A stretch of 64,000 bases of DNA, taken from positions 1-64,000 of the forward strand of contig CAADGE010000036.1 of the NCBI GenBank assembly GCA_900696465.1, read 5' to 3'. The translations under genes were made by a program, and so were the position numbers. Each line of letters begins with the position of its first letter. Position 1 is the stretch's first letter. Positions 1 through 64,000 of this stretch are shown in pieces. The DNA comes from an uncultured Planctomycetota bacterium (GTDB taxonomy: Bacteria > Planctomycetota > Phycisphaerae > UBA1845 > UTPLA1). The notes beneath the pieces are model-generated. The model was not told the DNA's origin and ran no database searches. It was given only the letters and a program-made list of their open reading frames with translations.

Positions 1-117
1 AAACGCCGCCTGGGCTCGGCCTTGACGGCGCGAACAACGCGATCCCGAAAGACGGAATGTCTCCTGCGAGTTCTCACGCATGACCTGATGATCCTCAGGC
101 GTGCAAGTTAGGGATTT

Positions 118-360
118 CTACAGAGCACCCTGAGCTGAGAAATCTTCCGGTCGGATGCCTTTCATCGGCGCTTGATATGCACACAGCGCCTTCCACACAC
201 GCGCCCCGTTGACCTGCGTCGGCTCTACCCAGATGTCGAGGTCCTTGGTGTAGCGCGGATCACCGTGATGGGCGACCGCGTATGCTCCGACGATGAGGTA
301 CCGTACGCCCGCCTCGTTGAAGCTTGACAACAGTTCGCTGAAGTCGCGGTTCAGGTCCAT
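118..360 (-). pseudogene. nucleotidyltransferase-fold protein (DUF6036/AbiEii-like), C-terminally truncated
   Basis: The 80-residue product has the N-terminal half of a polymerase-beta-like nucleotidyltransferase: a GVRYLIVGAYAVAHHG segment followed by RYTKDLDIWVEP, which supplies the G-rich loop and the DxD metal-binding pair of the fold. Family members are usually about 150-200 residues and continue after the EDFS segment; here a TAG follows 'EDFSAQGAL' and the remaining 117 bases to the window edge show no recognisable continuation in any frame. This suggests a truncated or decayed gene. The start at 360 is chosen because homologous proteins begin just before 'LLSSFNEAGVRYLIVG'. It overlaps the 3' end of the small gene at 260-670, a partner commonly found beside such nucleotidyltransferases. 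Substrate unknown; a role in a toxin-antitoxin-like pair is inference. Confidence 0.6.
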
Positions 361-670
361 CGTATCCTCGAATCGCAAGGTAATCCTTGACCATAGGCCA
401 CATCGCCGCCATTCGCCCTTCCGGTCCGACGCGATGCCAGAACTCGGCGTCGAAGCTTCCGTCGTCATCCTCCAGCCGAATCAGCCGCGCCATCACCACA
501 CGACGGCGCTTGCGAGGGGTTTTATTCAGATGCGAACCGTGCACAGTTGCCCGGCGCTTCGCCGTCTTGCGCTTCGCAGAGACTTTGATCATACGACTTC
601 GCTTCGCAAATTCCTTGCGGGTCTCGCCGCGCTTGGCTGAACTCTTTCTTGTCGTCCGGTTCTTCTTCAT
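260..670 (-). CDS. small basic protein, partner of the nucleotidyltransferase gene
   Basis: The recognisable core (residues 60-120) contains MARLIRLEDDDGSFDAEFW and EPRLQRTVVKLQR, the pattern of small hypothetical proteins encoded just upstream of DUF6036-type nucleotidyltransferases. Residues 1-60 are very basic: 25 of 60 are Lys or Arg. The ATG at 670 overlaps the alaS stop codon as ATGA, which suggests translational coupling to alaS. A shorter start at 493 would give only the conserved core, but no ribosome-binding site is visible there. The reading frame overlaps the following nucleotidyltransferase start by 101 bp, more than expected, so the C-terminal 30 residues may be out-of-frame tail. 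Function unknown; a nucleic-acid-binding tail or antitoxin role is inference. Confidence 0.5.
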   Translation of the reverse strand: MKKNRTTRKSSAKRGETRKEFAKRSRMIKVSAKRKTAKRRATVHGSHLNKTPRKRRRVVMARLIRLEDDDGSFDAEFWHRVGPEGRMAAMWPMVKDYLAIRGYDGPEPRLQRTVVKLQRGGRTVPHRRSIRGRPSR

Positions 671-3630
671 GCCAGTCGTCCCGCGAGCCAGGTCTTCGCC
701 GCTTCGACGGCCTCTCCGATTTTCGTCGGATCTGTGCCGCCGCCCTGGGCCATGTCCGGCCGGCCGCCGCCTTTACCGCCGACGAACGGGGCGACCTCCT
801 TGATGAGGTCGCCCGCCTTCACACCCTTGTTCACCACGTCCGGCGTCATCGCCGCCATGAGCACCACCTTGCCGCCATCCTCCGAGGCCAGGAGCACGGC
901 CGCGCTGCCTGCCCGCGCGCGAAGCGAGTCGCACGCCGCCCGAAGCTGATCGACTGTCGCCCCGGGCAGCTCGCCCGCGATGATGGTCACACCGCCCGCA
1001 TTCGCCGCGCCGGCCAGCAGCTCATCGGCTCGTGCCGAAGCATCCGCCGCGCCGGTCTTCGCCGCCGCCTTCGCGGCCCTCTTCGCCCGCTCCTGCAAGT
1101 GCGACAGATCGGCCCGCAATCGGCTCTTCTCCACGACCGGCATTTCTAGCCGGCTCAGCTTCGTGGCAATGTCCGCGAGCAGTGCCGGCAGCGCGGCATC
1201 ATCCGCGCGCGAGGCCGCGACAAGCAGTCGTGCCACCTGCTCGGCATTTGCCTCGGCCGCTGCGGCCTTCTCGCCGGTGACGCCGACGACGCGGCGAATC
1301 CCCTTCGCCACGGCGGATTCTTCGATCAATCGGAAACGCTTGATGTCGCCGGTCCGCTTGACGTGCGTGCCGCCGCAGAACTCGACGCTGTAGCGCATCC
1401 ACTCGTCGTTTTTGGGGTCCGCCAGGAGCTGCTCGACCGGCACGCCGATGGAGACGACACGCACCATGTCCGGGTACTTTTCGCCGAAGACAGCCCGCAA
1501 GGTGTTTATCTCGCGCGCCTTTTTCTGATCCACCTCGGCAGTGAAGACCTCCAGGTCCTCCTCGATCTGCGAGTTGACCAGTTCCTCGATGCGGGCCAGT
1601 TCTTCGTCGGGAATCTGCGATGGATGTGACAAGTCAAACCGCGTCTTTTCGGGATCGACGAGCGACCCCTTCTGCTGCACATGCGCCCCCAGCACATCGC
1701 GCAATGCCCAGTTCAAGACGTGCGTGGCGGTGTGGTTCTTCATGGTACTACGACGAGACTCATCAACTACCAATCGGACTTTCGAATTTGTTGTTATCTC
1801 GCCATATACAACACGGCCATAGTGCGCAATTTGGTTGCGGAGACGAAACACTCCTAATACTTCGAACTCGCCCGAATCGCTAATAATTCTTCCTCGATCC
1901 GACACTTGACCTCCGGCCTCGCTATAGAAGCATGTCTGGTCAAGCAACAATGCGACATCCTCATCACTGGGTATTGCAACTCCCGCATTGAGATTAGATA
2001 CAACATACCCTTCGGTTTCGTTTGCCTGTACAAATCCGAGTACCATGGCTTGGTGTTCGGTTCCCAAGTCGCTGTATTTATTCCGGTCGTCTACAGGCGT
2101 GAAACCAGCGAATCTCTCGTTTACGATTCGTTCAATGAAACTTCGCTTCTGCGCGGACGTTGCCCTTGCCCTTTCTCTTGCCGCCTCCATCAACCGCTCA
2201 TATTCCCCGATATCAATCGTCAGCCCGCGTTCTTCGGCCATCAACTCCGTCAGATCGATCGGGAAGCCGTATGTATCGTGCAGCTTGAAGGCGTCCTCGC
2301 CGCTGATGCGCCCGTGGTGTCGCTTGACCGCGTCGTCCGCCGCTTCTTCAAACAGCGCGATGCCGCGATCCAGCGTCTTGATGAACGACGCCTCTTCATC
2401 GCGGATGACGCTTGCCACGTGCTCAACGTTCTTCCCGCCGTGCGCGTTACGTAGTTCCGGGAAGGCCTCGCCCATCGTCTCGACCAGCGCCGGTACCAGT
2501 TCGCACATGAACGGCCTGTGCGTGTTGAGATACTGCCGCCCATATCGTACGGCCCGGCGCAGGATGCGCCGCAGCACATACCCGCGCCCCTCGTTCGACG
2601 GCAGCGCCCCGTCGGTGATCGCGAACGTGAGCGTTCGGACGTGATCGGCCACGACGCGGTAGGCAACGTCCTTCATGACCAGGGGCTTTGGGCTTGAGTC
2701 CGGAGTCTCGCTTTCCAGCAGGCCTGTGTATTCCGGCGCGCCGGTCACACGATGAATGGCCACGAAGATCGGCGTGAAGACATCTGTGTCATAATTGCTG
2801 AATCGGCCCAATCGCCCGGCGTCCATGCCCTGGAGCACTGCGCACAGTCGTTCAAAGCCCATACCGGTATCGACATGTTTCGCAGGAAGCGGCGAGAGCG
2901 TCCCGTCCGCCCCACGATTGAACTGGATAAACACAAGATTCCAGATTTCGATCACCCGTGCGTCGCCGGCGTTCACCAGCGGCCCGCCGCTCTTGTCCGG
3001 AGTGAGGTCAATATGAATCTCGCTGCACGGTCCACATGGCCCCGTGTCGCCCATCTCCCAGAAGTTGTCCTTCATATTGCCGGGATGGACGCGTTCCGGC
3101 GGCAGGATCTTCAGCCACAGGTCGCGGGCTTCGGTGTCGGGTTCGAGGACCCATTCCCCCGTCGCACGTGCTCCGGGCTCGGATCGGACCCCTTCAAAGT
3201 ACGTGGCATGCAGCCGTGTCGGGTCGATGCCCCAGACGTTTGTCAGCAAGTCCCATGCCCATGCAATCGCTTCCTTCTTGAAGTAGTCGCCGAAAGACCA
3301 GTTGCCGAGCATCTCGAAAAACGTGTGGTGATAGGTATCGTGTCCCACGTCGTCGAGGTCGTTGTGTTTGCCGCCGGCGCGGATGCACTTCTGCGTATTC
3401 GCCGCACGGGTCGCCATGCCCGACCGCGCGCCGGGCCACTTATCTACGTCCGGTGCCTTCTGCCCGAGGAAGATCGGCTTGAACTGGTTCATCCCCGCGT
3501 TGGTGAACATCAGCGTGGGGTCGTCGACGGGGACGCACGGCGAGCTGGGGACGAAGGTGTGCCCGCACTTCTCGACGAAATAATCAATGAACTTCTGGCG
3601 AATCTCGGCTGCGGTGCGATGTTTGCTCAT
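667..3630 (-). CDS. alaS: alanine--tRNA ligase
   Basis: Class II synthetase that charges tRNA-Ala in the cytoplasm. Order of domains: aminoacylation domain (residues about 1-470), helical tRNA-binding region, editing domain with the zinc-binding HTATH motif at residues 633-637 and CGGTH at 752-756, then the oligomerisation/C-Ala domain ending in GGKGGGRPDMAQGGG, the glycine-rich C-Ala signature. At 987 residues it is about 110 longer than the E. coli enzyme, mostly through N-terminal-half insertions. A TATACT hexamer (3658-3663 on the minus strand) lies 27 bases upstream of the ATG and is a plausible -10 element. The segment 1741-2220 (residues about 471-630) is only about 50% GC against 63-70% on both sides and uses codons such as ATA, AGT and TTG; see findings. 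The stop overlaps the next gene's ATG. Confidence 0.97.
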   Translation of the reverse strand: MSKHRTAAEIRQKFIDYFVEKCGHTFVPSSPCVPVDDPTLMFTNAGMNQFKPIFLGQKAPDVDKWPGARSGMATRAANTQKCIRAGGKHNDLDDVGHDTYHHTFFEMLGNWSFGDYFKKEAIAWAWDLLTNVWGIDPTRLHATYFEGVRSEPGARATGEWVLEPDTEARDLWLKILPPERVHPGNMKDNFWEMGDTGPCGPCSEIHIDLTPDKSGGPLVNAGDARVIEIWNLVFIQFNRGADGTLSPLPAKHVDTGMGFERLCAVLQGMDAGRLGRFSNYDTDVFTPIFVAIHRVTGAPEYTGLLESETPDSSPKPLVMKDVAYRVVADHVRTLTFAITDGALPSNEGRGYVLRRILRRAVRYGRQYLNTHRPFMCELVPALVETMGEAFPELRNAHGGKNVEHVASVIRDEEASFIKTLDRGIALFEEAADDAVKRHHGRISGEDAFKLHDTYGFPIDLTELMAEERGLTIDIGEYERLMEAARERARATSAQKRSFIERIVNERFAGFTPVDDRNKYSDLGTEHQAMVLGFVQANETEGYVVSNLNAGVAIPSDEDVALLLDQTCFYSEAGGQVSDRGRIISDSGEFEVLGVFRLRNQIAHYGRVVYGEITTNSKVRLVVDESRRSTMKNHTATHVLNWALRDVLGAHVQQKGSLVDPEKTRFDLSHPSQIPDEELARIEELVNSQIEEDLEVFTAEVDQKKAREINTLRAVFGEKYPDMVRVVSIGVPVEQLLADPKNDEWMRYSVEFCGGTHVKRTGDIKRFRLIEESAVAKGIRRVVGVTGEKAAAAEANAEQVARLLVAASRADDAALPALLADIATKLSRLEMPVVEKSRLRADLSHLQERAKRAAKAAAKTGAADASARADELLAGAANAGGVTIIAGELPGATVDQLRAACDSLRARAGSAAVLLASEDGGKVVLMAAMTPDVVNKGVKAGDLIKEVAPFVGGKGGGRPDMAQGGGTDPTKIGEAVEAAKTWLAGRLA

Positions 3631-3677
3631 GCGGGCATTTTACGAGTGGCTGAGCAAAGTATAAAGGGGGCGAGTAG

Positions 3678-3694
3678 CGCGAAGAGGCAAGCGG
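3678..3694 (+). repeat. REP-like repeat, upstream copy
   Basis: A 17-base element, CGCGAAGAGGCAAGCGG, lies 89 bases before the transposase start. An exact inverted copy lies at 4423-4439 and a direct 16-base copy inside the gene at 4029-4044. It is preceded by GTAG, a tetranucleotide often seen before REP hairpins of REP-associated transposases. It sits upstream of the alaS -10 element and may affect that promoter. Confidence 0.6.
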
Positions 3695-3754
3695 CATCAG
3701 ACATTTTATACGTTGATCGAATACCGCTCTCACCTTGACACAAGGGCTGGATCT

Positions 3755-3769
3755 CGCTTGCTTCCTCGC
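3755..3769 (-). repeat. degenerate REP-like repeat, inverted
   Basis: The plus strand reads CGCTTGCTTCCTCGC. Over 16 positions it matches the inverted REP-like element at 13. With the copy at 3678-3694 it would form a head-to-head pair upstream of the transposase, like a REP doublet. It may be chance similarity in a GC-rich context. Confidence 0.35.
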
Positions 3770-3783
3770 AATCACGCAAGACA

Positions 3784-4398
3784 ATGCCGTCCATGCCCCC
3801 TCGCCGTCCCGTCATCATCGGGCACCACCTCATTCTCCACGGCTACGGACACTGGCTCCCGAACGATCCGCGCGGCAGCGGCTCGGAGACGCTGCGAAAC
3901 CCCTCGCTGGATGACCTCGGCAAAATCCACTTCGGGCGTAAGAGAGTGCAGCCACCACGAGAAGACGTACGTGAGTTTTACCGTGGCGCAGCACTGCGCC
4001 TGAGGTACCTGCGGCTCTGGTTTGATGGCGCGAAGAGGCAAGCGATCGGCGACGCCATTGGCGAGATCGTCGCTTCTCGCCGTTATACCTTGTGGGCCTG
4101 CGCCGTCATGAAGAACCATCTTCATTTGTGCGTGCGCCGCCACCGCGATGACGCCGTCGAGATCTGGCGGGCAATCGCGAATGAGACACGGGCCGCACTC
4201 CAGGCGTGCTGCAATGTCTCCGACGATCATCCCGTCTGGTCAGATCGTCCGTACAAAGTGTTTCTAACCACGCAGACGGACGTGCTACGTGTTGTTCGCT
4301 ATATCGAACAGAACCCTGAGAAGTCAGGAGTTCCGCCGCAAGCATGGCCCTTCGTCAAGTTCTACGATGGGTGGCCGCACGCACATCGCGTGCAATGA
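3784..4398 (+). CDS. REP-associated tyrosine (Y1/HUH) transposase-like protein
   Basis: A 204-residue protein of the IS200/REP-associated transposase superfamily, which nicks single-stranded DNA through a 5'-phosphotyrosine link. Visible motifs: N-terminal GHHLILHGYGHWLPNDPRG, typical of a planctomycete subgroup; the metal-binding HLH at residues 112-114 within AVMKNHLHLC; and VVRYIEQNP with Tyr173 as the likely catalytic tyrosine. Length is full for the family. The gene is flanked by inverted copies of a 17-base element (3678-3694 and 4423-4439) and has a third copy within it (4029-4044, residues about 82-87, DGAKRQA), all features expected of a domesticated REP-associated transposase rather than an autonomous insertion sequence. 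No clear Shine-Dalgarno; a start at Met4 (3793) is also possible. Confidence 0.8.
   Translation: MPSMPPRRPVIIGHHLILHGYGHWLPNDPRGSGSETLRNPSLDDLGKIHFGRKRVQPPREDVREFYRGAALRLRYLRLWFDGAKRQAIGDAIGEIVASRRYTLWACAVMKNHLHLCVRRHRDDAVEIWRAIANETRAALQACCNVSDDHPVWSDRPYKVFLTTQTDVLRVVRYIEQNPEKSGVPPQAWPFVKFYDGWPHAHRVQ
4029..4044 (+). repeat. REP-like repeat inside the transposase gene
   Basis: This is 16 bases of the flanking 17-base element, CGCGAAGAGGCAAGCG, in direct orientation relative to the upstream copy. Here it is coding sequence (around residues 82-87). The third occurrence within 800 bp makes chance unlikely. Confidence 0.55.
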
Positions 4399-4415
4399 AC
4401 CATGACGAGCAGGAG

Positions 4416-5555
4416 CTACACCCCGCTTGCCTCTTCGCGAGCAGAACACGCAAACTTGAACGCGCGTTGGGTGCGTCGCCGCCTTCGCCATGCACCAAAC
4501 CCCACGAGCGCGAGCGGCGTCGCAAACATCACCTCCATGCCCGCAGCGCAACAGGCGCCGTTGTTCGGATTAGGTCCGCCGCCGCCTCCGCCCGGTAGAT
4601 TCCGGCAGGCATCGCCGATCCCATTGCCGACACTGTCCTCCTGACTGGCGTTGGCTACGGTCGGGCAATTGTCACACGCATCACCCAATCCGTCGCCGTC
4701 GGTATCCACCAGATCGCTGTTTGCGACGGCCGGGCAGTTGTCGCAGTCGTCCGGCACGCCGTCCGTATCGCCGTCGGCGTCGCATTCGTCCGGCAGCAGA
4801 TTCCCGTTGCAGTCGGGCTTGAACCCGTTCGTGACCTCCAACGGATCAGCGATGCCGTTGTTATTGCAGTCCTGAAGACTGCCGAACGGCCGCACCAGGA
4901 GGGCCTTGTAATTCTCCCAGATAAGATACGCCTGATGAATTCGTAACCAGGTTCCGCCATTGTTGCTGCTGAAGTATCCGACCTGCAGTCCCGTGCCCGC
5001 CGACTGATCGATTCCCAGACTAAAATCGTGCGAAACGCTGGTCACCCATCGCGCCCCGATGTAGACATTTCCCGACGGTATCTGCACTCCCGCGGACGTA
5101 ACATCAAAGCTGTAAAGTTGCCAATCCGCAGTCGGCACGTTTGCAGCCACTACCGGGATGGAAGCCAGCAGCGTGCCGGGGGTTCCCAGCGGACCGTTGT
5201 CGTCATAGAAGACGATCGAGAACGACATGTCGACTCCGCTCATCGCCGTGCTTCGTCGCCAGGCGTAGCAGACCTTCTCGTAGTTATATGGATAGACCGG
5301 CGGCGTGAACCGCTCCATGACGACGGCATCGACACCGATGGCGTTGCGAATACCCATCTCCGTTGATCCGTCGTCATGCCCGTCGCTGCCGTCGCAGGCC
5401 GCGTTAGGGATCAGTGCCCGCACCGTCCGAGGGCGTGCCAGCGGGATAAGCGTCGCTGCACAGGTGAGCAGGAAGACGGCAAGATGCCGCTCGCCACCGC
5501 GAAGGGCGCGCAAACCGATTGAACTTCGACCGCTAGAGTGCTGCGACCGTGACAT
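4416..5555 (-). CDS. exported thrombospondin type 3 repeat protein with Cys-pair C-terminal anchor
   Basis: Residues 1-48 hold an n-region with several Arg and a hydrophobic segment (LAVFLLTCAATLIPLA), a likely signal peptide. The middle (about 60-240) is a beta-rich domain of unknown family. Residues about 245-325 have calcium-binding thrombospondin type 3 repeats: DCNNNGIADPLE, DCNGNLLPDECDADGDTDG, DTDGDGLGDACDNCP. The C terminus has a glycine-rich linker, a Cys pair (GACCAAG), a hydrophobic stretch and a WRRRRR patch, the layout of a sorting anchor resembling MYXO-CTERM more than PEP-CTERM. Eighteen extra residues follow the Arg patch, and their codons include the REP-like repeat at 4423-4439, so the original stop may have been replaced. 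Probably displayed on the surface; ligand unknown. Confidence 0.75.
   Translation of the reverse strand: MSRSQHSSGRSSIGLRALRGGERHLAVFLLTCAATLIPLARPRTVRALIPNAACDGSDGHDDGSTEMGIRNAIGVDAVVMERFTPPVYPYNYEKVCYAWRRSTAMSGVDMSFSIVFYDDNGPLGTPGTLLASIPVVAANVPTADWQLYSFDVTSAGVQIPSGNVYIGARWVTSVSHDFSLGIDQSAGTGLQVGYFSSNNGGTWLRIHQAYLIWENYKALLVRPFGSLQDCNNNGIADPLEVTNGFKPDCNGNLLPDECDADGDTDGVPDDCDNCPAVANSDLVDTDGDGLGDACDNCPTVANASQEDSVGNGIGDACRNLPGGGGGGPNPNNGACCAAGMEVMFATPLALVGFGAWRRRRRTQRAFKFACSAREEASGV
4423..4439 (-). repeat. REP-like repeat, downstream inverted copy
   Basis: The plus strand reads CCGCTTGCCTCTTCGCG, the exact reverse complement of the copy at 3678-3694. It lies 25 bases after the transposase stop. 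With flanking bases it can fold as GCTTGC-CTCTTC-GCGAGC, six pairs including one G-T wobble and a six-base loop. It is read as the last codons of the neighbouring minus-strand gene, so it also shapes that protein's C terminus. Confidence 0.6.
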
Positions 5556-5886
5556 GATTTAGTACCCTGTTGAGGAACGCCGACAGGTGCGAGGTGTTCG
5601 CCTGGGGTGTATCCTCTCAGATGAACAGCATACCAGCCAACGATGCAGCAAAACAAGAAGGTGTAAAAGGGTGCGGTTTTCCACTGCTTGATTGGGTTGA
5701 GAACCCGCCGCGACATGGTCGATACTCCCTTATACGGGGTATTTGCGACGCATCGGGAGATGCTGCGCGCGGAGCACGGTCCTCCACGAAGGGCCCGGCG
5801 AACATTGCCCCGCTATCGAAAATGAGGCAATCTGGCGCATCGACCTACCACGCTCTTTGCGCCGAACGACATACAGGAAGCTGCCC
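5556..5886. other. divergent intergenic region upstream of ftsK
   Basis: The 331-base region between two divergent genes holds no convincing gene. At 5722-5742 an imperfect inverted repeat, ATACTCCC and GGGGTAT around TTATAC, encloses a -10-like hexamer and could be an operator-promoter. An AGGAAG ribosome-binding site at 5875-5880 serves the ftsK GTG. Open frames crossing it in the minus direction lack family similarity. Confidence 0.4.
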
Positions 5887-8394
5887 GTGACCGTGTCCCC
5901 TCATCGCGCCGCTCTGCTTCGCAACTTCCGCTCCGTCGCGGCCCTCGCCCTTTGCGCCTTCGGATGGGTCGCCCTGCTCACCTTCGACCCCAACGACTGG
6001 CCGAATCCCGCCGTCTGGCCGCAACCCCATCCCGTGCTCAATGGTTGCGGGCGTGCCGGCGCATTTCTCGCCTACTGGCTGACGTACTACCTGGGCGGGG
6101 GGGCCTATGCACTCGCGATCCTGCTCACCACGGCTGCCTTGGCGCAGTTTGCCCGCAGGTCAATCAGTGGTTTGCCGCTGCGGCTCGCGGGCTTGTGTCT
6201 CGTCGTGACGGGTACGGCGGCCGTCGAGGCGCTGCTCCGGCCTGAGGCGAGCGGTGGTCTTGTCGAGGGCTACGGCGGAATCCTCGGCATTGCCACCATT
6301 TCGGTTCTGAAGGACGCCTTCTCGGTCTGGGGCGCGGCCACGGTCATCACCGGTGCGATGATCCTCGGGCTGATTCTCGCGGTTGATGACCTGCTGATTC
6401 GAGTTCCCGGGTTGGTTTCCTGGTTCGTGCGCCGGGCGCGCGGGCTTTCTGACTCGGCGCGAACGGCCGGTTCGGGCCGGCCGAGACTTACGCCTGTCAT
6501 GATGGGCGCCGGCAATGCTGCCGCTCCGGTGACTCCGACTGAGCGAGGCCGCACGTCAGCGGATGAGGCCGATGCCGAGGAGGCTGAGGCGGACATACCG
6601 GCCGCGCAAACGGACGAAGCGACGGACGACGAAGCGCAGGAAGAGGATGAAGATACGGACTCGTCGTCCGATGAAGTTGCGGCCGAGGAGAAACCGGCGC
6701 GGCGGCCGGAGCGCGAATTGATCATCCGCATGCTGGGCAAGGATCGCGCCGAGGGCAAGCAACCGAAAAACGTCTGGCCTGCTGAGCTGGGCGACTATGT
6801 GCTGCCTCCGCTTTCGCTGTTGCGCGATCCGGAGGGTCGATACTCGTCCTTGCAGGAAGCCGTGGTTCGCGACCAGGCCGCCATCCTCGAACGAACGCTC
6901 TGCGAATTTCGCATCGAGGTCAAAGTCGTCGAGATCGACACCGGTCCGGTCATTACCATGTTCGAGCTGGAGCTGTCCGCCGGTACAAAGGTCAGCCAGA
7001 TCAACTCACTGGCCAACGATATCGCACGGGCGCTCAAGGCGCCTGCCGTCCGCGTGGTCGCGCCGATTCCCGGCAAGAACACGATCGGCATCGAAGTACC
7101 GAACACGAACAAGGAGAAGGTGCGTCTGAAGGAGCTGATCATGCTCGGCGGCGTCAAGCCGACGAAGATGGCCCTGCCGGTCTTCATCGGGAAGAATGCC
7201 AGCGGCGACCCGCTCATCGGTGACATCGCCTCCATGCCGCACATGCTCATCGCCGGAACCACCGGCAGCGGCAAGAGCGTCTGCATCAACACGCTGATCA
7301 TGTCGCTGCTGATGACCCAGCGGCCGGATCATGTGAAGCTCATCCTCGTCGATCCCAAGATGGTCGAGCTGTCGCTCTTCAAGGAAATTCCGCATTTGAT
7401 GTGCCCGATCGTCACCGACATGCAGCGGGCCGAGATGATTCTGCAATGGGCGACGACCAAGATGGACGAACGTTACGAGCTGCTCGCCGAAGCGGGCGTG
7501 CGAGACATCGCCGGCTTCAACCGGTTGACGAAGGATCAGATCTACGAGCGGTTCAACCCCACCAATGACGACGAGAAGGCCAAGATACCGACACACCTGC
7601 CGTACATCGTCATCATCATCGATGAGCTGGCCGACCTGATGATGACCGCGGGCAAGGAAGTCGAGCACCACCTGTCGCGGCTGGCACAAAAGAGCCGCGC
7701 AGTCGGTATTCATCTGGTCGTTGCGACCCAGCGTCCGCAGGCCAACGTCGTCACCGGTCTGGTCAAGAGCAACCTGCCCTGCCGCATCGCCTTTCGCGTC
7801 GCCAGCCGCATGGACTCCCGCATCGTTCTCGATCAGAACGGTGCCGAGGTCCTGATGGGCGAGGGCGACATGCTCTATCTCCCGCCGGGTTCGTCCAAGT
7901 TGGTCCGCGCGCAGGGAACATACATCGAGGACGACGAGCTTCGTGCCGTGCTTGCCGATCTCGCTACCAAGGCCCGCCCGATCTTTCACCATGAATTGCA
8001 GCGGCTTCGGCCGGCCGGTGAGGGCGAAGAGGGCGAGCGCGACCCGCTCTTCGACGAGGCGGTATCGATCATCGTCGAGAGCCAGCGCGGCAGCGTGAGT
8101 TTGCTGCAGCGACGGCTGGAGATCGGCTACTCCCGCGCCAGCCGCCTGATTGACCAGATGGCGTCCGCCGGGATCGTCGGCGATTACAAGGGCAGTCAGG
8201 CCCGCGAGGTGCTGCTGACGCAGAAGGAATGGGAGGAAATCCGCAAACACCGCGACAGCGACGTCGCCACCGGCAACTACCGTGCCGACATGGATGCGGA
8301 TGAGGACGACGTGTACGGCACCGCAGACCTCGACGACCAGGATGGCGAGGGCGTCCCCGACCTGATCAACGACCGCTCAGACCTGCGCGATTGA
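5887..8394 (+). CDS. ftsK: FtsK/SpoIIIE family DNA translocase
   Basis: Septal DNA pump that moves chromosome ends and promotes dimer resolution during division. The 835-residue protein has four N-terminal transmembrane segments (about residues 10-175), an acidic Glu/Asp-rich linker (about 220-275), the motor domain with Walker A GTTGSGKS at residues 457-464 and Walker B YIVIIIDELADLMM, and a C-terminal gamma winged-helix domain (SRASRLIDQMASAGIVG) that reads orientation sequences. The start is the GTG at 5887, with AGGAAG six bases upstream; a longer in-frame extension to 5743 has no ribosome-binding site and no similarity. Length and order are typical of planctomycete FtsK. Confidence 0.96.
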   Translation: MTVSPHRAALLRNFRSVAALALCAFGWVALLTFDPNDWPNPAVWPQPHPVLNGCGRAGAFLAYWLTYYLGGGAYALAILLTTAALAQFARRSISGLPLRLAGLCLVVTGTAAVEALLRPEASGGLVEGYGGILGIATISVLKDAFSVWGAATVITGAMILGLILAVDDLLIRVPGLVSWFVRRARGLSDSARTAGSGRPRLTPVMMGAGNAAAPVTPTERGRTSADEADAEEAEADIPAAQTDEATDDEAQEEDEDTDSSSDEVAAEEKPARRPERELIIRMLGKDRAEGKQPKNVWPAELGDYVLPPLSLLRDPEGRYSSLQEAVVRDQAAILERTLCEFRIEVKVVEIDTGPVITMFELELSAGTKVSQINSLANDIARALKAPAVRVVAPIPGKNTIGIEVPNTNKEKVRLKELIMLGGVKPTKMALPVFIGKNASGDPLIGDIASMPHMLIAGTTGSGKSVCINTLIMSLLMTQRPDHVKLILVDPKMVELSLFKEIPHLMCPIVTDMQRAEMILQWATTKMDERYELLAEAGVRDIAGFNRLTKDQIYERFNPTNDDEKAKIPTHLPYIVIIIDELADLMMTAGKEVEHHLSRLAQKSRAVGIHLVVATQRPQANVVTGLVKSNLPCRIAFRVASRMDSRIVLDQNGAEVLMGEGDMLYLPPGSSKLVRAQGTYIEDDELRAVLADLATKARPIFHHELQRLRPAGEGEEGERDPLFDEAVSIIVESQRGSVSLLQRRLEIGYSRASRLIDQMASAGIVGDYKGSQAREVLLTQKEWEEIRKHRDSDVATGNYRADMDADEDDVYGTADLDDQDGEGVPDLINDRSDLRD

Positions 8395-8452
8395 GCACCG
8401 AATAGCTTCCTTCGCGATCCCAATTCCCCGATCCACACACGTCCTGATCTCG

Positions 8453-8460
8453 TATACACT
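8453..8460 (+). promoter_or_regulatory. -10-like element directly before the 8467 start
   Basis: The sequence TATACACT ends six bases before the ATG at 8467. No Shine-Dalgarno is visible in between. If used, transcription would start at or next to the ATG, giving a leaderless message. Confidence 0.35.
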
Positions 8461-8466
8461 CCTGTC

Positions 8467-10200
8467 ATGCGACCCACATCTCGCAAATGGCTGCTGCTCC
8501 TGCTGGCGATCGCGGTCGGCGTTTCGGCCGCGTGGACGGTCGGGCCGGTCCATGCCATGCGAGCAGGCAAGGGGCTCGTCATGCCCCCGCTGCCGGATAC
8601 GGTACGCCCGTCGATGCTGCTCTCGCCGCTCCTGGCACTGGGCCGGGCTCCGCTGGTGGACTATCTCTGGATTCGCGCCACCAAGCTCAAGGAGGAGGGC
8701 CGCTACTTCGACGCCTATCAGCTTGCACAGATGATCTGCGAACTCCAGCCCAAGTTTGCCGCCGTTTGGGGCTTCCAGGGCTGGAACATGGCTTACAACA
8801 TCTCCGTTACCTGCAAGACGCCGGAAGAACGCTGGCGCTGGGTGCGCAACGGGTATGAACTCATTCGCGATCAGGGAATCCCGCTCAATCCGAATAACAC
8901 ACAGCTGTATCGCGAACTAGCATGGATTCTCTTCCACAAGGTGGGCGACTACATGGACGAGTGGCACGCCTACTACAAGTTGCAGTTCGCGCTCATCATG
9001 GAGGACATCCTCGGCGTGCCGCCCGAGGGCTTCGTGCGGCCCGGCCGTGTGCGGGACGACTTCTACCGCGACTATGATTTCAAATCACTCGCTGAGGCCC
9101 CTCAGAAGATCGAGCAACTCCTACAGCGAGCGGACGTCAACGCGTTCGTCGAGTCGCTTCGCGGTTTCGGTTTCGACGCCACCTTGCCGGGCGTTTATCT
9201 CGGCCTGCTGCGCGGGCTTCGCGACGGCACGGCCCAGGTGCTTAATGCCCCGGAAGAACTACGGCAGACCCGGCTTCAGGCCCTTAAGGCGCTCATGAAC
9301 GATCCGAAGCAGGCCGAAGCCCGTACGGCGATTGAGCGATTCTGGCGTGCCGCACGACTGCGCAGCGAGGTAAAGCTCGATCCACAGCGGATCGTCGCAT
9401 TGCAGGAGGGATTCGGCGTCACGCTGGATTTCCGCCTCGCCGAGTCGCACGCGCTTTACTGGGCGAACGTCGGTCTCGAAAAAGGCGTTCACAGTCGTAC
9501 CCACGTGGACATGCACCGGCTCAACACCAACCGCATCGAGTTCTTCTGTCTGCAGAAGATGTTCCACCGCGGACGCATGGCCATGAGTTCGCAGGCCCAT
9601 CTGGGCGAGCCGCCCATCTTCAGCCCGGACATCCGCATGGTTCCCGTGCTCTTTCAGGCATATCTGCGAGATGCCGAGGGGTTCCTGAGAGATGAATCGC
9701 ACAACACGCCGGTGTCGATCAACTTCGTCACCGGTTTCGTCGGCTTCATGCGCATGGCGATCCTGCGGTATCACGAACTGGGCATGAACAAGGAGGCCCA
9801 GGAACTTTTCGATTTCCTTAGCGGCCACTACCCCGATCCGATGTACGCCGGCGGACTTGACGGTTTTCTGGCCGAGCAGTTCAAGTACGATCGGGAGAAC
9901 GTGGACCTCGTAAAGGCGACGGCGCGCATCCGCGCGCTGATTCAGCGCGGTCTGATACAGTATGGCTACGGGGAGGACGAGGAAGCCGCCCGCTATCTCA
10001 ACCGCGCCCGCGAGGTCTATGACATGTACCGGAGCGATCTGGTATCCAAGCGGCTGGACTTTCCGCGCAGTTTTCCGGAGATGCTGCGGGAAGCCGTCGA
10101 GGAGATCGGGCCGCGCATGTACCGTGGCTCCTACGAGAGCATTCGCCGCAAACTGGGAATGCCCCCGCTGGAAACTACTGAGTCGTCACCCGCTCGCTGA
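8467..10200 (+). CDS. membrane-anchored helical-repeat protein of unknown function
   Basis: A 577-residue protein with one N-terminal transmembrane helix or signal anchor (WLLLLLAIAVGVSAAW) directly after a basic start, followed by an entirely alpha-helical region. Segments such as EEGRYFDAYQLAQMICELQP and the later ELGMNKEAQELFDFLSGHYPD have the spacing of TPR-like repeats. I do not recognise a named family, although similar long proteins occur in planctomycetes. It follows ftsK by 72 bases in the same direction and precedes wecB. A scaffold role at the envelope is inference. The start is well supported by the basic-hydrophobic N terminus. Confidence 0.75.
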   Translation: MRPTSRKWLLLLLAIAVGVSAAWTVGPVHAMRAGKGLVMPPLPDTVRPSMLLSPLLALGRAPLVDYLWIRATKLKEEGRYFDAYQLAQMICELQPKFAAVWGFQGWNMAYNISVTCKTPEERWRWVRNGYELIRDQGIPLNPNNTQLYRELAWILFHKVGDYMDEWHAYYKLQFALIMEDILGVPPEGFVRPGRVRDDFYRDYDFKSLAEAPQKIEQLLQRADVNAFVESLRGFGFDATLPGVYLGLLRGLRDGTAQVLNAPEELRQTRLQALKALMNDPKQAEARTAIERFWRAARLRSEVKLDPQRIVALQEGFGVTLDFRLAESHALYWANVGLEKGVHSRTHVDMHRLNTNRIEFFCLQKMFHRGRMAMSSQAHLGEPPIFSPDIRMVPVLFQAYLRDAEGFLRDESHNTPVSINFVTGFVGFMRMAILRYHELGMNKEAQELFDFLSGHYPDPMYAGGLDGFLAEQFKYDRENVDLVKATARIRALIQRGLIQYGYGEDEEAARYLNRAREVYDMYRSDLVSKRLDFPRSFPEMLREAVEEIGPRMYRGSYESIRRKLGMPPLETTESSPAR

Positions 10201-10321
10201 GCAACTCGGATCGCGCCGACCTGCTTCCGGTCCGGATTCGTCCGGCAGCAATCAGCATCGGTGTCGAATCCCAAGAAAATTGTAATTGCTGCGTATCGCT
10301 TGAAGTTCGGGCGCTTCTCGT

Positions 10322-11449
10322 ATGCAATCGAGCACCATGCCCACCAACATCCCTCTTCGCTGCATGCTTCTTTGTGGTGCGAGGCCGAATTTCATGAAGA
10401 TTGCCTCGCTCGTTACCGCCTTTGACGCGACGGGAAAAATTACGCACGAGCTGGTGCACACCGGACAGCACTATGACGAGAACATGTCGCGGCTGTTCTT
10501 CACCGAGCTCAATCTGCCCGAGCCGGATGTCAATCTCGGCTGCGGCGAAGGAAGCCATGCTCGTCAGACGGCGGACATTCTTCAGCGATTCGAGCCGGTG
10601 CTGGCGGAACGGCGGCCCGACTGGCTTTTCGTCGTTGGGGATGTGAACTCCACGCTGGCCGGTGCGCTGGTGGCCGCCAAGCTGGGCGTGCGCGTTGCCC
10701 ATGTCGAAGCGGGCCTCCGAAGTTTTGACCGCACCATGCCCGAGGAGATCAACCGCGTCCTGACCGATCGGCTCAGTGATCTATGCTTCGTTACCGAGCC
10801 GGCCGGCATGGACAACCTGGCACGCGAGGGTGTGCCGCCCGAGCGCTGCCATCTCGTCGGTGATACGATGGCCGACACGCTGCTGAGGCATTTGCCCGCA
10901 GCGCGCAAGTCCGATGTGCTCACACGGCTCGGCCTGGAAAGCGGCCGATACGCCGTGCTCACCCTGCACCGACCGGCGAATGTCGACCACGAAGCGTCGC
11001 TCCGCAACATTCTCGAAGGCATCGCGTCGCTTGAGATGCGCATGCCGATCGTCTTCCCGGTTCACCCGCGAACGTCCGAGCGGCTCAAGGCTTTCGGCCT
11101 GCAACACCGGCTTCAGGAGCGCGCGGGCCTGCGCCGCATCGAGCCGTTGGGCTACCTGGACTTTCTGAAGCTGATGGCCGATGCCCGACTGGTGCTGACC
11201 GATTCCGGCGGCATTCAGGAAGAAACGGCAATCCTAGGCGTCCCGTGCATGACGCTGCGTGAAACGACCGAACGTCCGTACACGGTCGAATCAGGGGCCA
11301 ATCGACTCGTCAAACCGGTGGCCGAATCGATTCACGCGGCAATCGAGTCCTACTTTCTTTCGCCGCCGAAGCCACCGCCGCGAAGCACGCTGACCGATGG
11401 ACGCGCTGGCGAACGGATCGCCGCGATCCTGCTCGCTCAGGATTCGTGA
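10322..11449 (+). CDS. wecB: UDP-N-acetylglucosamine 2-epimerase (non-hydrolysing)
   Basis: Interconverts UDP-GlcNAc and UDP-ManNAc, the precursor of ManNAc and ManNAcA in surface polysaccharides. Landmarks: GARPNFMKIASL near the N terminus, VHTGQHYDENMS, the conserved HVEAGLRSFDRTMPEEINR, GDTMADTLL, and the C-terminal DSGGIQEETAILGVPCMTLRE, which bind UDP and the acetamido sugar. The length of 375 residues is normal. Starts at Met6 (10337) or Met15 (10364) are possible because no strong ribosome-binding site is visible. The 3' end overlaps the convergent HAD gene by 13 bases. Confidence 0.94.
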   Translation: MQSSTMPTNIPLRCMLLCGARPNFMKIASLVTAFDATGKITHELVHTGQHYDENMSRLFFTELNLPEPDVNLGCGEGSHARQTADILQRFEPVLAERRPDWLFVVGDVNSTLAGALVAAKLGVRVAHVEAGLRSFDRTMPEEINRVLTDRLSDLCFVTEPAGMDNLAREGVPPERCHLVGDTMADTLLRHLPAARKSDVLTRLGLESGRYAVLTLHRPANVDHEASLRNILEGIASLEMRMPIVFPVHPRTSERLKAFGLQHRLQERAGLRRIEPLGYLDFLKLMADARLVLTDSGGIQEETAILGVPCMTLRETTERPYTVESGANRLVKPVAESIHAAIESYFLSPPKPPPRSTLTDGRAGERIAAILLAQDS

Positions 11450-12117
11450 GCAGCCAGTCCGGCGAGCCGCTGATCGGTCAGCTTTCTCAGATCGGCGATT
11501 TCCAGATCGGCCACGACGGATGTCGCACTTGCGTGAGACAGCACGCGCACGACCTTCATTCCGGCGGCCTTTGCGGCTGCTACGCCGTTGGCGCTGTCCT
11601 CAATGGCCAGGCATTGGCCGGGACGAAGTTCGCCGATTCGATCACCCAGTCGGGCGACGGCCTCCAGAAAGCCCGTCGGGTCCGGCTTCGACCGCGGCAC
11701 TTCATCGGAACTCACAAGCACAGGGAAGGCATCGAGCAATCCCGCTGTGTCGAGGATGGTCTCGATCTCGATGCGCCGCGCTCCGCTGCAGATAGCAAGG
11801 GGATATCGACCTCGTACACGGCTTACGAACTCCTCGACGCCATCGAGCAGCGGGATGCCGCCGGCGATCATTTCCAGATAGACGGTGTTTTTACGATCGA
11901 GCAGCGACGCCAGCGCCGAATCATCCAGTCGAATACCGGCCTGTTCGTGCAGAGCCCGCAGGAATGCGGCGTCGTTGAGACCGACGTACGTTTCAAAGTA
12001 CGCCTCGAGCGAAGGCATCGGGCAGCGATCAGCAAGAACACGCGCGAAGGCCGCGTAGTGCAGAGGTTCGGTATCGGCGATGACGCCGTCGAAATCGAAT
12101 ATGATCGCGCGGAACAT
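11437..12117 (-). CDS. HAD-superfamily phosphatase / beta-phosphoglucomutase-like
   Basis: A 226-residue haloacid-dehalogenase hydrolase. Motif I is IIFDFDGVIADTEPLH with the nucleophilic Asp pair, motif II is the CSGARR segment, and motif III/IV is SKPDPTGFLEAV followed by LAIEDSANGVAAAKAAGM. The helical cap between motifs I and II fits the subclass I group that includes phosphoglycolate phosphatase and beta-phosphoglucomutase. The substrate cannot be told from sequence; a sugar phosphate is likely. The gene converges with wecB and overlaps its 3' end. Confidence 0.88.
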   Translation of the reverse strand: MFRAIIFDFDGVIADTEPLHYAAFARVLADRCPMPSLEAYFETYVGLNDAAFLRALHEQAGIRLDDSALASLLDRKNTVYLEMIAGGIPLLDGVEEFVSRVRGRYPLAICSGARRIEIETILDTAGLLDAFPVLVSSDEVPRSKPDPTGFLEAVARLGDRIGELRPGQCLAIEDSANGVAAAKAAGMKVVRVLSHASATSVVADLEIADLRKLTDQRLAGLAAHES

Positions 12118-12165
12118 TCCGCCATTAGACCGCCTGACCAGCAGAATGTCGAAGGCGCCCGCCGG

Positions 12166-14439
12166 TCAGGGCAGCAGGGCGCTGATGAAGCGTTGCACAT
12201 CAAGGCCGTTGACCAGGCCGTCGCAGTTGAAATCGGATCGTGCGACGTACGTCAGGTCGGTGCCAAGAACAGCGCCGACGAAGTCCGTCACGTCGGCCAT
12301 GTTGACGACGCTGTCGTTGTTCACGTCGGGGGTTAACTCCGTCGTGACGGTCAGATTCAGTGTGGCCGCGGCGTAACTGGCGGAGGTCGGATTGCCGTTG
12401 GATGCGGTATGCCCGACTTTGAGGCCGCGCGGCGTGCTCGCAGCGAACTTGGCCATGGACGCGGGCGCGACCGACACGTTCGTGCTGCCGATCCCCTGGG
12501 CAACCAGCTTGACTCGATAGAGGTCCGCCGTGCTTCCGAGTCCCTGCGTGAAGCTCGTGCTGTAGCCGTTTACCGATTTGATGCCGAGATCGCCTTCGTT
12601 GCCTTGCAACGCCTGGATACCGGACCGGGTGGTGGCAAAAGCGCCAAGGGCTTCGACCGATTCCACTCGGACGATGCCGCCGCTCCCGATGACCACATCA
12701 TGGACGAACTGCATGATACCGTTTTCCTGGTCCGCAGTGAGGTTCGCGCCACCGGTGACCTGCGCCCGAACGATCAGCTCGATCGTATCGCAGGCGACGA
12801 GGGCACTGAGCGGGTTTCCGCTGGAGACGGTGGCGGAGAGCGTCACCGTGCAGGCGACGCCGGTGTTCGGATTCAGGACGACGCCGCTGCCGAGCGGAGT
12901 GGGCGTCGTGCTGTCGTAACGCACACCGACGATTCGACCGTTGGTGCTTCCCTGGAAGTTGAGTGACCACTGCAGGTCACTGGCTTCGATGCCATTGTCG
13001 CCGGTGGCATCCACGTCCCAGGGTCGCGTTTGCGTCGCCGGGTCACCTCCGTCGCCTTCCGGAGCGGAGGCAAAGCTGTTGCTGAAGATCCAGTCATCAT
13101 TGCCGAAGACGGCGGCGATCTTGTCGATGTCTTCCTGATCACAGACGCCGTCGCGGTTGGAGTCGCCCGGAACAAAGGCAACGGCCAGCGGATTCACGCG
13201 GCCCGGTTGGATGGGGTACGTGTTCATCGCCGTAAAGTCGTAGTCCGGTGCGGCGCCGTCACTGAGCCACATGGGAACATTCGTGCGATAAGGTTGTACG
13301 GCGTCCGGGTTCGAGTTGGCCGAGTTGTCATAGTGGAACTGGCGCGGGCCGGTCAGCAGACTTTCGCCGCGAATCCACTGCTCCGTCGCCGTGTCCTGCC
13401 AGTTCTTCGTGCCGCCGGCGAATTCGCCGGTCGCGCCGGGTGCGGGGTCCCAGCCGGGGCCCTTCGTGCGATAGTCGACGCGCGTCAGGCAGTCTGGGTT
13501 GAAACCCTGCGCATCGTCAAGTGCGTGTACATGTCGATATGGAAACTTGTTCGGCTCGTTGGCGCCGATGTCGACGTGGCGTTCATCAATGTCGTACTCC
13601 CACCCCTGCTCGTGTTCGTAGCTGACTTCGTCGACGACCTCGAGATCGTCCAGGATGTTCATCGGTGTGCTCGCGCCCTTCAGATCGAGCGTGTTGCCGC
13701 CGAAGCCGTTGGGCTGGCCGCGGTCGATCTCGCCGTCGCCGAACTGATCGACGAAGCCCGTGCCACAGGTGCCGAAGATGCACCAGGTGTTGTCGATGCA
13801 GGGATCACCGGGGTTGAATCCGCCGATGCAGACATTCGCGGCGACCGGTCGGATGATTTCGCAATCGTGGCAGATGTCCTTGCCCCAGCGGAGGTTTCCA
13901 CAGTTCTGGCTGGGACAGTTGGCCTGTGTGTCTCCGGGGCGGTTACGGATAAGGATGAGAGTGTTGGAGCCGTCGTTCTGCAGCTTACCAGGGGTATCGA
14001 GTCCGCCATTCCACATCGGGCCGGGTCCGGAGCCGCCGAGATAGGAGCCGGTCCAGTCAGGCCGGAAGTTCGTGTCGGGAAGCAGCGTCGGGAAGTCCTC
14101 ATCGAGACCGATGGCGATGACGAGGATGCCGTTCGCACCCAGTGAGAGTCCATCGAGCGAGAAGAATTCATCGATCTCCTGATAGCCGGGATCGGGGTTG
14201 TTGATCGAATTCAGCGGGTAGTGCTTTGACAAGTAGCCGTTGATCTGGGCGATGGCATAGCCGTCGAGCTTCTTGCCCGGCGTACCCATCAGCTCAATGA
14301 ATTCGTAGAAGTCGTCGATACCGGTCCCTTCCGGATTGATGAACACTTCGTTGATGAAGACGACGGCCTGTGCGGCCGGGCTGTATCCGAGGACCAGCGT
14401 CAGGGCCAGCGCGAAGACACCGGCATTGCGAATTCTCAT
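12166..14439 (-). CDS. exported lamin-tail-domain protein with dockerin type I repeats
   Basis: The 757-residue product starts MRIRNAGVFALALTLVLG and has an AQA cleavage site, a clear signal peptide; the ATG at 14439 has GGAAGGGG upstream. A lamin-tail-like domain follows (VVFINEVFINPEGTG, DFYEFIELMG). Calcium-loop dockerin-like pairs lie in the middle (GDSNRDGVCDQEDIDKIAAVFG, broken over residues about 420-440) and at the C terminus (DVNNDSVVNMADVTDFV, DFNCDGLVNGLDVQRFI). Terminal dockerins of this type are common on planctomycete secreted proteins and may act as attachment modules. It is the last gene of a minus-strand run of three exported proteins, 12166-16322. Ligand unknown. Confidence 0.8.
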   Translation of the reverse strand: MRIRNAGVFALALTLVLGYSPAAQAVVFINEVFINPEGTGIDDFYEFIELMGTPGKKLDGYAIAQINGYLSKHYPLNSINNPDPGYQEIDEFFSLDGLSLGANGILVIAIGLDEDFPTLLPDTNFRPDWTGSYLGGSGPGPMWNGGLDTPGKLQNDGSNTLILIRNRPGDTQANCPSQNCGNLRWGKDICHDCEIIRPVAANVCIGGFNPGDPCIDNTWCIFGTCGTGFVDQFGDGEIDRGQPNGFGGNTLDLKGASTPMNILDDLEVVDEVSYEHEQGWEYDIDERHVDIGANEPNKFPYRHVHALDDAQGFNPDCLTRVDYRTKGPGWDPAPGATGEFAGGTKNWQDTATEQWIRGESLLTGPRQFHYDNSANSNPDAVQPYRTNVPMWLSDGAAPDYDFTAMNTYPIQPGRVNPLAVAFVPGDSNRDGVCDQEDIDKIAAVFGNDDWIFSNSFASAPEGDGGDPATQTRPWDVDATGDNGIEASDLQWSLNFQGSTNGRIVGVRYDSTTPTPLGSGVVLNPNTGVACTVTLSATVSSGNPLSALVACDTIELIVRAQVTGGANLTADQENGIMQFVHDVVIGSGGIVRVESVEALGAFATTRSGIQALQGNEGDLGIKSVNGYSTSFTQGLGSTADLYRVKLVAQGIGSTNVSVAPASMAKFAASTPRGLKVGHTASNGNPTSASYAAATLNLTVTTELTPDVNNDSVVNMADVTDFVGAVLGTDLTYVARSDFNCDGLVNGLDVQRFISALLP

Positions 14440-14573
14440 AATTCTTACCCCTTCCGGAATGTGTGTGACAGCGGGAGCTTCCTTGTCATGTTCGTCTATC
14501 GCCGGTGCTGGACCGGACCGATCATGCAGCGCCGGCATCCGGCCGGCAGTTTCGTCGGGCAACCGGTCTATGC

Positions 14574-15485
14574 TTACCGGATAACAAAGGCATCCTGCGA
14601 GCGGCGGCCGTAACTCAGTACGCCGTCAAAGACCTGATTCTCAAGGTCCTTCTGAGAAGGAGGCCGAGTCCGCCGGTCCATGCCGAACTCACCATCGCGA
14701 TCCTTATCCTCAAAGAAGCCGACGTGCCCGTCGGCGAAGACGATACTGGCACGAATGCGGTCGTGGTCCTTGCCCGGGCCGAGCCAGCTGCCGCGCCCGT
14801 GGGCCGGGCCCATGTCGGCGTAGCTCTGAGTGCCGTAAGGCCCGCCCTGTGGTCCATCTGTCAGGGTCTTGACGGCGCGGCCGCCGAGGACGGTTTCGTC
14901 ACGATCGGTCCGACCATCGCCGATGAGTGGGACACGATCGGACAGGACATTCTTAAGAGAAGAGAGATTCATCGCACCGAAGGTAGAGGCGACGCGCTTG
15001 AGGTTGTAGCTGGCCGAGGCGGGGTTCCACTCTGTCCGGGCCATGTACCAGGACTGGGTGTAGTTCGTGTTGTAGCCGCGACGGACGAGGTCTGAGGCGG
15101 TCTGCTCATCATAGAACGTACGGGCGAGTTTCTGGTTGTACCTCGCCGGATTTGACGGGCAGAGCATCTGTCCCGGGATGGCGATATTGGCATTAACCAG
15201 GTCCGCGACCCAGCCGATCTGATCGACCGGGCCATCGCGACCATTGGTCACTTCCGGGTCGAACGAGCCGCTGCAGAGGTAATCGCTGTTGCCGTTGGCG
15301 TAGGTATGAAAGGCCATCCCGAGCATTCGCATCTCGGCTCGGCACTTGGCCTCCCGGCCGCTCTCGCGGGCCGCGCTGAGGGCTGGCAGCAGGATCGTGA
15401 TGAGCAGGACGACGATGCTGATGACGACCAGGAGTTCGATGAGGGTGAAACCCGGCCTTCGAGCGATGCGTGTGTTATTCGACAT
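14574..15485 (-). CDS. pseudopilin-like protein with prepilin N-terminal methylation site
   Basis: The 303-residue product begins MSNNTRIARRPG followed by FTLIELLVVISIVVLL, the type IV prepilin/pseudopilin cleavage and assembly helix. The rest contains FADGHVGFFEDKDRDG, reminiscent of the DUF1559 family that is expanded in planctomycetes. The start at 15485 (GGAAG upstream) places the cleavage Gly at residue 12; a longer frame exists but its N terminus lacks similarity. Likely processed by prepilin peptidase and used as a minor pilin, pseudopilin or surface protein; the exact role is unknown. Confidence 0.85.
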   Translation of the reverse strand: MSNNTRIARRPGFTLIELLVVISIVVLLITILLPALSAARESGREAKCRAEMRMLGMAFHTYANGNSDYLCSGSFDPEVTNGRDGPVDQIGWVADLVNANIAIPGQMLCPSNPARYNQKLARTFYDEQTASDLVRRGYNTNYTQSWYMARTEWNPASASYNLKRVASTFGAMNLSSLKNVLSDRVPLIGDGRTDRDETVLGGRAVKTLTDGPQGGPYGTQSYADMGPAHGRGSWLGPGKDHDRIRASIVFADGHVGFFEDKDRDGEFGMDRRTRPPSQKDLENQVFDGVLSYGRRSQDAFVIR

Positions 15486-15692
15486 GGGTTGCTTTCTTCC
15501 GAACGGAGCTAGTGAACCGCGCCTTTTCACCAATGACGAAGCACCGGACAGCAACGACCCCTCATCGTCGCGTGCCGGTGACCTCGCCGGACGTACTTCT
15601 TTCCCCTCGCGAATCAAGTTTCTTTGATTCACGATTCCGGCAAGACGACTGCCCCGTCCCCTTTCAATCCGCTCGCCGGTTTCCACTCACAA

Positions 15693-16322
15693 CTAGCGCC
15701 GCCGTCGCAGGCCAGCGATGCCGACCAGTGCCATCAAACCAAGCGTTGCCGGCTCGGGAATCGGCGTATGGCGGCCCGGACTGCCGATGTCGCCGCCCGT
15801 GGATGTCCACGAACCCTGAGCGTCTCCGACCAAAGACAACGTCCAGGCATAAATATTGTTCTGGCCGATACCAGCCGGACTGACCCATCCGCTGCGATTC
15901 TGTGTGCGAATGCTGTTGGGGAAAGTCTGATCCCCGTAGGTCAGGCGATCGACCAGGTTACCGTTCTTGTCGTAAAGGTTGATCTCATCGTTGCGGCCCA
16001 GGTTGTGGGTGTAGCTTCCGATGATCTTGACCGTTCCACCCAGTGCCCAACGGTTATTGAACTGGCCGGCTGTGGATTCGGCGATGATGACGCATTCGCC
16101 CGGCTGAACGATACCGAACGCACTGAGATCGACCGAACCGGGCGTTCGGCTGTCGTCGTCATAGCTCCAGCCAGCCATGTTGGTCGCCGTCGAGCCGATG
16201 TTGCAGAACTCGACAAACTCCAGATCAACACCCTGATACATGTACTCGGTGATCCGCATGATCCCGGCCTGGGCACTTCCGGCCAGTGTCAGCACAACGG
16301 TCATAGCAATAGCTCGTGTCAC
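15693..16322 (-). CDS. exported lamin-tail-domain protein with PEP-CTERM anchor
   Basis: A 209-residue protein with signal peptide (MTRAIAMTVVLTLAGSAQA), a single lamin-tail domain (MRITEYMYQGVDLEFVEF, GWSYDDDS, ECVIIAES) and a textbook PEP-CTERM tail: PEPATLGLMALVGIAG and RRRR. The tail is recognised by exosortase, so the protein is predicted to be sorted to the cell surface or matrix. No exosortase gene is in the window. The neighbour at 12166-14439 has a related lamin-tail domain but a dockerin end, so two export/attachment strategies sit side by side. Confidence 0.88.
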   Translation of the reverse strand: MTRAIAMTVVLTLAGSAQAGIMRITEYMYQGVDLEFVEFCNIGSTATNMAGWSYDDDSRTPGSVDLSAFGIVQPGECVIIAESTAGQFNNRWALGGTVKIIGSYTHNLGRNDEINLYDKNGNLVDRLTYGDQTFPNSIRTQNRSGWVSPAGIGQNNIYAWTLSLVGDAQGSWTSTGGDIGSPGRHTPIPEPATLGLMALVGIAGLRRRR

Positions 16323-16625
16323 TTCTTTCCCTCCAACTCAGATGGTCATTCGCTTCGTTTCGTCCTCGTTTCAGTTGTCCGGCGGGTACGACCTGTCAGA
16401 CGGGTCGAAGCGTACTTGGTGCCGATTCAGCCATCATTTAGATACTGTTAAGATTGCGTTAATCTGGGGCTGCCTCGACGATCACTCCGTTGGCATCAAC
16501 CTGTGAATTGCTCCGAGTGCTGATCAACGATCTTCGAGGTTCACATCGATTGCGGTCTTACTCCACGATCCTTAATCTGTTGTTACCACAAGGTTAGGAC
16601 GATCAGTCATTTTCAGGACGGGGTT
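16323..16625. other. divergent intergenic region
   Basis: These 303 bases are AT-richer than their surroundings. They separate the minus-strand PEP-CTERM gene from the plus-strand DUF2252 gene and should hold promoters for both. I see no gene and no convincing -35/-10 pair; CAGGACGGGG just before 16626 is the likely ribosome-binding site. Confidence 0.4.
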
Positions 16626-18101
16626 ATGTTGCATTGCAATTCGTATCGGCGGTCCTTGGCTTCGAGTTTGGCCATTGGGCTCGTACTTCTGACCATCGTG
16701 CCATCGGCGTCGGCTCAATCTTCATCGCCGCTCACAGGGGAAAGACTGATTCGCTCGCTCAACCCGCACCTTTCCGATCAGGATCCGCGTCAGTTCGCCA
16801 TGAAAATTAGAACACTTCGCAGTGACGAGTACTCCTTCTTTCGCGGTACGACGGACGTTTTCTATTCATGGTGTGCTAAACACACAAAGGATTGGACCGT
16901 CGATCGGAATTCGTTCGTCCTGCTTCATGGCGATGTGCACCTGGGCAACATCGGTACGCGCCGATGCATCTTGGATGGTGCGCCGACCCTGACCTTCGGG
17001 CTCGTCGATCTCGATGAAGCCGCGGCAGGGCCCTTTCAGCTTGATCTTCTGCGGGGAGCGGTCTCGTTGCGGATCACGTTTCGCGAAACCGGCGGAGAGC
17101 TGGATTCCGATTCCTGGCGGCGGTGCGTCGAACGACTGATGGCCGGCTATCGCGAGACGCTCGAAGGGCACGTTCGCGCTGAGCAGCTGGCCGGTCTGCA
17201 TCCTGCTGTGGGAAGATTGTTCGCAGAGGCCTCGAGAGATTCGATTCAGAAGCACGCGAAGAAGTACGCAGACCTCGACGTGCGTCGATTCAAGCCGGTT
17301 CGTGAAAAGAAAGGCGTTGTCTCCGACCTGATGGAGCCGGCGAACACTTCGGAGCGTGCGGCCGTCGTACGGGCCTTGCATGAAGCGCAAAGTATCGACG
17401 GCAGTCCGCTGTATCGTGAGCTGGGCCTGGCCAGCCGAGAGGCGATGGCATCCGCCGTGGCAGACGTGGTGCGCTGGACGCGACTCGGCAGCGCCGGCAG
17501 CCAGGGTCTTGAGAAGTTTCTCGTTCTTCTGGATTCCACCGTCCTTGGCAAAGATGTTCCGCTCATAGTCGAACTCAAGCGGCAGCCGGTGCCGGCCGTC
17601 GTTCGCTCCGGACTGCTTGCAGACGGAGAATCTGAACCGCTTCGTGCGCAGGAAGTGGCCGCGGCACATATCGCCTTATGGCCGGGCAGACCTTATCTGA
17701 CGGGTTGGAGCTCAATCGCGTCAAAGGGCTACCTGGTTCGAGCCAAGGGACCGTGGAGCGAGGAGCTTTCGAGCGACGATTTCGAGGGCCCCAGCGGCAT
17801 CAACGAGGCGGCGACGCTCATGGGGCGAGTCATCGGCCTGGCCCATCGCGGAAGTCTGCATTCGGCTCAGCCAACTGCGACGCCTTCGGCACAGAGTAAA
17901 CGCGAGAACGCTACAGTCGATTTTCGAATCCGCGGAATCGTTGATCACCTGGCGATCGCGACGGAAGACATCGAGCGACTGGGGCCATTGGCAGACGCAT
18001 ATCTCCACGCAAACTTCGAGGCCCTCCAGTCCAGCCGAGATGCAGCCCAACTCTCGGATTCTGCCGAGGCGTTCATCCGGCAAATAACCGGGAATCGTTG
18101 A
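16626..18101 (+). CDS. exported DUF2252 (kinase-like fold) protein
   Basis: DUF2252 proteins share the aminoglycoside-phosphotransferase/protein-kinase-like fold. Visible motifs: EYSFFRGT near residue 65, VLLHGDVHLGNIG (catalytic-loop-like HGDxHxxN) near 98-110, and LVDLDEAAAGPFQLDLLRG (metal-binding DxD-like) near 125-145; later AAHIALWPGRPYLTGW. Unusually, residues 1-30 form a clear signal peptide (LAIGLVLLTIVPSASAQ), so the protein appears to be exported, where ATP would be scarce. Length 491 is normal. It stands alone between divergent and following genes. Substrate unknown. Confidence 0.82.
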   Translation: MLHCNSYRRSLASSLAIGLVLLTIVPSASAQSSSPLTGERLIRSLNPHLSDQDPRQFAMKIRTLRSDEYSFFRGTTDVFYSWCAKHTKDWTVDRNSFVLLHGDVHLGNIGTRRCILDGAPTLTFGLVDLDEAAAGPFQLDLLRGAVSLRITFRETGGELDSDSWRRCVERLMAGYRETLEGHVRAEQLAGLHPAVGRLFAEASRDSIQKHAKKYADLDVRRFKPVREKKGVVSDLMEPANTSERAAVVRALHEAQSIDGSPLYRELGLASREAMASAVADVVRWTRLGSAGSQGLEKFLVLLDSTVLGKDVPLIVELKRQPVPAVVRSGLLADGESEPLRAQEVAAAHIALWPGRPYLTGWSSIASKGYLVRAKGPWSEELSSDDFEGPSGINEAATLMGRVIGLAHRGSLHSAQPTATPSAQSKRENATVDFRIRGIVDHLAIATEDIERLGPLADAYLHANFEALQSSRDAAQLSDSAEAFIRQITGNR

Positions 18102-18393
18102 ACTCGGTGGGCTTCAGGCGGCCGACGGGCCGTAATCTTATCCCTTTGTTTGCAAGTAATTGCGCTCACATCCCGCGGATATTCTGAGTCCCGTGAGTTC
18201 GGACAGGTAGTTCTGCCGTTAAGCTGGGGGCTGCAAGTCGTTTATACCCATCCGGAAATAACCGGTGATTTTCTGCCCACTGTGCAGGATATCTGATAGA
18301 TTGTTGCCCCTTTGACCGTTCCGAAGTTGTCCTGATCGTCCGAGCCCTTCTGGGGTGAGGAATCTTTCTCGTTAGCAAAGGAGTAAAACGAAC

Positions 18394-20370
18394 ATGACGC
18401 GCATCTTCACGACCTTCCTGGTGACCCTTCTGCTGACTCCGGTGTTTGCGCCGCAACCCGCCTTTGCGGAGACGGACTTTTCCAAGTTCCCGCTGACGAA
18501 GGCGATTCCAGCGGATGCGTTTGTTGCTGTGGCTTCTCGGGCGAATCCAGAGCGGCAGTTCCTGAAGGATCACTGGGCCGGTGTCTGGCAGGCGTTGCAG
18601 GACAGCGGCATCCTGCAGGACATATGGGACATGGTCGTCGACAACCTGAGCGACGAGCAGGTCGAGACCGTGGAGGGTATTCAGTCGCAGTTCTCCAAGC
18701 ACTTCGAGAAAGTTGACTGGGGTCAGCTCTTCGAGAAGGAATCGCTGCACGTCGGTCGATTCGTCTCGCAGATGGGACCGACCGGGCCTTACGAGGGCCT
18801 GATGCTCGGGCGAATGGACGCCAAGCGAGCAGAGGAAAATTACAACTCGTTGAAGGCGATTCTTGAAGAGGTGGTCAAGTTCGCGGATTCACAGGGTGCG
18901 AACGGGGCGCTACGTATAGTCGAAACGAAGAACGACGGCCTGACGGTGGCCGGCCTGGTGCCGCCCGGCGTGCAGGGGCCGGTTCTTGCGGTCGGTTATT
19001 CCAAGGACATCCTCGCGGTGACGTTCGGCGGCCACACGCTGCTCGGCGAATGTATGGACCTGCTTTCGGGCAAGAGCGAGAAGCCCGGGCTGGTCTCCAC
19101 GGAGCGATTCAAGAACGCCTTCGCCAAGCTGCCGGCCGCGGAAGATGAGCTGGTATTCTTCGATCCCTCGCGGATGTTCGGGACGATCGGCAACATGATG
19201 AAGATGTTCGCCGGCATGGCGGGAGGCGGTCAAGCCACGGCGCCGGCAGCCAGCGATGCAGGCGAGGAACAGGCCAACGGCGGCGAGGTGAACGAGATCG
19301 CGCAGGTCATGGGCGGAATCTCCAAGCTGCTCGAGGATCTGGCGATTTTTGACTACATGGCCGGCGTACAGTGGACCGACGGTCACCGCGTGTTCAACGA
19401 GAGCGTGACGGCCTTGAAGGCCGACGCGAAGAAGAGCCCGCTGTACGGAGTGTTCGCTGCGGGCACGGAGGCGTCCTCGTACGAGCGCTTCGTGCCGAAG
19501 GAGGCAACGACTTTTTCGTGCGGCTCAGGGATCAGTCTGAAGAAGCTCTACCAGTACCTGCGCGGCTTCGTCAAGCAGACGGTGCCGGATGCGGAGGTGT
19601 TCCTCGGCAAGTTTGATCAGATGCAGAAGGAAGTCTGGGAACTGGACATCGAGAAGGACATTCTGGACCTCTTCGAGGGTCCCACCATCAGCATCCAGAT
19701 GAAAGACGACTGGGTTATGATGTTCAAGGTCACCAGCGAAAAGGCGGCGGAGACGCGCCTTCAGGATCTGCTCGGACGGCTCAACGCGGCGCTGGGCCAG
19801 GAGGGCGGGCTGACCCTTACGCCGGTGGACCTCGGCGGCGAAGTGAAATTCACGCAGATCAACCATCCGATGATGATGTTCATGGGCGGCATGCAGCCGG
19901 TGCTGGGTACAGCGGAAGGCCACCTGATCGTCGGATCGAACATCAAGGCCGTGCGACGCTGCCTGGAGACGGCACAGGGCAAGCACGCCAACATCACCAG
20001 GAACAAGCGATGGGGACGCGAAGGGCTCAAGCCCGCTAAGGGTCAGAAGGTCGATGCCATCAGCTTTACCGATGAATCTCGCACGGCGGAGGAGTTGCAG
20101 GCGACCATCGGTATCATTTCGATGGCCATGGGCTTCGCCACCATGGGCATGCAGGACGCCCCTCCGCAGGTTCAGACCGTCGTGCAGGCCATCCCGCCGA
20201 TCCTGGCGAAGCTCGGTCCGGTTGCGGCAAAGATGGATTTCTTCAAGTCTTCTGCGGAGGTCAGCACCTTCGACGGATCGAAGTGGATTACGCGATCGGT
20301 GCAGAATTACAAGCCGCCGAAAAAGCCGGAGGATGAAAACGGCGACGACGACTCAGACGACGCTCCCTAA
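18394..20370 (+). CDS. exported protein of unknown function
   Basis: A 658-residue product with a signal peptide (TFLVTLLLTPVFAPQPAFA) and an excellent AAAGGAG ribosome-binding site ten bases before the ATG. The body is a mixed alpha/beta protein beginning FSKFPLTKAIPADAFVAVASR, which resembles the opening of DUF3352-type secreted proteins, but I cannot assign a family with certainty. It has a methionine-rich low-complexity region (MMKMFAGMAGGGQ) near residue 270 and an acidic tail (EDENGDDDSDDAP). It faces the histidine kinase convergently, 48 bases apart. Location is probably periplasm or surface. Confidence 0.75.
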   Translation: MTRIFTTFLVTLLLTPVFAPQPAFAETDFSKFPLTKAIPADAFVAVASRANPERQFLKDHWAGVWQALQDSGILQDIWDMVVDNLSDEQVETVEGIQSQFSKHFEKVDWGQLFEKESLHVGRFVSQMGPTGPYEGLMLGRMDAKRAEENYNSLKAILEEVVKFADSQGANGALRIVETKNDGLTVAGLVPPGVQGPVLAVGYSKDILAVTFGGHTLLGECMDLLSGKSEKPGLVSTERFKNAFAKLPAAEDELVFFDPSRMFGTIGNMMKMFAGMAGGGQATAPAASDAGEEQANGGEVNEIAQVMGGISKLLEDLAIFDYMAGVQWTDGHRVFNESVTALKADAKKSPLYGVFAAGTEASSYERFVPKEATTFSCGSGISLKKLYQYLRGFVKQTVPDAEVFLGKFDQMQKEVWELDIEKDILDLFEGPTISIQMKDDWVMMFKVTSEKAAETRLQDLLGRLNAALGQEGGLTLTPVDLGGEVKFTQINHPMMMFMGGMQPVLGTAEGHLIVGSNIKAVRRCLETAQGKHANITRNKRWGREGLKPAKGQKVDAISFTDESRTAEELQATIGIISMAMGFATMGMQDAPPQVQTVVQAIPPILAKLGPVAAKMDFFKSSAEVSTFDGSKWITRSVQNYKPPKKPEDENGDDDSDDAP

Positions 20371-20418
20371 TGGCGTGCATCCGGCAGATCCGGATATCGC
20401 TCGTGTGATGCGCAGCGG

Positions 20419-23400
20419 TTACTTATCGAGTTGATCGGTTTCAGACTTCGGAGCAACCGGTAAAGGCGTCGCCTGCTTGTCGATTGCGGCAGCCGTGCCC
20501 GGCATCCTGGTCGTGACGCTATTGCTTTCGCACAGCAGGGCCAGCCGCTCGACTTCGTCGCGCATCGATTGCAATTGATCACTCAGCAGTCCTTCACTCG
20601 GGTGGTTGGCCTGTTTGTGGGCATGGCGGGCGATGGTGTCGATCAGCTTTTTTGGTTCGATCGGTTTGGCAGCGTAGTCGCTGCACCCCGCACGCAGACA
20701 CTGCTCTCGATCGCCGACCATGTTGTTGGCTGTCAGAGCAATGATCGGCTTGCAGAAGCCGCCGTCTCGCAGGATGCGTGTCGCCTCGTAGCCGTCGACC
20801 TCGGGCATCTGCATGTCCATGATGATCGCGTCGAACTCGACTCGGGGATCATCCTGCGTTCCTCGATCTCGTGTCCGTCCCACAATCTCAATGGCCTCGC
20901 GACCGTTGGAAGCCAGGGAGACGTCCGCCCCGGCCCTCTTCAGAAAGTGCATGATGAGTTTCTGATTGTCGAGTCCGTCTTCCACGACGAGAATTCGCAG
21001 ACCCTCCAGCCGTCGTAATTCATTTCGCCTTGGATCCGTGTCGACGGCGTTGTCGCGCGCCGCATGCGGTGATTCGTTGGCGACTCGTGCTGTATTCCGT
21101 GCAGGGGCGAGCTGCCGATTCAACAGCTTGCAGGATCCGATGGCGAGCGACAGGGTCACGGTAGTCCCCTTACCGAGCTCGCTGTGGATGCGCAAGTCTC
21201 CGTCGAGCATCCCTGCCAGTTGACGGCTGATGGCCAGTCCCAGGCCGGTCCCGCCGTATTTGCGATTCACGGAAGAGTCGCCCTGTGCGAAGGGTCGGAA
21301 GATGTTATCGATCTGCTGGGGAGAGATGCCGATGCCGCTATCGCTCACCTCGAAATTCAACCGCATGGCTTCCGTTGCTGGTGTACTGAGCCCGAGCGTC
21401 AGCCGAACAAAGCCCTGGTCGGTAAACTTGATGGCATTGCCGAGCAGATTGATAAGGATCTGCCGGAGACGCATGGGATCAGTCAGAATGGCAGCGGGAA
21501 GCGGGTTCACCAGTTGCAGACTGAGTTCCAGGCGCTTCTCATCAGCGCGGACCTGCATCAGTTCAAGCACCTCGATGGCGATCTCGACGGGATCGCATGG
21601 CACGCGCTCGAAGGACATCATGCCGGCTTCGATCTTGGAGATATCGAGTATGTCATTGATGATCTTGAGCAGGTGGCTGCCGTTGCGTTTGATGGTGTGC
21701 AGCATGCGGCGTGCGCCATCGTTGTCGGCGTATTCTTCGAGCAAGAGGTCGGCGTAGCCGAGGATCGCGGTCATCGGCGTACGGATTTCGTGGCTCATGT
21801 TGGCCAGAAATTCGCTCTTGGCCCGGGTGGCTGCTTCAGCTTTGCGGTTGGCACCTTCAAGGCACTGGTACGCACGGACCAGTGCGGTGTTGTAGTCCCG
21901 CAGACTCTGCTCCGCCTGCTTTTGCTGCGTTGCGTCGGACAGCACACCGTCGATCCAGATGACGTTTCCGTCGTTATCGAAGGCGGCCTGTCCTTTCTCC
22001 TGTACCCAACGAAGCCGGCCGTCGGCGTGAAGGATTCGGTACTCAAGGAAAAAGGGCTCCTGTCGCTTGATCGCCTTTGCGATGGTTTCCTCGATGCGTC
22101 CGCGGTCGTCGGGATGGGCAATGCTGGACAGCGTACGCACGGTGTTTCCGAGGAAGTCCGTTGCCGGATAACCGCAGAGCTTTTCTACGGCTTCACTCAT
22201 GTAGCGGACGGTGCGCTCGGAATCACAGGCGCAGCGGTAAACTGCTTCGGGGATGTTCGAAATCAGCGTACGATAGCGATTTTCACTTTCCCGAAGCGCG
22301 GCTTCAGCAGTCTTGCGTGCGGTAATGTCGCTCTGAATGGCGATGTAATTGGTGATCTCGCCGTCATCGCTTCGGATGGGGCGAACTTCGGATTCGAGCC
22401 AGTACTCGCGACCATTCTTGGCGTAATTGACGATCTCGATCTCAAAACCCTCGCCGCGCAGGAGGCACTGTCGCATGTACTGAACTGTGGCTGGATCGGT
22501 GCCGGGCCCTTGTAGAAAGCTTCCCGGCTTGCGTCCGCGGACTTCGTCCAGGGAGTAGCCCGTCAGTCGCGTGAATCCTTCGTTGACCCATTCGATTCGG
22601 CCGCATGCATCGGTGATAACGACTGAGTTGCTGGTTCGGCTGGCCACCAGAGCGAGCTTCTGTGCCTTGGCCTCGCTGGTTCGCACCGCGAGGGTCATCT
22701 CTTCCGCGATTGCTTCGGCGCGCAGCCGGGTGGTAAGGAGCGACCAGACGATGCCGGAAATCAGCAGACTGGCGAACAGGCCGCCGGCGAGCGCGACATT
22801 TGCCGCCGAGTAATCGGCCTCGGATTCCAGAAAGGCAGGCATCGCAGAAATCTGCATGATCCACGGACGGCCGGCGAGCGTCATACGTGTGTATGAAACC
22901 AGCTTCCGCTGGTTTTCCGTCACATCCGCGTTGCCGGTCAGCAGGGTGTCGCTTTTCGCATCGATCAGCCGGCAGTCCAGACGGCTGTGGCGAACCGCCG
23001 GGATCTCGGCAAGAAAGGGTTCCAAGTCGATGCCGACGGAAATCCAGCCGATCAGTTTCTCGCGACGCTCCTCTACGGTTTCAGGATGATCGCCGGCTTG
23101 AAAGAGCGGCAGGTAGATGGCGACGATTTCCGTCGGTGCGTGACGATCTCCGACTTGTAGCTTGTTCGTCATTGCGGCGGTGTTCTCGTCGCGGGCGCGC
23201 TCCAGTGCCTCGCGCCGGATCGGATCGGTGCGGAGGTCCAGCCCGATGGGGACGAGGGCACGCTCCCGAGGTTCGATGAAACTGATCACCCAGGATTCGT
23301 CCGGAGCGGCTTCCGGGAGGATCTCAAAATTCGGATTGGTGTCGAGACGACGCTGTGAGGTAAACCTCTCGAGGTTGGCCGTGGGCACGCGAAGTATCAT

Positions 23401-23787
23401 GGCAAATGCACGCAGACCCGGCAGGTACTCTGCATAATCCAGACTTCGTACATATTTGGCGAACTCGTCGGCCGTGACATCTTCACTGGCATCGAACATG
23501 GCCCGGGCGGCCCGCAAACTGCCCTTATACTTATTGAGCATCTCCCGGAGCGTGTTTCGGCTGCGATTTACCTGCTCCTGAAAGCGGGCTTGAAGGTGAC
23601 GCTCTTCCTGCGCGATCATCTCCGACCAGAGGATGATGGTCGCGCAGAAGCTGATGGCCAGACTGGACGCCACCGCACTGAGTACGAGGGTCCATTGGCG
23701 TCGGGGATGGGCACCGGATCGGGTCGACTTTCGCTTCGGTGAATCGGTCGTCATGTGGCCACAATCCAGTGAATGCCGTCGCACCAT
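20419..23787 (-). CDS. CHASE-domain hybrid sensor histidine kinase
   Basis: A 1122-residue membrane receptor. Order: TM1 ([20 protein letters not shown], about 34-53), extracellular CHASE domain (about 85-270), TM2 (about 325-350), two PAS/PAC domains (about 375-495 and 505-625), a linking coiled coil, HisKA with phospho-acceptor His666 in [10 protein letters not shown], HATPase ([35 protein letters not shown]) and a receiver domain with [15 protein letters not shown], phospho-acceptor Asp near residue 991. CHASE domains bind small ligands such as cytokinin- or peptide-like compounds in other systems; the ligand here is unknown. No cognate regulator is adjacent. A start at Met12 (23754) is possible. 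Confidence 0.93.
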
Positions 23788-24090
23788 CGCCTCGTCGGGG
23801 AACTGCTCCCTGACAGACCGAATCCTCGAGACCTGAGGACGTGCCTGTACAGATCGCCCGACTCAACGCTACTCGGACTCCGACCATGTATCCGTCGGCT
23901 AGATCAGCGGCTCAATTCACGAACGGCGGAATAGATGCGGATGTGGCGGCAGGAGGTCTGTACGAAGGTCCGAAAGGTTTCGGGTTGTCCGCGACGTCGT
24001 GGCGCGTCCGATACACCCGATCTGATGAGCACTTGGCAGCCCGACAATGTGAGAGACTCTGCGGACAGAGTTTCGACTATAATCTCGCGA
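23788..24090. other. divergent intergenic region upstream of the AmrS-like gene
   Basis: About 300 bases without a supported gene between the minus-strand kinase and the plus-strand radical SAM gene. The plus-strand frame of the radical SAM gene is open back to 23935 but that part has no family similarity. It ends in a TATAAT at 24078-24083. Confidence 0.4.
24078..24083 (+). promoter_or_regulatory. -10 element TATAAT before the AmrS-like gene
   Basis: A perfect TATAAT hexamer lies seven bases upstream of the ATG at 24091, with no good -35 at 17 bases. Either the message is leaderless with the ATG at 24091, or translation starts at the GTG at 24109, which has AGGGGA seven bases before it. Confidence 0.45.
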
Positions 24091-25218
24091 ATGCCAGGGG
24101 ACTTTGTCGTGACCACGTCCCTCAAGTCGCTGCTCTTCGATAACACCATCGCTGGGGATCCCGCACTCGTGCATGCCGAAGGTGAGGCGCTGCGCTGTCT
24201 GGCCTGCGGGCATCGCTGTCTGATTAAGCCAGATCGTGCGGGCGTCTGCCGCGTTCGCTTCAATCGGGGTGGCGAGCTTCGCGTGCCGGGCGGTTACGTC
24301 GCCGGCCTGCAGATCGATCCGATCGAGAAAAAGCCCTTCTACCATGCATTTCCCGGACGAGACGCGCTGTCATTCGGGATGCTGGGTTGCGATTTTCATT
24401 GCGGTTATTGCCAAAACTGGGTGACGTCGCAGGCCCTTCGTGATGATCAGGCCATCAGTCTGCCGAAGTTCTGCTCGCCCGTGCAACTCGCGGAGCTGGC
24501 GGTGGAGCATCGGACGCCGGTGGTCGTTTCGACCTACAACGAGCCGCTCATCACGAGTGAATGGGCCGTGGAGGTCTTTCGGGAGGCGAAGAAACGCGGT
24601 CTGACCTGCGGCTACGTCTCCAACGGAAACGGCACACCGGAAGTGCTTCGGTTTATCCGTCCCTGGGTGGACCTCTACAAAGTCGATCTCAAGGGGTTCG
24701 ATGACAAGCATTACCGCGAGCTGGGCGGCGTCTTGTCGAACGTGCTGAGGACGATCGAAGAGCTTGTTTCGATGGGCTTCTGGGTCGAGATCGTAACGCT
24801 CATCGTGCCCGGCTTCAACGACAGCGACGAGGAGCTGACGCAGATCGCCCGTTTTCTGGCGGGTGTCTCACGTGAGATGCCTTGGCACGTCACGGCGTTT
24901 CATCCGGATTACAAGATGACCGATTACGAGCGCACCGGCGCTCGGACACTGCTTCGGGCCTACGACATCGGCAAGGCCGCGGGGCTGCACCACGTCTATC
25001 CCGGAAATCTTCACGGCGGCGTGGGCGATCGCGAAAACACCTACTGCCCTTCGTGCCACACGATGGTCATTCGCCGAACGGGGTTTCAGGTACTTGAGAA
25101 TCGCATGAACTCTCCGGGACATTGTCCGGACTGCGGCGGCAGGATCGCCGGCGTTTGGGAGGCATGCGCACCCACGAAGAGCCAGGGGGCCGGCTTTCCG
25201 ATACCCGTGCGTGTCTGA
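24091..25218 (+). CDS. amrS: AmmeMemoRadiSam-type radical SAM enzyme (AmrS-like)
   Basis: Radical SAM protein of the pyruvate-formate-lyase-activating-enzyme-like group. The cluster motif is GCDFHCGYCQNW (CxxxCxxC); before it is an N-terminal Cys-rich module (LACGHRCLIKPDRAGVC) and after it STYNEPLITSEWA, VDLYKVDLKGFD and HVTAFHPDYKM. A C-terminal CPSCH...CPDCGG zinc-ribbon-like pair ends the protein. These match AmrS of the AmmeMemoRadiSam system, whose AmrA and AmrB partners are not in the window, so the reaction remains open. Start: ATG 24091 follows the TATAAT directly; GTG 24109 is the alternative. The frame extends further upstream without similarity. Confidence 0.88.
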   Translation: MPGDFVVTTSLKSLLFDNTIAGDPALVHAEGEALRCLACGHRCLIKPDRAGVCRVRFNRGGELRVPGGYVAGLQIDPIEKKPFYHAFPGRDALSFGMLGCDFHCGYCQNWVTSQALRDDQAISLPKFCSPVQLAELAVEHRTPVVVSTYNEPLITSEWAVEVFREAKKRGLTCGYVSNGNGTPEVLRFIRPWVDLYKVDLKGFDDKHYRELGGVLSNVLRTIEELVSMGFWVEIVTLIVPGFNDSDEELTQIARFLAGVSREMPWHVTAFHPDYKMTDYERTGARTLLRAYDIGKAAGLHHVYPGNLHGGVGDRENTYCPSCHTMVIRRTGFQVLENRMNSPGHCPDCGGRIAGVWEACAPTKSQGAGFPIPVRV

Positions 25219-25261
25219 TTTCCGGGGCGAAAATCCATACTGCGGTACGCGAATTGCAAGA

Positions 25262-25273
25262 TGCCTCTTCGCG
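25262..25273 (-). repeat. 12-base core of the REP-like element
   Basis: The plus strand reads TGCCTCTTCGCG, identical to 12 of the 17 bases of the element around the transposase at 3.7-4.4 kb, in an intergenic position as expected of REP sequences. A 12-base match can occur by chance in 64 kb of GC-rich DNA, so this is tentative. Confidence 0.3.
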
Positions 25274-25360
25274 GCACGCGGCGGGTCCGGGCTGTGTCGA
25301 CGGTCACCTGTGCTGGTGTCTGCCGGGTAACGTGTGTTTTATCAGGATGGAAGCAACGCC

Positions 25361-26212
25361 ATGAAGCTCTCCACGATTTCGACGCAGAAGGTGCTCCATG
25401 TCTCGCCGAAAGATTCCTTCGATCGGGCCATCACGATGATGGAGGAACACGGCTTTCACCATCTGCCGGTCGTTGAGGGCGGAAAAGTCGTCGGCATGTT
25501 GTCGGATCGCGACCTGCTGCTCGCCGTCGGATGGAAACTGGAGTCCGAGCGCCGGGTCGATGGCAATCGCAGGGCGGTGGTCGGGCCGCGAGAAGTCGGC
25601 GTGGTAATGTCCACGCCCGTTGTCTGCCTGTCGCCCGAAGACGACCTGCACACCGCGGCGCGGACCATGATCGAACACGGTATCAGCGCCATCCCGCTCG
25701 TCACCGGGAGCGCGCTGGTCGGTATCGTCACCAAGATCGATCTGCTCCGGGGAATGTGCGAGTCGAAGCCGCCGGTCGTCAAGCTCGAACGGCTTTCCGA
25801 GTCCGTTTCGCGCCACATGCGGCATCACGTGTTCACCGTCGGCCCGAAAGATGCGCTGCATGTTGCCGCAAGGATGATGCACGACAAGCACGTCCGTCAT
25901 CTTCCGGTCACGGTGGATACGCTGCTGGTCGGTATACTTTCCGATCGTGACATTCGCAGGGCCTGCGGGCGGGAAATCATTGAGGATGAGCAGGCCGAGC
26001 GGCAGGGCAGGGTATATGCCGGAAGCGATCGCGTGATGGATGTGATGACCAGCCAGGTACAGTTCGTGGGGCCGAGCAGCACCGTTCGCGACGCTGCGAA
26101 GAAAATGCTGGAGCATCGGATCGGTGCGGTACCCGTTGTGGCGGGCGAGATTCTCGTCGGCATGCTCACCCACACCGATATTCTTCGGCTGATTGCCGAT
26201 TCGCCCTGCTGA
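25361..26212 (+). CDS. four-CBS-domain protein
   Basis: A 283-residue soluble protein made of two Bateman modules (four CBS domains), each recognisable by a (V/I)xPxD(S/D)xxxA...(H/R)xxxxxPV pattern: LHVSPKDSFDRAITMMEEHG, VCLSPEDDLHTAARTMIEHG, FTVGPKDALHVAARMMHDKH and VQFVGPSSTVRDAAKKMLEH. CBS pairs bind adenosine nucleotides and act as energy sensors. There is no attached catalytic domain, so it probably regulates a partner. Start: ATG 25361 with GGATGGAAG upstream is preferred over the upstream GTG. It converges with the PhzF gene 17 bases downstream. Confidence 0.9.
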   Translation: MKLSTISTQKVLHVSPKDSFDRAITMMEEHGFHHLPVVEGGKVVGMLSDRDLLLAVGWKLESERRVDGNRRAVVGPREVGVVMSTPVVCLSPEDDLHTAARTMIEHGISAIPLVTGSALVGIVTKIDLLRGMCESKPPVVKLERLSESVSRHMRHHVFTVGPKDALHVAARMMHDKHVRHLPVTVDTLLVGILSDRDIRRACGREIIEDEQAERQGRVYAGSDRVMDVMTSQVQFVGPSSTVRDAAKKMLEHRIGAVPVVAGEILVGMLTHTDILRLIADSPC

Positions 26213-26229
26213 ACGATTGACTTATCCTT

Positions 26230-27018
26230 TTAGATGTGGATGACGCCCTCAAGATAGGTCACACATTGGCCCCCGATGTAAACGCGTTCACCGCCGTCGC
26301 GGCAATGCAACTCGCCGCAGCGAGCAGAGACCTGCCGAGCGTGCAGTTCGTGCTTGCCAAGCCGGCGGGACCAATAGGGAATGAGCGTGCAGTGCGCCGA
26401 GCCGGTGACCGGGTCCTCTGGTACCGCGGCCTTCGGCGCGAAGAACCGCGAGACAAAGTCGCAGTTCATGCCCGGCGCGGTTGTAATGACCGTGAATGAG
26501 TCCAGCGCAGCCACTTTTGTCATGTCCGGGCGGAGTAAACGCACGTTGTCTTCTGAATCGAATACGGCCATCAGGTCACGCGCGTCCCAGACCTCGACCG
26601 GACGCATTCCGAGTGCGTCGACGATTGCTTCGGTGATTTCGCTGCGAGCCGCCGGACGCGCCGGGAAATCAAGAATCAGATAATCACCCTGGCGATCAAC
26701 CGCCAGCACGCCGCTTCGAGTGGAGAATCGGAGTCGCTTCCCGGTGTAGTTCAGGTGCTGCCAGAGGACGTGTGCAGCCGCGAGCGTGGCATGACCGCAG
26801 AGGTCCATTTCCAGATTCGGCGTGAACCAGCGCAGGTCGTAGTCCGCATCCTTCGATCGAGCCGGGCATATGAATGCGGTTTCGGAGAGGTTGTTTTCCG
26901 CCGCGATGTTCTGCAGCACGGGGTCCAGCAGCCAGGTTTCAAGCGGGACGACTCCCGCGGGATTGCCGCCGAACAATTGCGAAGTGAATGCATCGATCTG
27001 AAAAAACCGCAACGGCAT
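26230..27018 (-). CDS. PhzF-family isomerase/epimerase-like protein
   Basis: A 262-residue diaminopimelate-epimerase-fold protein of the PhzF family. Landmarks: QIDAFTSQLFGGNPAGVV at the N terminus, ENNLSETAFI with the catalytic Glu, RWFTPNLEMDLCGHATLA and PEDPVTGSAHCTLIPYWS near the C terminus. PhzF itself isomerises a phenazine precursor, but most family members are uncharacterised, and no phenazine genes are present. Start: ATG 27018 has GGAGGT eight bases upstream and matches the family N terminus; the longer frame does not. It is a single-gene transcription unit. Confidence 0.9.
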   Translation of the reverse strand: MPLRFFQIDAFTSQLFGGNPAGVVPLETWLLDPVLQNIAAENNLSETAFICPARSKDADYDLRWFTPNLEMDLCGHATLAAAHVLWQHLNYTGKRLRFSTRSGVLAVDRQGDYLILDFPARPAARSEITEAIVDALGMRPVEVWDARDLMAVFDSEDNVRLLRPDMTKVAALDSFTVITTAPGMNCDFVSRFFAPKAAVPEDPVTGSAHCTLIPYWSRRLGKHELHARQVSARCGELHCRDGGERVYIGGQCVTYLEGVIHI

Positions 27019-27147
27019 GTCGGACGTACCTCCGGAAAATGAAGAATGCACTTGGCTACTCGACAGTGTGCCACACGGATTCTATCCGTTTTCACGGGGT
27101 TGTCGGCTCCCGCCGGTGTTCGCTGTGTCTTGGCGTGGATCTGGAAC

Positions 27148-27153
27148 TATAAT
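27148..27153 (+). promoter_or_regulatory. -10 element TATAAT upstream of the GAF-SpoIIE gene
   Basis: A perfect TATAAT on the plus strand, 49 bases before the ATG at 27203. No -35 at the ideal 17-base distance. The spacing leaves room for a normal leader with the GAGG ribosome-binding site near 27190. Confidence 0.5.
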
Positions 27154-27202
27154 GAAACCGTTCAGGCCTGTGCCGCATCCAACCCGGTGAGGATTCTTCC
27201 GT

Positions 27203-28495
27203 ATGCTTGCTGCGCCCATTCCCGCGAATGAAACCGAACGGCTGTCGGACCTGCGAGCAATGAACCTGCTCGACACGCCGCCGGAGGAGCGTTTCGACCG
27301 CATCGTTCGGCTCACCTCGCGCGTCTTCGACGTGCCGATGGCCTTCATATCGCTGGTCGATTCGGACCGGCAGTGGTTCAAGGCCAAGTGTGGCGTTAGC
27401 GTGAATCAGACCGCGCGGAACGTCTCCTTTTGCGCGCATGCCATCAACCAGGATGAACCCACCGTGGTGCTCGATGCGCTGGATGACGATCGTTTCCGGG
27501 ACAATCCGCTGGTGACGGGAGAGCCGCACATCCGCTTCTATGCGGGCTGCCCGATCGCCGGCCCCAACGGAACCAACGTCGGCACGCTCTGCATGGCGGA
27601 TCGGCGACCGAGGAACTTCGACACGCCGCAACTGTTGACGCTGCGCGAGCTGGCGGCGCTGGCGGAGCAGCAGCTCAACCTGATGGACCATATCCGGGCG
27701 CAACAGGAACTGATCGAGACGAAGGACCAGCTTGTGCAGGCACAGTCCCGCATTGCAGAAGAACTTACCGAAGCTGCGGCTTATGTACGGTCACTCCTGC
27801 CGGCGCCGATGGACGAACCGATCCGAGCACGCTGGAAGTACATCAGCTCCTCGCAACTGGGTGGTGATTTCTTCGGCTACCACTGGCTTGATGATCGTCG
27901 GATGGTGATCTATCTGCTCGATGTCTGCGGCCACGGCGTCGGGGCCTCGCTGCTTTCGATTTCCGTGCACAATGCACTTCGGCGGGAGACCCTTCCGCAC
28001 ACGCGGTTTGATGAGCCGGCGGAAGTGCTCGCTGCACTGAACCGCGCTTTTCCTATGGAGGAACACAACAACAAGTTCTTTACGATCTGGTACGGCGTGT
28101 ATGACACGCGGACGCGACGCTTGCGCTATGCCGCGGGCGGTCACCATCCGGCCGTCCTGTTGAACGGGCCGACGACGGCGCCCTCGATGCTCGGCTCGCC
28201 GAATTTTCTTGTCGGCATGTTGCCGGATGCAAGTTATCCGACGGAGACCGCGACCGTCCCGCCGGGCGGACGACTCTATGTCTTCAGCGACGGGACGTTC
28301 GAATTTACGCAGCCAAACGGCCGAATGATGGACCTGGCCGGCTTCGTGGAAATGTTATCCCAATTACCGGTGGACGATTCCGAACGCCTCGATCAACTTC
28401 TCGAAAAAGTGCGCGAGATGCAGGGGGCTACCGGATTCAATGACGACTTCTCACTCGTCGAGCTTGAGTTTCCGGCCATGCCTCCACGTGCATGA
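27203..28495 (+). CDS. GAF-domain SpoIIE-type PP2C serine phosphatase
   Basis: A 430-residue cytoplasmic protein. Residues about 20-165 form a GAF sensor domain of the class opening ERLSDLRAMNLLDTPPEERFD, with FCAHAINQDEP and FYAGCPI. A coiled-coil linker (EQQLNLMDHIRAQQELIE) leads to a SpoIIE phosphatase domain (about 210-425) with LGGDFFGYHWLDD, DVCGHGVGASLLS, YAAGGHHPAVLL and FSDGTFEF holding the metal-binding Asp residues. Such proteins usually control an anti-sigma or anti-anti-sigma partner switch; no partner is adjacent. Start ATG 27203 with GAGG upstream. Confidence 0.92.
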   Translation: MLAAPIPANETERLSDLRAMNLLDTPPEERFDRIVRLTSRVFDVPMAFISLVDSDRQWFKAKCGVSVNQTARNVSFCAHAINQDEPTVVLDALDDDRFRDNPLVTGEPHIRFYAGCPIAGPNGTNVGTLCMADRRPRNFDTPQLLTLRELAALAEQQLNLMDHIRAQQELIETKDQLVQAQSRIAEELTEAAAYVRSLLPAPMDEPIRARWKYISSSQLGGDFFGYHWLDDRRMVIYLLDVCGHGVGASLLSISVHNALRRETLPHTRFDEPAEVLAALNRAFPMEEHNNKFFTIWYGVYDTRTRRLRYAAGGHHPAVLLNGPTTAPSMLGSPNFLVGMLPDASYPTETATVPPGGRLYVFSDGTFEFTQPNGRMMDLAGFVEMLSQLPVDDSERLDQLLEKVREMQGATGFNDDFSLVELEFPAMPPRA

Positions 28496-28611
28496 CGGGC
28501 ATGCTCGGCTTCCCTACAATCGCTCCTTAAGATCAGCGGTCTTTCCGTAGCGCCGATCGGCGCGCCGGTTGAGTGCAAACTGCTCGCTCCTCAACCCGTG
28601 AGAGTGCATGC

Positions 28612-30966
28612 ATGTCTGCCGCACGTAAACGCAACGACGAATCAGCCCGGCCGATCCTGACGGCGCACCAACCGCGGCGCGCCTGGTTGGTTCTGTTGTT
28701 GCTGGCGATATGTTGTGCTGTCTGTTTCTTCCTGCGAACCTGGTGGTTACATGAGAAAGTTTTTGTCGATGGCGCGGTCTGCCTGCAGGACAATGATCCC
28801 TGGTATCACTATCGCATCCTCGAGTATCAGATCCGCAATCTGCCGCGGCCGATGGTATACGATCCATATGCGGCCTGGCCGGGCGGGGGCGGCGTACCGG
28901 TCGGGCCCTTCTTCGATCTCGTACCGGCGGCCTTCATTCGACTGGTCGGCGGATCCGAACCGTCACAACGTTTGATAGACCTGACGGCTGCCTATTTCGC
29001 GCCGATCCTCGCGATCGGCGTCTGCATCGCGGTCTTTCTGGTCATGTCGGTGCTGGAGGACCGATGGACGGGGTTGGCCGCCGCACTGCTGATCGGTGTT
29101 CTGCCCGGCGCGTATTTTGTGCGCTCGGCGCTCGGCTTCTTCGATCACCATGTCATGGAGGTGCTGCTCAGCACCCTGCTGCTTTATCTGCTGGCACTGG
29201 GACTGCGCCGCAGTGAATCTTCGCAGGGGATACGAGGCGTGGTGTTGATCTCAGCGGCGGCGGGGGTGGTGTTTGGCTGCTACATGCTGACCTGGATCGG
29301 CGGAAACTATCTGCTGCTGATCTTCCTCGCCTGGCTGGTCGTCCAGCATGTGATGGATCATCTGTGGGGGCGATCTACCGCGCGATTGTCGATTATCGTG
29401 GTCCCATGTCTGACCGTTGCTGCGGTAGTGCTGTATTTCTTCCCGGAAGTTGCCGCGACTCGGACGCAGGCGAGCGCTCTGATCGGCGGTGCCGTCCTGT
29501 CGCTGCTGCTGACCGGGCTTTCAAACCTGCTGCGCGCGAGCAAGACGAAACCGCTGTGGTACCCGCTTGCGGTCGTGTTGCTTGGCATGGCGGGCCTCAT
29601 GATGCTCAAGCTCGCGGCGCCCTCGTTGTTGCACAGCATCCTTGTGGACATGGGTCGGCTGCTGCCGGACATGAAGTCCCGAACCATCACCGAGGCAAGA
29701 CCGATTCTCCACACGTCCACCGGCTGGTCGTACGGACCGTTGTGGTCGATGTTCGCGCTGAGTTTTCCGATGGCCGTGCTTGGCCTGTTTCCGTTGTTCG
29801 CTCGCTGTCTTCGACAGAGGGACGCTGCAACGTGCCTGCTGGGCGTCTGGAGCGTCGTGGTTTTGGCGTCGATGTTTGGACAGTCTCGTTTCTCGTATTA
29901 CGCGGCACCGGTCGTTGCCATGCTGATCGCGTATCTGTGTCATAGTGTGGTGCGTTTCGCGTGGAATTACCGTCGCAAGGTCTCGCCTGGAAAACTGCTA
30001 CCGCCTGGACGCGGCCGTTCGGCCGTCTGCACCATGCTTCCTATTCTGCTGCTGGCGCTGGCGATCGTTCCGCTGCGCCAAGAACTACGTCTGGCGGCTG
30101 CTTTTTACGACGGACCGACGGAGGATTGGCGGGAGGCGCTCAAGTGGCTTCGCGAAAATACGCCGGAGCCGTTCGTCGATCCTGAAGCGTACTACGCATA
30201 TGTTCCGAGTCACGAAGCGCTGGTGACACGGTTCGAAGTGAGCCAGGCCTACGGCGTCATGAGCTGGTGGGATTATGGCTACTGGATTTCCGGTATCGCC
30301 CGACGCATCCCGAACAGCAATCCGACGCAGCGCGGCGCTGTCGAATCGGCGAGATTCCTGTTGGCACCGTCGGAGTCCGAAGCCGGCGCGTTGCTGGATG
30401 CCCTCGCTACGCGCTACGTCATGCTGGACTGGCTGCTTCCTCGCTGGCAGAAGCCAGGCAGCGCTCGGGTCATGGGAAAGTTTTCCGCGCTGCCCGTCTG
30501 GTTGGATCAGGACTTGACGAGCTATTACGAACGCATCGTGACCACGGATGATCACGGGCGACTGGTGCTTCGCTACTTTTACTACCCGCGCTATTTTCAG
30601 TCGATGTGCATCCGCCTCTTCATCTTCTCTGGTCAGGCGGTGCGTCCAGCCGGGCCAGTCAAAGTTTACGAACTCCAGTGGCGGGAACACCCGGGACACG
30701 GAATGCGTAAGACGGTGACCGCGGTTCGAGAATTCGCGGACTTCGCACAGGCCCAGTCGTTTATTGTATCTGCCTCCGCTGCGGCTGATGGCGCGGAGTA
30801 CGTAATGGCATCGCTGAGCCCGTTCGAAAGCTGTGTTCCCCTTGAGCCGCTCCGGCGGTTTCGGCTGGTTCATCAATCGCCGCGGCAGGTTGCCGTCGTG
30901 CAGGGGCATCCGATCTCGACCGTGCGGATTTTCGAGTACGGCGAGCAGGGGGACGACGGCAGGTAG
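28612..30966 (+). CDS. STT3-type oligosaccharyltransferase
   Basis: A 784-residue multi-pass membrane protein with the hallmarks of the STT3/AglB/PglB family, which transfers lipid-linked glycans to Asn in exported proteins. DNDPWYHYR (Asp60, Asp62) is the first acidic motif of the active site; a DHH in LGFFDHHVMEVLL is the second loop motif; WWDYGYW near residue 552 is the catalytic sequon-binding signature at the start of the soluble C-terminal domain. About twelve transmembrane segments precede it. Start ATG 28612 is preferred over the longer frame. No dedicated glycan cluster surrounds it, but wecB and glycosyltransferases are in the window. Confidence 0.93.
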   Translation: MSAARKRNDESARPILTAHQPRRAWLVLLLLAICCAVCFFLRTWWLHEKVFVDGAVCLQDNDPWYHYRILEYQIRNLPRPMVYDPYAAWPGGGGVPVGPFFDLVPAAFIRLVGGSEPSQRLIDLTAAYFAPILAIGVCIAVFLVMSVLEDRWTGLAAALLIGVLPGAYFVRSALGFFDHHVMEVLLSTLLLYLLALGLRRSESSQGIRGVVLISAAAGVVFGCYMLTWIGGNYLLLIFLAWLVVQHVMDHLWGRSTARLSIIVVPCLTVAAVVLYFFPEVAATRTQASALIGGAVLSLLLTGLSNLLRASKTKPLWYPLAVVLLGMAGLMMLKLAAPSLLHSILVDMGRLLPDMKSRTITEARPILHTSTGWSYGPLWSMFALSFPMAVLGLFPLFARCLRQRDAATCLLGVWSVVVLASMFGQSRFSYYAAPVVAMLIAYLCHSVVRFAWNYRRKVSPGKLLPPGRGRSAVCTMLPILLLALAIVPLRQELRLAAAFYDGPTEDWREALKWLRENTPEPFVDPEAYYAYVPSHEALVTRFEVSQAYGVMSWWDYGYWISGIARRIPNSNPTQRGAVESARFLLAPSESEAGALLDALATRYVMLDWLLPRWQKPGSARVMGKFSALPVWLDQDLTSYYERIVTTDDHGRLVLRYFYYPRYFQSMCIRLFIFSGQAVRPAGPVKVYELQWREHPGHGMRKTVTAVREFADFAQAQSFIVSASAAADGAEYVMASLSPFESCVPLEPLRRFRLVHQSPRQVAVVQGHPISTVRIFEYGEQGDDGR

Positions 30967-31109
30967 GGCTGTTGGCAGCATTTTTCGGCCGGGAATACCT
31001 GGTGTGGTTCGAATGCCTCAGGCGGGTATAGAGCCCGCAGCGCTTTATAGTGGCCAACGCTTGCGAGTAAGCTACACTTCATGTGACTGTTCGAGAGGAG
31101 CGGAGTAAC

Positions 31110-31598
31110 GTGCGCGCCAGTCATTCGTCGGCAGAAGGACCTTCCGACGAGCCGGTCGTCTGTGCGAAGTGCCGTTCCAGCCAGCGCCGCGGAGCGAGAT
31201 TCTGTGCCCGTTGCGGGGCCGTTCTCGATCCAGTGGAGGCCGATTTGCCGCCGATAGTGCGGATGGTTCATCCTCGCCCGTTGCCGTGCCCGGCGGGCAT
31301 GACTGCTTGTCAGGGAGCTTCAGACCTTTATTTTCGAATGGAGTCCTCCTGGGGCGGCGGGATGCCCTTAGGAAGCGAGACGCTGGCGATCGTCCTGTTC
31401 AACGGCGGATATCCGATGGAAGCGGCCTTGCTGGAGGTAACCGGAGTCGGCGGAGCAGAAGGGCGGCCCTTTTCGGTTCGACACGAGGTCGAGTCGCTGC
31501 CGCGCGGTGAGGAAGTGCTGGTCGAATTGCCATCTTACGAGCTGCCGGACGACCCGCGCCAGCTTCGTGTGAATCTGGTGACGGCGACGGTTGATTAA
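31110..31598 (+). CDS. small zinc-ribbon protein of unknown function
   Basis: A 162-residue protein with an N-terminal zinc ribbon (CAKCRSSQRRGARFCARC, a CxxC-x11-CxxC pattern) and a C-terminal beta-rich region (SETLAIVLFNGGYPMEAALL) of unknown fold. The GTG at 31110 has GAGGAGCGGAG just upstream and is preferred over the GTG at 31083. It lies 74 bases before the SPFH gene in the same direction and may be in its operon, so a membrane-quality-control link is possible but unproven. Confidence 0.65.
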   Translation: MRASHSSAEGPSDEPVVCAKCRSSQRRGARFCARCGAVLDPVEADLPPIVRMVHPRPLPCPAGMTACQGASDLYFRMESSWGGGMPLGSETLAIVLFNGGYPMEAALLEVTGVGGAEGRPFSVRHEVESLPRGEEVLVELPSYELPDDPRQLRVNLVTATVD

Positions 31599-31672
31599 AT
31601 TGAATGGTCAAAGGCCGATGCTGCCATTCGGCCGGTTGCCCGCGAGACGGCGCGGGAGAAAGGGAGGACTTC

Positions 31673-32632
31673 ATGCCTTTCATCATACTTGGCGTGATTG
31701 TGGTTTTTGGCGGGCTTATTCTGCTCAGCGGCTTCTATACCGTTGAGCAACAGACCAAGGCAGTGATTGAGCGATTCGGCAAGTTCAATCGGATCGCTCA
31801 TCCGGGACTGAACTTCAAAGTGCCGATGATCGACCGCGTGGCCGGACGGGTGACTCATCGTGTGCGCGAGCTGGAAGTGAAAGTCGAGAGCAAGACGAAG
31901 GACGACGTGTTCGTCGATCTGCTGATCGCCGTGCAGTTCTTTGTGCGCGAGACGGATGAATCAGTCATCGCAGCGTATTACAAGCTTTCGAATCCCGAGC
32001 GGCAGATCGCCTCTTACGTGTTCGATACCGTCCGCGCGCTCGTGCCCGAGATGCCGGTGGACAATGTCTTTGCCGAGAAAGAGAAGATTGCCCTCGCCGT
32101 CAAGGAGCGACTGGACCACGTCATGGAGAACTTCGGCTACACCATGCTTCAGACTCTGGTCAACGACATCCAGCCGGATCATGCAGTCAAGGTGGCGATG
32201 AACCAGGTCAACGCCACGGCCCGGATGCGCGAGGCCGCCAAGAACGAGGCCGAGGCGAAGAAGATTCGCGTCATCGCCGAAGCCGAAGCTGAGGCCCGCG
32301 CGAAGGAATTGCAGGGTGTCGGTATCGCCCGACAGCGGCTGGCGATTGCACGGGGTTTGAAGGAGTCGGTGGACGCCTGTGCCGAGGCCGGCATTTCGCC
32401 GGAGGAAGCCACGAAGATGGTGCTCCTGACGCAGCACTACGACACGGTCTCCGCCGTGGGCACGCGCAGCAAGGCGACGATCATGATGATTCCCTACACG
32501 CCGGACGGCATGAGCCACGTCGGCGATCAGATCATGCAGGCCCTGCTGACCAGCGATGAAGCGCAAAAACCCGCACCGCCCTCGTCGCGAGGCGGCAAGC
32601 CCGCAGCGAGCGAGTCGACGACTCACGCCTGA
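31673..32632 (+). CDS. SPFH/Band 7 (prohibitin/stomatin-like) membrane protein
   Basis: A 319-residue protein with one N-terminal transmembrane helix (FIILGVIVVFGGLILLSGFY) and a Band 7 domain (TVEQQTKAVIERFGKFNRIA, HPGLNFKVPMIDRVAGRVTH, ESKTKDDVFVDLLIAVQFFV), followed by a long heptad-rich Ala/Glu coiled coil (AAKNEAEAKKIRVIAEAEA). SPFH proteins assemble into large membrane-bound cages that organise microdomains or regulate FtsH-like proteases. AGGGAGG lies six bases before the ATG at 31673, so the longer frame is rejected. Converges with the HD-GYP gene. Confidence 0.92.
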   Translation: MPFIILGVIVVFGGLILLSGFYTVEQQTKAVIERFGKFNRIAHPGLNFKVPMIDRVAGRVTHRVRELEVKVESKTKDDVFVDLLIAVQFFVRETDESVIAAYYKLSNPERQIASYVFDTVRALVPEMPVDNVFAEKEKIALAVKERLDHVMENFGYTMLQTLVNDIQPDHAVKVAMNQVNATARMREAAKNEAEAKKIRVIAEAEAEARAKELQGVGIARQRLAIARGLKESVDACAEAGISPEEATKMVLLTQHYDTVSAVGTRSKATIMMIPYTPDGMSHVGDQIMQALLTSDEAQKPAPPSSRGGKPAASESTTHA

Positions 32633-32653
32633 GAATGCTGCGATCACGCGTCG

Positions 32654-33769
32654 TCAGTCCTGAGCGTGCGGCGGAGTGAATTGTCCGGATTCGTGGAGTG
32701 TGCGAAACGCCGTGACCACGTTGGGGTCGAAGAGACTGCCGCCGGCTTTGTAGATCGTCTCCGTCGCCATCTGCGGTGTCCACGAGGCCTTGTACACGCG
32801 CTCGCTGGTCAGGGCATCGTAGATGTCCGCGAGGTGGACGATCCTCGCCGGCAAGGGGATGGCCTCACCGAGAAGGCCGTCCGGATAGCCGCTGCCGTCC
32901 CAGTTCTCGTGGTGGCTTCGTGCGATCTGCCGGGCCGTGGCGAAGAAGGGCTTCTGCGAGAGGATGCGCTCCCCGGCGATGCAGTGGAGTTGCATCGCTT
33001 CGCGTTCGGCCATGTCCAGCGGGCCGGGTTTCTTGAGGATGTGATCCGGCACGACCATCTTGCCGACATCGTGAAGAATCGAGGAGTAGCCGAACTCCTC
33101 GGCGACGTGATCGGGCAGGCCAAGCTGCCGGGCCAGCAGCGTCGTGTAATGCTCGATCCGCCGGACATGGGCGCCGGTGTCGACGTCTTTCGCCTCGCTG
33201 GCCACGGCGAGCATGTAGATGGCCTCCATGTTGGCATCGTGCAGCTCGCGGGTGCGCTCGCGGACCTTTTCTTCCAGCTTCTGGTTGTAACGCTTGAGCT
33301 CCAGCGCCTGTGCCAACACGGTGTCACTCAGGCGACTGATGACTTCGTATTCTTCCTGCGCCTGGGCCTCGGCCGCCTTCTGGCCGGTCAGGTCGATGAC
33401 CGTGACGAGGCGGTAGTTCGAAAGCGGGGGCTCCGTGCCGAGCGGGCGGCCGGACATGATGACGGGGATTTTATTCTTGTCCGGCCCGGGCAGGTGGAAC
33501 TCGCCTTCGTAGGGTTCTTCGAAATTGGCCAGTCGCGAATGGATGTATTCAGCGGCGTCCGGTGCGTCGTAGAAGGATTCCGCCGATCGACCGATGACCT
33601 GTGGCCGGTTGAGCCCGAGCATCTGACAGAGCCGGTCGTTGGCGTGTTCGATACGTCCGGAGCGATCAATGAGAAACGCGCCGCAGTTGAGCGCATCGAG
33701 CAGCTCGATGAGACCATTGAACGAACTGGCAGCAGGCGGCGGCACGCGAGGATCCCTTGGAGCCAACAT
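32654..33769 (-). CDS. PAS-HD-GYP cyclic-di-GMP phosphodiesterase
   Basis: A 371-residue protein: a PAS domain (about 20-125; GLIELLDALNCGAFLIDRSG), a coiled coil (KRYNQKLEEKVRERTRELHD) and an HD-GYP domain with GAHVRRIEHY, the catalytic HD in ILHDVGKMVVPDHIL, HCIAGERIL, HHENWDGSGYPDGL (the GYP motif intact) and ADIYDAL. The intact metal and GYP residues predict active hydrolysis of cyclic di-GMP. The PAS domain probably senses a small ligand or redox state. Two PilZ receptors are encoded at 49577-51051. Confidence 0.93.
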   Translation of the reverse strand: MLAPRDPRVPPPAASSFNGLIELLDALNCGAFLIDRSGRIEHANDRLCQMLGLNRPQVIGRSAESFYDAPDAAEYIHSRLANFEEPYEGEFHLPGPDKNKIPVIMSGRPLGTEPPLSNYRLVTVIDLTGQKAAEAQAQEEYEVISRLSDTVLAQALELKRYNQKLEEKVRERTRELHDANMEAIYMLAVASEAKDVDTGAHVRRIEHYTTLLARQLGLPDHVAEEFGYSSILHDVGKMVVPDHILKKPGPLDMAEREAMQLHCIAGERILSQKPFFATARQIARSHHENWDGSGYPDGLLGEAIPLPARIVHLADIYDALTSERVYKASWTPQMATETIYKAGGSLFDPNVVTAFRTLHESGQFTPPHAQD

Positions 33770-33855
33770 CGCCGACGAGCGATGCAGGACCCGACGGTGC
33801 CATTATACGGCAAGCGGCCCGCGCGCGGGGATTGAGGAGAGACCACTTCGAGCGA

Positions 33856-35358
33856 TCACGGATAAAACCGCCCCATCATGCGGGGGAAGGGGATCGTCTC
33901 GCGGATGTGTTTCAGGCCGCAGAGCCAGGCGAGGGTTCTTTCCACGCCAAGGCCGAAGCCGCCGTGGGGGACTGATCCGTATCTTCGCAGGTCAAGGTAC
34001 CAGGCGTAGTCTTCTTCGTTCAGCCCTTCTTCCTTGATGCGCTCCAGCAACGCTGCGAGGTCGTCTTCGCGCTGGCTGCCGCCGATGATTTCACCGTAGC
34101 CCTCGGGGGCCAAGAGGTCGAGGTTGTTCACGCGTGACGGGTCGGTGGCACTGCGCTTCATGTAGAACGCCTTGCACTCCCGCGGGTAATGCGTCACGAA
34201 CACGGGCCGGTCATGCAGCCGACTGATGATCGTCTCATCGCTGCCGCCCAGATCACCACGCGGGTCGAAGTTCGCCGCCAACTCGATGTGGTGCGGGATG
34301 TTCTGCACCTCGACCTCCAGATCGGCCAGTTCCTCGCGCAGCTCGTGAATCTCGCCGACGAGCTTGTCACGCTCCCACTGCTTGACGCCGGCGCCCTTCT
34401 CACGGGCCTCCTTCTCTGCGATGAGCTTTTTCGCCTCCTCGATGCGGGCGGTCTTCGCGGCAAGGTCGCGTTCGAGCAGCTCCTTGGCCCTGGGACCGCG
34501 CAGGATGTCGGCGGCTTCGGCGTGGGTCACGCGGTTGAAGGGCTTTTGAATCTTTTCCAGCGCGGCGATGTCGCGGCCGAGGAACTCCAGATCGGCCCGA
34601 TGCTCGCGCAGCACGCGCGTGACGATCGAGCAGATGAAGTCCTCGGCAACGGCGACCACGTCATCCAGTTCGGCGTAGGCGATTTCCGGCTCGACCATCC
34701 AGAACTCGGTGAGATGCCGCCGCGTCTTGCTCTTCTCCGCGCGAAACGTCGGGCCGAAACAATAGACTTTGCCGAAGGCCATGCACGCGGCCTCGACATA
34801 GAGCTGGCCGGTTTGTGCGAGATAGACCGGCTCGCCGAAGTAATCGACGGTGAAGAGTGTCTGACTTCCCTCGCCGGCGGCGGGTGCGAAAATGGGCGTG
34901 TCGATGAGCGTGTAGCCATTGCGGTTGAAGTAGCCGCGGATTTCATCGATGAGCGTGTGGCGGACGCGGAGGATGTGCCACTGTCGGCGGCTGCGAAAAT
35001 GCAGGTGCCGGTTCTTCATGAGAAAGTCGATACCGTGCGGCTTCGGCGTGATCGGGAAGTTTTCGCTCTCTCCGATGACTTCGAGACCGGTCACGTCGAG
35101 TTCGTGCCCGCCAACCTGCTTGGGGTCAGCGCGGACGGTACCTGTGACGCGCAGACTCGATTCCTGCCCGAGCCGCCGCGCCGTCTCGAAAAACGGCTCG
35201 GTCTGCTCATTCTTCGTGACCACGCACTGGCAGAGGCCGGTGCCGTCGCGAATGACGAGAAAGGCGATCTTTCCGCTGTCTCGGCGATGATAGAGCCACC
35301 CCTGCAGGGTGACGGTCTTGCCGACGTTCTGATGAAGGTCCTTGATGGCGGAGGTCAT
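33856..35358 (-). CDS. asnS: asparagine--tRNA ligase with coiled-coil insertion
   Basis: Class IIb synthetase that charges tRNA-Asn. N-terminal OB-fold anticodon domain (VTLQGWLYHRRDSGKIAFLV), motif 2 (FGPTFRAEKSKTRRHLTEFW), and motif 3 (GFGLGVERTLAW) near the C terminus, with IGGSQRED and DLRRYGSVPHGG before it. Length 500 versus about 466 in E. coli: residues about 287-366 are a charged helical insertion (AKELLERDLAAKTARIEEAK and similar) between motifs 2 and 3, replacing a short loop. AGGGAGA before the ATG at 35358 supports this start over the longer frame. Confidence 0.96.
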   Translation of the reverse strand: MTSAIKDLHQNVGKTVTLQGWLYHRRDSGKIAFLVIRDGTGLCQCVVTKNEQTEPFFETARRLGQESSLRVTGTVRADPKQVGGHELDVTGLEVIGESENFPITPKPHGIDFLMKNRHLHFRSRRQWHILRVRHTLIDEIRGYFNRNGYTLIDTPIFAPAAGEGSQTLFTVDYFGEPVYLAQTGQLYVEAACMAFGKVYCFGPTFRAEKSKTRRHLTEFWMVEPEIAYAELDDVVAVAEDFICSIVTRVLREHRADLEFLGRDIAALEKIQKPFNRVTHAEAADILRGPRAKELLERDLAAKTARIEEAKKLIAEKEAREKGAGVKQWERDKLVGEIHELREELADLEVEVQNIPHHIELAANFDPRGDLGGSDETIISRLHDRPVFVTHYPRECKAFYMKRSATDPSRVNNLDLLAPEGYGEIIGGSQREDDLAALLERIKEEGLNEEDYAWYLDLRRYGSVPHGGFGLGVERTLAWLCGLKHIRETIPFPRMMGRFYP

Positions 35359-35526
35359 GTCATCTCCCTTTGCGCAAAAAATACGGGTCGGGATTGTAAC
35401 CCAAAGCAGGCGCCTGCGTAGCCCATCGGCGGCTGTATGCGATCGAGCGGAACAGTGAACTACCACGGTGAATCGGTTGGCTTCTGGATCGGTACGAACG
35501 GCTCGTCTGCCGATCGCCGCTTCGGG

Positions 35527-38500
35527 TCATGGCGTGTCGGCGTGGTGGTCTGCCGATGCACGCGTATCGGGCTGCGAGGTGCGTCGTGCATCGGATCGAC
35601 CATTGTCACGGGTGGGCGGTGCTTCTGGGAAGATGGTCTGCAGTGCGCGGGCCAGACTCTTGAGCGGCTGCGGTTGGATGTCCGGCTTTGACAGGGTACC
35701 GCGAAGCCGGACTTCCATGAATTCACGCGAGGCCCCTTCGATCAGGTCCGTCAACAGAGGAAGCCGAAGGCGCATCGGGTTAATGGCAAGCAGGGTCACA
35801 TCCAGCTGCTTCGTGTGCAGGTCCATGGTCCCGCGTCCAACGAAGGAGATGGCCTTGCCTTGAAGGTCGATCTCGTTAAGTGTCAGCGTATCACGTGAGA
35901 GGAAGTATTTGATCCACCCATCGTGGAAGACGTTCTCATCCGCGGCGAGGTTCAGCACCTGGAAGATGGCCAGCGCCAGGGGCATCCGCCAGACCTGTGC
36001 ATGCTGGATGAACATCTCGCCGACGCCCTCACGGTAGCCATGGGGGCCGCTCCTTCCGTTGAGAAACATGTTTCCGCGGATCAGACCTTTCGCCGTGGAC
36101 TCCTCGCTGCCTCCCAGCGAAGCGATGAAATCCGCCAGTGCCACATCCCGGGCATAGATTGACGCCTGGTACAGTGAATAGCCATCGCGGATGCGAATCT
36201 CTGCCGATCCGATGGCCTCGCCGCCATAGGCGCGTGCTGCTGCATCCTGAACGCGGATGAGTTTGGTGCCGGCCTCTTTGGTGATGCGCGCCTGAGCGTC
36301 GGTGAGTTCCCATTCTGCGAGTCTGGCCTTGTCGAGTCGCACATTCGCCTGAACCCAGACACCGCCGTCACGCTCGACCATGACGCGGCCGGATAATTCG
36401 CCGTTCAGCCGGTCCGCGACGAAGCCGAGATTCATCGCCGCGTCCTGCATGCCGATTCGACAGGTCACGTCCCAGCGTCCTCGGCTGCCTTCCTCCAGCT
36501 CGAAGACCAGTGGATTCAGTTCGACCGAGAAGGTCCCGGTCGGAGCGACCGAAGTGATCATGTCCCGTAGCTTCGACGGCAGGGCGCGGGTGAGCGTGTC
36601 ATCAACGGTCAGCCCCTCGGCATGGACGACCAGCGAGCCGTGATGGCCGTGGTCATTGAGTTCAATCGTGCCGGAGAGTCGGAGGACGGCATCGCCGCTT
36701 CGGCCCTGCAAGGAGACGATCTCCACGCGTTCATCCGAGACGACAACATCCGCACGGACATCCGTGAGCGGCAGCGGAAAACCGCGAAAGCAGAAAGCGG
36801 CATCGCTCGTCTCGATGCGGGTTCGGTGTCGTCGACGTATTTGTTTATCGTGCACGACCTGGTGCAGCGCGGAACGTACACGAACGGTACCGGAGGGTTC
36901 GAGCAGCTTCCATACTTCGCGCAGTGGCGGGGGGAGCGAGTCAAACAGGGGATCATCGAGTGCCAGGTCATCGGCATCAAAGAAAAGTTCCGCCTCGTAG
37001 CCCGATGGCAGGCGACGGACATTACCGCGAGCCAGGATGCGCGATTCCTCGTGCCGGCCGGTGACGTCGATCACCGAGACATGATCCGGCGAGATGCGGA
37101 TTTCACCCTGCACATCGCTGAGCGGATAAGGAAAGTCCGTGTAGCGGATCGAAGCGTCACAAAGCCGGGCGGTCAGATCATAATCCACTCCTTCGCCGGT
37201 CGGCGGGACACGGATCGTGCCGGCCAGATCGAATCGGCCGCCGGGCTGGAACTGCTCGAAGGCCGCGCGTCCTTCAGGCGGCAGGGCGGATGCAAGCGAA
37301 TCATCGAGCCGCACCCCGCGTGCGCTCACCTGAATATCTGCAGCGGCCTGCTGCTCGAAGCCCAGTCGGGCGGTGCCTTCGAATTGTACCGTTCCGTCGC
37401 CATGTCGGCCGGTCAGTCCGTCGATCTGAATTTCGTCGCCGCTGATATGCAACCGGCCGGACACATCGTCCAGTGGATACGGAAAGTCAGTATAGAGCAG
37501 GTGCGCGCCGACGAGATCAGCCGTGACCCGCGTGGTCCACGGGGGTTCGGGTTCGACTTCCTCACTGACGGGCCGCGTCGTGCGTACGGCCAGATTGGCC
37601 CAGCCCTGCGGATTGAATCGTTCCCAGATGGCACGATAACGTTCGGGAAGCACCTCATAGAGCGCCGTGTCGAGTGCCACATCTATGGCATTTATATTCA
37701 CCCCGACTTCCGCCCACTCGTGCCCCTGGTCGATTTCAGCGTCGACGCAGATTCGGGCAGAGCCGCGCCGTCCGGTGAGACTGTCGACAAGGATGATCGG
37801 CGAGTCGAATCGGATGCAGCCGTAGAGCTCGTCGACGCGATAAGGAAAAGCGGCGCAGGTGCCGATGGCGCCCTGCGCAGCGAAGAATCCCGTCAGCTTG
37901 ACCGGCTGCAGCGGCCCCGGCGCCCGTTGAATCCGAAGAGACAGATCAAAGAGACCGTGCGGATCGTAGTCGGCGAAGATCGACTGAAGCAGCATCGGCA
38001 CGTCCGAGTCGCTAATCAGACGTTGCCGGAAGTCGCCTTCCGGCGCGCGAACGCCGGCTGCCTCAATGGTCAGGTCGACGCCCATCTGGTCTGGTGCCCG
38101 CTCTGAACCCTCGACGGTGCCGACGACGTGGCAGAGCGCATCGTTGAGTCGCCCTTTGATGTTCACTTCCAGCCGGCTGCCGCGCAGCTTGACTACACCA
38201 GCCACTCCATCGAGTGCGACGGCAGCGTCCTGCGAGGACCGTTCGGTGGATCCGTCCGGCGTCGTGGAAGGTTCCTCACCGCCGGTGCCCAGCATGGCCA
38301 ACGGGATTCGGCACCGTACGTTACGTAGCCGAATCTCCGTATCGCGATCCGGAGAATCCAGTCCCTCGTAGATCATCCGATCGAGCTTGAGTTCACCCTC
38401 CAGGTCGATGCTGGCGAAGAAGTCTTTGACTGCGCGAGGCAACTGCAGCCGCACGGTCCGCGCATCGACGTAGGGTGTATTGCTCAGGATGCGCTGACCG

Positions 38501-39222
38501 GGGTCAAAGGTCACCGTCGCGCGCTCAGCGGGATGACTGAAGCGGCGCACTTCAATGAGATAGCCGCTGTCCGACTGCGAAGAAGGCCGAACGTCGGCAT
38601 CAAGCTCTTCCACACGGCGATCCCGTCGACCATCCGCATACACACCCACCGATACCGCCTTGGCGTCGCGTACGGTGATGGCCGGTCGGGCAGGACCTTT
38701 CCGGGAGGTCTGGGAGCGCGGTCCGGAGAGCGTTTGCCAGTTTCGCTGTCCGGTGTCGAGGTTGTGGACCAGCGTGATGATCGGGCGCGTGGCGATGACC
38801 TGCTCGACGTGCAACGTGCCGAACAGCAGGAGCCAGGGATTGTGCACCAGCTTCAGAGACGCGGCGGAGAATATCTCCCGCGCGGTCGGTTCCTTCGCGA
38901 GAGGATCGAGTTGTTCATCGTAGTGCGTGGAGATGCGGACATTGTAAAGTGTGATACCGCCGAACAGATGAAACTCTGCCTGAAGGACCGAGACCTCGCC
39001 GGAGGTGGCGTCTGTGAGGAACTCAACGGCTCGGCTTCGGATGGCCTCGTCGCGCGTGAACCATGCATACCAGAGGAAGACGATGGTCAGCAGCGACAGA
39101 ACGGTCAGGCCCATTCGCTGCCGCGTCAGCGAGACGGGGTGACGCTCCAGGGCCCGGCGGTAGGCAAAACGCCTCCACCACATTCGTCTGCGGGCGCGTC
39201 GTGCCGGGGTCAGTGGTTGCAT
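35527..39222 (-). CDS. giant AsmA-like repeat protein
   Basis: A 1231-residue protein anchored by one N-terminal transmembrane helix (MGLTVLSLLTIVFLWYAWF, about 37-55), the rest facing the periplasm. The N-terminal region (GEVSVLQAEFHLFGGITLYN) and C-terminal region (GRGTMDLHTKQLDVTLLAIN, RLRGTLSKPDIQPQPL) match the AsmA/TamB/YhdP group, which form long grooves that ferry lipids between membranes. Four repeats of about 117 residues begin near residues 458, 576, 694 and 809, each with a FPYPLxDVxG opening, a TGRHG loop and an LDDxLxxxLPP ending. AGGGAG precedes the ATG. It overlaps the 3' end of the upstream glycosyltransferase gene by 13 bases. Confidence 0.85.
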   Translation of the reverse strand: MQPLTPARRARRRMWWRRFAYRRALERHPVSLTRQRMGLTVLSLLTIVFLWYAWFTRDEAIRSRAVEFLTDATSGEVSVLQAEFHLFGGITLYNVRISTHYDEQLDPLAKEPTAREIFSAASLKLVHNPWLLLFGTLHVEQVIATRPIITLVHNLDTGQRNWQTLSGPRSQTSRKGPARPAITVRDAKAVSVGVYADGRRDRRVEELDADVRPSSQSDSGYLIEVRRFSHPAERATVTFDPGQRILSNTPYVDARTVRLQLPRAVKDFFASIDLEGELKLDRMIYEGLDSPDRDTEIRLRNVRCRIPLAMLGTGGEEPSTTPDGSTERSSQDAAVALDGVAGVVKLRGSRLEVNIKGRLNDALCHVVGTVEGSERAPDQMGVDLTIEAAGVRAPEGDFRQRLISDSDVPMLLQSIFADYDPHGLFDLSLRIQRAPGPLQPVKLTGFFAAQGAIGTCAAFPYRVDELYGCIRFDSPIILVDSLTGRRGSARICVDAEIDQGHEWAEVGVNINAIDVALDTALYEVLPERYRAIWERFNPQGWANLAVRTTRPVSEEVEPEPPWTTRVTADLVGAHLLYTDFPYPLDDVSGRLHISGDEIQIDGLTGRHGDGTVQFEGTARLGFEQQAAADIQVSARGVRLDDSLASALPPEGRAAFEQFQPGGRFDLAGTIRVPPTGEGVDYDLTARLCDASIRYTDFPYPLSDVQGEIRISPDHVSVIDVTGRHEESRILARGNVRRLPSGYEAELFFDADDLALDDPLFDSLPPPLREVWKLLEPSGTVRVRSALHQVVHDKQIRRRHRTRIETSDAAFCFRGFPLPLTDVRADVVVSDERVEIVSLQGRSGDAVLRLSGTIELNDHGHHGSLVVHAEGLTVDDTLTRALPSKLRDMITSVAPTGTFSVELNPLVFELEEGSRGRWDVTCRIGMQDAAMNLGFVADRLNGELSGRVMVERDGGVWVQANVRLDKARLAEWELTDAQARITKEAGTKLIRVQDAAARAYGGEAIGSAEIRIRDGYSLYQASIYARDVALADFIASLGGSEESTAKGLIRGNMFLNGRSGPHGYREGVGEMFIQHAQVWRMPLALAIFQVLNLAADENVFHDGWIKYFLSRDTLTLNEIDLQGKAISFVGRGTMDLHTKQLDVTLLAINPMRLRLPLLTDLIEGASREFMEVRLRGTLSKPDIQPQPLKSLARALQTIFPEAPPTRDNGRSDARRTSQPDTRASADHHADTP

Positions 39223-40541
39223 TCGGCTCCCTGTCGCCTTGGAGGCCGGACCGTGTGAAGCCGGAAGACATGTGTAAGAGCGACGCCGGCCAGAAGAAAC
39301 ACGAGCGGCATCACTGGGACACGGTAGCGAACGGAACCGACGAAGACCATGTGAACCAGCGTAAAGTACGCCGCCGGTGTAAGCAACAGGAACAGCAGCC
39401 AGACGCGTCGTCGAAGCAGCCAGATTCCGCCCAGTGCGAGGAGATAGACGGGTACCACCGTCAGGATCGATACAACCTGATAGAGGCCGGTGGAGTGATC
39501 CGGCGCGCTGAGCATCGGTGACCAGGTCCGCGCCGCCTTGGTCACGGCCAACGTCGCGGCACGACCGGGGTTCTCACGGACCCACTTCCATGCGGCCTCG
39601 CGGTTGATCCGGTCGCGCTCGTATTCATTCGTATCTTCAGGGACGGGCGGATAGATGATGCGGTCCATTCCCGGTCCGCCATCTGCCCACGGGCCGAGGG
39701 CTTCGAGCAGAGCGGCGCCGCCGCCGGTGCGGACCGGTACGAAATGACCAAGCTGCTGCGCATTGCGCACGACATTGGGAGTCAGGACGAGCAGAAATCC
39801 TGCCAGGCATGCCGCAACGCCGCTGATACGACGATCGCGCGGGAGCAGGTGCCAGAGTATCGGTATCATGAAGAACAGGAGCAGGACGCTGGTGCTTCGG
39901 GTCATCGCGCCGACGCCGAATGCAATCCCGGCAAAGAGTGCATGGACGAGTGGCGAGATGGCGGCGGTTGAAAGTGGCGAGATCGGTTTGATCCGTGCGA
40001 CGGCGAAAAGGGCGATGAGCAGTGTGAGGATGTAGATCGACTCGGTCAGCACCAGGGCGTTGAAGTAGAGCAGGATGGGATCGATCGCCAGGATGGTTGC
40101 GGCGATCAGAGCCGCGTACTCACTCAGAAGTCGCCGGCCTAGTCCGGCGAGCAGTGCCACCGAAAGGACACTCGCGAGAACATTCGCCATGCGACCGAAG
40201 CGTAGGACAGCCGCATCCGTCGTGCATCCGAGCTTCACGCCAAGAGCGAGGATGGCGGGATAGACAGGGTCGGTACCGCACTTCACCATGCCCGAATCTA
40301 TTGGGCCGCGGCCCGCGGCGATATTCCGCGCGACGCGTACATAGCGGTGTGAATCGGGGAAGTCGAACTTCTGCGGTGCTCGCTCTGCATAGAACAGCAT
40401 TCCGATCCGGCAGATGACGGCCAGGATGATGATGCGAATCAGCCGCCAGCGATAGTTCGCAGGCGACATCGACGGTCTGCTGACGTCGGCCGCGAAGGCG
40501 GAAACAAGGTCCGCCCGCTTATCATTTCCGTTGGCGGTCAT
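39210..40541 (-). CDS. membrane glycosyltransferase, GT39/ArnT-like
   Basis: A 443-residue polytopic protein with about nine to ten transmembrane segments. PQKFDFPDSHRYVRVARNIA, with an early acidic loop after TM1, and ILAIDPILLYFNALVLTESIY resemble the dolichyl-phosphate-mannose or ArnT-type glycosyltransferases (GT-C fold), which take sugar from a polyprenyl carrier. It lacks the large soluble C-terminal domain of STT3. It overlaps the AsmA-like gene by 13 bases and starts 3 bases after the tilS stop, so tilS, this gene and the AsmA-like gene probably form one operon. Acceptor unknown. Confidence 0.78.
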   Translation of the reverse strand: MTANGNDKRADLVSAFAADVSRPSMSPANYRWRLIRIIILAVICRIGMLFYAERAPQKFDFPDSHRYVRVARNIAAGRGPIDSGMVKCGTDPVYPAILALGVKLGCTTDAAVLRFGRMANVLASVLSVALLAGLGRRLLSEYAALIAATILAIDPILLYFNALVLTESIYILTLLIALFAVARIKPISPLSTAAISPLVHALFAGIAFGVGAMTRSTSVLLLFFMIPILWHLLPRDRRISGVAACLAGFLLVLTPNVVRNAQQLGHFVPVRTGGGAALLEALGPWADGGPGMDRIIYPPVPEDTNEYERDRINREAAWKWVRENPGRAATLAVTKAARTWSPMLSAPDHSTGLYQVVSILTVVPVYLLALGGIWLLRRRVWLLFLLLTPAAYFTLVHMVFVGSVRYRVPVMPLVFLLAGVALTHVFRLHTVRPPRRQGAECNH

Positions 40542-40544
40542 CAG

Positions 40545-41642
40545 TTACTTTGGCTTATCTCCGCAAGGACTCGTTGTGCCGTGCTTCGTGACCGGGATTG
40601 CTTCGGTCGCTTTGGCCCGAATCGTTAATCGATCACCGCGCCGTTCAACCAGGATACCGCCGGGAAGCTCGATGTGGCGAAGTCGACCGTCACCATCAGC
40701 GAGTTCTGCAGCGGCCTCGATCCGTTCGAAGCCGATTTCGCCGAAGCGCGCATCGAGTGCTTCAAGAGCCAGCAGGACACACTCCGTGCGGATCGCAGGG
40801 GGCTGAACGGCGAGACCTCGTGCCCGAAGGACACATTGATCTGCGCTACTCGATTCGCAGATATCTCTCATGGCCGCCGCGGCCAGTTCACGGATCACTT
40901 CGTTTGCACGGCGGGCCTGTTCGGCAAGCTGCACGATGGCCTGCGATGCGGCAGGGTTCAGTTCTTTTTCCAGCATCGGCAAGACGACATGGCGGACGCG
41001 ATTGCGTGTCGCGACTGCATGATCCGCATTGGTGGCGTCCTCTCGATAGGCGATGCCGCGTCCCTGCAGATATGCGCGCAACTCGCAGCGGCGAAAGCCC
41101 AGCATCGGTCGAATCAGTCTTACCTGACTGCCGGCACGGATCGGCCGTTGCAGGGACATGCCGGAAAGTCCGCGAAGCCCTGTGCCGCGTGCGATGCGAT
41201 GGAGCACGGTTTCCGCTTGGTCATCTGCGCTGTGGCCAACCGCTACAACACTGGCGCCGACTTTCGCTGCAAGATCGGCAAAGAATTCATATCGCATTTC
41301 ACGCGCGGCGTCCTCGATGCCCCGGCCGGTTTCCTCCGAGAAGTTACCTACATCCGCGATACCGACTGTGCAGGGTAAACCGAGTTCGGACGACATCTCC
41401 TGCACAAATCGGGCGTCGTCGCCGGACTCGGCACGTAGTTGATGATCGAGATGAGCCACGTGAAGTGACCACCGGCAGTCGTGCAGTTCGCTGACTTTCA
41501 GGAGCCCGTGCAGCATGGCCACGGAATCCGCCCCGCCTGAAACCGCACAGACCAGCTTCGTTCCGCGGGGCACGAGATGCCGGGCTACCTCATGGACTCT
41601 GCGGTGAAAGGCTCGTTCATCCACGATTGCACCGACAGACAC
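40545..41642 (-). CDS. tilS: tRNA(Ile)-lysidine synthase
   Basis: Converts C34 of the CAU-anticodon tRNA-Ile to lysidine, using ATP and lysine. The PP-loop is VCAVSGGADSVAML, followed by LDHQLRAESGDDARFVQ, GHSADDQAETVLHRIARGTG and RPMLGFRRCELRAYLQGRGI, all typical of TilS. Length of about 365 fits the shorter TilS forms. The first GTG (41642) overlaps a TATAGT hexamer (41641-41646, minus strand); if that is the -10, the in-frame GTG at 41624 is a more likely start. Confidence 0.93.
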   Translation of the reverse strand: MSVGAIVDERAFHRRVHEVARHLVPRGTKLVCAVSGGADSVAMLHGLLKVSELHDCRWSLHVAHLDHQLRAESGDDARFVQEMSSELGLPCTVGIADVGNFSEETGRGIEDAAREMRYEFFADLAAKVGASVVAVGHSADDQAETVLHRIARGTGLRGLSGMSLQRPIRAGSQVRLIRPMLGFRRCELRAYLQGRGIAYREDATNADHAVATRNRVRHVVLPMLEKELNPAASQAIVQLAEQARRANEVIRELAAAAMRDICESSSADQCVLRARGLAVQPPAIRTECVLLALEALDARFGEIGFERIEAAAELADGDGRLRHIELPGGILVERRGDRLTIRAKATEAIPVTKHGTTSPCGDKPK

Positions 41643-41960
41643 TATAACGCATGGGTCCGTCGGTTACGCGGAAACAGCAATTCAGGCGTTCCTGTCCTGT
41701 TCAATGCAAATGGGGCAGGGAGAATCCCTCGTCGCACATTATGCCCGTTCGAGAGAGATCGAAGTCGTCTGAGAAAAGGCGGAAGCGGTTAACAGACAAC
41801 ATGTCAAGCAAGAAGGGAAGCTGGTTTTACAGTACGCACTGGGATGTAAAACTACAATAATCCCGCTCGACACAGCCGTTGATACGGCTGTGCGCCATCC
41901 AGTGCTGCTGGACCCCGTGCTTCCCCACTTGCTGACGAAGCTCAGGCTTCGATTGATCGC
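41643..41960. other. AT-rich intergenic stretch
   Basis: About 320 bases downstream of the small membrane-protein gene and upstream of tilS. The only clear structure is the perfect inverted repeat at 41871-41892. Short open frames in both directions lack ribosome-binding sites and family similarity. Confidence 0.4.
41871..41892. other. perfect 8-bp inverted repeat
   Basis: CACAGCCG and CGGCTGTG are separated by a six-base loop (TTGATA). Neither side has a T-tract directly after it, so an intrinsic terminator is not certain. It lies 69 bases after the stop of the small gene at 41961 on the minus strand and could end that transcript or bind a regulator. Confidence 0.5.
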
Positions 41961-42077
41961 CTAGATTGGCAGGAGATTAATGATCGGAATGCCGATCAGT
42001 GCCAACTCGGCAAGCCAAATAACAGCAGCGATGGGCCACAGAAAAGCAATCGCAAGCAAAGGCAGCCACTCCATCAT
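41961..42077 (-). CDS. 38-residue hydrophobic membrane protein
   Basis: Short open frame starting ATG ATG, then EWLPLLAIAFLWPIAAVIW and a second hydrophobic half ending in INLLPI before TAG. Only three acidic residues and no basic one are present; the rest is almost all hydrophobic, so it should insert in the membrane as one long or two short helices. Support for translation: GAGGT five bases upstream of the first ATG; a near-consensus promoter at 42144-42171; and a strong hairpin in the leader. It fills an otherwise gene-free, AT-rich region. No family recognised; it could be a small regulatory membrane peptide or a type I toxin-like peptide. Confidence 0.6.
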   Translation of the reverse strand: MMEWLPLLAIAFLWPIAAVIWLAELALIGIPIINLLPI

Positions 42078-42103
42078 ATTGCACCTCATATAAAATTGGT
42101 TTC

Positions 42104-42135
42104 AGGAGACCCGCCTCGGCGGGTTGGCGTCTCCT
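42104..42135 (-). promoter_or_regulatory. leader hairpin of the small membrane-protein gene
   Basis: The outer arms are seven perfect pairs (AGGAGAC at 42104-42110 with GTCTCCT at 42129-42135) and the inner arms CCCGC and GCGGG close a four-base loop. It lies between the predicted transcription start (about 42137) and the ribosome-binding site (42083-42087), so it is part of the 5' leader. No T-tract follows, so it is more likely a stabilising or regulatory element than a terminator. Confidence 0.55.
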
Positions 42136-42143
42136 CTGCGCGG

Positions 42144-42171
42144 ACTATAATTAACAATGTATCGTTGTCAA
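42144..42171 (-). promoter_or_regulatory. sigma70-like promoter of the small membrane-protein gene
   Basis: On the minus strand a perfect TTGACA (-35, 42166-42171) is followed after 16 bases by TATAGT (-10, 42144-42149). It is the best -35/-10 pair I found in the window. It points at the 38-residue gene, with a leader of about 60 bases. Confidence 0.65.
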
Positions 42172-42285
42172 CACAAATTAACATGATCGGCAGTGCAATC
42201 GTTCAGGCACCATGGGTGCATTGCATGTTAAGATAGGCAATATTTTTTGGTTCCATTCTTCTTACTTGCACCCTTCAAAATCAAT

Positions 42286-43368
42286 CTATGGCACGGAATT
42301 TGTCCCGGCCTCTGCCAATTCCTTGCGGCGCAACTGCCCGCACGCCGCGTCGATGTCGAGGCCGCGGCTGGTGCGGATGTGGGCATTGACCCCGTGGCGG
42401 CGCAGCGCTTCAACGAAGCCATGGGCCGCTTCGCTCGCGGGCCGTTCATAGGGCAGACCTTCGACGGGGTTGTAGCGTATCAGATTCACGTTGCAACGAA
42501 GCTGCCGGCAGAAGCTCGCCAGCTGAGAGGCATGTTGCGGCCGATCGTTTACATTGTGCAGCAGGATATATTCGAGTGTGATTTCTCGGCCGGTCTTCTC
42601 GAAATAATGACGACAGGCATCGACAAGCTGTTCGAGCCCGATGCGCTCGGCCCAGGGGATCAATTCCTGTCGGAGGGCGTCGCTCGGGGCATGCAGCGAC
42701 AGGGCCAGGTTGATTTGCAGGCCCTCGCCGGCCAAACGGTGGATCATTCGCGGCAGCCCGACGGTGCTGATGGTGATCTTGCGAGCCCCGATGTTCGGCC
42801 CCCATGGCGCGTTGATCATTCGCACGGCGCGGAGGACGGCGTCGTAGTTCGCCAGCGGCTCGCCCAGGCCCATGAAGACCACGTTCGACAGCTGGCCTCC
42901 GGCCAGCGTTGCTTCCGCACTGATTCGTAGAACCTGCTCGACGATTTCGCCGGTCGTCAGGTTGCGCACCAGCCCGCCAATCCCGCTGGCGCAGAAGCGG
43001 CACTGCGCCGGGCATCCGACCTGCGAGCTGATGCAGGCCGTCCGCCGGGTCTCCGTGGGGATCATCACGCACTCGCTGGTGGCCCCGTCGGGCCAGCGCA
43101 GCAGCAGCTTGACTGTGCCGTCGCTGGAGACGCCTCGGCGGATGATTTCAGACTTATAGATGCGAAAGGACTGTCCAAGCCGCTCGCGCAGGGGCTTGGA
43201 GAGATTGGTCATTTCTTCGAAGGAGGTCGCACCTCGTTCGTAGATCCATTGAAAGACCTGCTTGGCACGAAACGAGGGCTCCTCATGCTGGGTGAACCAG
43301 GCGCTCAGCGCGGGCGGATCCATTTCAAGAAGGTGAGGAGGGGTTGACTGGAGGGGCAGAGAGGACAT
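42286..43368 (-). CDS. rlmN: 23S rRNA (adenine-2503-C2)-methyltransferase
   Basis: Radical SAM methyltransferase acting on A2503 of 23S rRNA and A37 of some tRNAs. The cluster motif GCPAQCRFCASG (CxxxCxxC), VVFMGLGEPLANYDAV, ISTVGLPRMIHRLA, LALSLHAPSDALR, and VNLIRYNPVEG are diagnostic; the catalytic Cys lies in TSRGLDIDAACGQLRRK. The ATG at 43368, eight bases after the pyrH stop, is preferred over the longer frame. It takes the place that frr occupies in most rpsB-tsf-pyrH operons. Confidence 0.96.
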   Translation of the reverse strand: MSSLPLQSTPPHLLEMDPPALSAWFTQHEEPSFRAKQVFQWIYERGATSFEEMTNLSKPLRERLGQSFRIYKSEIIRRGVSSDGTVKLLLRWPDGATSECVMIPTETRRTACISSQVGCPAQCRFCASGIGGLVRNLTTGEIVEQVLRISAEATLAGGQLSNVVFMGLGEPLANYDAVLRAVRMINAPWGPNIGARKITISTVGLPRMIHRLAGEGLQINLALSLHAPSDALRQELIPWAERIGLEQLVDACRHYFEKTGREITLEYILLHNVNDRPQHASQLASFCRQLRCNVNLIRYNPVEGLPYERPASEAAHGFVEALRRHGVNAHIRTSRGLDIDAACGQLRRKELAEAGTNSVP

Positions 43369-43376
43369 CACGGACC

Positions 43377-44129
43377 TTATTCGCTGATCCGAGTTCCGAT
43401 CGGCTTGCCCTGCACGGCATTGCGCATGTTGCCGTGCTTCATCAGACTGAAAACAGTAATCGGCACGCCGTGTCGCTGGCACAAATCAACCGCGGACACG
43501 TCCATCACTCGGAGACGGTCGTCAATCACCTGATTGTAGCTCAGGCGGTGGAGAAACTTCGCCCGGGGGTCCTTCTTGGGGTCGGCGGTATAAACACCAT
43601 CAACGTTGGTGGCCTTGAAGAGCACGTCAGCATGGATTTCGACCGCGACCAGCGCGGCGGCGGTGTCGGTGGTGACGTAGGGGCGTCCGGTGCCGGCGGC
43701 GAGAATCACGACGCGGCCTTTTTCCAGATGGCGGATGCAGCGTCGCCGGATGAAGCTCTCACACGCGCTGTGGATGGCGATGGCGGACTGAACGCGGACC
43801 GGCTGGCCCAGTTCTTCGAGCATGTCCTGCAGGGCCAGGGCGTTGATGACCGTCGCCAGCATGCCCATGTAGTGGGCGGTGGCTTCCTGGATGCTCAGTT
43901 CCTGGGCGATCTTGGCGCCGCGCAGAAAATTGCCGCCGCCGACGACCACGGCGACCTGCACGCCGAGCTTTGAGACGCTGATGACCTCTTCCGCGATGCG
44001 ACGCAGCGATTTACCGTCGATGCCGAAATCGCCGGGCCGGCAGAAGCCCTCGCCGGAAATCTTCAGGACCACCCGCTGAATCTTGCGGGCGCTGGTCCGT
44101 CGGGAGGCCTTGGCTTTTTTCTTAGGCAT
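43377..44129 (-). CDS. pyrH: uridylate kinase
   Basis: Phosphorylates UMP to UDP, an entry step to pyrimidine nucleotides and cell-wall precursors. Amino-acid-kinase fold: VVLKISGEGFCRPGDFGID, VAVVVGGGNFLRGA, PYVTTDTAAALVAVEIHADV and KATNVDGVYTADPKKDP match bacterial UMP kinases. Length 250 is slightly long because of a basic N-terminal extension (MPKKKAKASRRTSARK). Third in the rpsB-tsf-pyrH-rlmN order, 54 bases after tsf. Confidence 0.96.
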   Translation of the reverse strand: MPKKKAKASRRTSARKIQRVVLKISGEGFCRPGDFGIDGKSLRRIAEEVISVSKLGVQVAVVVGGGNFLRGAKIAQELSIQEATAHYMGMLATVINALALQDMLEELGQPVRVQSAIAIHSACESFIRRRCIRHLEKGRVVILAAGTGRPYVTTDTAAALVAVEIHADVLFKATNVDGVYTADPKKDPRAKFLHRLSYNQVIDDRLRVMDVSAVDLCQRHGVPITVFSLMKHGNMRNAVQGKPIGTRISE

Positions 44130-44183
44130 ACTTGGATTCTGCGAGATGCAGGGGGCTTCCCTGCGAATCGTGAGCCGTCTTGA

Positions 44184-44999
44184 TCACTTGAGCGCGCCGA
44201 CTTCGAATCGGGCGTAACCCTTAATCACGAAGCCGTTCTCCTTGGCGAAGTCCCGAACGCTCTTCTTGTCGTCCATGACGAAGGGCTGCTCGGTCAGGAC
44301 ACGCTCGGCGTACCAGCGATCCATCTTGCCCGCGACGATCTTCTCGATGATCTGCGGCGGTTTGCCCTTGGCCTCTTCGGTGGCTTTGGCGCGGGCTTCT
44401 TCGACGGCAGATGCATCCACATCCTCGCGATGGAGACCTGCGATATTCATCGTCGAGGCGATGTGCATGCAAACCTGACGGCCGGCCTCACCGGGTGCCT
44501 TGTCGCAGACGATCACGGCGGCGACCTTGCCGTTGTGGTGGACATAGCAGGCCCCGGGGCCTTCGAGGCGAACGGCACGCTTGATGCCGATGTTTTCCTT
44601 GAGTTTGCCGAAAGCGTCGACGATCAGGTCCTGCACGTTCCGACCGTCCGGCGCCTTGGCGGCCTTGAGCGGCTCGACATCGGTCGCACCGCTCCCTGCA
44701 CAGGCCGCGGCGATGGTGTCAGCGAGCTGACGAAAAGCGTCGTTGGTGCCGACGAAGTCGGTCTCGCAGCGCATCTCGACGAGTGCCGCGGCCTTGTCAT
44801 TTGCGAATACGCCGATACGGCCGTTGGCGGCCTCCTTGTCGGCGCGGTCGCTCATCTTGTCGGCGAATTTTTTCCGGAGCACCTCAAGGGCTTTGGCTTC
44901 ATCGCCGCCGGCCTCCACGAGGGCTTTCTTGCAATCCATCATCGCCAGGTCCGTCTTGGCTCGAAGATTCTGGACCATCTGTGCGGTGATCTCAGCCAT
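44184..44999 (-). CDS. tsf: translation elongation factor Ts
   Basis: Nucleotide-exchange factor that recharges EF-Tu with GTP. The N terminus MAEITAQMVQNLRAKTDLAM and the TDLAMMDCKKALVEAGGDEA segment are the conserved EF-Tu-contacting region; the core follows with CETDFVGTNDAF and HIASTMNIAGLHREDVDA. The 271 residues fit a two-repeat EF-Ts. The start at 44999 gives the family's usual N terminus; an in-frame ATG at 45011 sits too close to the GGAG. Cotranscribed with rpsB, 185 bases downstream. Confidence 0.95.
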   Translation of the reverse strand: MAEITAQMVQNLRAKTDLAMMDCKKALVEAGGDEAKALEVLRKKFADKMSDRADKEAANGRIGVFANDKAAALVEMRCETDFVGTNDAFRQLADTIAAACAGSGATDVEPLKAAKAPDGRNVQDLIVDAFGKLKENIGIKRAVRLEGPGACYVHHNGKVAAVIVCDKAPGEAGRQVCMHIASTMNIAGLHREDVDASAVEEARAKATEEAKGKPPQIIEKIVAGKMDRWYAERVLTEQPFVMDDKKSVRDFAKENGFVIKGYARFEVGALK

Positions 45000-45184
45000 G
45001 ATCTTGCTCATCTCCGTATGTCGCGACGACCCGGCCCGGGCCAGGTCGTGCGGGGGTTCATTCGCCGTCGGCCGCACAAACAGCGGCCGGTCGCGGCGTG
45101 TCAATCGATACGCAGGGCGATGCGACCGATTCGATGTCATCGCCGCACAGCGGGATTGTATAACGTTCGATCGCGCGATGGGGG

Positions 45185-46087
45185 TTACACGCCGTCCGGC
45201 ACCTGCTGGGCGGCAGGAGACTCTCGACGGGCGCCCGCGACCTGTTCAACCGGTGCAGAGGCCGAGAGCCCGGAGTCCTCATCGCCGGCGTCCGGTGCGA
45301 TTGCAGCGTCTTCGGCCAGCTCCGAGGTGGTGCGGCGCTTGCGGCGTGCCCGCGCGCCCGGTGCCCCGGCCTGCTGACCGTCTTCTGACGGCGCGGCCAC
45401 CGGCCGACTGCGCTTGCCTTCTTCGATGGCGTCACCGAGCTGGGTCATGATCAGGTCGATGGCCCGCATGGCGTCGTCGTTTGCCGGGATGATGATGTCC
45501 GCGGCGTCGGGATCGCTGTCGGTGTCCACGAAGCAGATGGTCGGGATGCCCAGTTTCTGGGCTTCCTTGACGGCGATGTGTTCGCGCTTGACGTCCACGA
45601 TGAGCAGAGCGCCGGGCAACCGGGTCATCCGCCGGATGCCTTCGAGGTTGCGCGCGATCTTGCGCTTCTCACGATCGATCGTGGCTTTTTCCTTTTTGGT
45701 GAGCTGATTGATCCGGCCGGATTTTTCAAGTTCTTCGAGTTCCTCAAGGCGTGCCAGCCGGGATCGAATCGTTTTGAAGTTGGTCAGAGTGCCGCCGAGC
45801 CATCGTTCGCTGACGTAGTGCATGCCCACGCGCATGGCCTGCTTTTCCACGGATTCCCGCGCCTGTCGCTTGGTGCCGACGATAAGAATGTCGTGCCCCT
45901 GCGCGACCACGGCGGTGAGGAATTTCTTCGCTCGAAGCAGACCCTTGATGGTCTCGCGAATGTCGATGATGTGAATCGAATTCCGCTTGCCGAAGATGTA
46001 GGGTGCCATCTTGGGATTCCACCGGCTCACACGGTGGCCAAAATGGACGCCCGAATCAATCAACTCACGGACCAACGCCGATGCCAA
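45185..46087 (-). CDS. rpsB: 30S ribosomal protein S2
   Basis: Small-subunit protein at the back of the 30S head-body junction. Landmarks: LIDSGVHFGHRVSRWNPKMA, IHIIDIRETIKGLLRA, YVSERWLGGTLTNFKTI, MTRLPGALLIVDVKREHIA, GIPTICFVDTDSDPD and IIIPANDDAMRAIDLI. The start is a TTG at 46087 with GGAGGTGA just upstream; no ATG is available before the conserved N terminus. About 75 extra residues form a charged, Ala/Pro/Glu-rich C-terminal tail (for instance ARARRKRRTTSELAED) beyond the usual end near residue 225. Confidence 0.95.
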   Translation of the reverse strand: MASALVRELIDSGVHFGHRVSRWNPKMAPYIFGKRNSIHIIDIRETIKGLLRAKKFLTAVVAQGHDILIVGTKRQARESVEKQAMRVGMHYVSERWLGGTLTNFKTIRSRLARLEELEELEKSGRINQLTKKEKATIDREKRKIARNLEGIRRMTRLPGALLIVDVKREHIAVKEAQKLGIPTICFVDTDSDPDAADIIIPANDDAMRAIDLIMTQLGDAIEEGKRSRPVAAPSEDGQQAGAPGARARRKRRTTSELAEDAAIAPDAGDEDSGLSASAPVEQVAGARRESPAAQQVPDGV

Positions 46088-46128
46088 TCGTCACCTCCCG
46101 TCCCAGGGTTCGAGTATGGGTTTACGCG

Positions 46129-46142
46129 GAAGAACGTTCTTC
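46129..46142. promoter_or_regulatory. 14-base perfect palindrome in the rpsB leader
   Basis: GAAGAACGTTCTTC is a perfect 14-base palindrome located about 42 bases before the rpsB TTG and just downstream of the predicted promoter. It could be an operator for a dimeric regulator or an RNA element for S2 feedback; the choice cannot be made from sequence. Confidence 0.45.
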
Positions 46143-46154
46143 GCGGAATCCTAG

Positions 46155-46183
46155 AACTTAAGGCGTAACCTGCCGCTCGTCAA
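46155..46183 (-). promoter_or_regulatory. putative promoter of the rpsB operon
   Basis: On the minus strand TTGACG (46178-46183) is followed after exactly 17 bases by TAAGTT (46155-46160). The -35 matches at five of six positions and the -10 at four. Predicted start near 46148, placing the palindrome 46129-46142 at the start of the leader. Confidence 0.45.
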
Positions 46184-46483
46184 GAAGATATTAACGCGAT
46201 ACGCTCCTGACCGGGCCCGTTGGCCGAGATCGCCAGCTTCTGCCCGAATACGACGAATCACAGAGGGTTTCACAGCCCTCCGAAACTTTAAAACACGATT
46301 TGGTCGCTCCCGAAAGCAGTGGGCCCTATGGGCCGCGTTTGAGGCAGGCCGCTTCAAAACAATGGCTACTCTTGGCCTAAATGGCATCTACTATCCATAG
46401 CGTACTGTTGTTATAAGACCTCAAGATGTGGATAGGACCGTTGCCTTGCTTACTTGGAGGCGCCCACGGCGAGTCTAAAGGCG

Positions 46484-47659
46484 ATGACAACCCCATCAGG
46501 TCACCGGGTGTTCATCAGTGCCGCAGAGCAGAGCGCTGATGAGCATGCCGCTGCGCTGATTCGCGCGTATCGACGATTGCGTCCGGAGGCCACCTTCGCC
46601 GGTCTCGCCGGACCAGCCATGCGCGAGGCCGGCTGTCACTGTTTCTACGACATGACGGCGCAGTCAGCGATGGCGCTGGCTGCCTTTCAGCGCGTACCGG
46701 AGGCGTGGCGGCTTCTCCGCCGCCTGAAGGCCTATCTCGCGGAGGAGCGTTTCAATGCCGCCGTGGTCGTGGATTCGCCGGCCCTGAATCTGCCGATTGC
46801 GAAGCTCTGTCGTCAGGCAGGCACGCCCGTGCTTTATTACATCGCGCCGCAGACGTGGGCATGGGGGCCGAAGTGGTTCCGCAATCGTCGTGTTCGACAG
46901 CGTGTCAACCGGCTCGCCTGTATATGGCCATTTGAGGCGCCCTACTTCCAGGCGGCCGGCATCCGGGCGGATTTCGTCGGACATCCTTCCTTCGATCGAC
47001 TCATCGGCGTGCCTGTTTCGGAGGCGAGCGTTGCGGTGCTTCGAGGCAGCGCGGAGCCCGTGATCACCCTGCTGCCGGGCTCGCGGAAGCACGTCGTCGA
47101 AGAAGTATTCCCGGGACAGCTCGAAGCGGCGCAGGCCCTGGCAATTCGCTATCGCAAGATCGCTTTCATCACCGTAGCTGCCAACGACGACATCCGCACT
47201 CGGTTGGAAGCGGCCGTAGCAAGTCACGGCCGTAGTCTGCCGATTCGCATCGTCGCGGGTGATGAAAATCGCGCCGTGGCGATCCGCGCAGCCGATCTCG
47301 CGCTGGTCGCTTCGGGCACGGTCACACTGGAAGTCGCCTATCGACAGACGCCGATGATCGTCATGTACAACACGAATGCGTTGACCTACAACCTGATCGG
47401 GCGATGGTTGATCACCACGCCGCACTTTTCCATCCCCAACATTCTCGCGGGCCGGGCGATCGTGCCGGAGTTCATGCCGTACTATCGCAGCGTCGATCCG
47501 ATCATCGCGACGGCGGTGGAATGGCTCTCCACTCCGGGGAAACTGGAAAAGGTGCGCAGAGACCTTGCCGAAGCGACTGAACCGATCGCGCACGGCGGGG
47601 CGGCTGATCGTACCGCAGCGATTCTGGATGAAATGCTCGCGACCGGTTCCGTCCAATAA
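46484..47659 (+). CDS. lpxB: lipid-A-disaccharide synthase
   Basis: Family GT19 enzyme that joins UDP-2,3-diacylglucosamine and lipid X in lipid A assembly at the inner membrane. VFISAAEQSADEHAAALIRA is the N-terminal donor region (the usual GExSGD-like loop, here AEQSADEHA), then YYIAPQTWAWGPKW, GHPSFDRL, ITLLPGSRKHVV and ASGTVTLEVAYRQTPMIVMY, all characteristic. Its presence predicts a lipid-A-bearing outer membrane. The ATG at 46484 is preferred over a TTG at 46454. Length of 391 is normal. Confidence 0.95.
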   Translation: MTTPSGHRVFISAAEQSADEHAAALIRAYRRLRPEATFAGLAGPAMREAGCHCFYDMTAQSAMALAAFQRVPEAWRLLRRLKAYLAEERFNAAVVVDSPALNLPIAKLCRQAGTPVLYYIAPQTWAWGPKWFRNRRVRQRVNRLACIWPFEAPYFQAAGIRADFVGHPSFDRLIGVPVSEASVAVLRGSAEPVITLLPGSRKHVVEEVFPGQLEAAQALAIRYRKIAFITVAANDDIRTRLEAAVASHGRSLPIRIVAGDENRAVAIRAADLALVASGTVTLEVAYRQTPMIVMYNTNALTYNLIGRWLITTPHFSIPNILAGRAIVPEFMPYYRSVDPIIATAVEWLSTPGKLEKVRRDLAEATEPIAHGGAADRTAAILDEMLATGSVQ

Positions 47660-47750
47660 CGTCGTCCGCGATTGGCTTATTCGGGTTGCAATTCGTAGAA
47701 TACGTTGAGTACGGCGCGGGATCGGCGGGACGTGGTCGCCGTCGGTCGCC

Positions 47751-49103
47751 GTGCGTCGAATCCACAAGCACGAAGGTACGTTGAAGCAGGACCGAAGAAT
47801 CGAAACCGGCGTACAGGCCGAGCGGGCAGTGCTCGTCGGGCTGCTTCTGCCGGGCCATTCCACCGGGGGAACGCGCTACGACCCGCTGGCCGAACTGGCG
47901 GCGCTGGCCGAGGCGGCCGGCGCGAAGATCGTGGGGCGGACGATCCAGAAGCGGCCCAAGGTCTGCCCCGGAACCTACATCGGCAGCGGCAAGGCCAAGG
48001 AACTGGCGGGCTACGTCGAAGAGAAGGAGGCCGACGTCGTCATCTTCGACAACGACCTGACACCCTCGCAGATCCGCGTCATTGAGAAGCTCTGCAAGCG
48101 CCGGGTCATCGACCGCACCGAACTCATCCTCGACATTTTCGCCAGTCGTGCACGGACTCACGCCGCGCGTCTGCAGGTAGAACTTGCCCAGCTCGAATAC
48201 ACTGCCCCGCGTCTCCGCGGCATGTGGACCCACCTCGAGCGCATCGCCGGCGCGGGTGGCGGCACGAAGGTCGGCGCCGTCGGTGGCATCGGCACGCGCG
48301 GCCCCGGCGAGCGGCAGATCGAGATCGACCGCCGGCTCGTGCAGAAGCGCGTCAGCTTTCTGCGTGAACAGATTGCCCAGATCGACAAGCGCAAGCTCCG
48401 CGAGGTCAGGTCGCGCAGCGATTTCTTCACCATCAGTCTCGTCGGTTACACCAACGCCGGTAAGAGCACGCTGATGAACGCCCTCACCGGGGCCGACACG
48501 CTCGTGGCCGACAAGCTCTTTGCCACGCTGGACACCAAAACACGCCGCTGGGACCTCGGCGGCGGCCAGACCGCATTGCTTTCCGACACGGTGGGTTTCG
48601 TGCGTAACCTGCCGCATCGACTGGTGGCGTCTTTTCGCGCGACGCTGGAGGAGACGATCCACTCCGACCTGCTGCTGCACGTCATCGACGCATCGGATCA
48701 CGATGCGGCGGGGCAGATTCAGGCCGTCGAGACCGTGCTGGCCGAGCTTGGCTGCGAAGACATCCCTCGGTTGAACGTGCTCAACAAAATCGACGCCGCC
48801 GGTGACGAGGCATCGCTGCCGCTGCTGCGCGTGCAACTGGAAGTCGCCGTGGAGATATCCGCGATGACCGGCCAGGGGCTGGACATCCTGCGGGATCGCG
48901 TGATCGAGCTGATGCGCGGCCGGTATGTGCGGATCACCGTCGAGACCCATACTGCCAACGGCCGCCTGCTCGCCTACGTCAGCAAGCATGGGCACATCCT
49001 CGGGCAGGAATACGAAGACGACATGATGCGGCTCGATCTGCGTCTGCCGACGGCGGAAGTTCCGCGCGTGGTCAACCTCGGTGGTACGGTCGTCGAACGA
49101 TAG
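47751..49103 (+). CDS. hflX: ribosome-associated GTPase HflX
   Basis: GTPase that splits or rescues stalled ribosomes. The N-terminal glycine-rich domain (YIGSGKAKELAGYVEEKEAD, VIFDNDLTPSQIRVIEKLC) and the linking helical hairpin with the signature GIGTRGPGERQIEIDRRLV precede the G domain: GYTNAGKSTLMNALTG (G1), DTVGFVRNLPHRLVASFRAT (G3), NKID (G4) and SAMTG (G5). The 450 residues are typical. The start is GTG 47751. A long open frame on the opposite strand is a codon-bias shadow. Confidence 0.95.
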   Translation: MRRIHKHEGTLKQDRRIETGVQAERAVLVGLLLPGHSTGGTRYDPLAELAALAEAAGAKIVGRTIQKRPKVCPGTYIGSGKAKELAGYVEEKEADVVIFDNDLTPSQIRVIEKLCKRRVIDRTELILDIFASRARTHAARLQVELAQLEYTAPRLRGMWTHLERIAGAGGGTKVGAVGGIGTRGPGERQIEIDRRLVQKRVSFLREQIAQIDKRKLREVRSRSDFFTISLVGYTNAGKSTLMNALTGADTLVADKLFATLDTKTRRWDLGGGQTALLSDTVGFVRNLPHRLVASFRATLEETIHSDLLLHVIDASDHDAAGQIQAVETVLAELGCEDIPRLNVLNKIDAAGDEASLPLLRVQLEVAVEISAMTGQGLDILRDRVIELMRGRYVRITVETHTANGRLLAYVSKHGHILGQEYEDDMMRLDLRLPTAEVPRVVNLGGTVVER

Positions 49104-49576
49104 CGCTATGTGGTGGCGCTGCAGATCGGTCATCGCTTACCCATCAGTGCGGACTTGAAAAAAAGCGATCGTATTTGGTTGAATTTCCTGAATTCTACTC
49201 AGCATCCGCGCGGAGGGCGCATTGATGCGTGCCTTCGTCCAGCACGGAGCATCGCTCGATACCTGCTATTCGTGCTCCGTGTGCGCGCCCGTCCCCATTC
49301 GCAGTTCGCAGCGGGCCGATAAGGTCTCATCTCTTGGTGCTCGAATCGAGCCGATCACGTCTGCATATCCGCGCCTTCGCAGAACTTCCACTCCGCTTTG
49401 TTGAGCTTCAAGTCGCATTCCGAGCGAACCGAGAACAGATCGCCGGAGCGTCCTTGCGTCCGAAGCATTTTCGGGCCTTTCGTCCGGTAGGCAGCCGCGG
49501 TCCACGAGCCGATCGCGCTGGCGCCCGAGCGCCTCCGGAAGCCGCCGACCGCCCGATCGCCGATGGGGTAGGATTC
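49104..49576. other. intergenic stretch upstream of the PilZ genes
   Basis: About 470 bases with no supported gene. The first PilZ frame is open back to 49229, but the extension is Arg/Pro/Ser-rich and lacks similarity. An AT-rich patch near 49155-49200 probably holds the promoter; no clean -35/-10 pair was found. Confidence 0.4.
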
Positions 49577-50284
49577 ATGAAGCCCATTCACAAGCTGGAT
49601 GCCGAGGAATCGGATCGCGCGCTCGAAACGGCCATACGAACACAGGCCCAGGCGGTTCTCGAACTGCCCTCGTATCCTTCGACGACGGTCAACGGATTTC
49701 TGATATCGGGCGATCAGAAAGCCATTCTGATGGAGATCACCGGTCGGCCCGGCGTGAATCCGGCGGACCTCGTCAACGCCACCTGTCACGTGAACGTTTA
49801 CAGCGATCAGCGCTATCAGTTCGCATCCGAGATCACTGCCGCTCCGCGATGGGGTGAGACACGTTCGCTGGCCCTGGCCCGTCCGCGGTCGGTGCATGTG
49901 CTCGAGCGCCGGCGGTTTGTGCGGGCCAAGCTTGCGCCTTCGTCGAAGGTGACGATTGAATGGAGCCGGGGAAGCACCAGCCATCGGCTCGCCGCAAATC
50001 TACTGAATATCAGCGTCGAAGGTCTGGCTTGCCGAATGGATGACGCGGCCGCGGCGGCGCTGGCGACGGGCGATTCGGTACGTGTCTCCTTTGAGTTGCC
50101 GGGCCACGCGCGACCGTTCCTGTTGCATGCGTCGGTCTGCAACAAGACTCCTGCCAGTGCGGCGCACACCATCGTCGGCATCCAGTTTCAGTCAACGCCG
50201 CAGCAGGAAGCACCGCTCCAGGCGCTACGGGCGGTCCTTTCGCGACAGATACCCGCCGAGGAAGCGACAGAACTGCTCGTATGA
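49577..50284 (+). CDS. PilZ-domain protein (first of pair)
   Basis: The 235-residue protein has an N-terminal YcgR-like flagellar-brake-type domain (about 1-100; TTVNGFLISGDQKAILMEIT) and a PilZ-like C-terminal domain (about 105-225) with RRFVRAKLAPS, a modified RxxxR cyclic-di-GMP switch, and LNISVEGLACRM, matching the DxSxxG-type loop as NISVEG. Both ligand motifs are recognisable but diverged, so binding is probable, not certain. The ATG at 49577 follows GGGGTAGG. Its stop overlaps the next gene's ATG by four bases. Confidence 0.78.
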   Translation: MKPIHKLDAEESDRALETAIRTQAQAVLELPSYPSTTVNGFLISGDQKAILMEITGRPGVNPADLVNATCHVNVYSDQRYQFASEITAAPRWGETRSLALARPRSVHVLERRRFVRAKLAPSSKVTIEWSRGSTSHRLAANLLNISVEGLACRMDDAAAAALATGDSVRVSFELPGHARPFLLHASVCNKTPASAAHTIVGIQFQSTPQQEAPLQALRAVLSRQIPAEEATELLV

Positions 50285-51051
50285 ATCACGCAAACACCCT
50301 CAATGAGCAATCGGTGAGCACCATCCTTGCGTGGGCGGCCGAGCGACAGTCTCCGATCAGCGCTTCGCTGCTGACGGAAGGCCGCTGGTGCATTCTGCGT
50401 TCACATCTGATGCAGTATGATCCGGCCGGTCATGCGCTGAAGATTCTTTATCCCTTCGTGGCCGAGGAGGGCCGTCAGCCGGAGATCACCGTCGGGCAGG
50501 AACTGGGCATCTCTCTGCGGCGCGGTCATAAGAAGTGCGTCTTCGTTTGCCGCGTGCTCATGCGGCAGTCCGACCATTCCGACAGCGGGCAGCGCGTGGA
50601 TTGCCTGATTCTGCGGGCGCCGCGACAGATGCGGGAGCTGCAGCGCCGCGTCTATCAGCGTGTCATCATCCCGGAGGATCGTTTCGTAGCGGTTCGGCTC
50701 TGGCAGGGAAGTCTTCCATCGCAGGGCGAGCCCTGCTGGCCGATCTGTTCGGGTCGGGCCGCGAACATCTCGCTGGGCGGTGTGCTGGTAGATATCCGCA
50801 GCGACCAGAATCCGCGTCTGGGCGTGGGTGAACTGGTCGGTGTGGAGATCACGCATATGCCGAGCAAGCCGCCCCTGGCGCTCGAAGCGCAATATCGGCA
50901 CTGCCTGATGACCGGTCCGGAACGAATGGGACTGGGTCTTCAATTCCTAGGTCTCGAACACGACCGGCCGAATCGGACGAGCATCGCGGAGCTGGCGGAG
51001 TTTGTTCGCGGGTTGCGAGCGGCCGGCGCGCGAATCGATCGGGAAGATTGA
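50281..51051 (+). CDS. PilZ-domain protein (second of pair)
   Basis: The 256-residue paralogue of the preceding protein, starting in its stop codon (ATGA). N-terminal domain about 1-115 (WCILRSHLMQYDPAGHALKI), then RRVYQRVIIPEDRFVAVRLW as the arginine motif and RAANISLGGVLVDIR as the NxSxxG loop of PilZ. The overlapping pair suggests a heteromeric cyclic-di-GMP receptor or two outputs from one signal. A minus-strand terminator hairpin lies about 75 bases after its stop. Confidence 0.78.
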   Translation: MNHANTLNEQSVSTILAWAAERQSPISASLLTEGRWCILRSHLMQYDPAGHALKILYPFVAEEGRQPEITVGQELGISLRRGHKKCVFVCRVLMRQSDHSDSGQRVDCLILRAPRQMRELQRRVYQRVIIPEDRFVAVRLWQGSLPSQGEPCWPICSGRAANISLGGVLVDIRSDQNPRLGVGELVGVEITHMPSKPPLALEAQYRHCLMTGPERMGLGLQFLGLEHDRPNRTSIAELAEFVRGLRAAGARIDRED

Positions 51052-51120
51052 CGTGCATCTCGCGCAGCTGCGCAAGGATTGCAAGAAGCGGGGCAGGAAT
51101 TGCCGGCGCGCTCGGCGCGC

Positions 51121-51159
51121 AAAAAAAGAGGATCGGAGCTCGCCGTTACTCCGATCCTC
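51121..51159 (-). terminator. intrinsic terminator on the minus strand
   Basis: An 11-bp perfect stem, GAGGATCGGAG (51128-51138) with CTCCGATCCTC (51149-51159), with a ten-base loop. On the minus strand it is followed by seven T (51121-51127 read as A on plus), the textbook form of a rho-independent terminator. It would end a minus-strand transcript coming from above 51160, where no protein gene is found. Confidence 0.7.
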
Positions 51160-51237
51160 CAAGCCAGGCTGCTACCGCCTAACAGCGGAAGACCCACAGC
51201 CTCACGATCCATATCGGCACAGGTCCGCATGCGCTTG
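51160..51237 (-). ncRNA. possible structured RNA ending in the adjacent terminator
   Basis: Nested inverted pairs can form a three-way junction: outer arms at 51160-51164 and 51233-51237 (five pairs), a hairpin at 51205-51216 (four pairs, four-base loop) and a long hairpin at 51166-51202 (six-pair base AGGCTG/CAGCCT with an inner four-pair stem). The terminator directly follows on the minus strand. No RNA family is recognised. The transcription start is not located, so the true 5' end may lie further upstream. Confidence 0.35.
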
Positions 51238-51404
51238 AGCGGTCCAGAAATGTTTTCGACTGCAGCTTCACATTGAGAAAAACGGTTGCACGCTTATCGG
51301 AGCTTGCCTGTCATTTCGCTTTGAGACATACTGCGCGAATCATGTTTCATGCGCATGGCAATACACTTTGTTACTCGCATATCGCTGCACTCCAAGCTCG
51401 CGGC

Positions 51405-51986
51405 TTGCTGCAGACCAAACGCCTTCGTCGCATCGGAGGATCGCTCGTGTGCCTGCTGCCGCTGATCTTGTCCGGCTGCGAAGATGAAATCCCTCCGCCT
51501 CCGGAAGATGATAAGGCGACCGCGGCGCCGATCGTGGAGATCGATCTGGAGCACTCCTCGCGCTTCCGGGCCGATCGAGAACTGGTCTTGTCAAACTGCG
51601 TGCTGGTCTGGCAGCCCGATTCGCTTGATCCCTGGGCGAGCGCCTTATCACTCACGACGAGCCGCGCGGCTCCCGACGGTTCGCGAATGATCTTCGGCAC
51701 GTTTGTCAAAGCTGCGGAACTGGACGCCTTGACGAAGACCGAAGTTGATTTTGCAGGAAGCTCACTCCTCGATCTGCACGGCAACGGAATCTTCACGCCG
51801 CTGACGGTCTACCAACCCCGGATGGCTAAACTCAAGATTGAAAAGATCGAGGCGGGCACGGTCGAAGGCGTACTCCGTGGCGATTTCTATCGCTTTCGAA
51901 TGTCGCGGCCCACGGCTCGCCCCGAGACCATTGAAGCGGAGTTACGATTCAAGGCCCGGCTGATGGATCGTACCACCGACGGCTGA
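51405..51986 (+). CDS. lipoprotein of unknown function
   Basis: A predicted lipoprotein: KRLRRIGGSLVCLLPLILSGC gives a basic n-region, hydrophobic core and LSGC lipobox, then a proline-rich linker (IPPPPEDDK). The mature part (about 165 residues) contains LEHSSRFRADRELVLSNCVL and a beta-rich body of unknown fold. The start is uncertain: the TTG at 51405 gives a 24-residue signal peptide; an ATG at 51342 or a GTG at 51447 (after GGAGG, but too short for a signal peptide) are alternatives. It probably sits in the outer or inner membrane facing the periplasm. Confidence 0.6.
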   Translation: MLQTKRLRRIGGSLVCLLPLILSGCEDEIPPPPEDDKATAAPIVEIDLEHSSRFRADRELVLSNCVLVWQPDSLDPWASALSLTTSRAAPDGSRMIFGTFVKAAELDALTKTEVDFAGSSLLDLHGNGIFTPLTVYQPRMAKLKIEKIEAGTVEGVLRGDFYRFRMSRPTARPETIEAELRFKARLMDRTTDG

Positions 51987-52031
51987 TGCCATTGCTCGCC
52001 GCGCAGAATAGAAGCATGCTGTCCGCTCTGC

Positions 52032-52037
52032 TACAAT
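52032..52037 (+). promoter_or_regulatory. -10-like TACAAT upstream of the metabolite operon
   Basis: A TACAAT hexamer overlaps the ATG at 52036. If it is the -10, that ATG is not in the transcript, which favours a start at 52123. No clear -35 was identified. Confidence 0.35.
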
Positions 52038-52122
52038 GCCGTCGTTCGACGGATTGATACCGCGCCGGGCGGAGTGCAAACCCGCGAGTCGTCACCAGCA
52101 GTTCATTTTTCCAAGCGTGGCC

Positions 52123-53460
52123 ATGGTCCAGCTTCCGCAAGTGACGTCCGATTCGTTGCCGACGGAACCAACCGAGGTGGGGAGCTACTTCGTCGCCAAC
52201 TACCCGCCTTTTTCATCATGGAAGGCCGAGCATGTAGCGACGGCACTGGCGGCGCTGGACGGCCCGTCGCGAACTGATGTCCCGCTGGGGCTTTATCTGC
52301 ACATTCCCTTCTGCCGCAAACGATGCAAGTTCTGTTATTTCCGTGTCTATACTGACAAAAACGCCAACGAGGTCGACGCCTATACCGACGCCCTGGCTCG
52401 TGAGGTTTCGCTTTACGCCGGGCGCAATGGTCTTTCGGGTCGTCAGTTCGAGTTCGTCTATTTCGGCGGCGGCACACCGTCGTTTCTTTCCAACGAACAG
52501 CTCAAGCGGCTCATCGGCAGGATACGCGAACATTGGAACTGGGATGCGGCTCGAGAGGTGACATTTGAGTGTGAGCCGGGCACGCTGAAGGAGAGCAAGC
52601 TGCAGGTCATCCGCGAGATAGGTGTCACGCGATTGTCACTCGGTGTCGAACATTTTGATGATGAGATACTGGAACTCAACGGGCGGGCACACAAGTCGCC
52701 TGAGATCTTTCAGGCCTTCGAGTGGGCCCGAGCCGCGGGCTTCCCGCAGATCAACATCGACCTGATCGCCGGCATGGTCGGTGAGACCGAAGCCAAATGG
52801 CGGGACACGGTCGAGAAAGCGATCGGACTGGATGCCGACAGCGTGACGATCTATCAGCTGGAACTGCCGCATAACGCCGTCTTTTCTCGGGAGTATCAAA
52901 GCGCCGGGAAACCGCCGCCGGTGGCGGACTGGGAAACGAAACGCAGTTGGGTGGATGAGGCCTTCTCCCGATTTGAAGCTGCCGGCTACGAGATTTCCAG
53001 CGGCTACACACTCGTGCGAAAGGACCGGCACGCCGGTTTCGTCTATCGCGATTCGCTCTGGCACGGCGCAGATATGATTGGCACCGGTGTTGCCTCGTTT
53101 TCTCACTTCGGCGGCGTGCATTTTCAGAATGTCGATCAGTGGGGCGATTACATCGACCGAATCGGTCGCGGCGAGCTTCCGCTGGCGCGGGCCCTGCCGG
53201 TGCCGGAGTCTTCCCGGATGATCCGGGAACTGATCCTGCAGTTGAAGACCGGCCGCATTCAGCCAGAGTACTTTCAGAACAAGTTCGGCATTGCCGTGGT
53301 TGACGCCTTCGCATCGCAGTGGAAGTCGCTGCATGAAGCGGGCCTGCTGGAATCGGCGAGCCGGCATGAAGTTCGCTTGAGCCGCGCCGGCCTGTTGCGT
53401 GTGGATACGTTGCTGCCGAATTTCTTCGAAAAGCCCTACCGGGACATCCGTTACACGTGA
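52123..53460 (+). CDS. HemN-like radical SAM protein
   Basis: A 445-residue radical SAM enzyme of the coproporphyrinogen-III-oxidase-like group. LGLYLHIPFCRKRCKFCYF carries the CxxxCxxC cluster motif; FVYFGGGTPSFLSNEQLKRL, FECEPGTLKESK, RLSLGVEHFDDEILELNGRA and INIDLIAGMVGETEAKW are the family's conserved blocks, and a HemN_C-like tail follows. Many such proteins are not true HemN but act in heme use or tailor natural products. Its stop overlaps the GTG of the next gene, so it heads a coupled operon. The longer frame to 52036 is disfavoured by a TACAAT overlapping that ATG. Confidence 0.85.
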   Translation: MVQLPQVTSDSLPTEPTEVGSYFVANYPPFSSWKAEHVATALAALDGPSRTDVPLGLYLHIPFCRKRCKFCYFRVYTDKNANEVDAYTDALAREVSLYAGRNGLSGRQFEFVYFGGGTPSFLSNEQLKRLIGRIREHWNWDAAREVTFECEPGTLKESKLQVIREIGVTRLSLGVEHFDDEILELNGRAHKSPEIFQAFEWARAAGFPQINIDLIAGMVGETEAKWRDTVEKAIGLDADSVTIYQLELPHNAVFSREYQSAGKPPPVADWETKRSWVDEAFSRFEAAGYEISSGYTLVRKDRHAGFVYRDSLWHGADMIGTGVASFSHFGGVHFQNVDQWGDYIDRIGRGELPLARALPVPESSRMIRELILQLKTGRIQPEYFQNKFGIAVVDAFASQWKSLHEAGLLESASRHEVRLSRAGLLRVDTLLPNFFEKPYRDIRYT

Positions 53461-54050
53461 TTGAAGTGCCGCGCGAACTTCATGCTTCCGACGATCCGGT
53501 CACTGCACTGCGTGATTTTTCCGCGCCGTTCTTCGGGCAGAATGGCCTGCTGATTCATGCCCGGCCGCTGTCACCTGACGAGTTACCGGTAACCATTCGG
53601 CAGCTTCTGTTCCACAACGATCACATGACCGAAAAGCTCCGCTGTCACTACGGGCACCCGATCCTGCTGAACGTGCACGGCGATCAGCTTGAAGGGGACA
53701 CCTATCAGCGGCACATAACCCTCACGCTGGCCGGCAGCGGTCGCGTCGTCGAGGTCGGTCTCGTTCGGATCGATCTTCGCTATACTACCGCGGACGTCCG
53801 GGCGGCGATTCTCGAGCGCAAGACGCCGCTGGGAGACGTACTCATCGGTGCGGATGTGCTCCGGCGGATCGAGCCGCGCTGGTACTTTCGCTTCGGGGCG
53901 GGTTGTCCGCTCCTGGCGGATTTTCGCGATTCCCGAGTGCGCGTCGCCTACGGCCGATTGGGAATGATCTACTGCAACGAGGCGCCTGCGATCGAATTGC
54001 TGGAGGTCGTCGCGGAGCGAAACGACGGATCAACGGAAGTGCTTGCGTAA
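53457..54050 (+). CDS. chorismate-lyase-like (UbiC/UTRA-fold) protein
   Basis: A 197-residue protein. LSPDELPVTIRQLLFHNDHM, NVHGDQLEGDTYQRHITLTL and AILERKTPLGDVLIGADVLR follow the pattern of chorismate pyruvate-lyases and their relatives, where an LGxxLF-type segment carries product-binding residues. Chorismate lyase makes 4-hydroxybenzoate, a starter for ubiquinone and for aromatic pigments. Assignment is from pattern only and not certain. The GTG start overlaps the upstream stop (GTGA), and 47 bases separate it from the next gene. Confidence 0.6.
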   Translation: MIEVPRELHASDDPVTALRDFSAPFFGQNGLLIHARPLSPDELPVTIRQLLFHNDHMTEKLRCHYGHPILLNVHGDQLEGDTYQRHITLTLAGSGRVVEVGLVRIDLRYTTADVRAAILERKTPLGDVLIGADVLRRIEPRWYFRFGAGCPLLADFRDSRVRVAYGRLGMIYCNEAPAIELLEVVAERNDGSTEVLA

Positions 54051-54097
54051 GCGGCGCTCCTGCTTCTGGATATTGCAAGCGAAGCGAGTAACGCAAC

Positions 54098-55354
54098 GTG
54101 AATCAGCCATATGATTGCATTGTCATCGGGGGCGGGCCATCGGGGTCGACCACAGCCACTCTCCTGGCGGATTACGGCCGCCGTGTCCTGCTGCTGGAGC
54201 GATCGAAGTTTCCCCGTCATCACATCGGCGAGTCGCTCATGCCGAACACCTACTACACCTTCAAGCGGCTGGGTCTGCTCGAAAAGATGAAGCACTCCGA
54301 TTTCGTCGTGAAGGAAAGCGTGCAGTTCGTCTCGCCGACCGGCAAGGAATCGGCACCGTTCTTCTTTCCCGATCGTGATCCTGGTGAATGGTCGTACACA
54401 TGGCAGGTCGAGCGCGACCGCTTCGATCAGATGTTGCTGGATAATGCCCGAGCGCATGGCGCCGAAGTGATCGAGCAGGCCAACGTCCGCGAGGCGATCT
54501 TCGAAGGCGAGCAGGCGGTGGGTGTTCGGGCGACGATCAACGGCGAATCGCGGGCGTATCATGCACGGATAATCGTTGATGCAACTGGTCAGGCGGGCTT
54601 GCTATCCCGCCAGCTCAAGATGCGCTACGGCGACGAGAAGCTCAAAAATGCAGCCATCTATGCGTACTACAAAGGTGCCCAGCGCGACAGCGGTCGAAAT
54701 GCCGGGGCGACGCTGGTGGTCAGCACGCCCGAGCCGGGCGGATGGTTCTGGTTCATTCCGCTTGCCAACGACGTGACCAGCGTCGGCGTGGTCGCTCCGC
54801 CGAATTACCTGTATAACGGGCGCGGTGACGACCCTGAAGTGATCCTCGACGAGGAGATCGCCCGCTGCCCGGGCGCGTCCAAGCGGTTGAGCGAGGCGGC
54901 GCGTGTGAGCAAGGTGTACACGACGGCGGATTACTCCTATCGATCGAAGCGTTTTGCCGGTCACGGGTGGATGCTGGTGGGCGATGCCTTCGGTTTTCTT
55001 GATCCGATTTATTCCTCCGGCGTTATGCTGGCCTTCAAGAGCGGAGAATTCGCTGCGGATACCATCCACGAGGCGCTTACGGATGGCGATGTATCCGCGG
55101 AGCGCCTGGGGCGCGACGGCGCTCGTCTGGCCGACGGCATGCAGCGCATCCGCCAGCTCGTGTACGCGTTCTACGACCCGAATTTCTCGATGAAGGGCTT
55201 CGTGACCGAGCATCCCGAATACCGCGACCACATCACGCGAATCCTCATCGGCGATGTCTTCAATGACGACGTCGCCGAGGTCTTCGAGGTCATGCGCCAC
55301 AGGATCAACCTGCCGGATGCCATCCGCCTGGAGGAGGCAGTGCCGGCCCCATGA
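54098..55354 (+). CDS. FAD-dependent halogenase/oxidoreductase-like protein
   Basis: A 418-residue flavoprotein of the halogenase/geranylgeranyl-reductase superfamily. CIVIGGGPSGSTTATLLADY is the FAD-binding GxGxxG fold; FPRHHIGESLMP and YSYRSKRFAGHGWMLVGDAF are the shared blocks. PGGWFWFIPLAND contains WxWxIP, the fingerprint of flavin-dependent halogenases, and a Lys in VVKESVQFVSPTG sits where halogenases keep their catalytic Lys. Either aromatic halogenation or reduction/hydroxylation of a ring is plausible. It starts with GTG and is coupled downstream to a DUF3311 gene (ATGA overlap). Confidence 0.78.
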   Translation: MNQPYDCIVIGGGPSGSTTATLLADYGRRVLLLERSKFPRHHIGESLMPNTYYTFKRLGLLEKMKHSDFVVKESVQFVSPTGKESAPFFFPDRDPGEWSYTWQVERDRFDQMLLDNARAHGAEVIEQANVREAIFEGEQAVGVRATINGESRAYHARIIVDATGQAGLLSRQLKMRYGDEKLKNAAIYAYYKGAQRDSGRNAGATLVVSTPEPGGWFWFIPLANDVTSVGVVAPPNYLYNGRGDDPEVILDEEIARCPGASKRLSEAARVSKVYTTADYSYRSKRFAGHGWMLVGDAFGFLDPIYSSGVMLAFKSGEFAADTIHEALTDGDVSAERLGRDGARLADGMQRIRQLVYAFYDPNFSMKGFVTEHPEYRDHITRILIGDVFNDDVAEVFEVMRHRINLPDAIRLEEAVPAP

Positions 55355-55626
55355 AGCTGCTCGTGTATCTGCTCATCCCGCTGCTGATCGTCCTCCATCA
55401 GGATTTCTGGTGGTGGCACACGCACGAGCCGTTGATCTTCGGGTTCATACCCATCGGCCTGTTTCATCACGTGTGCATCTCGCTGGCTGCGGCACTGGTC
55501 GGCTATCTTGCCGTGAAGTTCTGCTGGCCGCCGGAGGTCGAGGAACTTGATTCGGCTCCGGGCAAGTTGACGTCGTCTCGCGGGAGTAGGGGACGAAGTC
55601 AGGGTTCCACCTCGGAGCATCCATGA
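55351..55626 (+). CDS. DUF3311-like small membrane protein
   Basis: A 91-residue protein with two membrane helices (LLVYLLIPLLIVLHQDFWWW; GFIPIGLFHHVCISLAAALV) and a polar tail. Short DUF3311 proteins of this build are regularly encoded next to sodium:solute symporters and may act as accessory subunits. It overlaps the upstream flavoprotein stop and the downstream symporter start by four bases each, which supports joint assembly with the transporter. Confidence 0.7.
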   Translation: MKLLVYLLIPLLIVLHQDFWWWHTHEPLIFGFIPIGLFHHVCISLAAALVGYLAVKFCWPPEVEELDSAPGKLTSSRGSRGRSQGSTSEHP

Positions 55627-57263
55627 GCGCCGGATTGGTCGCCTTTATCGTAGTCATCGTCTACATGGCCATGCTGATCGGGCTTGGCGTCTTCACTGGC
55701 CGGCTTTTCCGCGGCACGGCGGCGGATTACTTCGCGGCGTCGCGCGGCATCGGCTCTTTCCTTCTGCTCATGTCGCTCTTCGGCACGACGATGACCAGTT
55801 TTGCCATCATCGGGTCGAGCGGCGAGGCCTTCGCCAGTGGAATCGGCGTCTATGGACTGATGGTCTCCTGGTCAGGCATTTTTCACTCCGTCTGCTTCTT
55901 CCTCGTAGGCATCCGGTTGTGGGAGTACGGCAAGCGCTACGGGTATCTGACGCAGATCCAGTTTTTCCGCGATCGGTTTGAATCGGACAAGCTGGGATTA
56001 CTGCTCTTTCCCGCACTGGTCGGGCTGGTTGTTCCGTACGTGCTCATGGGGATCATTGGGGGATCGCGGGCTATTGAAAAGATCACCGCCGGGGCGTTCC
56101 CCGTGGCCTTCGAGGCGACGAAGGGAGGCATTCCCTTCTGGCTCGGCGGTCTGATCATGTGCATCGTCGTGCTGATTTACATCTTCTACGGCGGCGTTCG
56201 CAGCGCGGCCTGGGCCAATGCGGTGCAGACGGTTCTGTTCATCGTGCTGGGCATTGTGACCTTCGGGGTGGTCGCCCATAAGCTCGGAGGGCCGCGCGCC
56301 GCGACGCAGCAGGTCGTAGAGTACAACCCCTCGTACCTGAAGCTGGAGGCCACGGAATCGGACCTGGCCGTGTACGAAGCGAGGATGGCTGACTTTCAGG
56401 AGGGTCGGTCGACGATCCAGCCGCGCAAGCCGCGCGAAATCACGCCGCTGGTGTTCTTCACCTACATCGGGATTCCGTTCTCCGTGGCGATGTTTCCGCA
56501 CCTGTTCCAGCACTGGCTCACCGCCAAGAGCGCGAAGACTTTCAAGTTGTCGGTCGTGGCACATCCGCTGCTGATGATGCTCACCTGGCTGCCGTGCGTG
56601 CTCATCGGCGTCTGGGCGACCTCCGCCGTCGGGGCGGATGGAAAGCTGCTCGTGCCGATCGGCGCCGATCAGAACGCCGTGCTGCCGATCATGGTCAACA
56701 AGCTCGCGCCGCCGGTGATGGGCGGTCTGCTGACCGCGGGCGTGCTCGCGGCGATCATGTCGAGTCTCGACTCGCAGTTCATCTGCCTGGGCAGCATCTT
56801 CACCAACGACATCGTCGGTCATTACGTCAAGCACGAACAGCTCGGCGATCGCCAGAAATTGTTCATCGGCCGTACCTTCATCGTCCTCATCGTGATCGTG
56901 GCGTATGTGCTCTCGCAGGTGCTCGCGAATACCAGCGTGTTTGCCCTCGGCGTCTGGTGCTTCACGGGCTTTTCCGCGCTGGCCCCGCTGGTGTTCGGCG
57001 CACTGTACTGGAAACGCATGACCAAGGCCGGCGCCTATGCGACGATCCTGACCGCCGCCATCGTCGGGATGAGCTTCTTCTTCCAGGCATGGCGGACCGA
57101 CACGTTGGCGACGGATAAGGAATACCACGTCTTCGGGATGATGCCGGTGGTCTTTGTCATGGGCGCGTCCGTTCTGGCATTGGTGGTCGTCTCGCTGATG
57201 ACCCGGCCGCCGTCCGAGGCGACGATCCGTAAGTTCTTCGAGAGGCCCGCGAATGCTCGCTGA
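55623..57263 (+). CDS. sodium:solute symporter family protein
   Basis: A 546-residue secondary transporter of the SSS family with about 13 transmembrane helices. RGTAADYFAASRGIGSFLLL and the following TM2-3 segment (MTSFAIIGSSGEAFASG), ITKA-like GGSRAIEKITAGAFPVAF, and TAGVLAAIMSSLDSQFICLG are the usual landmarks, the last carrying the SSLDS sodium-site motif. Substrate unknown; location in the operon suggests an organic acid or precursor for the pathway. Coupled by overlap to the DUF3311 gene and, by 11 bases, to the thioesterase. Confidence 0.9.
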   Translation: MSAGLVAFIVVIVYMAMLIGLGVFTGRLFRGTAADYFAASRGIGSFLLLMSLFGTTMTSFAIIGSSGEAFASGIGVYGLMVSWSGIFHSVCFFLVGIRLWEYGKRYGYLTQIQFFRDRFESDKLGLLLFPALVGLVVPYVLMGIIGGSRAIEKITAGAFPVAFEATKGGIPFWLGGLIMCIVVLIYIFYGGVRSAAWANAVQTVLFIVLGIVTFGVVAHKLGGPRAATQQVVEYNPSYLKLEATESDLAVYEARMADFQEGRSTIQPRKPREITPLVFFTYIGIPFSVAMFPHLFQHWLTAKSAKTFKLSVVAHPLLMMLTWLPCVLIGVWATSAVGADGKLLVPIGADQNAVLPIMVNKLAPPVMGGLLTAGVLAAIMSSLDSQFICLGSIFTNDIVGHYVKHEQLGDRQKLFIGRTFIVLIVIVAYVLSQVLANTSVFALGVWCFTGFSALAPLVFGALYWKRMTKAGAYATILTAAIVGMSFFFQAWRTDTLATDKEYHVFGMMPVVFVMGASVLALVVVSLMTRPPSEATIRKFFERPANAR

Positions 57264-57681
57264 ATTCCGAACGACCCGCCGCGTGCAGTTCGCCGAGACG
57301 GATACGGCAGGCGTCATGCACTTCTCGAACTACTTCCGCTGGATGGAAGAGGTGGAGCATGCCTGGTTCCGATCGCTGGGCATGAGCGTGATCCAGCCGC
57401 ACGCGCTGGGCACGGTCAGCTGGCCGCGCATTACCGTGAGCTGCGAGTACCTTGCGCCGCTGCGTTTTGAAGACGAGGTCGAGCTGCACTTTCAACTGGT
57501 TAGTCTTTCCGAGAAGTCGATGACCCACGAAGTGCTTTTTTATCTCGCCGGGAAACGCGTCGCCCGGGGGCGGGCCAAGGCGGTTTGCTGTCGTACTTTT
57601 GAGGGCGGAAAATTCGAATCCATCCCCATCCCGCCGGACATACGGGCGAAGATGGAAGGCGGTGGACTCGCCGGAGCTTGA
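57253..57681 (+). CDS. hotdog-fold acyl-CoA thioesterase (YbgC/4-hydroxybenzoyl-CoA type)
   Basis: A 142-residue single hotdog domain. QFAETDTAGVMHFSNYFRWM, with the catalytic Asp/Glu of the DxxGxxxxxNY-type loop, and YLAPLRFEDEVELHFQL are typical of the 4-hydroxybenzoyl-CoA thioesterase/YbgC group. It would release an aromatic or acyl product from CoA or a carrier protein. Overlap of 11 bases with the symporter gene makes it the last member of the coupled operon. With a chorismate-lyase-like protein upstream, a benzoyl-type thioester is a reasonable but unproven substrate. Confidence 0.85.
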   Translation: MLAEFRTTRRVQFAETDTAGVMHFSNYFRWMEEVEHAWFRSLGMSVIQPHALGTVSWPRITVSCEYLAPLRFEDEVELHFQLVSLSEKSMTHEVLFYLAGKRVARGRAKAVCCRTFEGGKFESIPIPPDIRAKMEGGGLAGA

Positions 57682-57795
57682 TCTACTACAACAGGAGATT
57701 TCGGATTTCGGATGGAAGCCGATCCCGGCACGACGGGACAATCCATCGGCTTCAGCTCTAAACCGATCACTGACCACGATTCTCGGAGTGATTCG

Positions 57796-58263
57796 ATGAA
57801 ACAATTCCTCCCGTATCTGTTCATCCTCCTGGCCGTCGTCTCATGGGGGGCTTACGTCCCGACGATTCACCACGGCCAGCTCGGTTTCGGTGAGCCCAAG
57901 GGTCCGCTGCGGGCTTTTCTCTTTGTCGGGCTGGCTTACTTTCTGGTTGCCGTGCTGATTCCCGGTCTCCTGATACTGAGCAAGGCCGAGCCCGCCGTGT
58001 TCCCGATGAAAGGGGTTTCCATGTCCACCTTCGCCGGCGTCCTCGGAGCCCTCGGTGCGCTCGGCGTGATCTTCGCCCTGCGGACCGGCGGCAAACCGAT
58101 CTACGTGGCCCCGCTCGTCTTCGCCGGCGCGCCGATCATGAACGTCCTCGTCACCATGATCTGGGACAAGCCGGCCAAGGCGCCTTCCATGCCGTTCTAT
58201 GTGGGGATTCTGCTGGCGGCGGTCGGCGCGGCGATGGTACTGCGGTTCAAGCCCGTCTCGTAA
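57796..58263 (+). CDS. small DMT/EamA-like membrane protein
   Basis: A 155-residue protein with about five transmembrane helices (PYLFILLAVVSWGAYVPTIH; LFVGLAYFLVAVLIPGLLIL; GVLGALGALGVIFALRTGGK; YVAPLVFAGAPIMNVLVTMI; YVGILLAAVGAAMVLRF). It resembles half of a drug/metabolite transporter. The ATG at 57796 has GGAG eight bases upstream. It follows the thioesterase by 114 bases and could export the operon's product, or belong with the beta-propeller gene eight bases downstream. Substrate unknown. Confidence 0.7.
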   Translation: MKQFLPYLFILLAVVSWGAYVPTIHHGQLGFGEPKGPLRAFLFVGLAYFLVAVLIPGLLILSKAEPAVFPMKGVSMSTFAGVLGALGALGVIFALRTGGKPIYVAPLVFAGAPIMNVLVTMIWDKPAKAPSMPFYVGILLAAVGAAMVLRFKPVS

Positions 58264-58271
58264 GGTGGATC

Positions 58272-59432
58272 ATGCACTCCCGATGGTTCATCGTCTTCTT
58301 CTTCTGTTCGGCTTCGCTGTCCCAAGGACAGGAAAAGGTGTCCCCCGGCGCGGACGCGTGGCCGATGTTCCGCGGTAATTCGATGCTGACCGGCGTGGCG
58401 ACCGGAAAGCTGCCGGATAAGTTCGAGGTCCTCTGGAGATACGAGACAAAAGAATCGATTCAGTCATCTGCGGCGATCGTGGACGGCACGGTCTATGTCG
58501 GTAGTGACGACGGCTTTCTTTATGCCCTGGATCGCGTGAGCGGTTCGCTCCGTTGGAAGTTTGAGACCGCAGCGGGGATTCGATCTTCGCCCACCGTCCA
58601 CGGCGATCTCGTGCTCTTCGGCAATGAAGACGGCCTCTTCTGCGCGTTGGATCGTCGCGGCGGGCGAAAGCGATGGTCCTACAAGGTCGAGGCGGAGATC
58701 ATCTCTTCTGCAAATTGTGCGGATGACCGTGTCGTCTTCGGTTCGTACGACGGCTCGCTCTACTGTCTCGCGCTATCAAGCGGCAAGCTACTATGGAAAT
58801 TCGAGACCGAAAGCCGCATCCACGGAACACCTTCGATCTCCGGCGGGCACGTCATCGTCGCCGGTTGTGATGAGCTTCTGCACGTCGTCCGGCTCGCGGA
58901 CGGCACGGCGGAAAGGGCCGTGCGGATGGGAGGCGTATCCGGAGCGTCCGCGGCCCTGTCAGGCGATCGCGTCTTCGTCGGAACCTTCGGTAACCAGGTC
59001 CTGGGCATCAATTGGAAAAAGGGCGTTGGTCTCTGGACGTATGAAAATCCGGATCGTCAGTTTCCGTTCTTCTCCTCAGCCGCAGTTACGGATCGACTTG
59101 TGGTCATCGGGGGGCGCGACCGCAGCGTCCATGCACTCGATATCGAGACCGGAAAAGCACGATGGGTTTTTCCCACGCAGGCCCGCGTGGAATCTTCGCC
59201 GGTCATCGCGGGCGAGCGTGTCCTGGTCGGGTCTTCTGACGGCAACCTCTATGAACTGGACCTGGCAACGGGCAGGGAGCGATGGAAGTACGAGGCCGGT
59301 GCCCCCATTCTTGCTTCGCCGGCGGTGGCCGAGGGTTGTCTTGTGTTCGGGACGGATGATGGCATCGTGTATTGCTTCGGGAATCGACCGGGGGGCGGAA
59401 CAAAGCCCGTCGGAGTGGAAAATCCGCCATAA
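58272..59432 (+). CDS. exported PQQ-like beta-propeller protein
   Basis: A 386-residue protein with a signal peptide (MHSRWFIVFFFCSASLSQGQ) and seven to eight repeats of the YVGSDDGFLYALD type, such as VLFGNEDGLFCALDRRGG, VVFGSYDGSLYCLALSSG and VLVGSSDGNLYELDLATG, each with a following W(K/R)(F/Y)-type blade edge. The repeats match PQQ-binding-like WD-propellers (as in BamB), which are usually scaffolds rather than enzymes. Start ATG 58272, eight bases after the previous stop. Partner unknown. Confidence 0.85.
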   Translation: MHSRWFIVFFFCSASLSQGQEKVSPGADAWPMFRGNSMLTGVATGKLPDKFEVLWRYETKESIQSSAAIVDGTVYVGSDDGFLYALDRVSGSLRWKFETAAGIRSSPTVHGDLVLFGNEDGLFCALDRRGGRKRWSYKVEAEIISSANCADDRVVFGSYDGSLYCLALSSGKLLWKFETESRIHGTPSISGGHVIVAGCDELLHVVRLADGTAERAVRMGGVSGASAALSGDRVFVGTFGNQVLGINWKKGVGLWTYENPDRQFPFFSSAAVTDRLVVIGGRDRSVHALDIETGKARWVFPTQARVESSPVIAGERVLVGSSDGNLYELDLATGRERWKYEAGAPILASPAVAEGCLVFGTDDGIVYCFGNRPGGGTKPVGVENPP

Positions 59433-59599
59433 CAGCAGGCTGGCGCGTGAGTCGCATGAGAGCGAATCGTTCTAATCGACGCTGGAAGCGGTCGCGAGCC
59501 GGAGACTGGCTTTTCAGGCGTTTCGCGTTTAGTCTGTCGTCCTGCCAGGCAGCCGACCCCGGCGCGTCGGCCATACGATAATAGAGGAGATCGAGGAAA

Positions 59600-60271
59600 A
59601 TGAATTTCGCTTCTCGCAATCGAACCGCATCTTTCAGACGCCTTTCGGGTGTGCTCATGCTGGCCCTCTGCACGGTGGCTTTCGCCGGCACGGCCCAAGC
59701 GGGCATCCTTTCGCTGACGGCGACGCAGAATCCCCTGCTCGAAAGCAGCTTTACGCTCGACTTCGGGGTTTTCGGCGGTCCGCGCGTCGCGAACATTTCC
59801 AATACTCAGTTCACACTCGAGTTGGACCCCGCGGCGCCGGCAGGTCTCTCGGCGGCTTTCACGTCGTACCACCAGAATGTCGATCCGCTCTCGCTGCCGA
59901 ATCCCTTCGGTGGTGCGGACCTGACGACCGGACCGATCACCATTTCGATCGAAGAGTCGTTCGGCGGCACCTTCAATAGCGCGACCGGTGAAGTGACGAC
60001 GGATGACCTGTATCGCATCGAGTTCACGGAGGACCTGTCGAGCTTGGGCATCTTCTCGCCGGTCTTCCTGGCGGGTACCTCCGCCGGCATGGTGAATTTC
60101 CTCACGCCGGGCAGCGGTGAGATCGCCCTGAACTGGGAAGGACTGCACTCCATCGGCGATCTGACCTTCAGCTACGTCTGTGCGACGCACACGATCTTTA
60201 CACCGGAGCCCTCGGCCCTTGCTCTGCTCGGTCTTGGTGGCCTGGTGCTTCGTCGACGACAGCGACGCTAA
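59600..60271 (+). CDS. exported PEP-CTERM protein
   Basis: A 223-residue protein with signal peptide (FRRLSGVLMLALCTVAFAGT), a beta-rich body of about 150 residues without a known domain, and the sorting tail PEPSALALLGLGGLVLRRRQRR. Exosortase sorting to the cell surface is predicted. GAGGAGATCGAGGAAA supplies the ribosome-binding site before ATG 59600. It has its own intrinsic terminator at 60326-60364, so it appears to be monocistronic. Second PEP-CTERM protein of the window; its body is unrelated to the first. Confidence 0.82.
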   Translation: MNFASRNRTASFRRLSGVLMLALCTVAFAGTAQAGILSLTATQNPLLESSFTLDFGVFGGPRVANISNTQFTLELDPAAPAGLSAAFTSYHQNVDPLSLPNPFGGADLTTGPITISIEESFGGTFNSATGEVTTDDLYRIEFTEDLSSLGIFSPVFLAGTSAGMVNFLTPGSGEIALNWEGLHSIGDLTFSYVCATHTIFTPEPSALALLGLGGLVLRRRQRR

Positions 60272-60325
60272 GGCGGTCCTACCGGAAGCACTCGCTTCCG
60301 CCCGACGTGTTTCGTGAGAGCATCG

Positions 60326-60364
60326 CGGCGTGTGGCGCATCCGTGCGTTGCACGCCGTTTTTTT
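60326..60364 (+). terminator. intrinsic terminator of the PEP-CTERM gene
   Basis: A seven-pair stem, CGGCGTG (60326-60332) with CACGCCG (60351-60357), with internal GC-rich loop, is followed at once by seven T (60358-60364). It lies 55 bases after the stop at 60271 and just ahead of the promoter of the next gene. Confidence 0.75.
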
Positions 60365-60373
60365 ATTACTCGC

Positions 60374-60379
60374 TATAAT
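60374..60379 (+). promoter_or_regulatory. -10 element TATAAT of the GT4 gene
   Basis: A perfect TATAAT, 12 bases before the ATG at 60392, leaving at most a few bases of leader and no Shine-Dalgarno. A possible -35, TTGCAC (60348-60353), lies 20 bases upstream, longer than ideal, and overlaps the terminator stem. Confidence 0.5.
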
Positions 60380-60391
60380 CGGCCAAGCAGA

Positions 60392-61696
60392 ATGCGAGTT
60401 GCCTATCTCACCGCCGGTGCCGGGGGCATGTACTGTGGCAGTTGCATGCGCGACAACACGCTGGCCGCTGCCCTGATCCGCCAGAAGCGCGACGTCACGC
60501 TGATTCCTGTCTACTCGCCGATCCGCGTCGATGAACCCGATGTCAGCACCGGTCGCGTCTATTACGGCGGCATCAACGTTTTTCTCCAGCAGAAATCGGC
60601 CTTCTTTCGACATACGCCGCGTGTGATGGATCGCCTCCTTGACGCACCACGTCTTCTCGAAAAAGCCATGCGCCGCGCCGGGTCAGCCCGTCCCGATGAG
60701 CTGGGACCCCTGACGCTCTCCATCCTGCGAGGCGCCGATGGCGCGCAGCGCAAAGAGCTGGACAAGCTCATCGACGGGCTGCGAGACCTCTCGCCCGATC
60801 TGATTCATCTTCCGAATGCGATGTTCGTCGGGCTGGCCCGTCCGCTGCACGAAGCCCTCGGCGCTGCGATTGCCTGCACCTTGACCGGCGAAGACATCTT
60901 TCTCGAAGCCCTGCCGCAGCCCTATCAGGAGGAGGCCTTCGCGTTGATCCGATCTGCGGTGTCGAATGTGCACGGTTTCATCGCAGTGACGCGTTATTAT
61001 GCAGATTATTCACGGGCTCGATTCGGCATTCCCGAGGATCGGCTGCATCATGTCCCGATGGGTATTCGTGTCGACGAACAGGATGACCCTGCTGCGACCC
61101 GTCCCAAGAATGCAGGCGAACGTCCCTTCACGATCGGTTACCTGGCGCGCATCTGTCCGGAGAAGGGCCTGCATGTATTGTGTGACGCCTTCGCGCGCCT
61201 GCGGGAATCCGGTCGCGTCGCACGGCTCAAAATAGCCGGCTACATCCCGTCAACGAGCCAGGCTTATCTTGAACAGGTCATGGCCGAACTGGAGCGGCGC
61301 GGCCATTCGGCAGGCGTCGAAGTGGTCGGCGAAGTTGATCGCGCCGGCAAAGCGAATTTCCTTCGATCCTGCGACGTGGTCAGTGTCCCGACGGTCTACC
61401 GCGAGGCCAAGGGTCTTTATGTGCTCGAGGCGATGTCGTATGGCGTGCCGGTCATCCAGCCGGCACACGGTTCATTTCCGGAGTTGCTGGACGCATCTGG
61501 CGGCGGGGTCCTGTTCACCCCGGTAGCGGCGGACGAGCTTGCAGCGGCCATCGCACGGCTGATGGACGAGCCGGGTCTGCGGAGAAAGCTTGGCGATCGT
61601 GGGCGGCGCGCCGTGCGCGAACGATTCAACGACGAGGCAATGGCACACGCGGCATGGGACGCCTTCCAGAAGATTCGAGGGTCCGTCATTCGATGA
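60392..61696 (+). CDS. family 4 glycosyltransferase (GT-B fold)
   Basis: A 434-residue glycosyltransferase. MRVAYLTAGAGGMYCGSCMR is a distinctive N terminus of a GT4 subgroup found in planctomycetes. Later blocks: FTIGYLARICPEKGLHVLCD (donor domain start) and YREAKGLYVLEAMSYGVPVI, carrying the EX7E-like motif. ATG 60392 is preferred over the longer frame because a TATAAT lies just upstream. The stop overlaps the ATG of the ABC transporter ATPase (ATGA), so the three genes to the window end form one operon. Sugar and acceptor unknown. Confidence 0.88.
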   Translation: MRVAYLTAGAGGMYCGSCMRDNTLAAALIRQKRDVTLIPVYSPIRVDEPDVSTGRVYYGGINVFLQQKSAFFRHTPRVMDRLLDAPRLLEKAMRRAGSARPDELGPLTLSILRGADGAQRKELDKLIDGLRDLSPDLIHLPNAMFVGLARPLHEALGAAIACTLTGEDIFLEALPQPYQEEAFALIRSAVSNVHGFIAVTRYYADYSRARFGIPEDRLHHVPMGIRVDEQDDPAATRPKNAGERPFTIGYLARICPEKGLHVLCDAFARLRESGRVARLKIAGYIPSTSQAYLEQVMAELERRGHSAGVEVVGEVDRAGKANFLRSCDVVSVPTVYREAKGLYVLEAMSYGVPVIQPAHGSFPELLDASGGGVLFTPVAADELAAAIARLMDEPGLRRKLGDRGRRAVRERFNDEAMAHAAWDAFQKIRGSVIR

Positions 61697-62370
61697 CCAA
61701 GGGTATTGAAGCAAACGCCGTCGGTAAGAGTTACTCCACGCGCTCCGGGTCGCTCTGCGTGCTGCGCGACATCACGCTGACACTCGCTGAGAAGGAAGCG
61801 GTGGCGATCATCGGTCCTTCTGGTGCCGGCAAGAGTACGCTTCTCAACATCCTCGGCACCCTCGAGCCGCCGACCTCGGGCACGTTGCGCATCGGCGGGC
61901 AGGATCCGTTCACACTTGCCGAGCCGGAACTGGCGGCCTTTCGCAATCGAACCATCGGCTTTGTTTTTCAAGAGCATCATCTCCTGCCGCAGTGCAGCGT
62001 GCTTGAGAACGTGCTCGTTCCCGCCCTGCCGACGGGAGATTCCGTTCCGCTGACTTCGCGTGCCCGTGATTTGCTTGCTCGCGTTGGCCTTGCCGATCGG
62101 CTGGATCACCTTCCCTCGGAGTTATCCGGCGGCGAGCGACAACGCGTCGCCATCGCCCGCGCCATGATCAAACGTCCGCGGCTGCTGCTGGCGGATGAAC
62201 CGACCGGCAATCTTGACCGGGCCAGTGCCGACGGCGTGGCGGATCTTCTCCTGGAAATGCACGAGGAAAACGGCGGAATCCTGGTCGTGGTGACGCACAG
62301 CATGGCACTGGCGCAGCGCATGCAGCGGCGATATGTCCTCAATGACGGCAGATTGATGCCCGGCGCGTGA
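61693..62370 (+). CDS. ABC transporter ATP-binding protein (LolD/MacB-like)
   Basis: A 225-residue ATPase subunit. Walker A is IIGPSGAGKSTLLNILG; Q-loop in GFVFQEHHLLPQC; signature LSGGERQRVAIARAM; Walker B LLLADEPTGNLD; H-loop VVVTHSMALA. The LDEPTGNLD form and short length place it in the LolD/MacB/FtsE group that works with FtsX-like permeases. The ATG at 61693 is within the upstream gene's stop; the upstream part of the longer frame has no similarity. Partner permease follows at 62415. Confidence 0.93.
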   Translation: MTKGIEANAVGKSYSTRSGSLCVLRDITLTLAEKEAVAIIGPSGAGKSTLLNILGTLEPPTSGTLRIGGQDPFTLAEPELAAFRNRTIGFVFQEHHLLPQCSVLENVLVPALPTGDSVPLTSRARDLLARVGLADRLDHLPSELSGGERQRVAIARAMIKRPRLLLADEPTGNLDRASADGVADLLLEMHEENGGILVVVTHSMALAQRMQRRYVLNDGRLMPGA

Positions 62371-62414
62371 AGCATGGCGGGTCACCTCGGCCTGCCCGAT
62401 GGACGATCGGACGG

Positions 62415-64000
62415 ATGAAGTTGACGACGCTCACCCTCGCACGACGCGGTCTTTGCTTCTACTGGCGCGCCGGACTTGCCGTGATGCTCGGCGCCGCCGT
62501 CGGCACGGCAGCGCTGACCGGCGCGCTCGTCGTCGGCGACTCCATGCGGGCAAGTTTGCACGAACTGGCACTTGCCCGACTGGGGCCGATTGAGTTTGCA
62601 CTCTCCGGCGAGCGTTTCTTTCGCGAGGCCCTGGCCGGCGAGTTGGCTGCGGACGCGCGATTCGAAGGAGGATTCGGTGCGGTTTGCCCGATGATCCGAC
62701 TCAGCGCGACGATGGAACATCCCGAATCTGATTCGAGGGTCAATCGGGTACAAGTGCTGGGGGTCGATAAGCGATTCTGGAATCTGTATGAGTTGCCCGC
62801 GCATCGCGACGGGGAGCACACGAGCAAGAGCGCTGAACCGTCTCCGATGCAGCGGCAGGTTACTTTGAACGAGCCACTTGCCGAGGCGCTGGGTGCGAAG
62901 GTGGGCGACGATGTGCTGCTGCGTTTCGAGCGGCCTTCGCAGGTGCCGACGGAGACGCTGCTGGGCCGTCGTGAGGACACGGTTGCGACGCTGCGGCTGA
63001 CGGTAGGGCGGATCATACCTGGCGACGGGCCGGGTGCGTTTGCGTTGGAGCCGGGTCAGCTCGCGGCGCGCAATGCCTACGTACCACTCGATCTACTTCA
63101 GCGAAACCTGAAGCAAGTCGATCGGGTCAATACGATACTCGTCACTGCGTATGGACCAGATGATCTTAAGGATGCGGATCAACTCGGCACGTTGACGGTT
63201 GTACTCAGGTCGCATCTGAAGCCGGAGGATGTCGAACTCCGTTTTCGGATGAACGAATCACTCGGCTACCTCAGCGTGGAGGCGACGCGACTGCTGCTGG
63301 AACCGCCACTCGAACGCGCCGTGATCGACGCCGCAGGGCTGTCCGGCTTGAAGGCGGTGCCGATTCTGACTTACCTTGCAAATGCCATCACAGTTAATCG
63401 AGGGGACGCATCGGAGGCGGAAGGTTCATCCACGCGCAGCATTCCGTATTCGACGGTCTCGGCGTTTGACTGGAACTCACTGCCGTCGCACGCGGCATTC
63501 AAGTTCACCGGTGGCTTGCTGACAGGTCGCTCGCCATCAGCCCTAGGCGCGGGCGAGGTGGATGCACTCAGCGACATCCTGCTCAACGAATGGGCGGCGC
63601 GAGACCTTGGCGCCAACGCGGGCGACACGATCACGTTGACCTACTTTATTTCGCGCCCCGGCGGACAGCTTGAGGAAACACAGGCGGCTTTTCGACTCGC
63701 CGGCATCGTGCAGATGACTGGCTGGGCAGGCGATCCGGACCTGACGCCGACCTACGAGGGCATCACCGACGCGCGGCGTGTGTCGGACTGGGATCCGCCG
63801 TTTCCCTTCGACATGAAACGCATCCGTCCGCAGGACGAGACCTACTGGGACGAGCATCGTGCGTTGCCCAAAGCGTTTTTGCAGCTCGCGGAGGGCCGGC
63901 GTCTCTGGGGTGAGGATCACGAGCGCTTCGGTTCGCTGACCTCGATTCGCCTCTGTGCGGAAGGCGGAGCCATCACCCGGCAGACCGCGGAGCGCTTCTC
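62415..64000 (+). CDS. ABC transporter permease, FtsX/MacB-like (runs off the window end)
   Basis: At least 528 residues with no stop before 64000. TM1 is GLAVMLGAAVGTAALTGALV, followed by VGDSMRASLHELALARLGPI, a common opening of FtsX-type permeases. A long periplasmic domain follows (from about residue 50), with beta-rich MacB-like sequence. The C-terminal transmembrane helices lie beyond the edge. Located 44 bases after the ATPase gene. Substrates in this family range from lipoproteins to peptides; here unknown, but coupling to a glycosyltransferase hints at a surface glycoconjugate. Confidence 0.82.
   Translation, partial: MKLTTLTLARRGLCFYWRAGLAVMLGAAVGTAALTGALVVGDSMRASLHELALARLGPIEFALSGERFFREALAGELAADARFEGGFGAVCPMIRLSATMEHPESDSRVNRVQVLGVDKRFWNLYELPAHRDGEHTSKSAEPSPMQRQVTLNEPLAEALGAKVGDDVLLRFERPSQVPTETLLGRREDTVATLRLTVGRIIPGDGPGAFALEPGQLAARNAYVPLDLLQRNLKQVDRVNTILVTAYGPDDLKDADQLGTLTVVLRSHLKPEDVELRFRMNESLGYLSVEATRLLLEPPLERAVIDAAGLSGLKAVPILTYLANAITVNRGDASEAEGSSTRSIPYSTVSAFDWNSLPSHAAFKFTGGLLTGRSPSALGAGEVDALSDILLNEWAARDLGANAGDTITLTYFISRPGGQLEETQAAFRLAGIVQMTGWAGDPDLTPTYEGITDARRVSDWDPPFPFDMKRIRPQDETYWDEHRALPKAFLQLAEGRRLWGEDHERFGSLTSIRLCAEGGAITRQTAERF

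Follow-up and report, generated by a model that had tools for sequence, protein, structure and literature searches.

The 64-kb window (the whole stretch of 64,000 nucleotides that was analyzed) carries on its minus strand a 38-codon frame which, judged from sequence comparison, is a real gene, because the protein is found again, at a different locus, in two related species, and the encoded peptide is under purifying selection. The gene belongs to a narrowly distributed, apparently new family of 30–38 residue single-pass membrane proteins in Planctomycetota. We consider it slightly better than an even chance (about 0.55) that it forms a stand-alone transcription unit, whereby its single-pass protein would act on a larger membrane protein as an accessory or regulatory helix.

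A search for the peptide in related genomes had been proposed by the initial annotation, and with the 38 residues as query against 120 relatives it yielded two homologues, one in G001, a congener (67% across 30 residues, E = 7.5e-6), and one in G010, which belongs to the same family (48% across 27 residues, E = 0.0066). These homologues comprise 33 and 30 residues, respectively, and their starts coincide with that of the window frame. Comparison of the window with G001 over 30 codons revealed 10 identical codons, 10 with synonymous and 10 with non-synonymous changes, whereby codon positions one to three were changed 8, 6, and 18 times, thus the third most often. The corresponding dN/dS is 0.28/3.93, i.e., about 0.07, and the values for the three pairs of family members are 0.07, 0.23, and 0.44. 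For all three pairs the amino acid identity was above that obtained when the same changes were placed at random (P < 0.0002, 0.01, and 0.0024).

The frame consists of 38 codons plus the stop codon TAG. There is a second in-frame ATG upstream at 42089; since both the Shine-Dalgarno sequence and the homologues point to 42077, the latter was taken as the start. Among the 408 window frames of 25–60 amino acids, this is the only one that reaches a 19-residue hydropathy of at least 2.2, and AlphaFold2, run on the single sequence, predicted one helix spanning residues 4–35 (pLDDT 94). Thus, a conserved short frame with one predicted transmembrane helix was found, which is what characterizes a small single-pass membrane protein. 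Lys, Arg, His, and Cys are absent from all three family proteins, each of which contains two Glu. Invariant in the three members are M1, E3, W4, L5, L8, P15, I16, A18, W21, L22, A23, and E24, whereby a family of only three members defines the conserved positions weakly, and no clustering of the invariant residues on a single face of the helix was observed (P 0.15–0.36).

The family is present in 3 of the 17 family genomes examined, namely the window genome, G001, and G010. A three-row profile recovered the same three members from 114 genomes of the order and no further credible member from 397 class genomes or 392 phylum genomes. The weak profile matches in other families (L106, L109, L156, L157, L166, and L167) were rejected as chance, each being either a short match within a longer frame or part of a frame dissimilar to the family. 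No relative was found in viral contigs and plasmids, two phage records gave chance-level matches only (E 8), and there was no matching family in Pfam, NCBIfam, PHROG, or PDB (best sub-threshold matches E 0.03–0.08). When the 211-nt unit was used as DNA query against 61 genomes, it returned only short weak matches beyond the window itself.

Table 1. Elements of the small-gene unit, given in window coordinates.
Feature	Position	Strand	Evidence or remark
Promoter TTGACA-16-TATAGT (TTGACA begins at 42171, TATAGT ends at 42144)	42144..42171	(-)	Consensus scan; alignable with the G001 region
Bulged leader hairpin with 6 outer and 5 inner pairs	~42133-42102	(-)	Folding; G001 and G010 have hairpins at the corresponding place
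Shine-Dalgarno sequence GAGGT	42083..42087	(-)	5 nt before the ATG, outside the hairpin
38-codon gene MMEWLPLLAIAFLWPIAAVIWLAELALIGIPIINLLPI, predicted single transmembrane helix	41961..42077	(-)	Homologues, codon substitutions, hydropathy, AlphaFold2
Imperfect hairpin of ~134 nt, beginning 24 nt downstream of the stop codon	41803..41936	(-)	Fold z -5.0

The order of promoter, hairpin, GAGGT-5-ATG, and 38-codon frame described by the initial annotation was found as such on the minus strand (Table 1). Its consensus promoter proved to be the sole 11/12 sigma-70 match at a spacing of 15–19 on both strands of the window, whereas the chance expectation for the spacing-16 pattern with one mismatch is 0.01. 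The ribosome-binding site leads into the start codon of the frame as GAGGT-GCAAT-ATG. In order to follow the leader in relatives, as had likewise been suggested, the upstream regions were aligned: over the 115 nt upstream of the ATG, only 2 of 1000 shuffles align as well as promoter and leader of the window and G001 do, but the G010 leader could be aligned with neither of the two. A strict scan of G001 yielded no consensus promoter. The proposal of a small membrane-protein gene with its own promoter is supported, at the level of sequence, by homologues, purifying selection, hydropathy, and the unique promoter. Just upstream of the promoter there is also a perfect 8-nt inverted repeat, TTAACATG/CATGTTAA (42178–42231, 38 nt between the arms), which is possibly a regulator site or due to chance.

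The minus-strand gene order is rpsB, tsf, pyrH, rlmN (stop at 42286), the small gene, tilS, and a gene for a PMT-family membrane protein, whereby rpsB and tsf were named from sequence and the other neighbors by Pfam. The small gene thus has an RNA-modification gene on either side, rlmN and tilS. With the longest tilS frame the rlmN–tilS gap measures 643 nt; the tilS start is most likely GTG at 41624, because this matches the homologues, which makes the gap 661 nt. In G001, G002, G003, G014, G006, and G008 the same gap is about 21–132 nt long. Since it is so much longer here than in the relatives, the unit probably arrived as a cassette, and its insertion between rlmN and tilS in the window genome is the simplest reading. 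The gap has a GC content of 49% compared to 61% for the window. In G001 and G010 the small gene is located 3′ of aceF, in tandem with it, and faces a methyltransferase gene; the direction of movement was inferred from the fact that these two relatives share the other site. The window genome has aceF and its closest methyltransferase relative on other contigs, and no small hydrophobic frame was found downstream of either, nor was another one found in the rlmN–tilS gaps and methyltransferase flanks of the relatives. The three sites do not have a single neighbor gene in common. Within its genome the unit occurs as a single copy. A 20-nt inverted repeat spans the unit, for which a mobile-element end was considered; no further copy of the gap exists in the genome. 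As to the neighboring genes, the listed rlmN frame (42286–43482) overlaps pyrH by 106 nt, and the true rlmN start is probably located near 43368 (MSSLPL). In G007 and G015 the stretch aligned to the rlmN frame contains an in-frame TGA, which probably lies upstream of the true start.

The long hairpin at the 3′ side of the gene ranks first in GC-corrected fold strength in the window on each of the two strands, and is situated within the DNA that is absent between rlmN and tilS of the relatives. At the matching place in G001 there is a hairpin that clearly resembles a terminator and has a T run. The window hairpin has no T run and thus is not a plain terminator; it might represent a 3′ end/insulator or an insertion scar. 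By the same GC-corrected measure, the segment 50721–50880 ranks second on the plus strand. The 3′ hairpin is identical to 26915–26932 over 18 nt, which was taken as chance, the latter segment being within another coding gene. The arrangement of a single small gene and a long hairpin behind it, placed between genes that are adjacent in relatives, resembles an integron gene cassette; however, the window unit has its own promoter. The candidate of an integron attC site was rejected, as neither a GTTRRRY nor an RYYYAAC box occurs at 41600–42300 on either strand.

The initial annotation had pointed to a resemblance to type I toxins. According to this explanation, the peptide would damage the membrane and be restrained by an antisense RNA, whereby leader and 3′ hairpin would tune toxin translation. 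Small size, hydrophobicity, a single helix, a strong promoter of its own, and structured mRNA ends are indeed shared with Ldr/Fst, TisB, and Ibs, and the patchy presence at differing genomic positions would also be in line with a toxin. However, the window protein is anionic, and no member has a single Lys, Arg, or His, with two Glu in each. Cationic residues, generally C-terminal, are common but not universal in type I toxins, and IbsC, ShoB, and DinQ have a C-terminal part without positive residues (PMC8309996), which leaves the explanation some room. In TisB, toxicity depends on the C-terminal lysines (PMC11449926). Furthermore, a consensus scan of the three loci for a cis antisense promoter-like site facing the frame gave none, the unit is single copy, plasmids and viral contigs contain no relative, and the phage matches are at chance level. 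Because cationic residues are common in the class but absent here, and because the consensus scan gave no facing antisense promoter-like site, a type I toxin is less likely, and we regard this resemblance as an unlikely guide to function.

It could also be that the protein belongs to a respiratory complex as one of its small subunits, comparable to CydX in cytochrome bd oxidase or to the small subunits found in cbb3 oxidases. Its size, its one helix, the conserved Trp near the start, and the conserved Glu near residue 24 would fit; CydX/YbgT (PF08173) is similar in size, in its early Trp, in Gly9 (present in two members), and in an acidic residue at about 24–25. When compared to the E. coli CydX sequence, G001 and G010 were matched by only 12 and 14 of 2000 shuffles, respectively, whereas the window protein had no such similarity. 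The CydX motif is YxxWxxGx15E/D (PMC4325964). No member contains a Tyr, and the window protein has P6 and A9, so the motif is not present. Moreover, cydA (PF01654), the oxidase gene looked for in the carriers G000, G001, and G010 (genomes 96–97% complete), is absent from them, which makes a CydX-like function in cytochrome bd oxidase very unlikely for these carriers. Identity with CydX was rejected on these two grounds. The gene is located outside a cyd operon, is not adjacent to respiratory genes, and has no Pfam or NCBIfam match; altogether, a respiratory subunit seems quite unlikely.

A further explanation concerns the leader, which might be a regulatory RNA (a sensor or attenuator), with the peptide being mainly a translated leader. 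The leader hairpin sits just 3′ of the likely transcription start. Of the hairpin initially described, with seven outer and five inner pairs, the hairpin itself is present, but the two stems share one G and cannot pair simultaneously in full; 6+5 (or 7+4) pairs are able to form together. A hairpin is found between promoter and Shine-Dalgarno sequence in all three species (folds as good in 15, 12, and 2 of 200 shuffles), whereby the window hairpin alone, with 15/200, is unexceptional. Six T come after the hairpin in G001. However, this T run right after the hairpin occurs in G001 alone, the hairpin sequence is not conserved, and the arms of the three sequences do not align. No Rfam family matched the leader at the gathering threshold (one weak sub-threshold match, E 1.4). 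The Shine-Dalgarno sequence is free of the hairpin, the peptide is under purifying selection, and the downstream genes differ between the sites. The suggested control by the leader is thus not borne out, and a regulatory leader appears highly improbable. Since a hairpin is present without sequence conservation, mRNA protection would fit better than ligand sensing. Finally, a chance open frame beside the promoter of a non-coding RNA, with which the strongly structured 3′ region would agree, is already contradicted by homologues with matching start and synonymous substitutions and has a next to negligible probability.

We therefore return to the stand-alone unit with an accessory membrane helix. 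The strong sigma-70 promoter would give rise to a short monocistronic mRNA, which the 5′ hairpin may shield from decay while leaving the Shine-Dalgarno sequence exposed; the long 3′ hairpin perhaps also protects it from decay. The peptide would then insert into the membrane as one helix and act as an accessory or regulatory part on a larger membrane protein, whereby contact and anchoring residues may be provided by two conserved stretches, EW at one end and PI.A..WLAE nearer to the other. As the three sites share no neighbor, gene neighborhood points to no particular partner protein. Such a role has parallels: among the characterized small proteins of bacteria, many consist of a single hydrophobic helix, and AcrZ and CydX work on or in larger complexes (PMC6005532, PMC7267776). 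A bolder idea, which we regard as rather doubtful, is that the promoter, the 5′ hairpin, the tiny gene for an anionic membrane protein, and the long 3′ hairpin together constitute a self-contained unit, which moves from site to site in one family of Planctomycetota and tunes a membrane complex by an undescribed mechanism.

As in the class of AcrZ, KdpF, and YohP, the protein has less than 50 residues, one hydrophobic helix, and its own short gene, which was probably missed by ordinary annotation. It differs from this single-helix class in having no positive residues and no Pfam, NCBIfam, or PDB relative, and no shuffle-supported similarity to KdpF or YohP was observed. The finding does not overturn the existing picture: small single-helix membrane proteins are an already known kind of gene, whereas this family appears to be new, narrow, and relocated between genomes. 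A literature search found no dedicated work on Planctomycetota small proteins. The combination of a unique promoter, the synonymous substitution pattern, and the relocation shows that the sequence by itself is sufficient to find such genes, and the 38-residue protein together with its two homologues presents a concrete target for tagging and pull-down.
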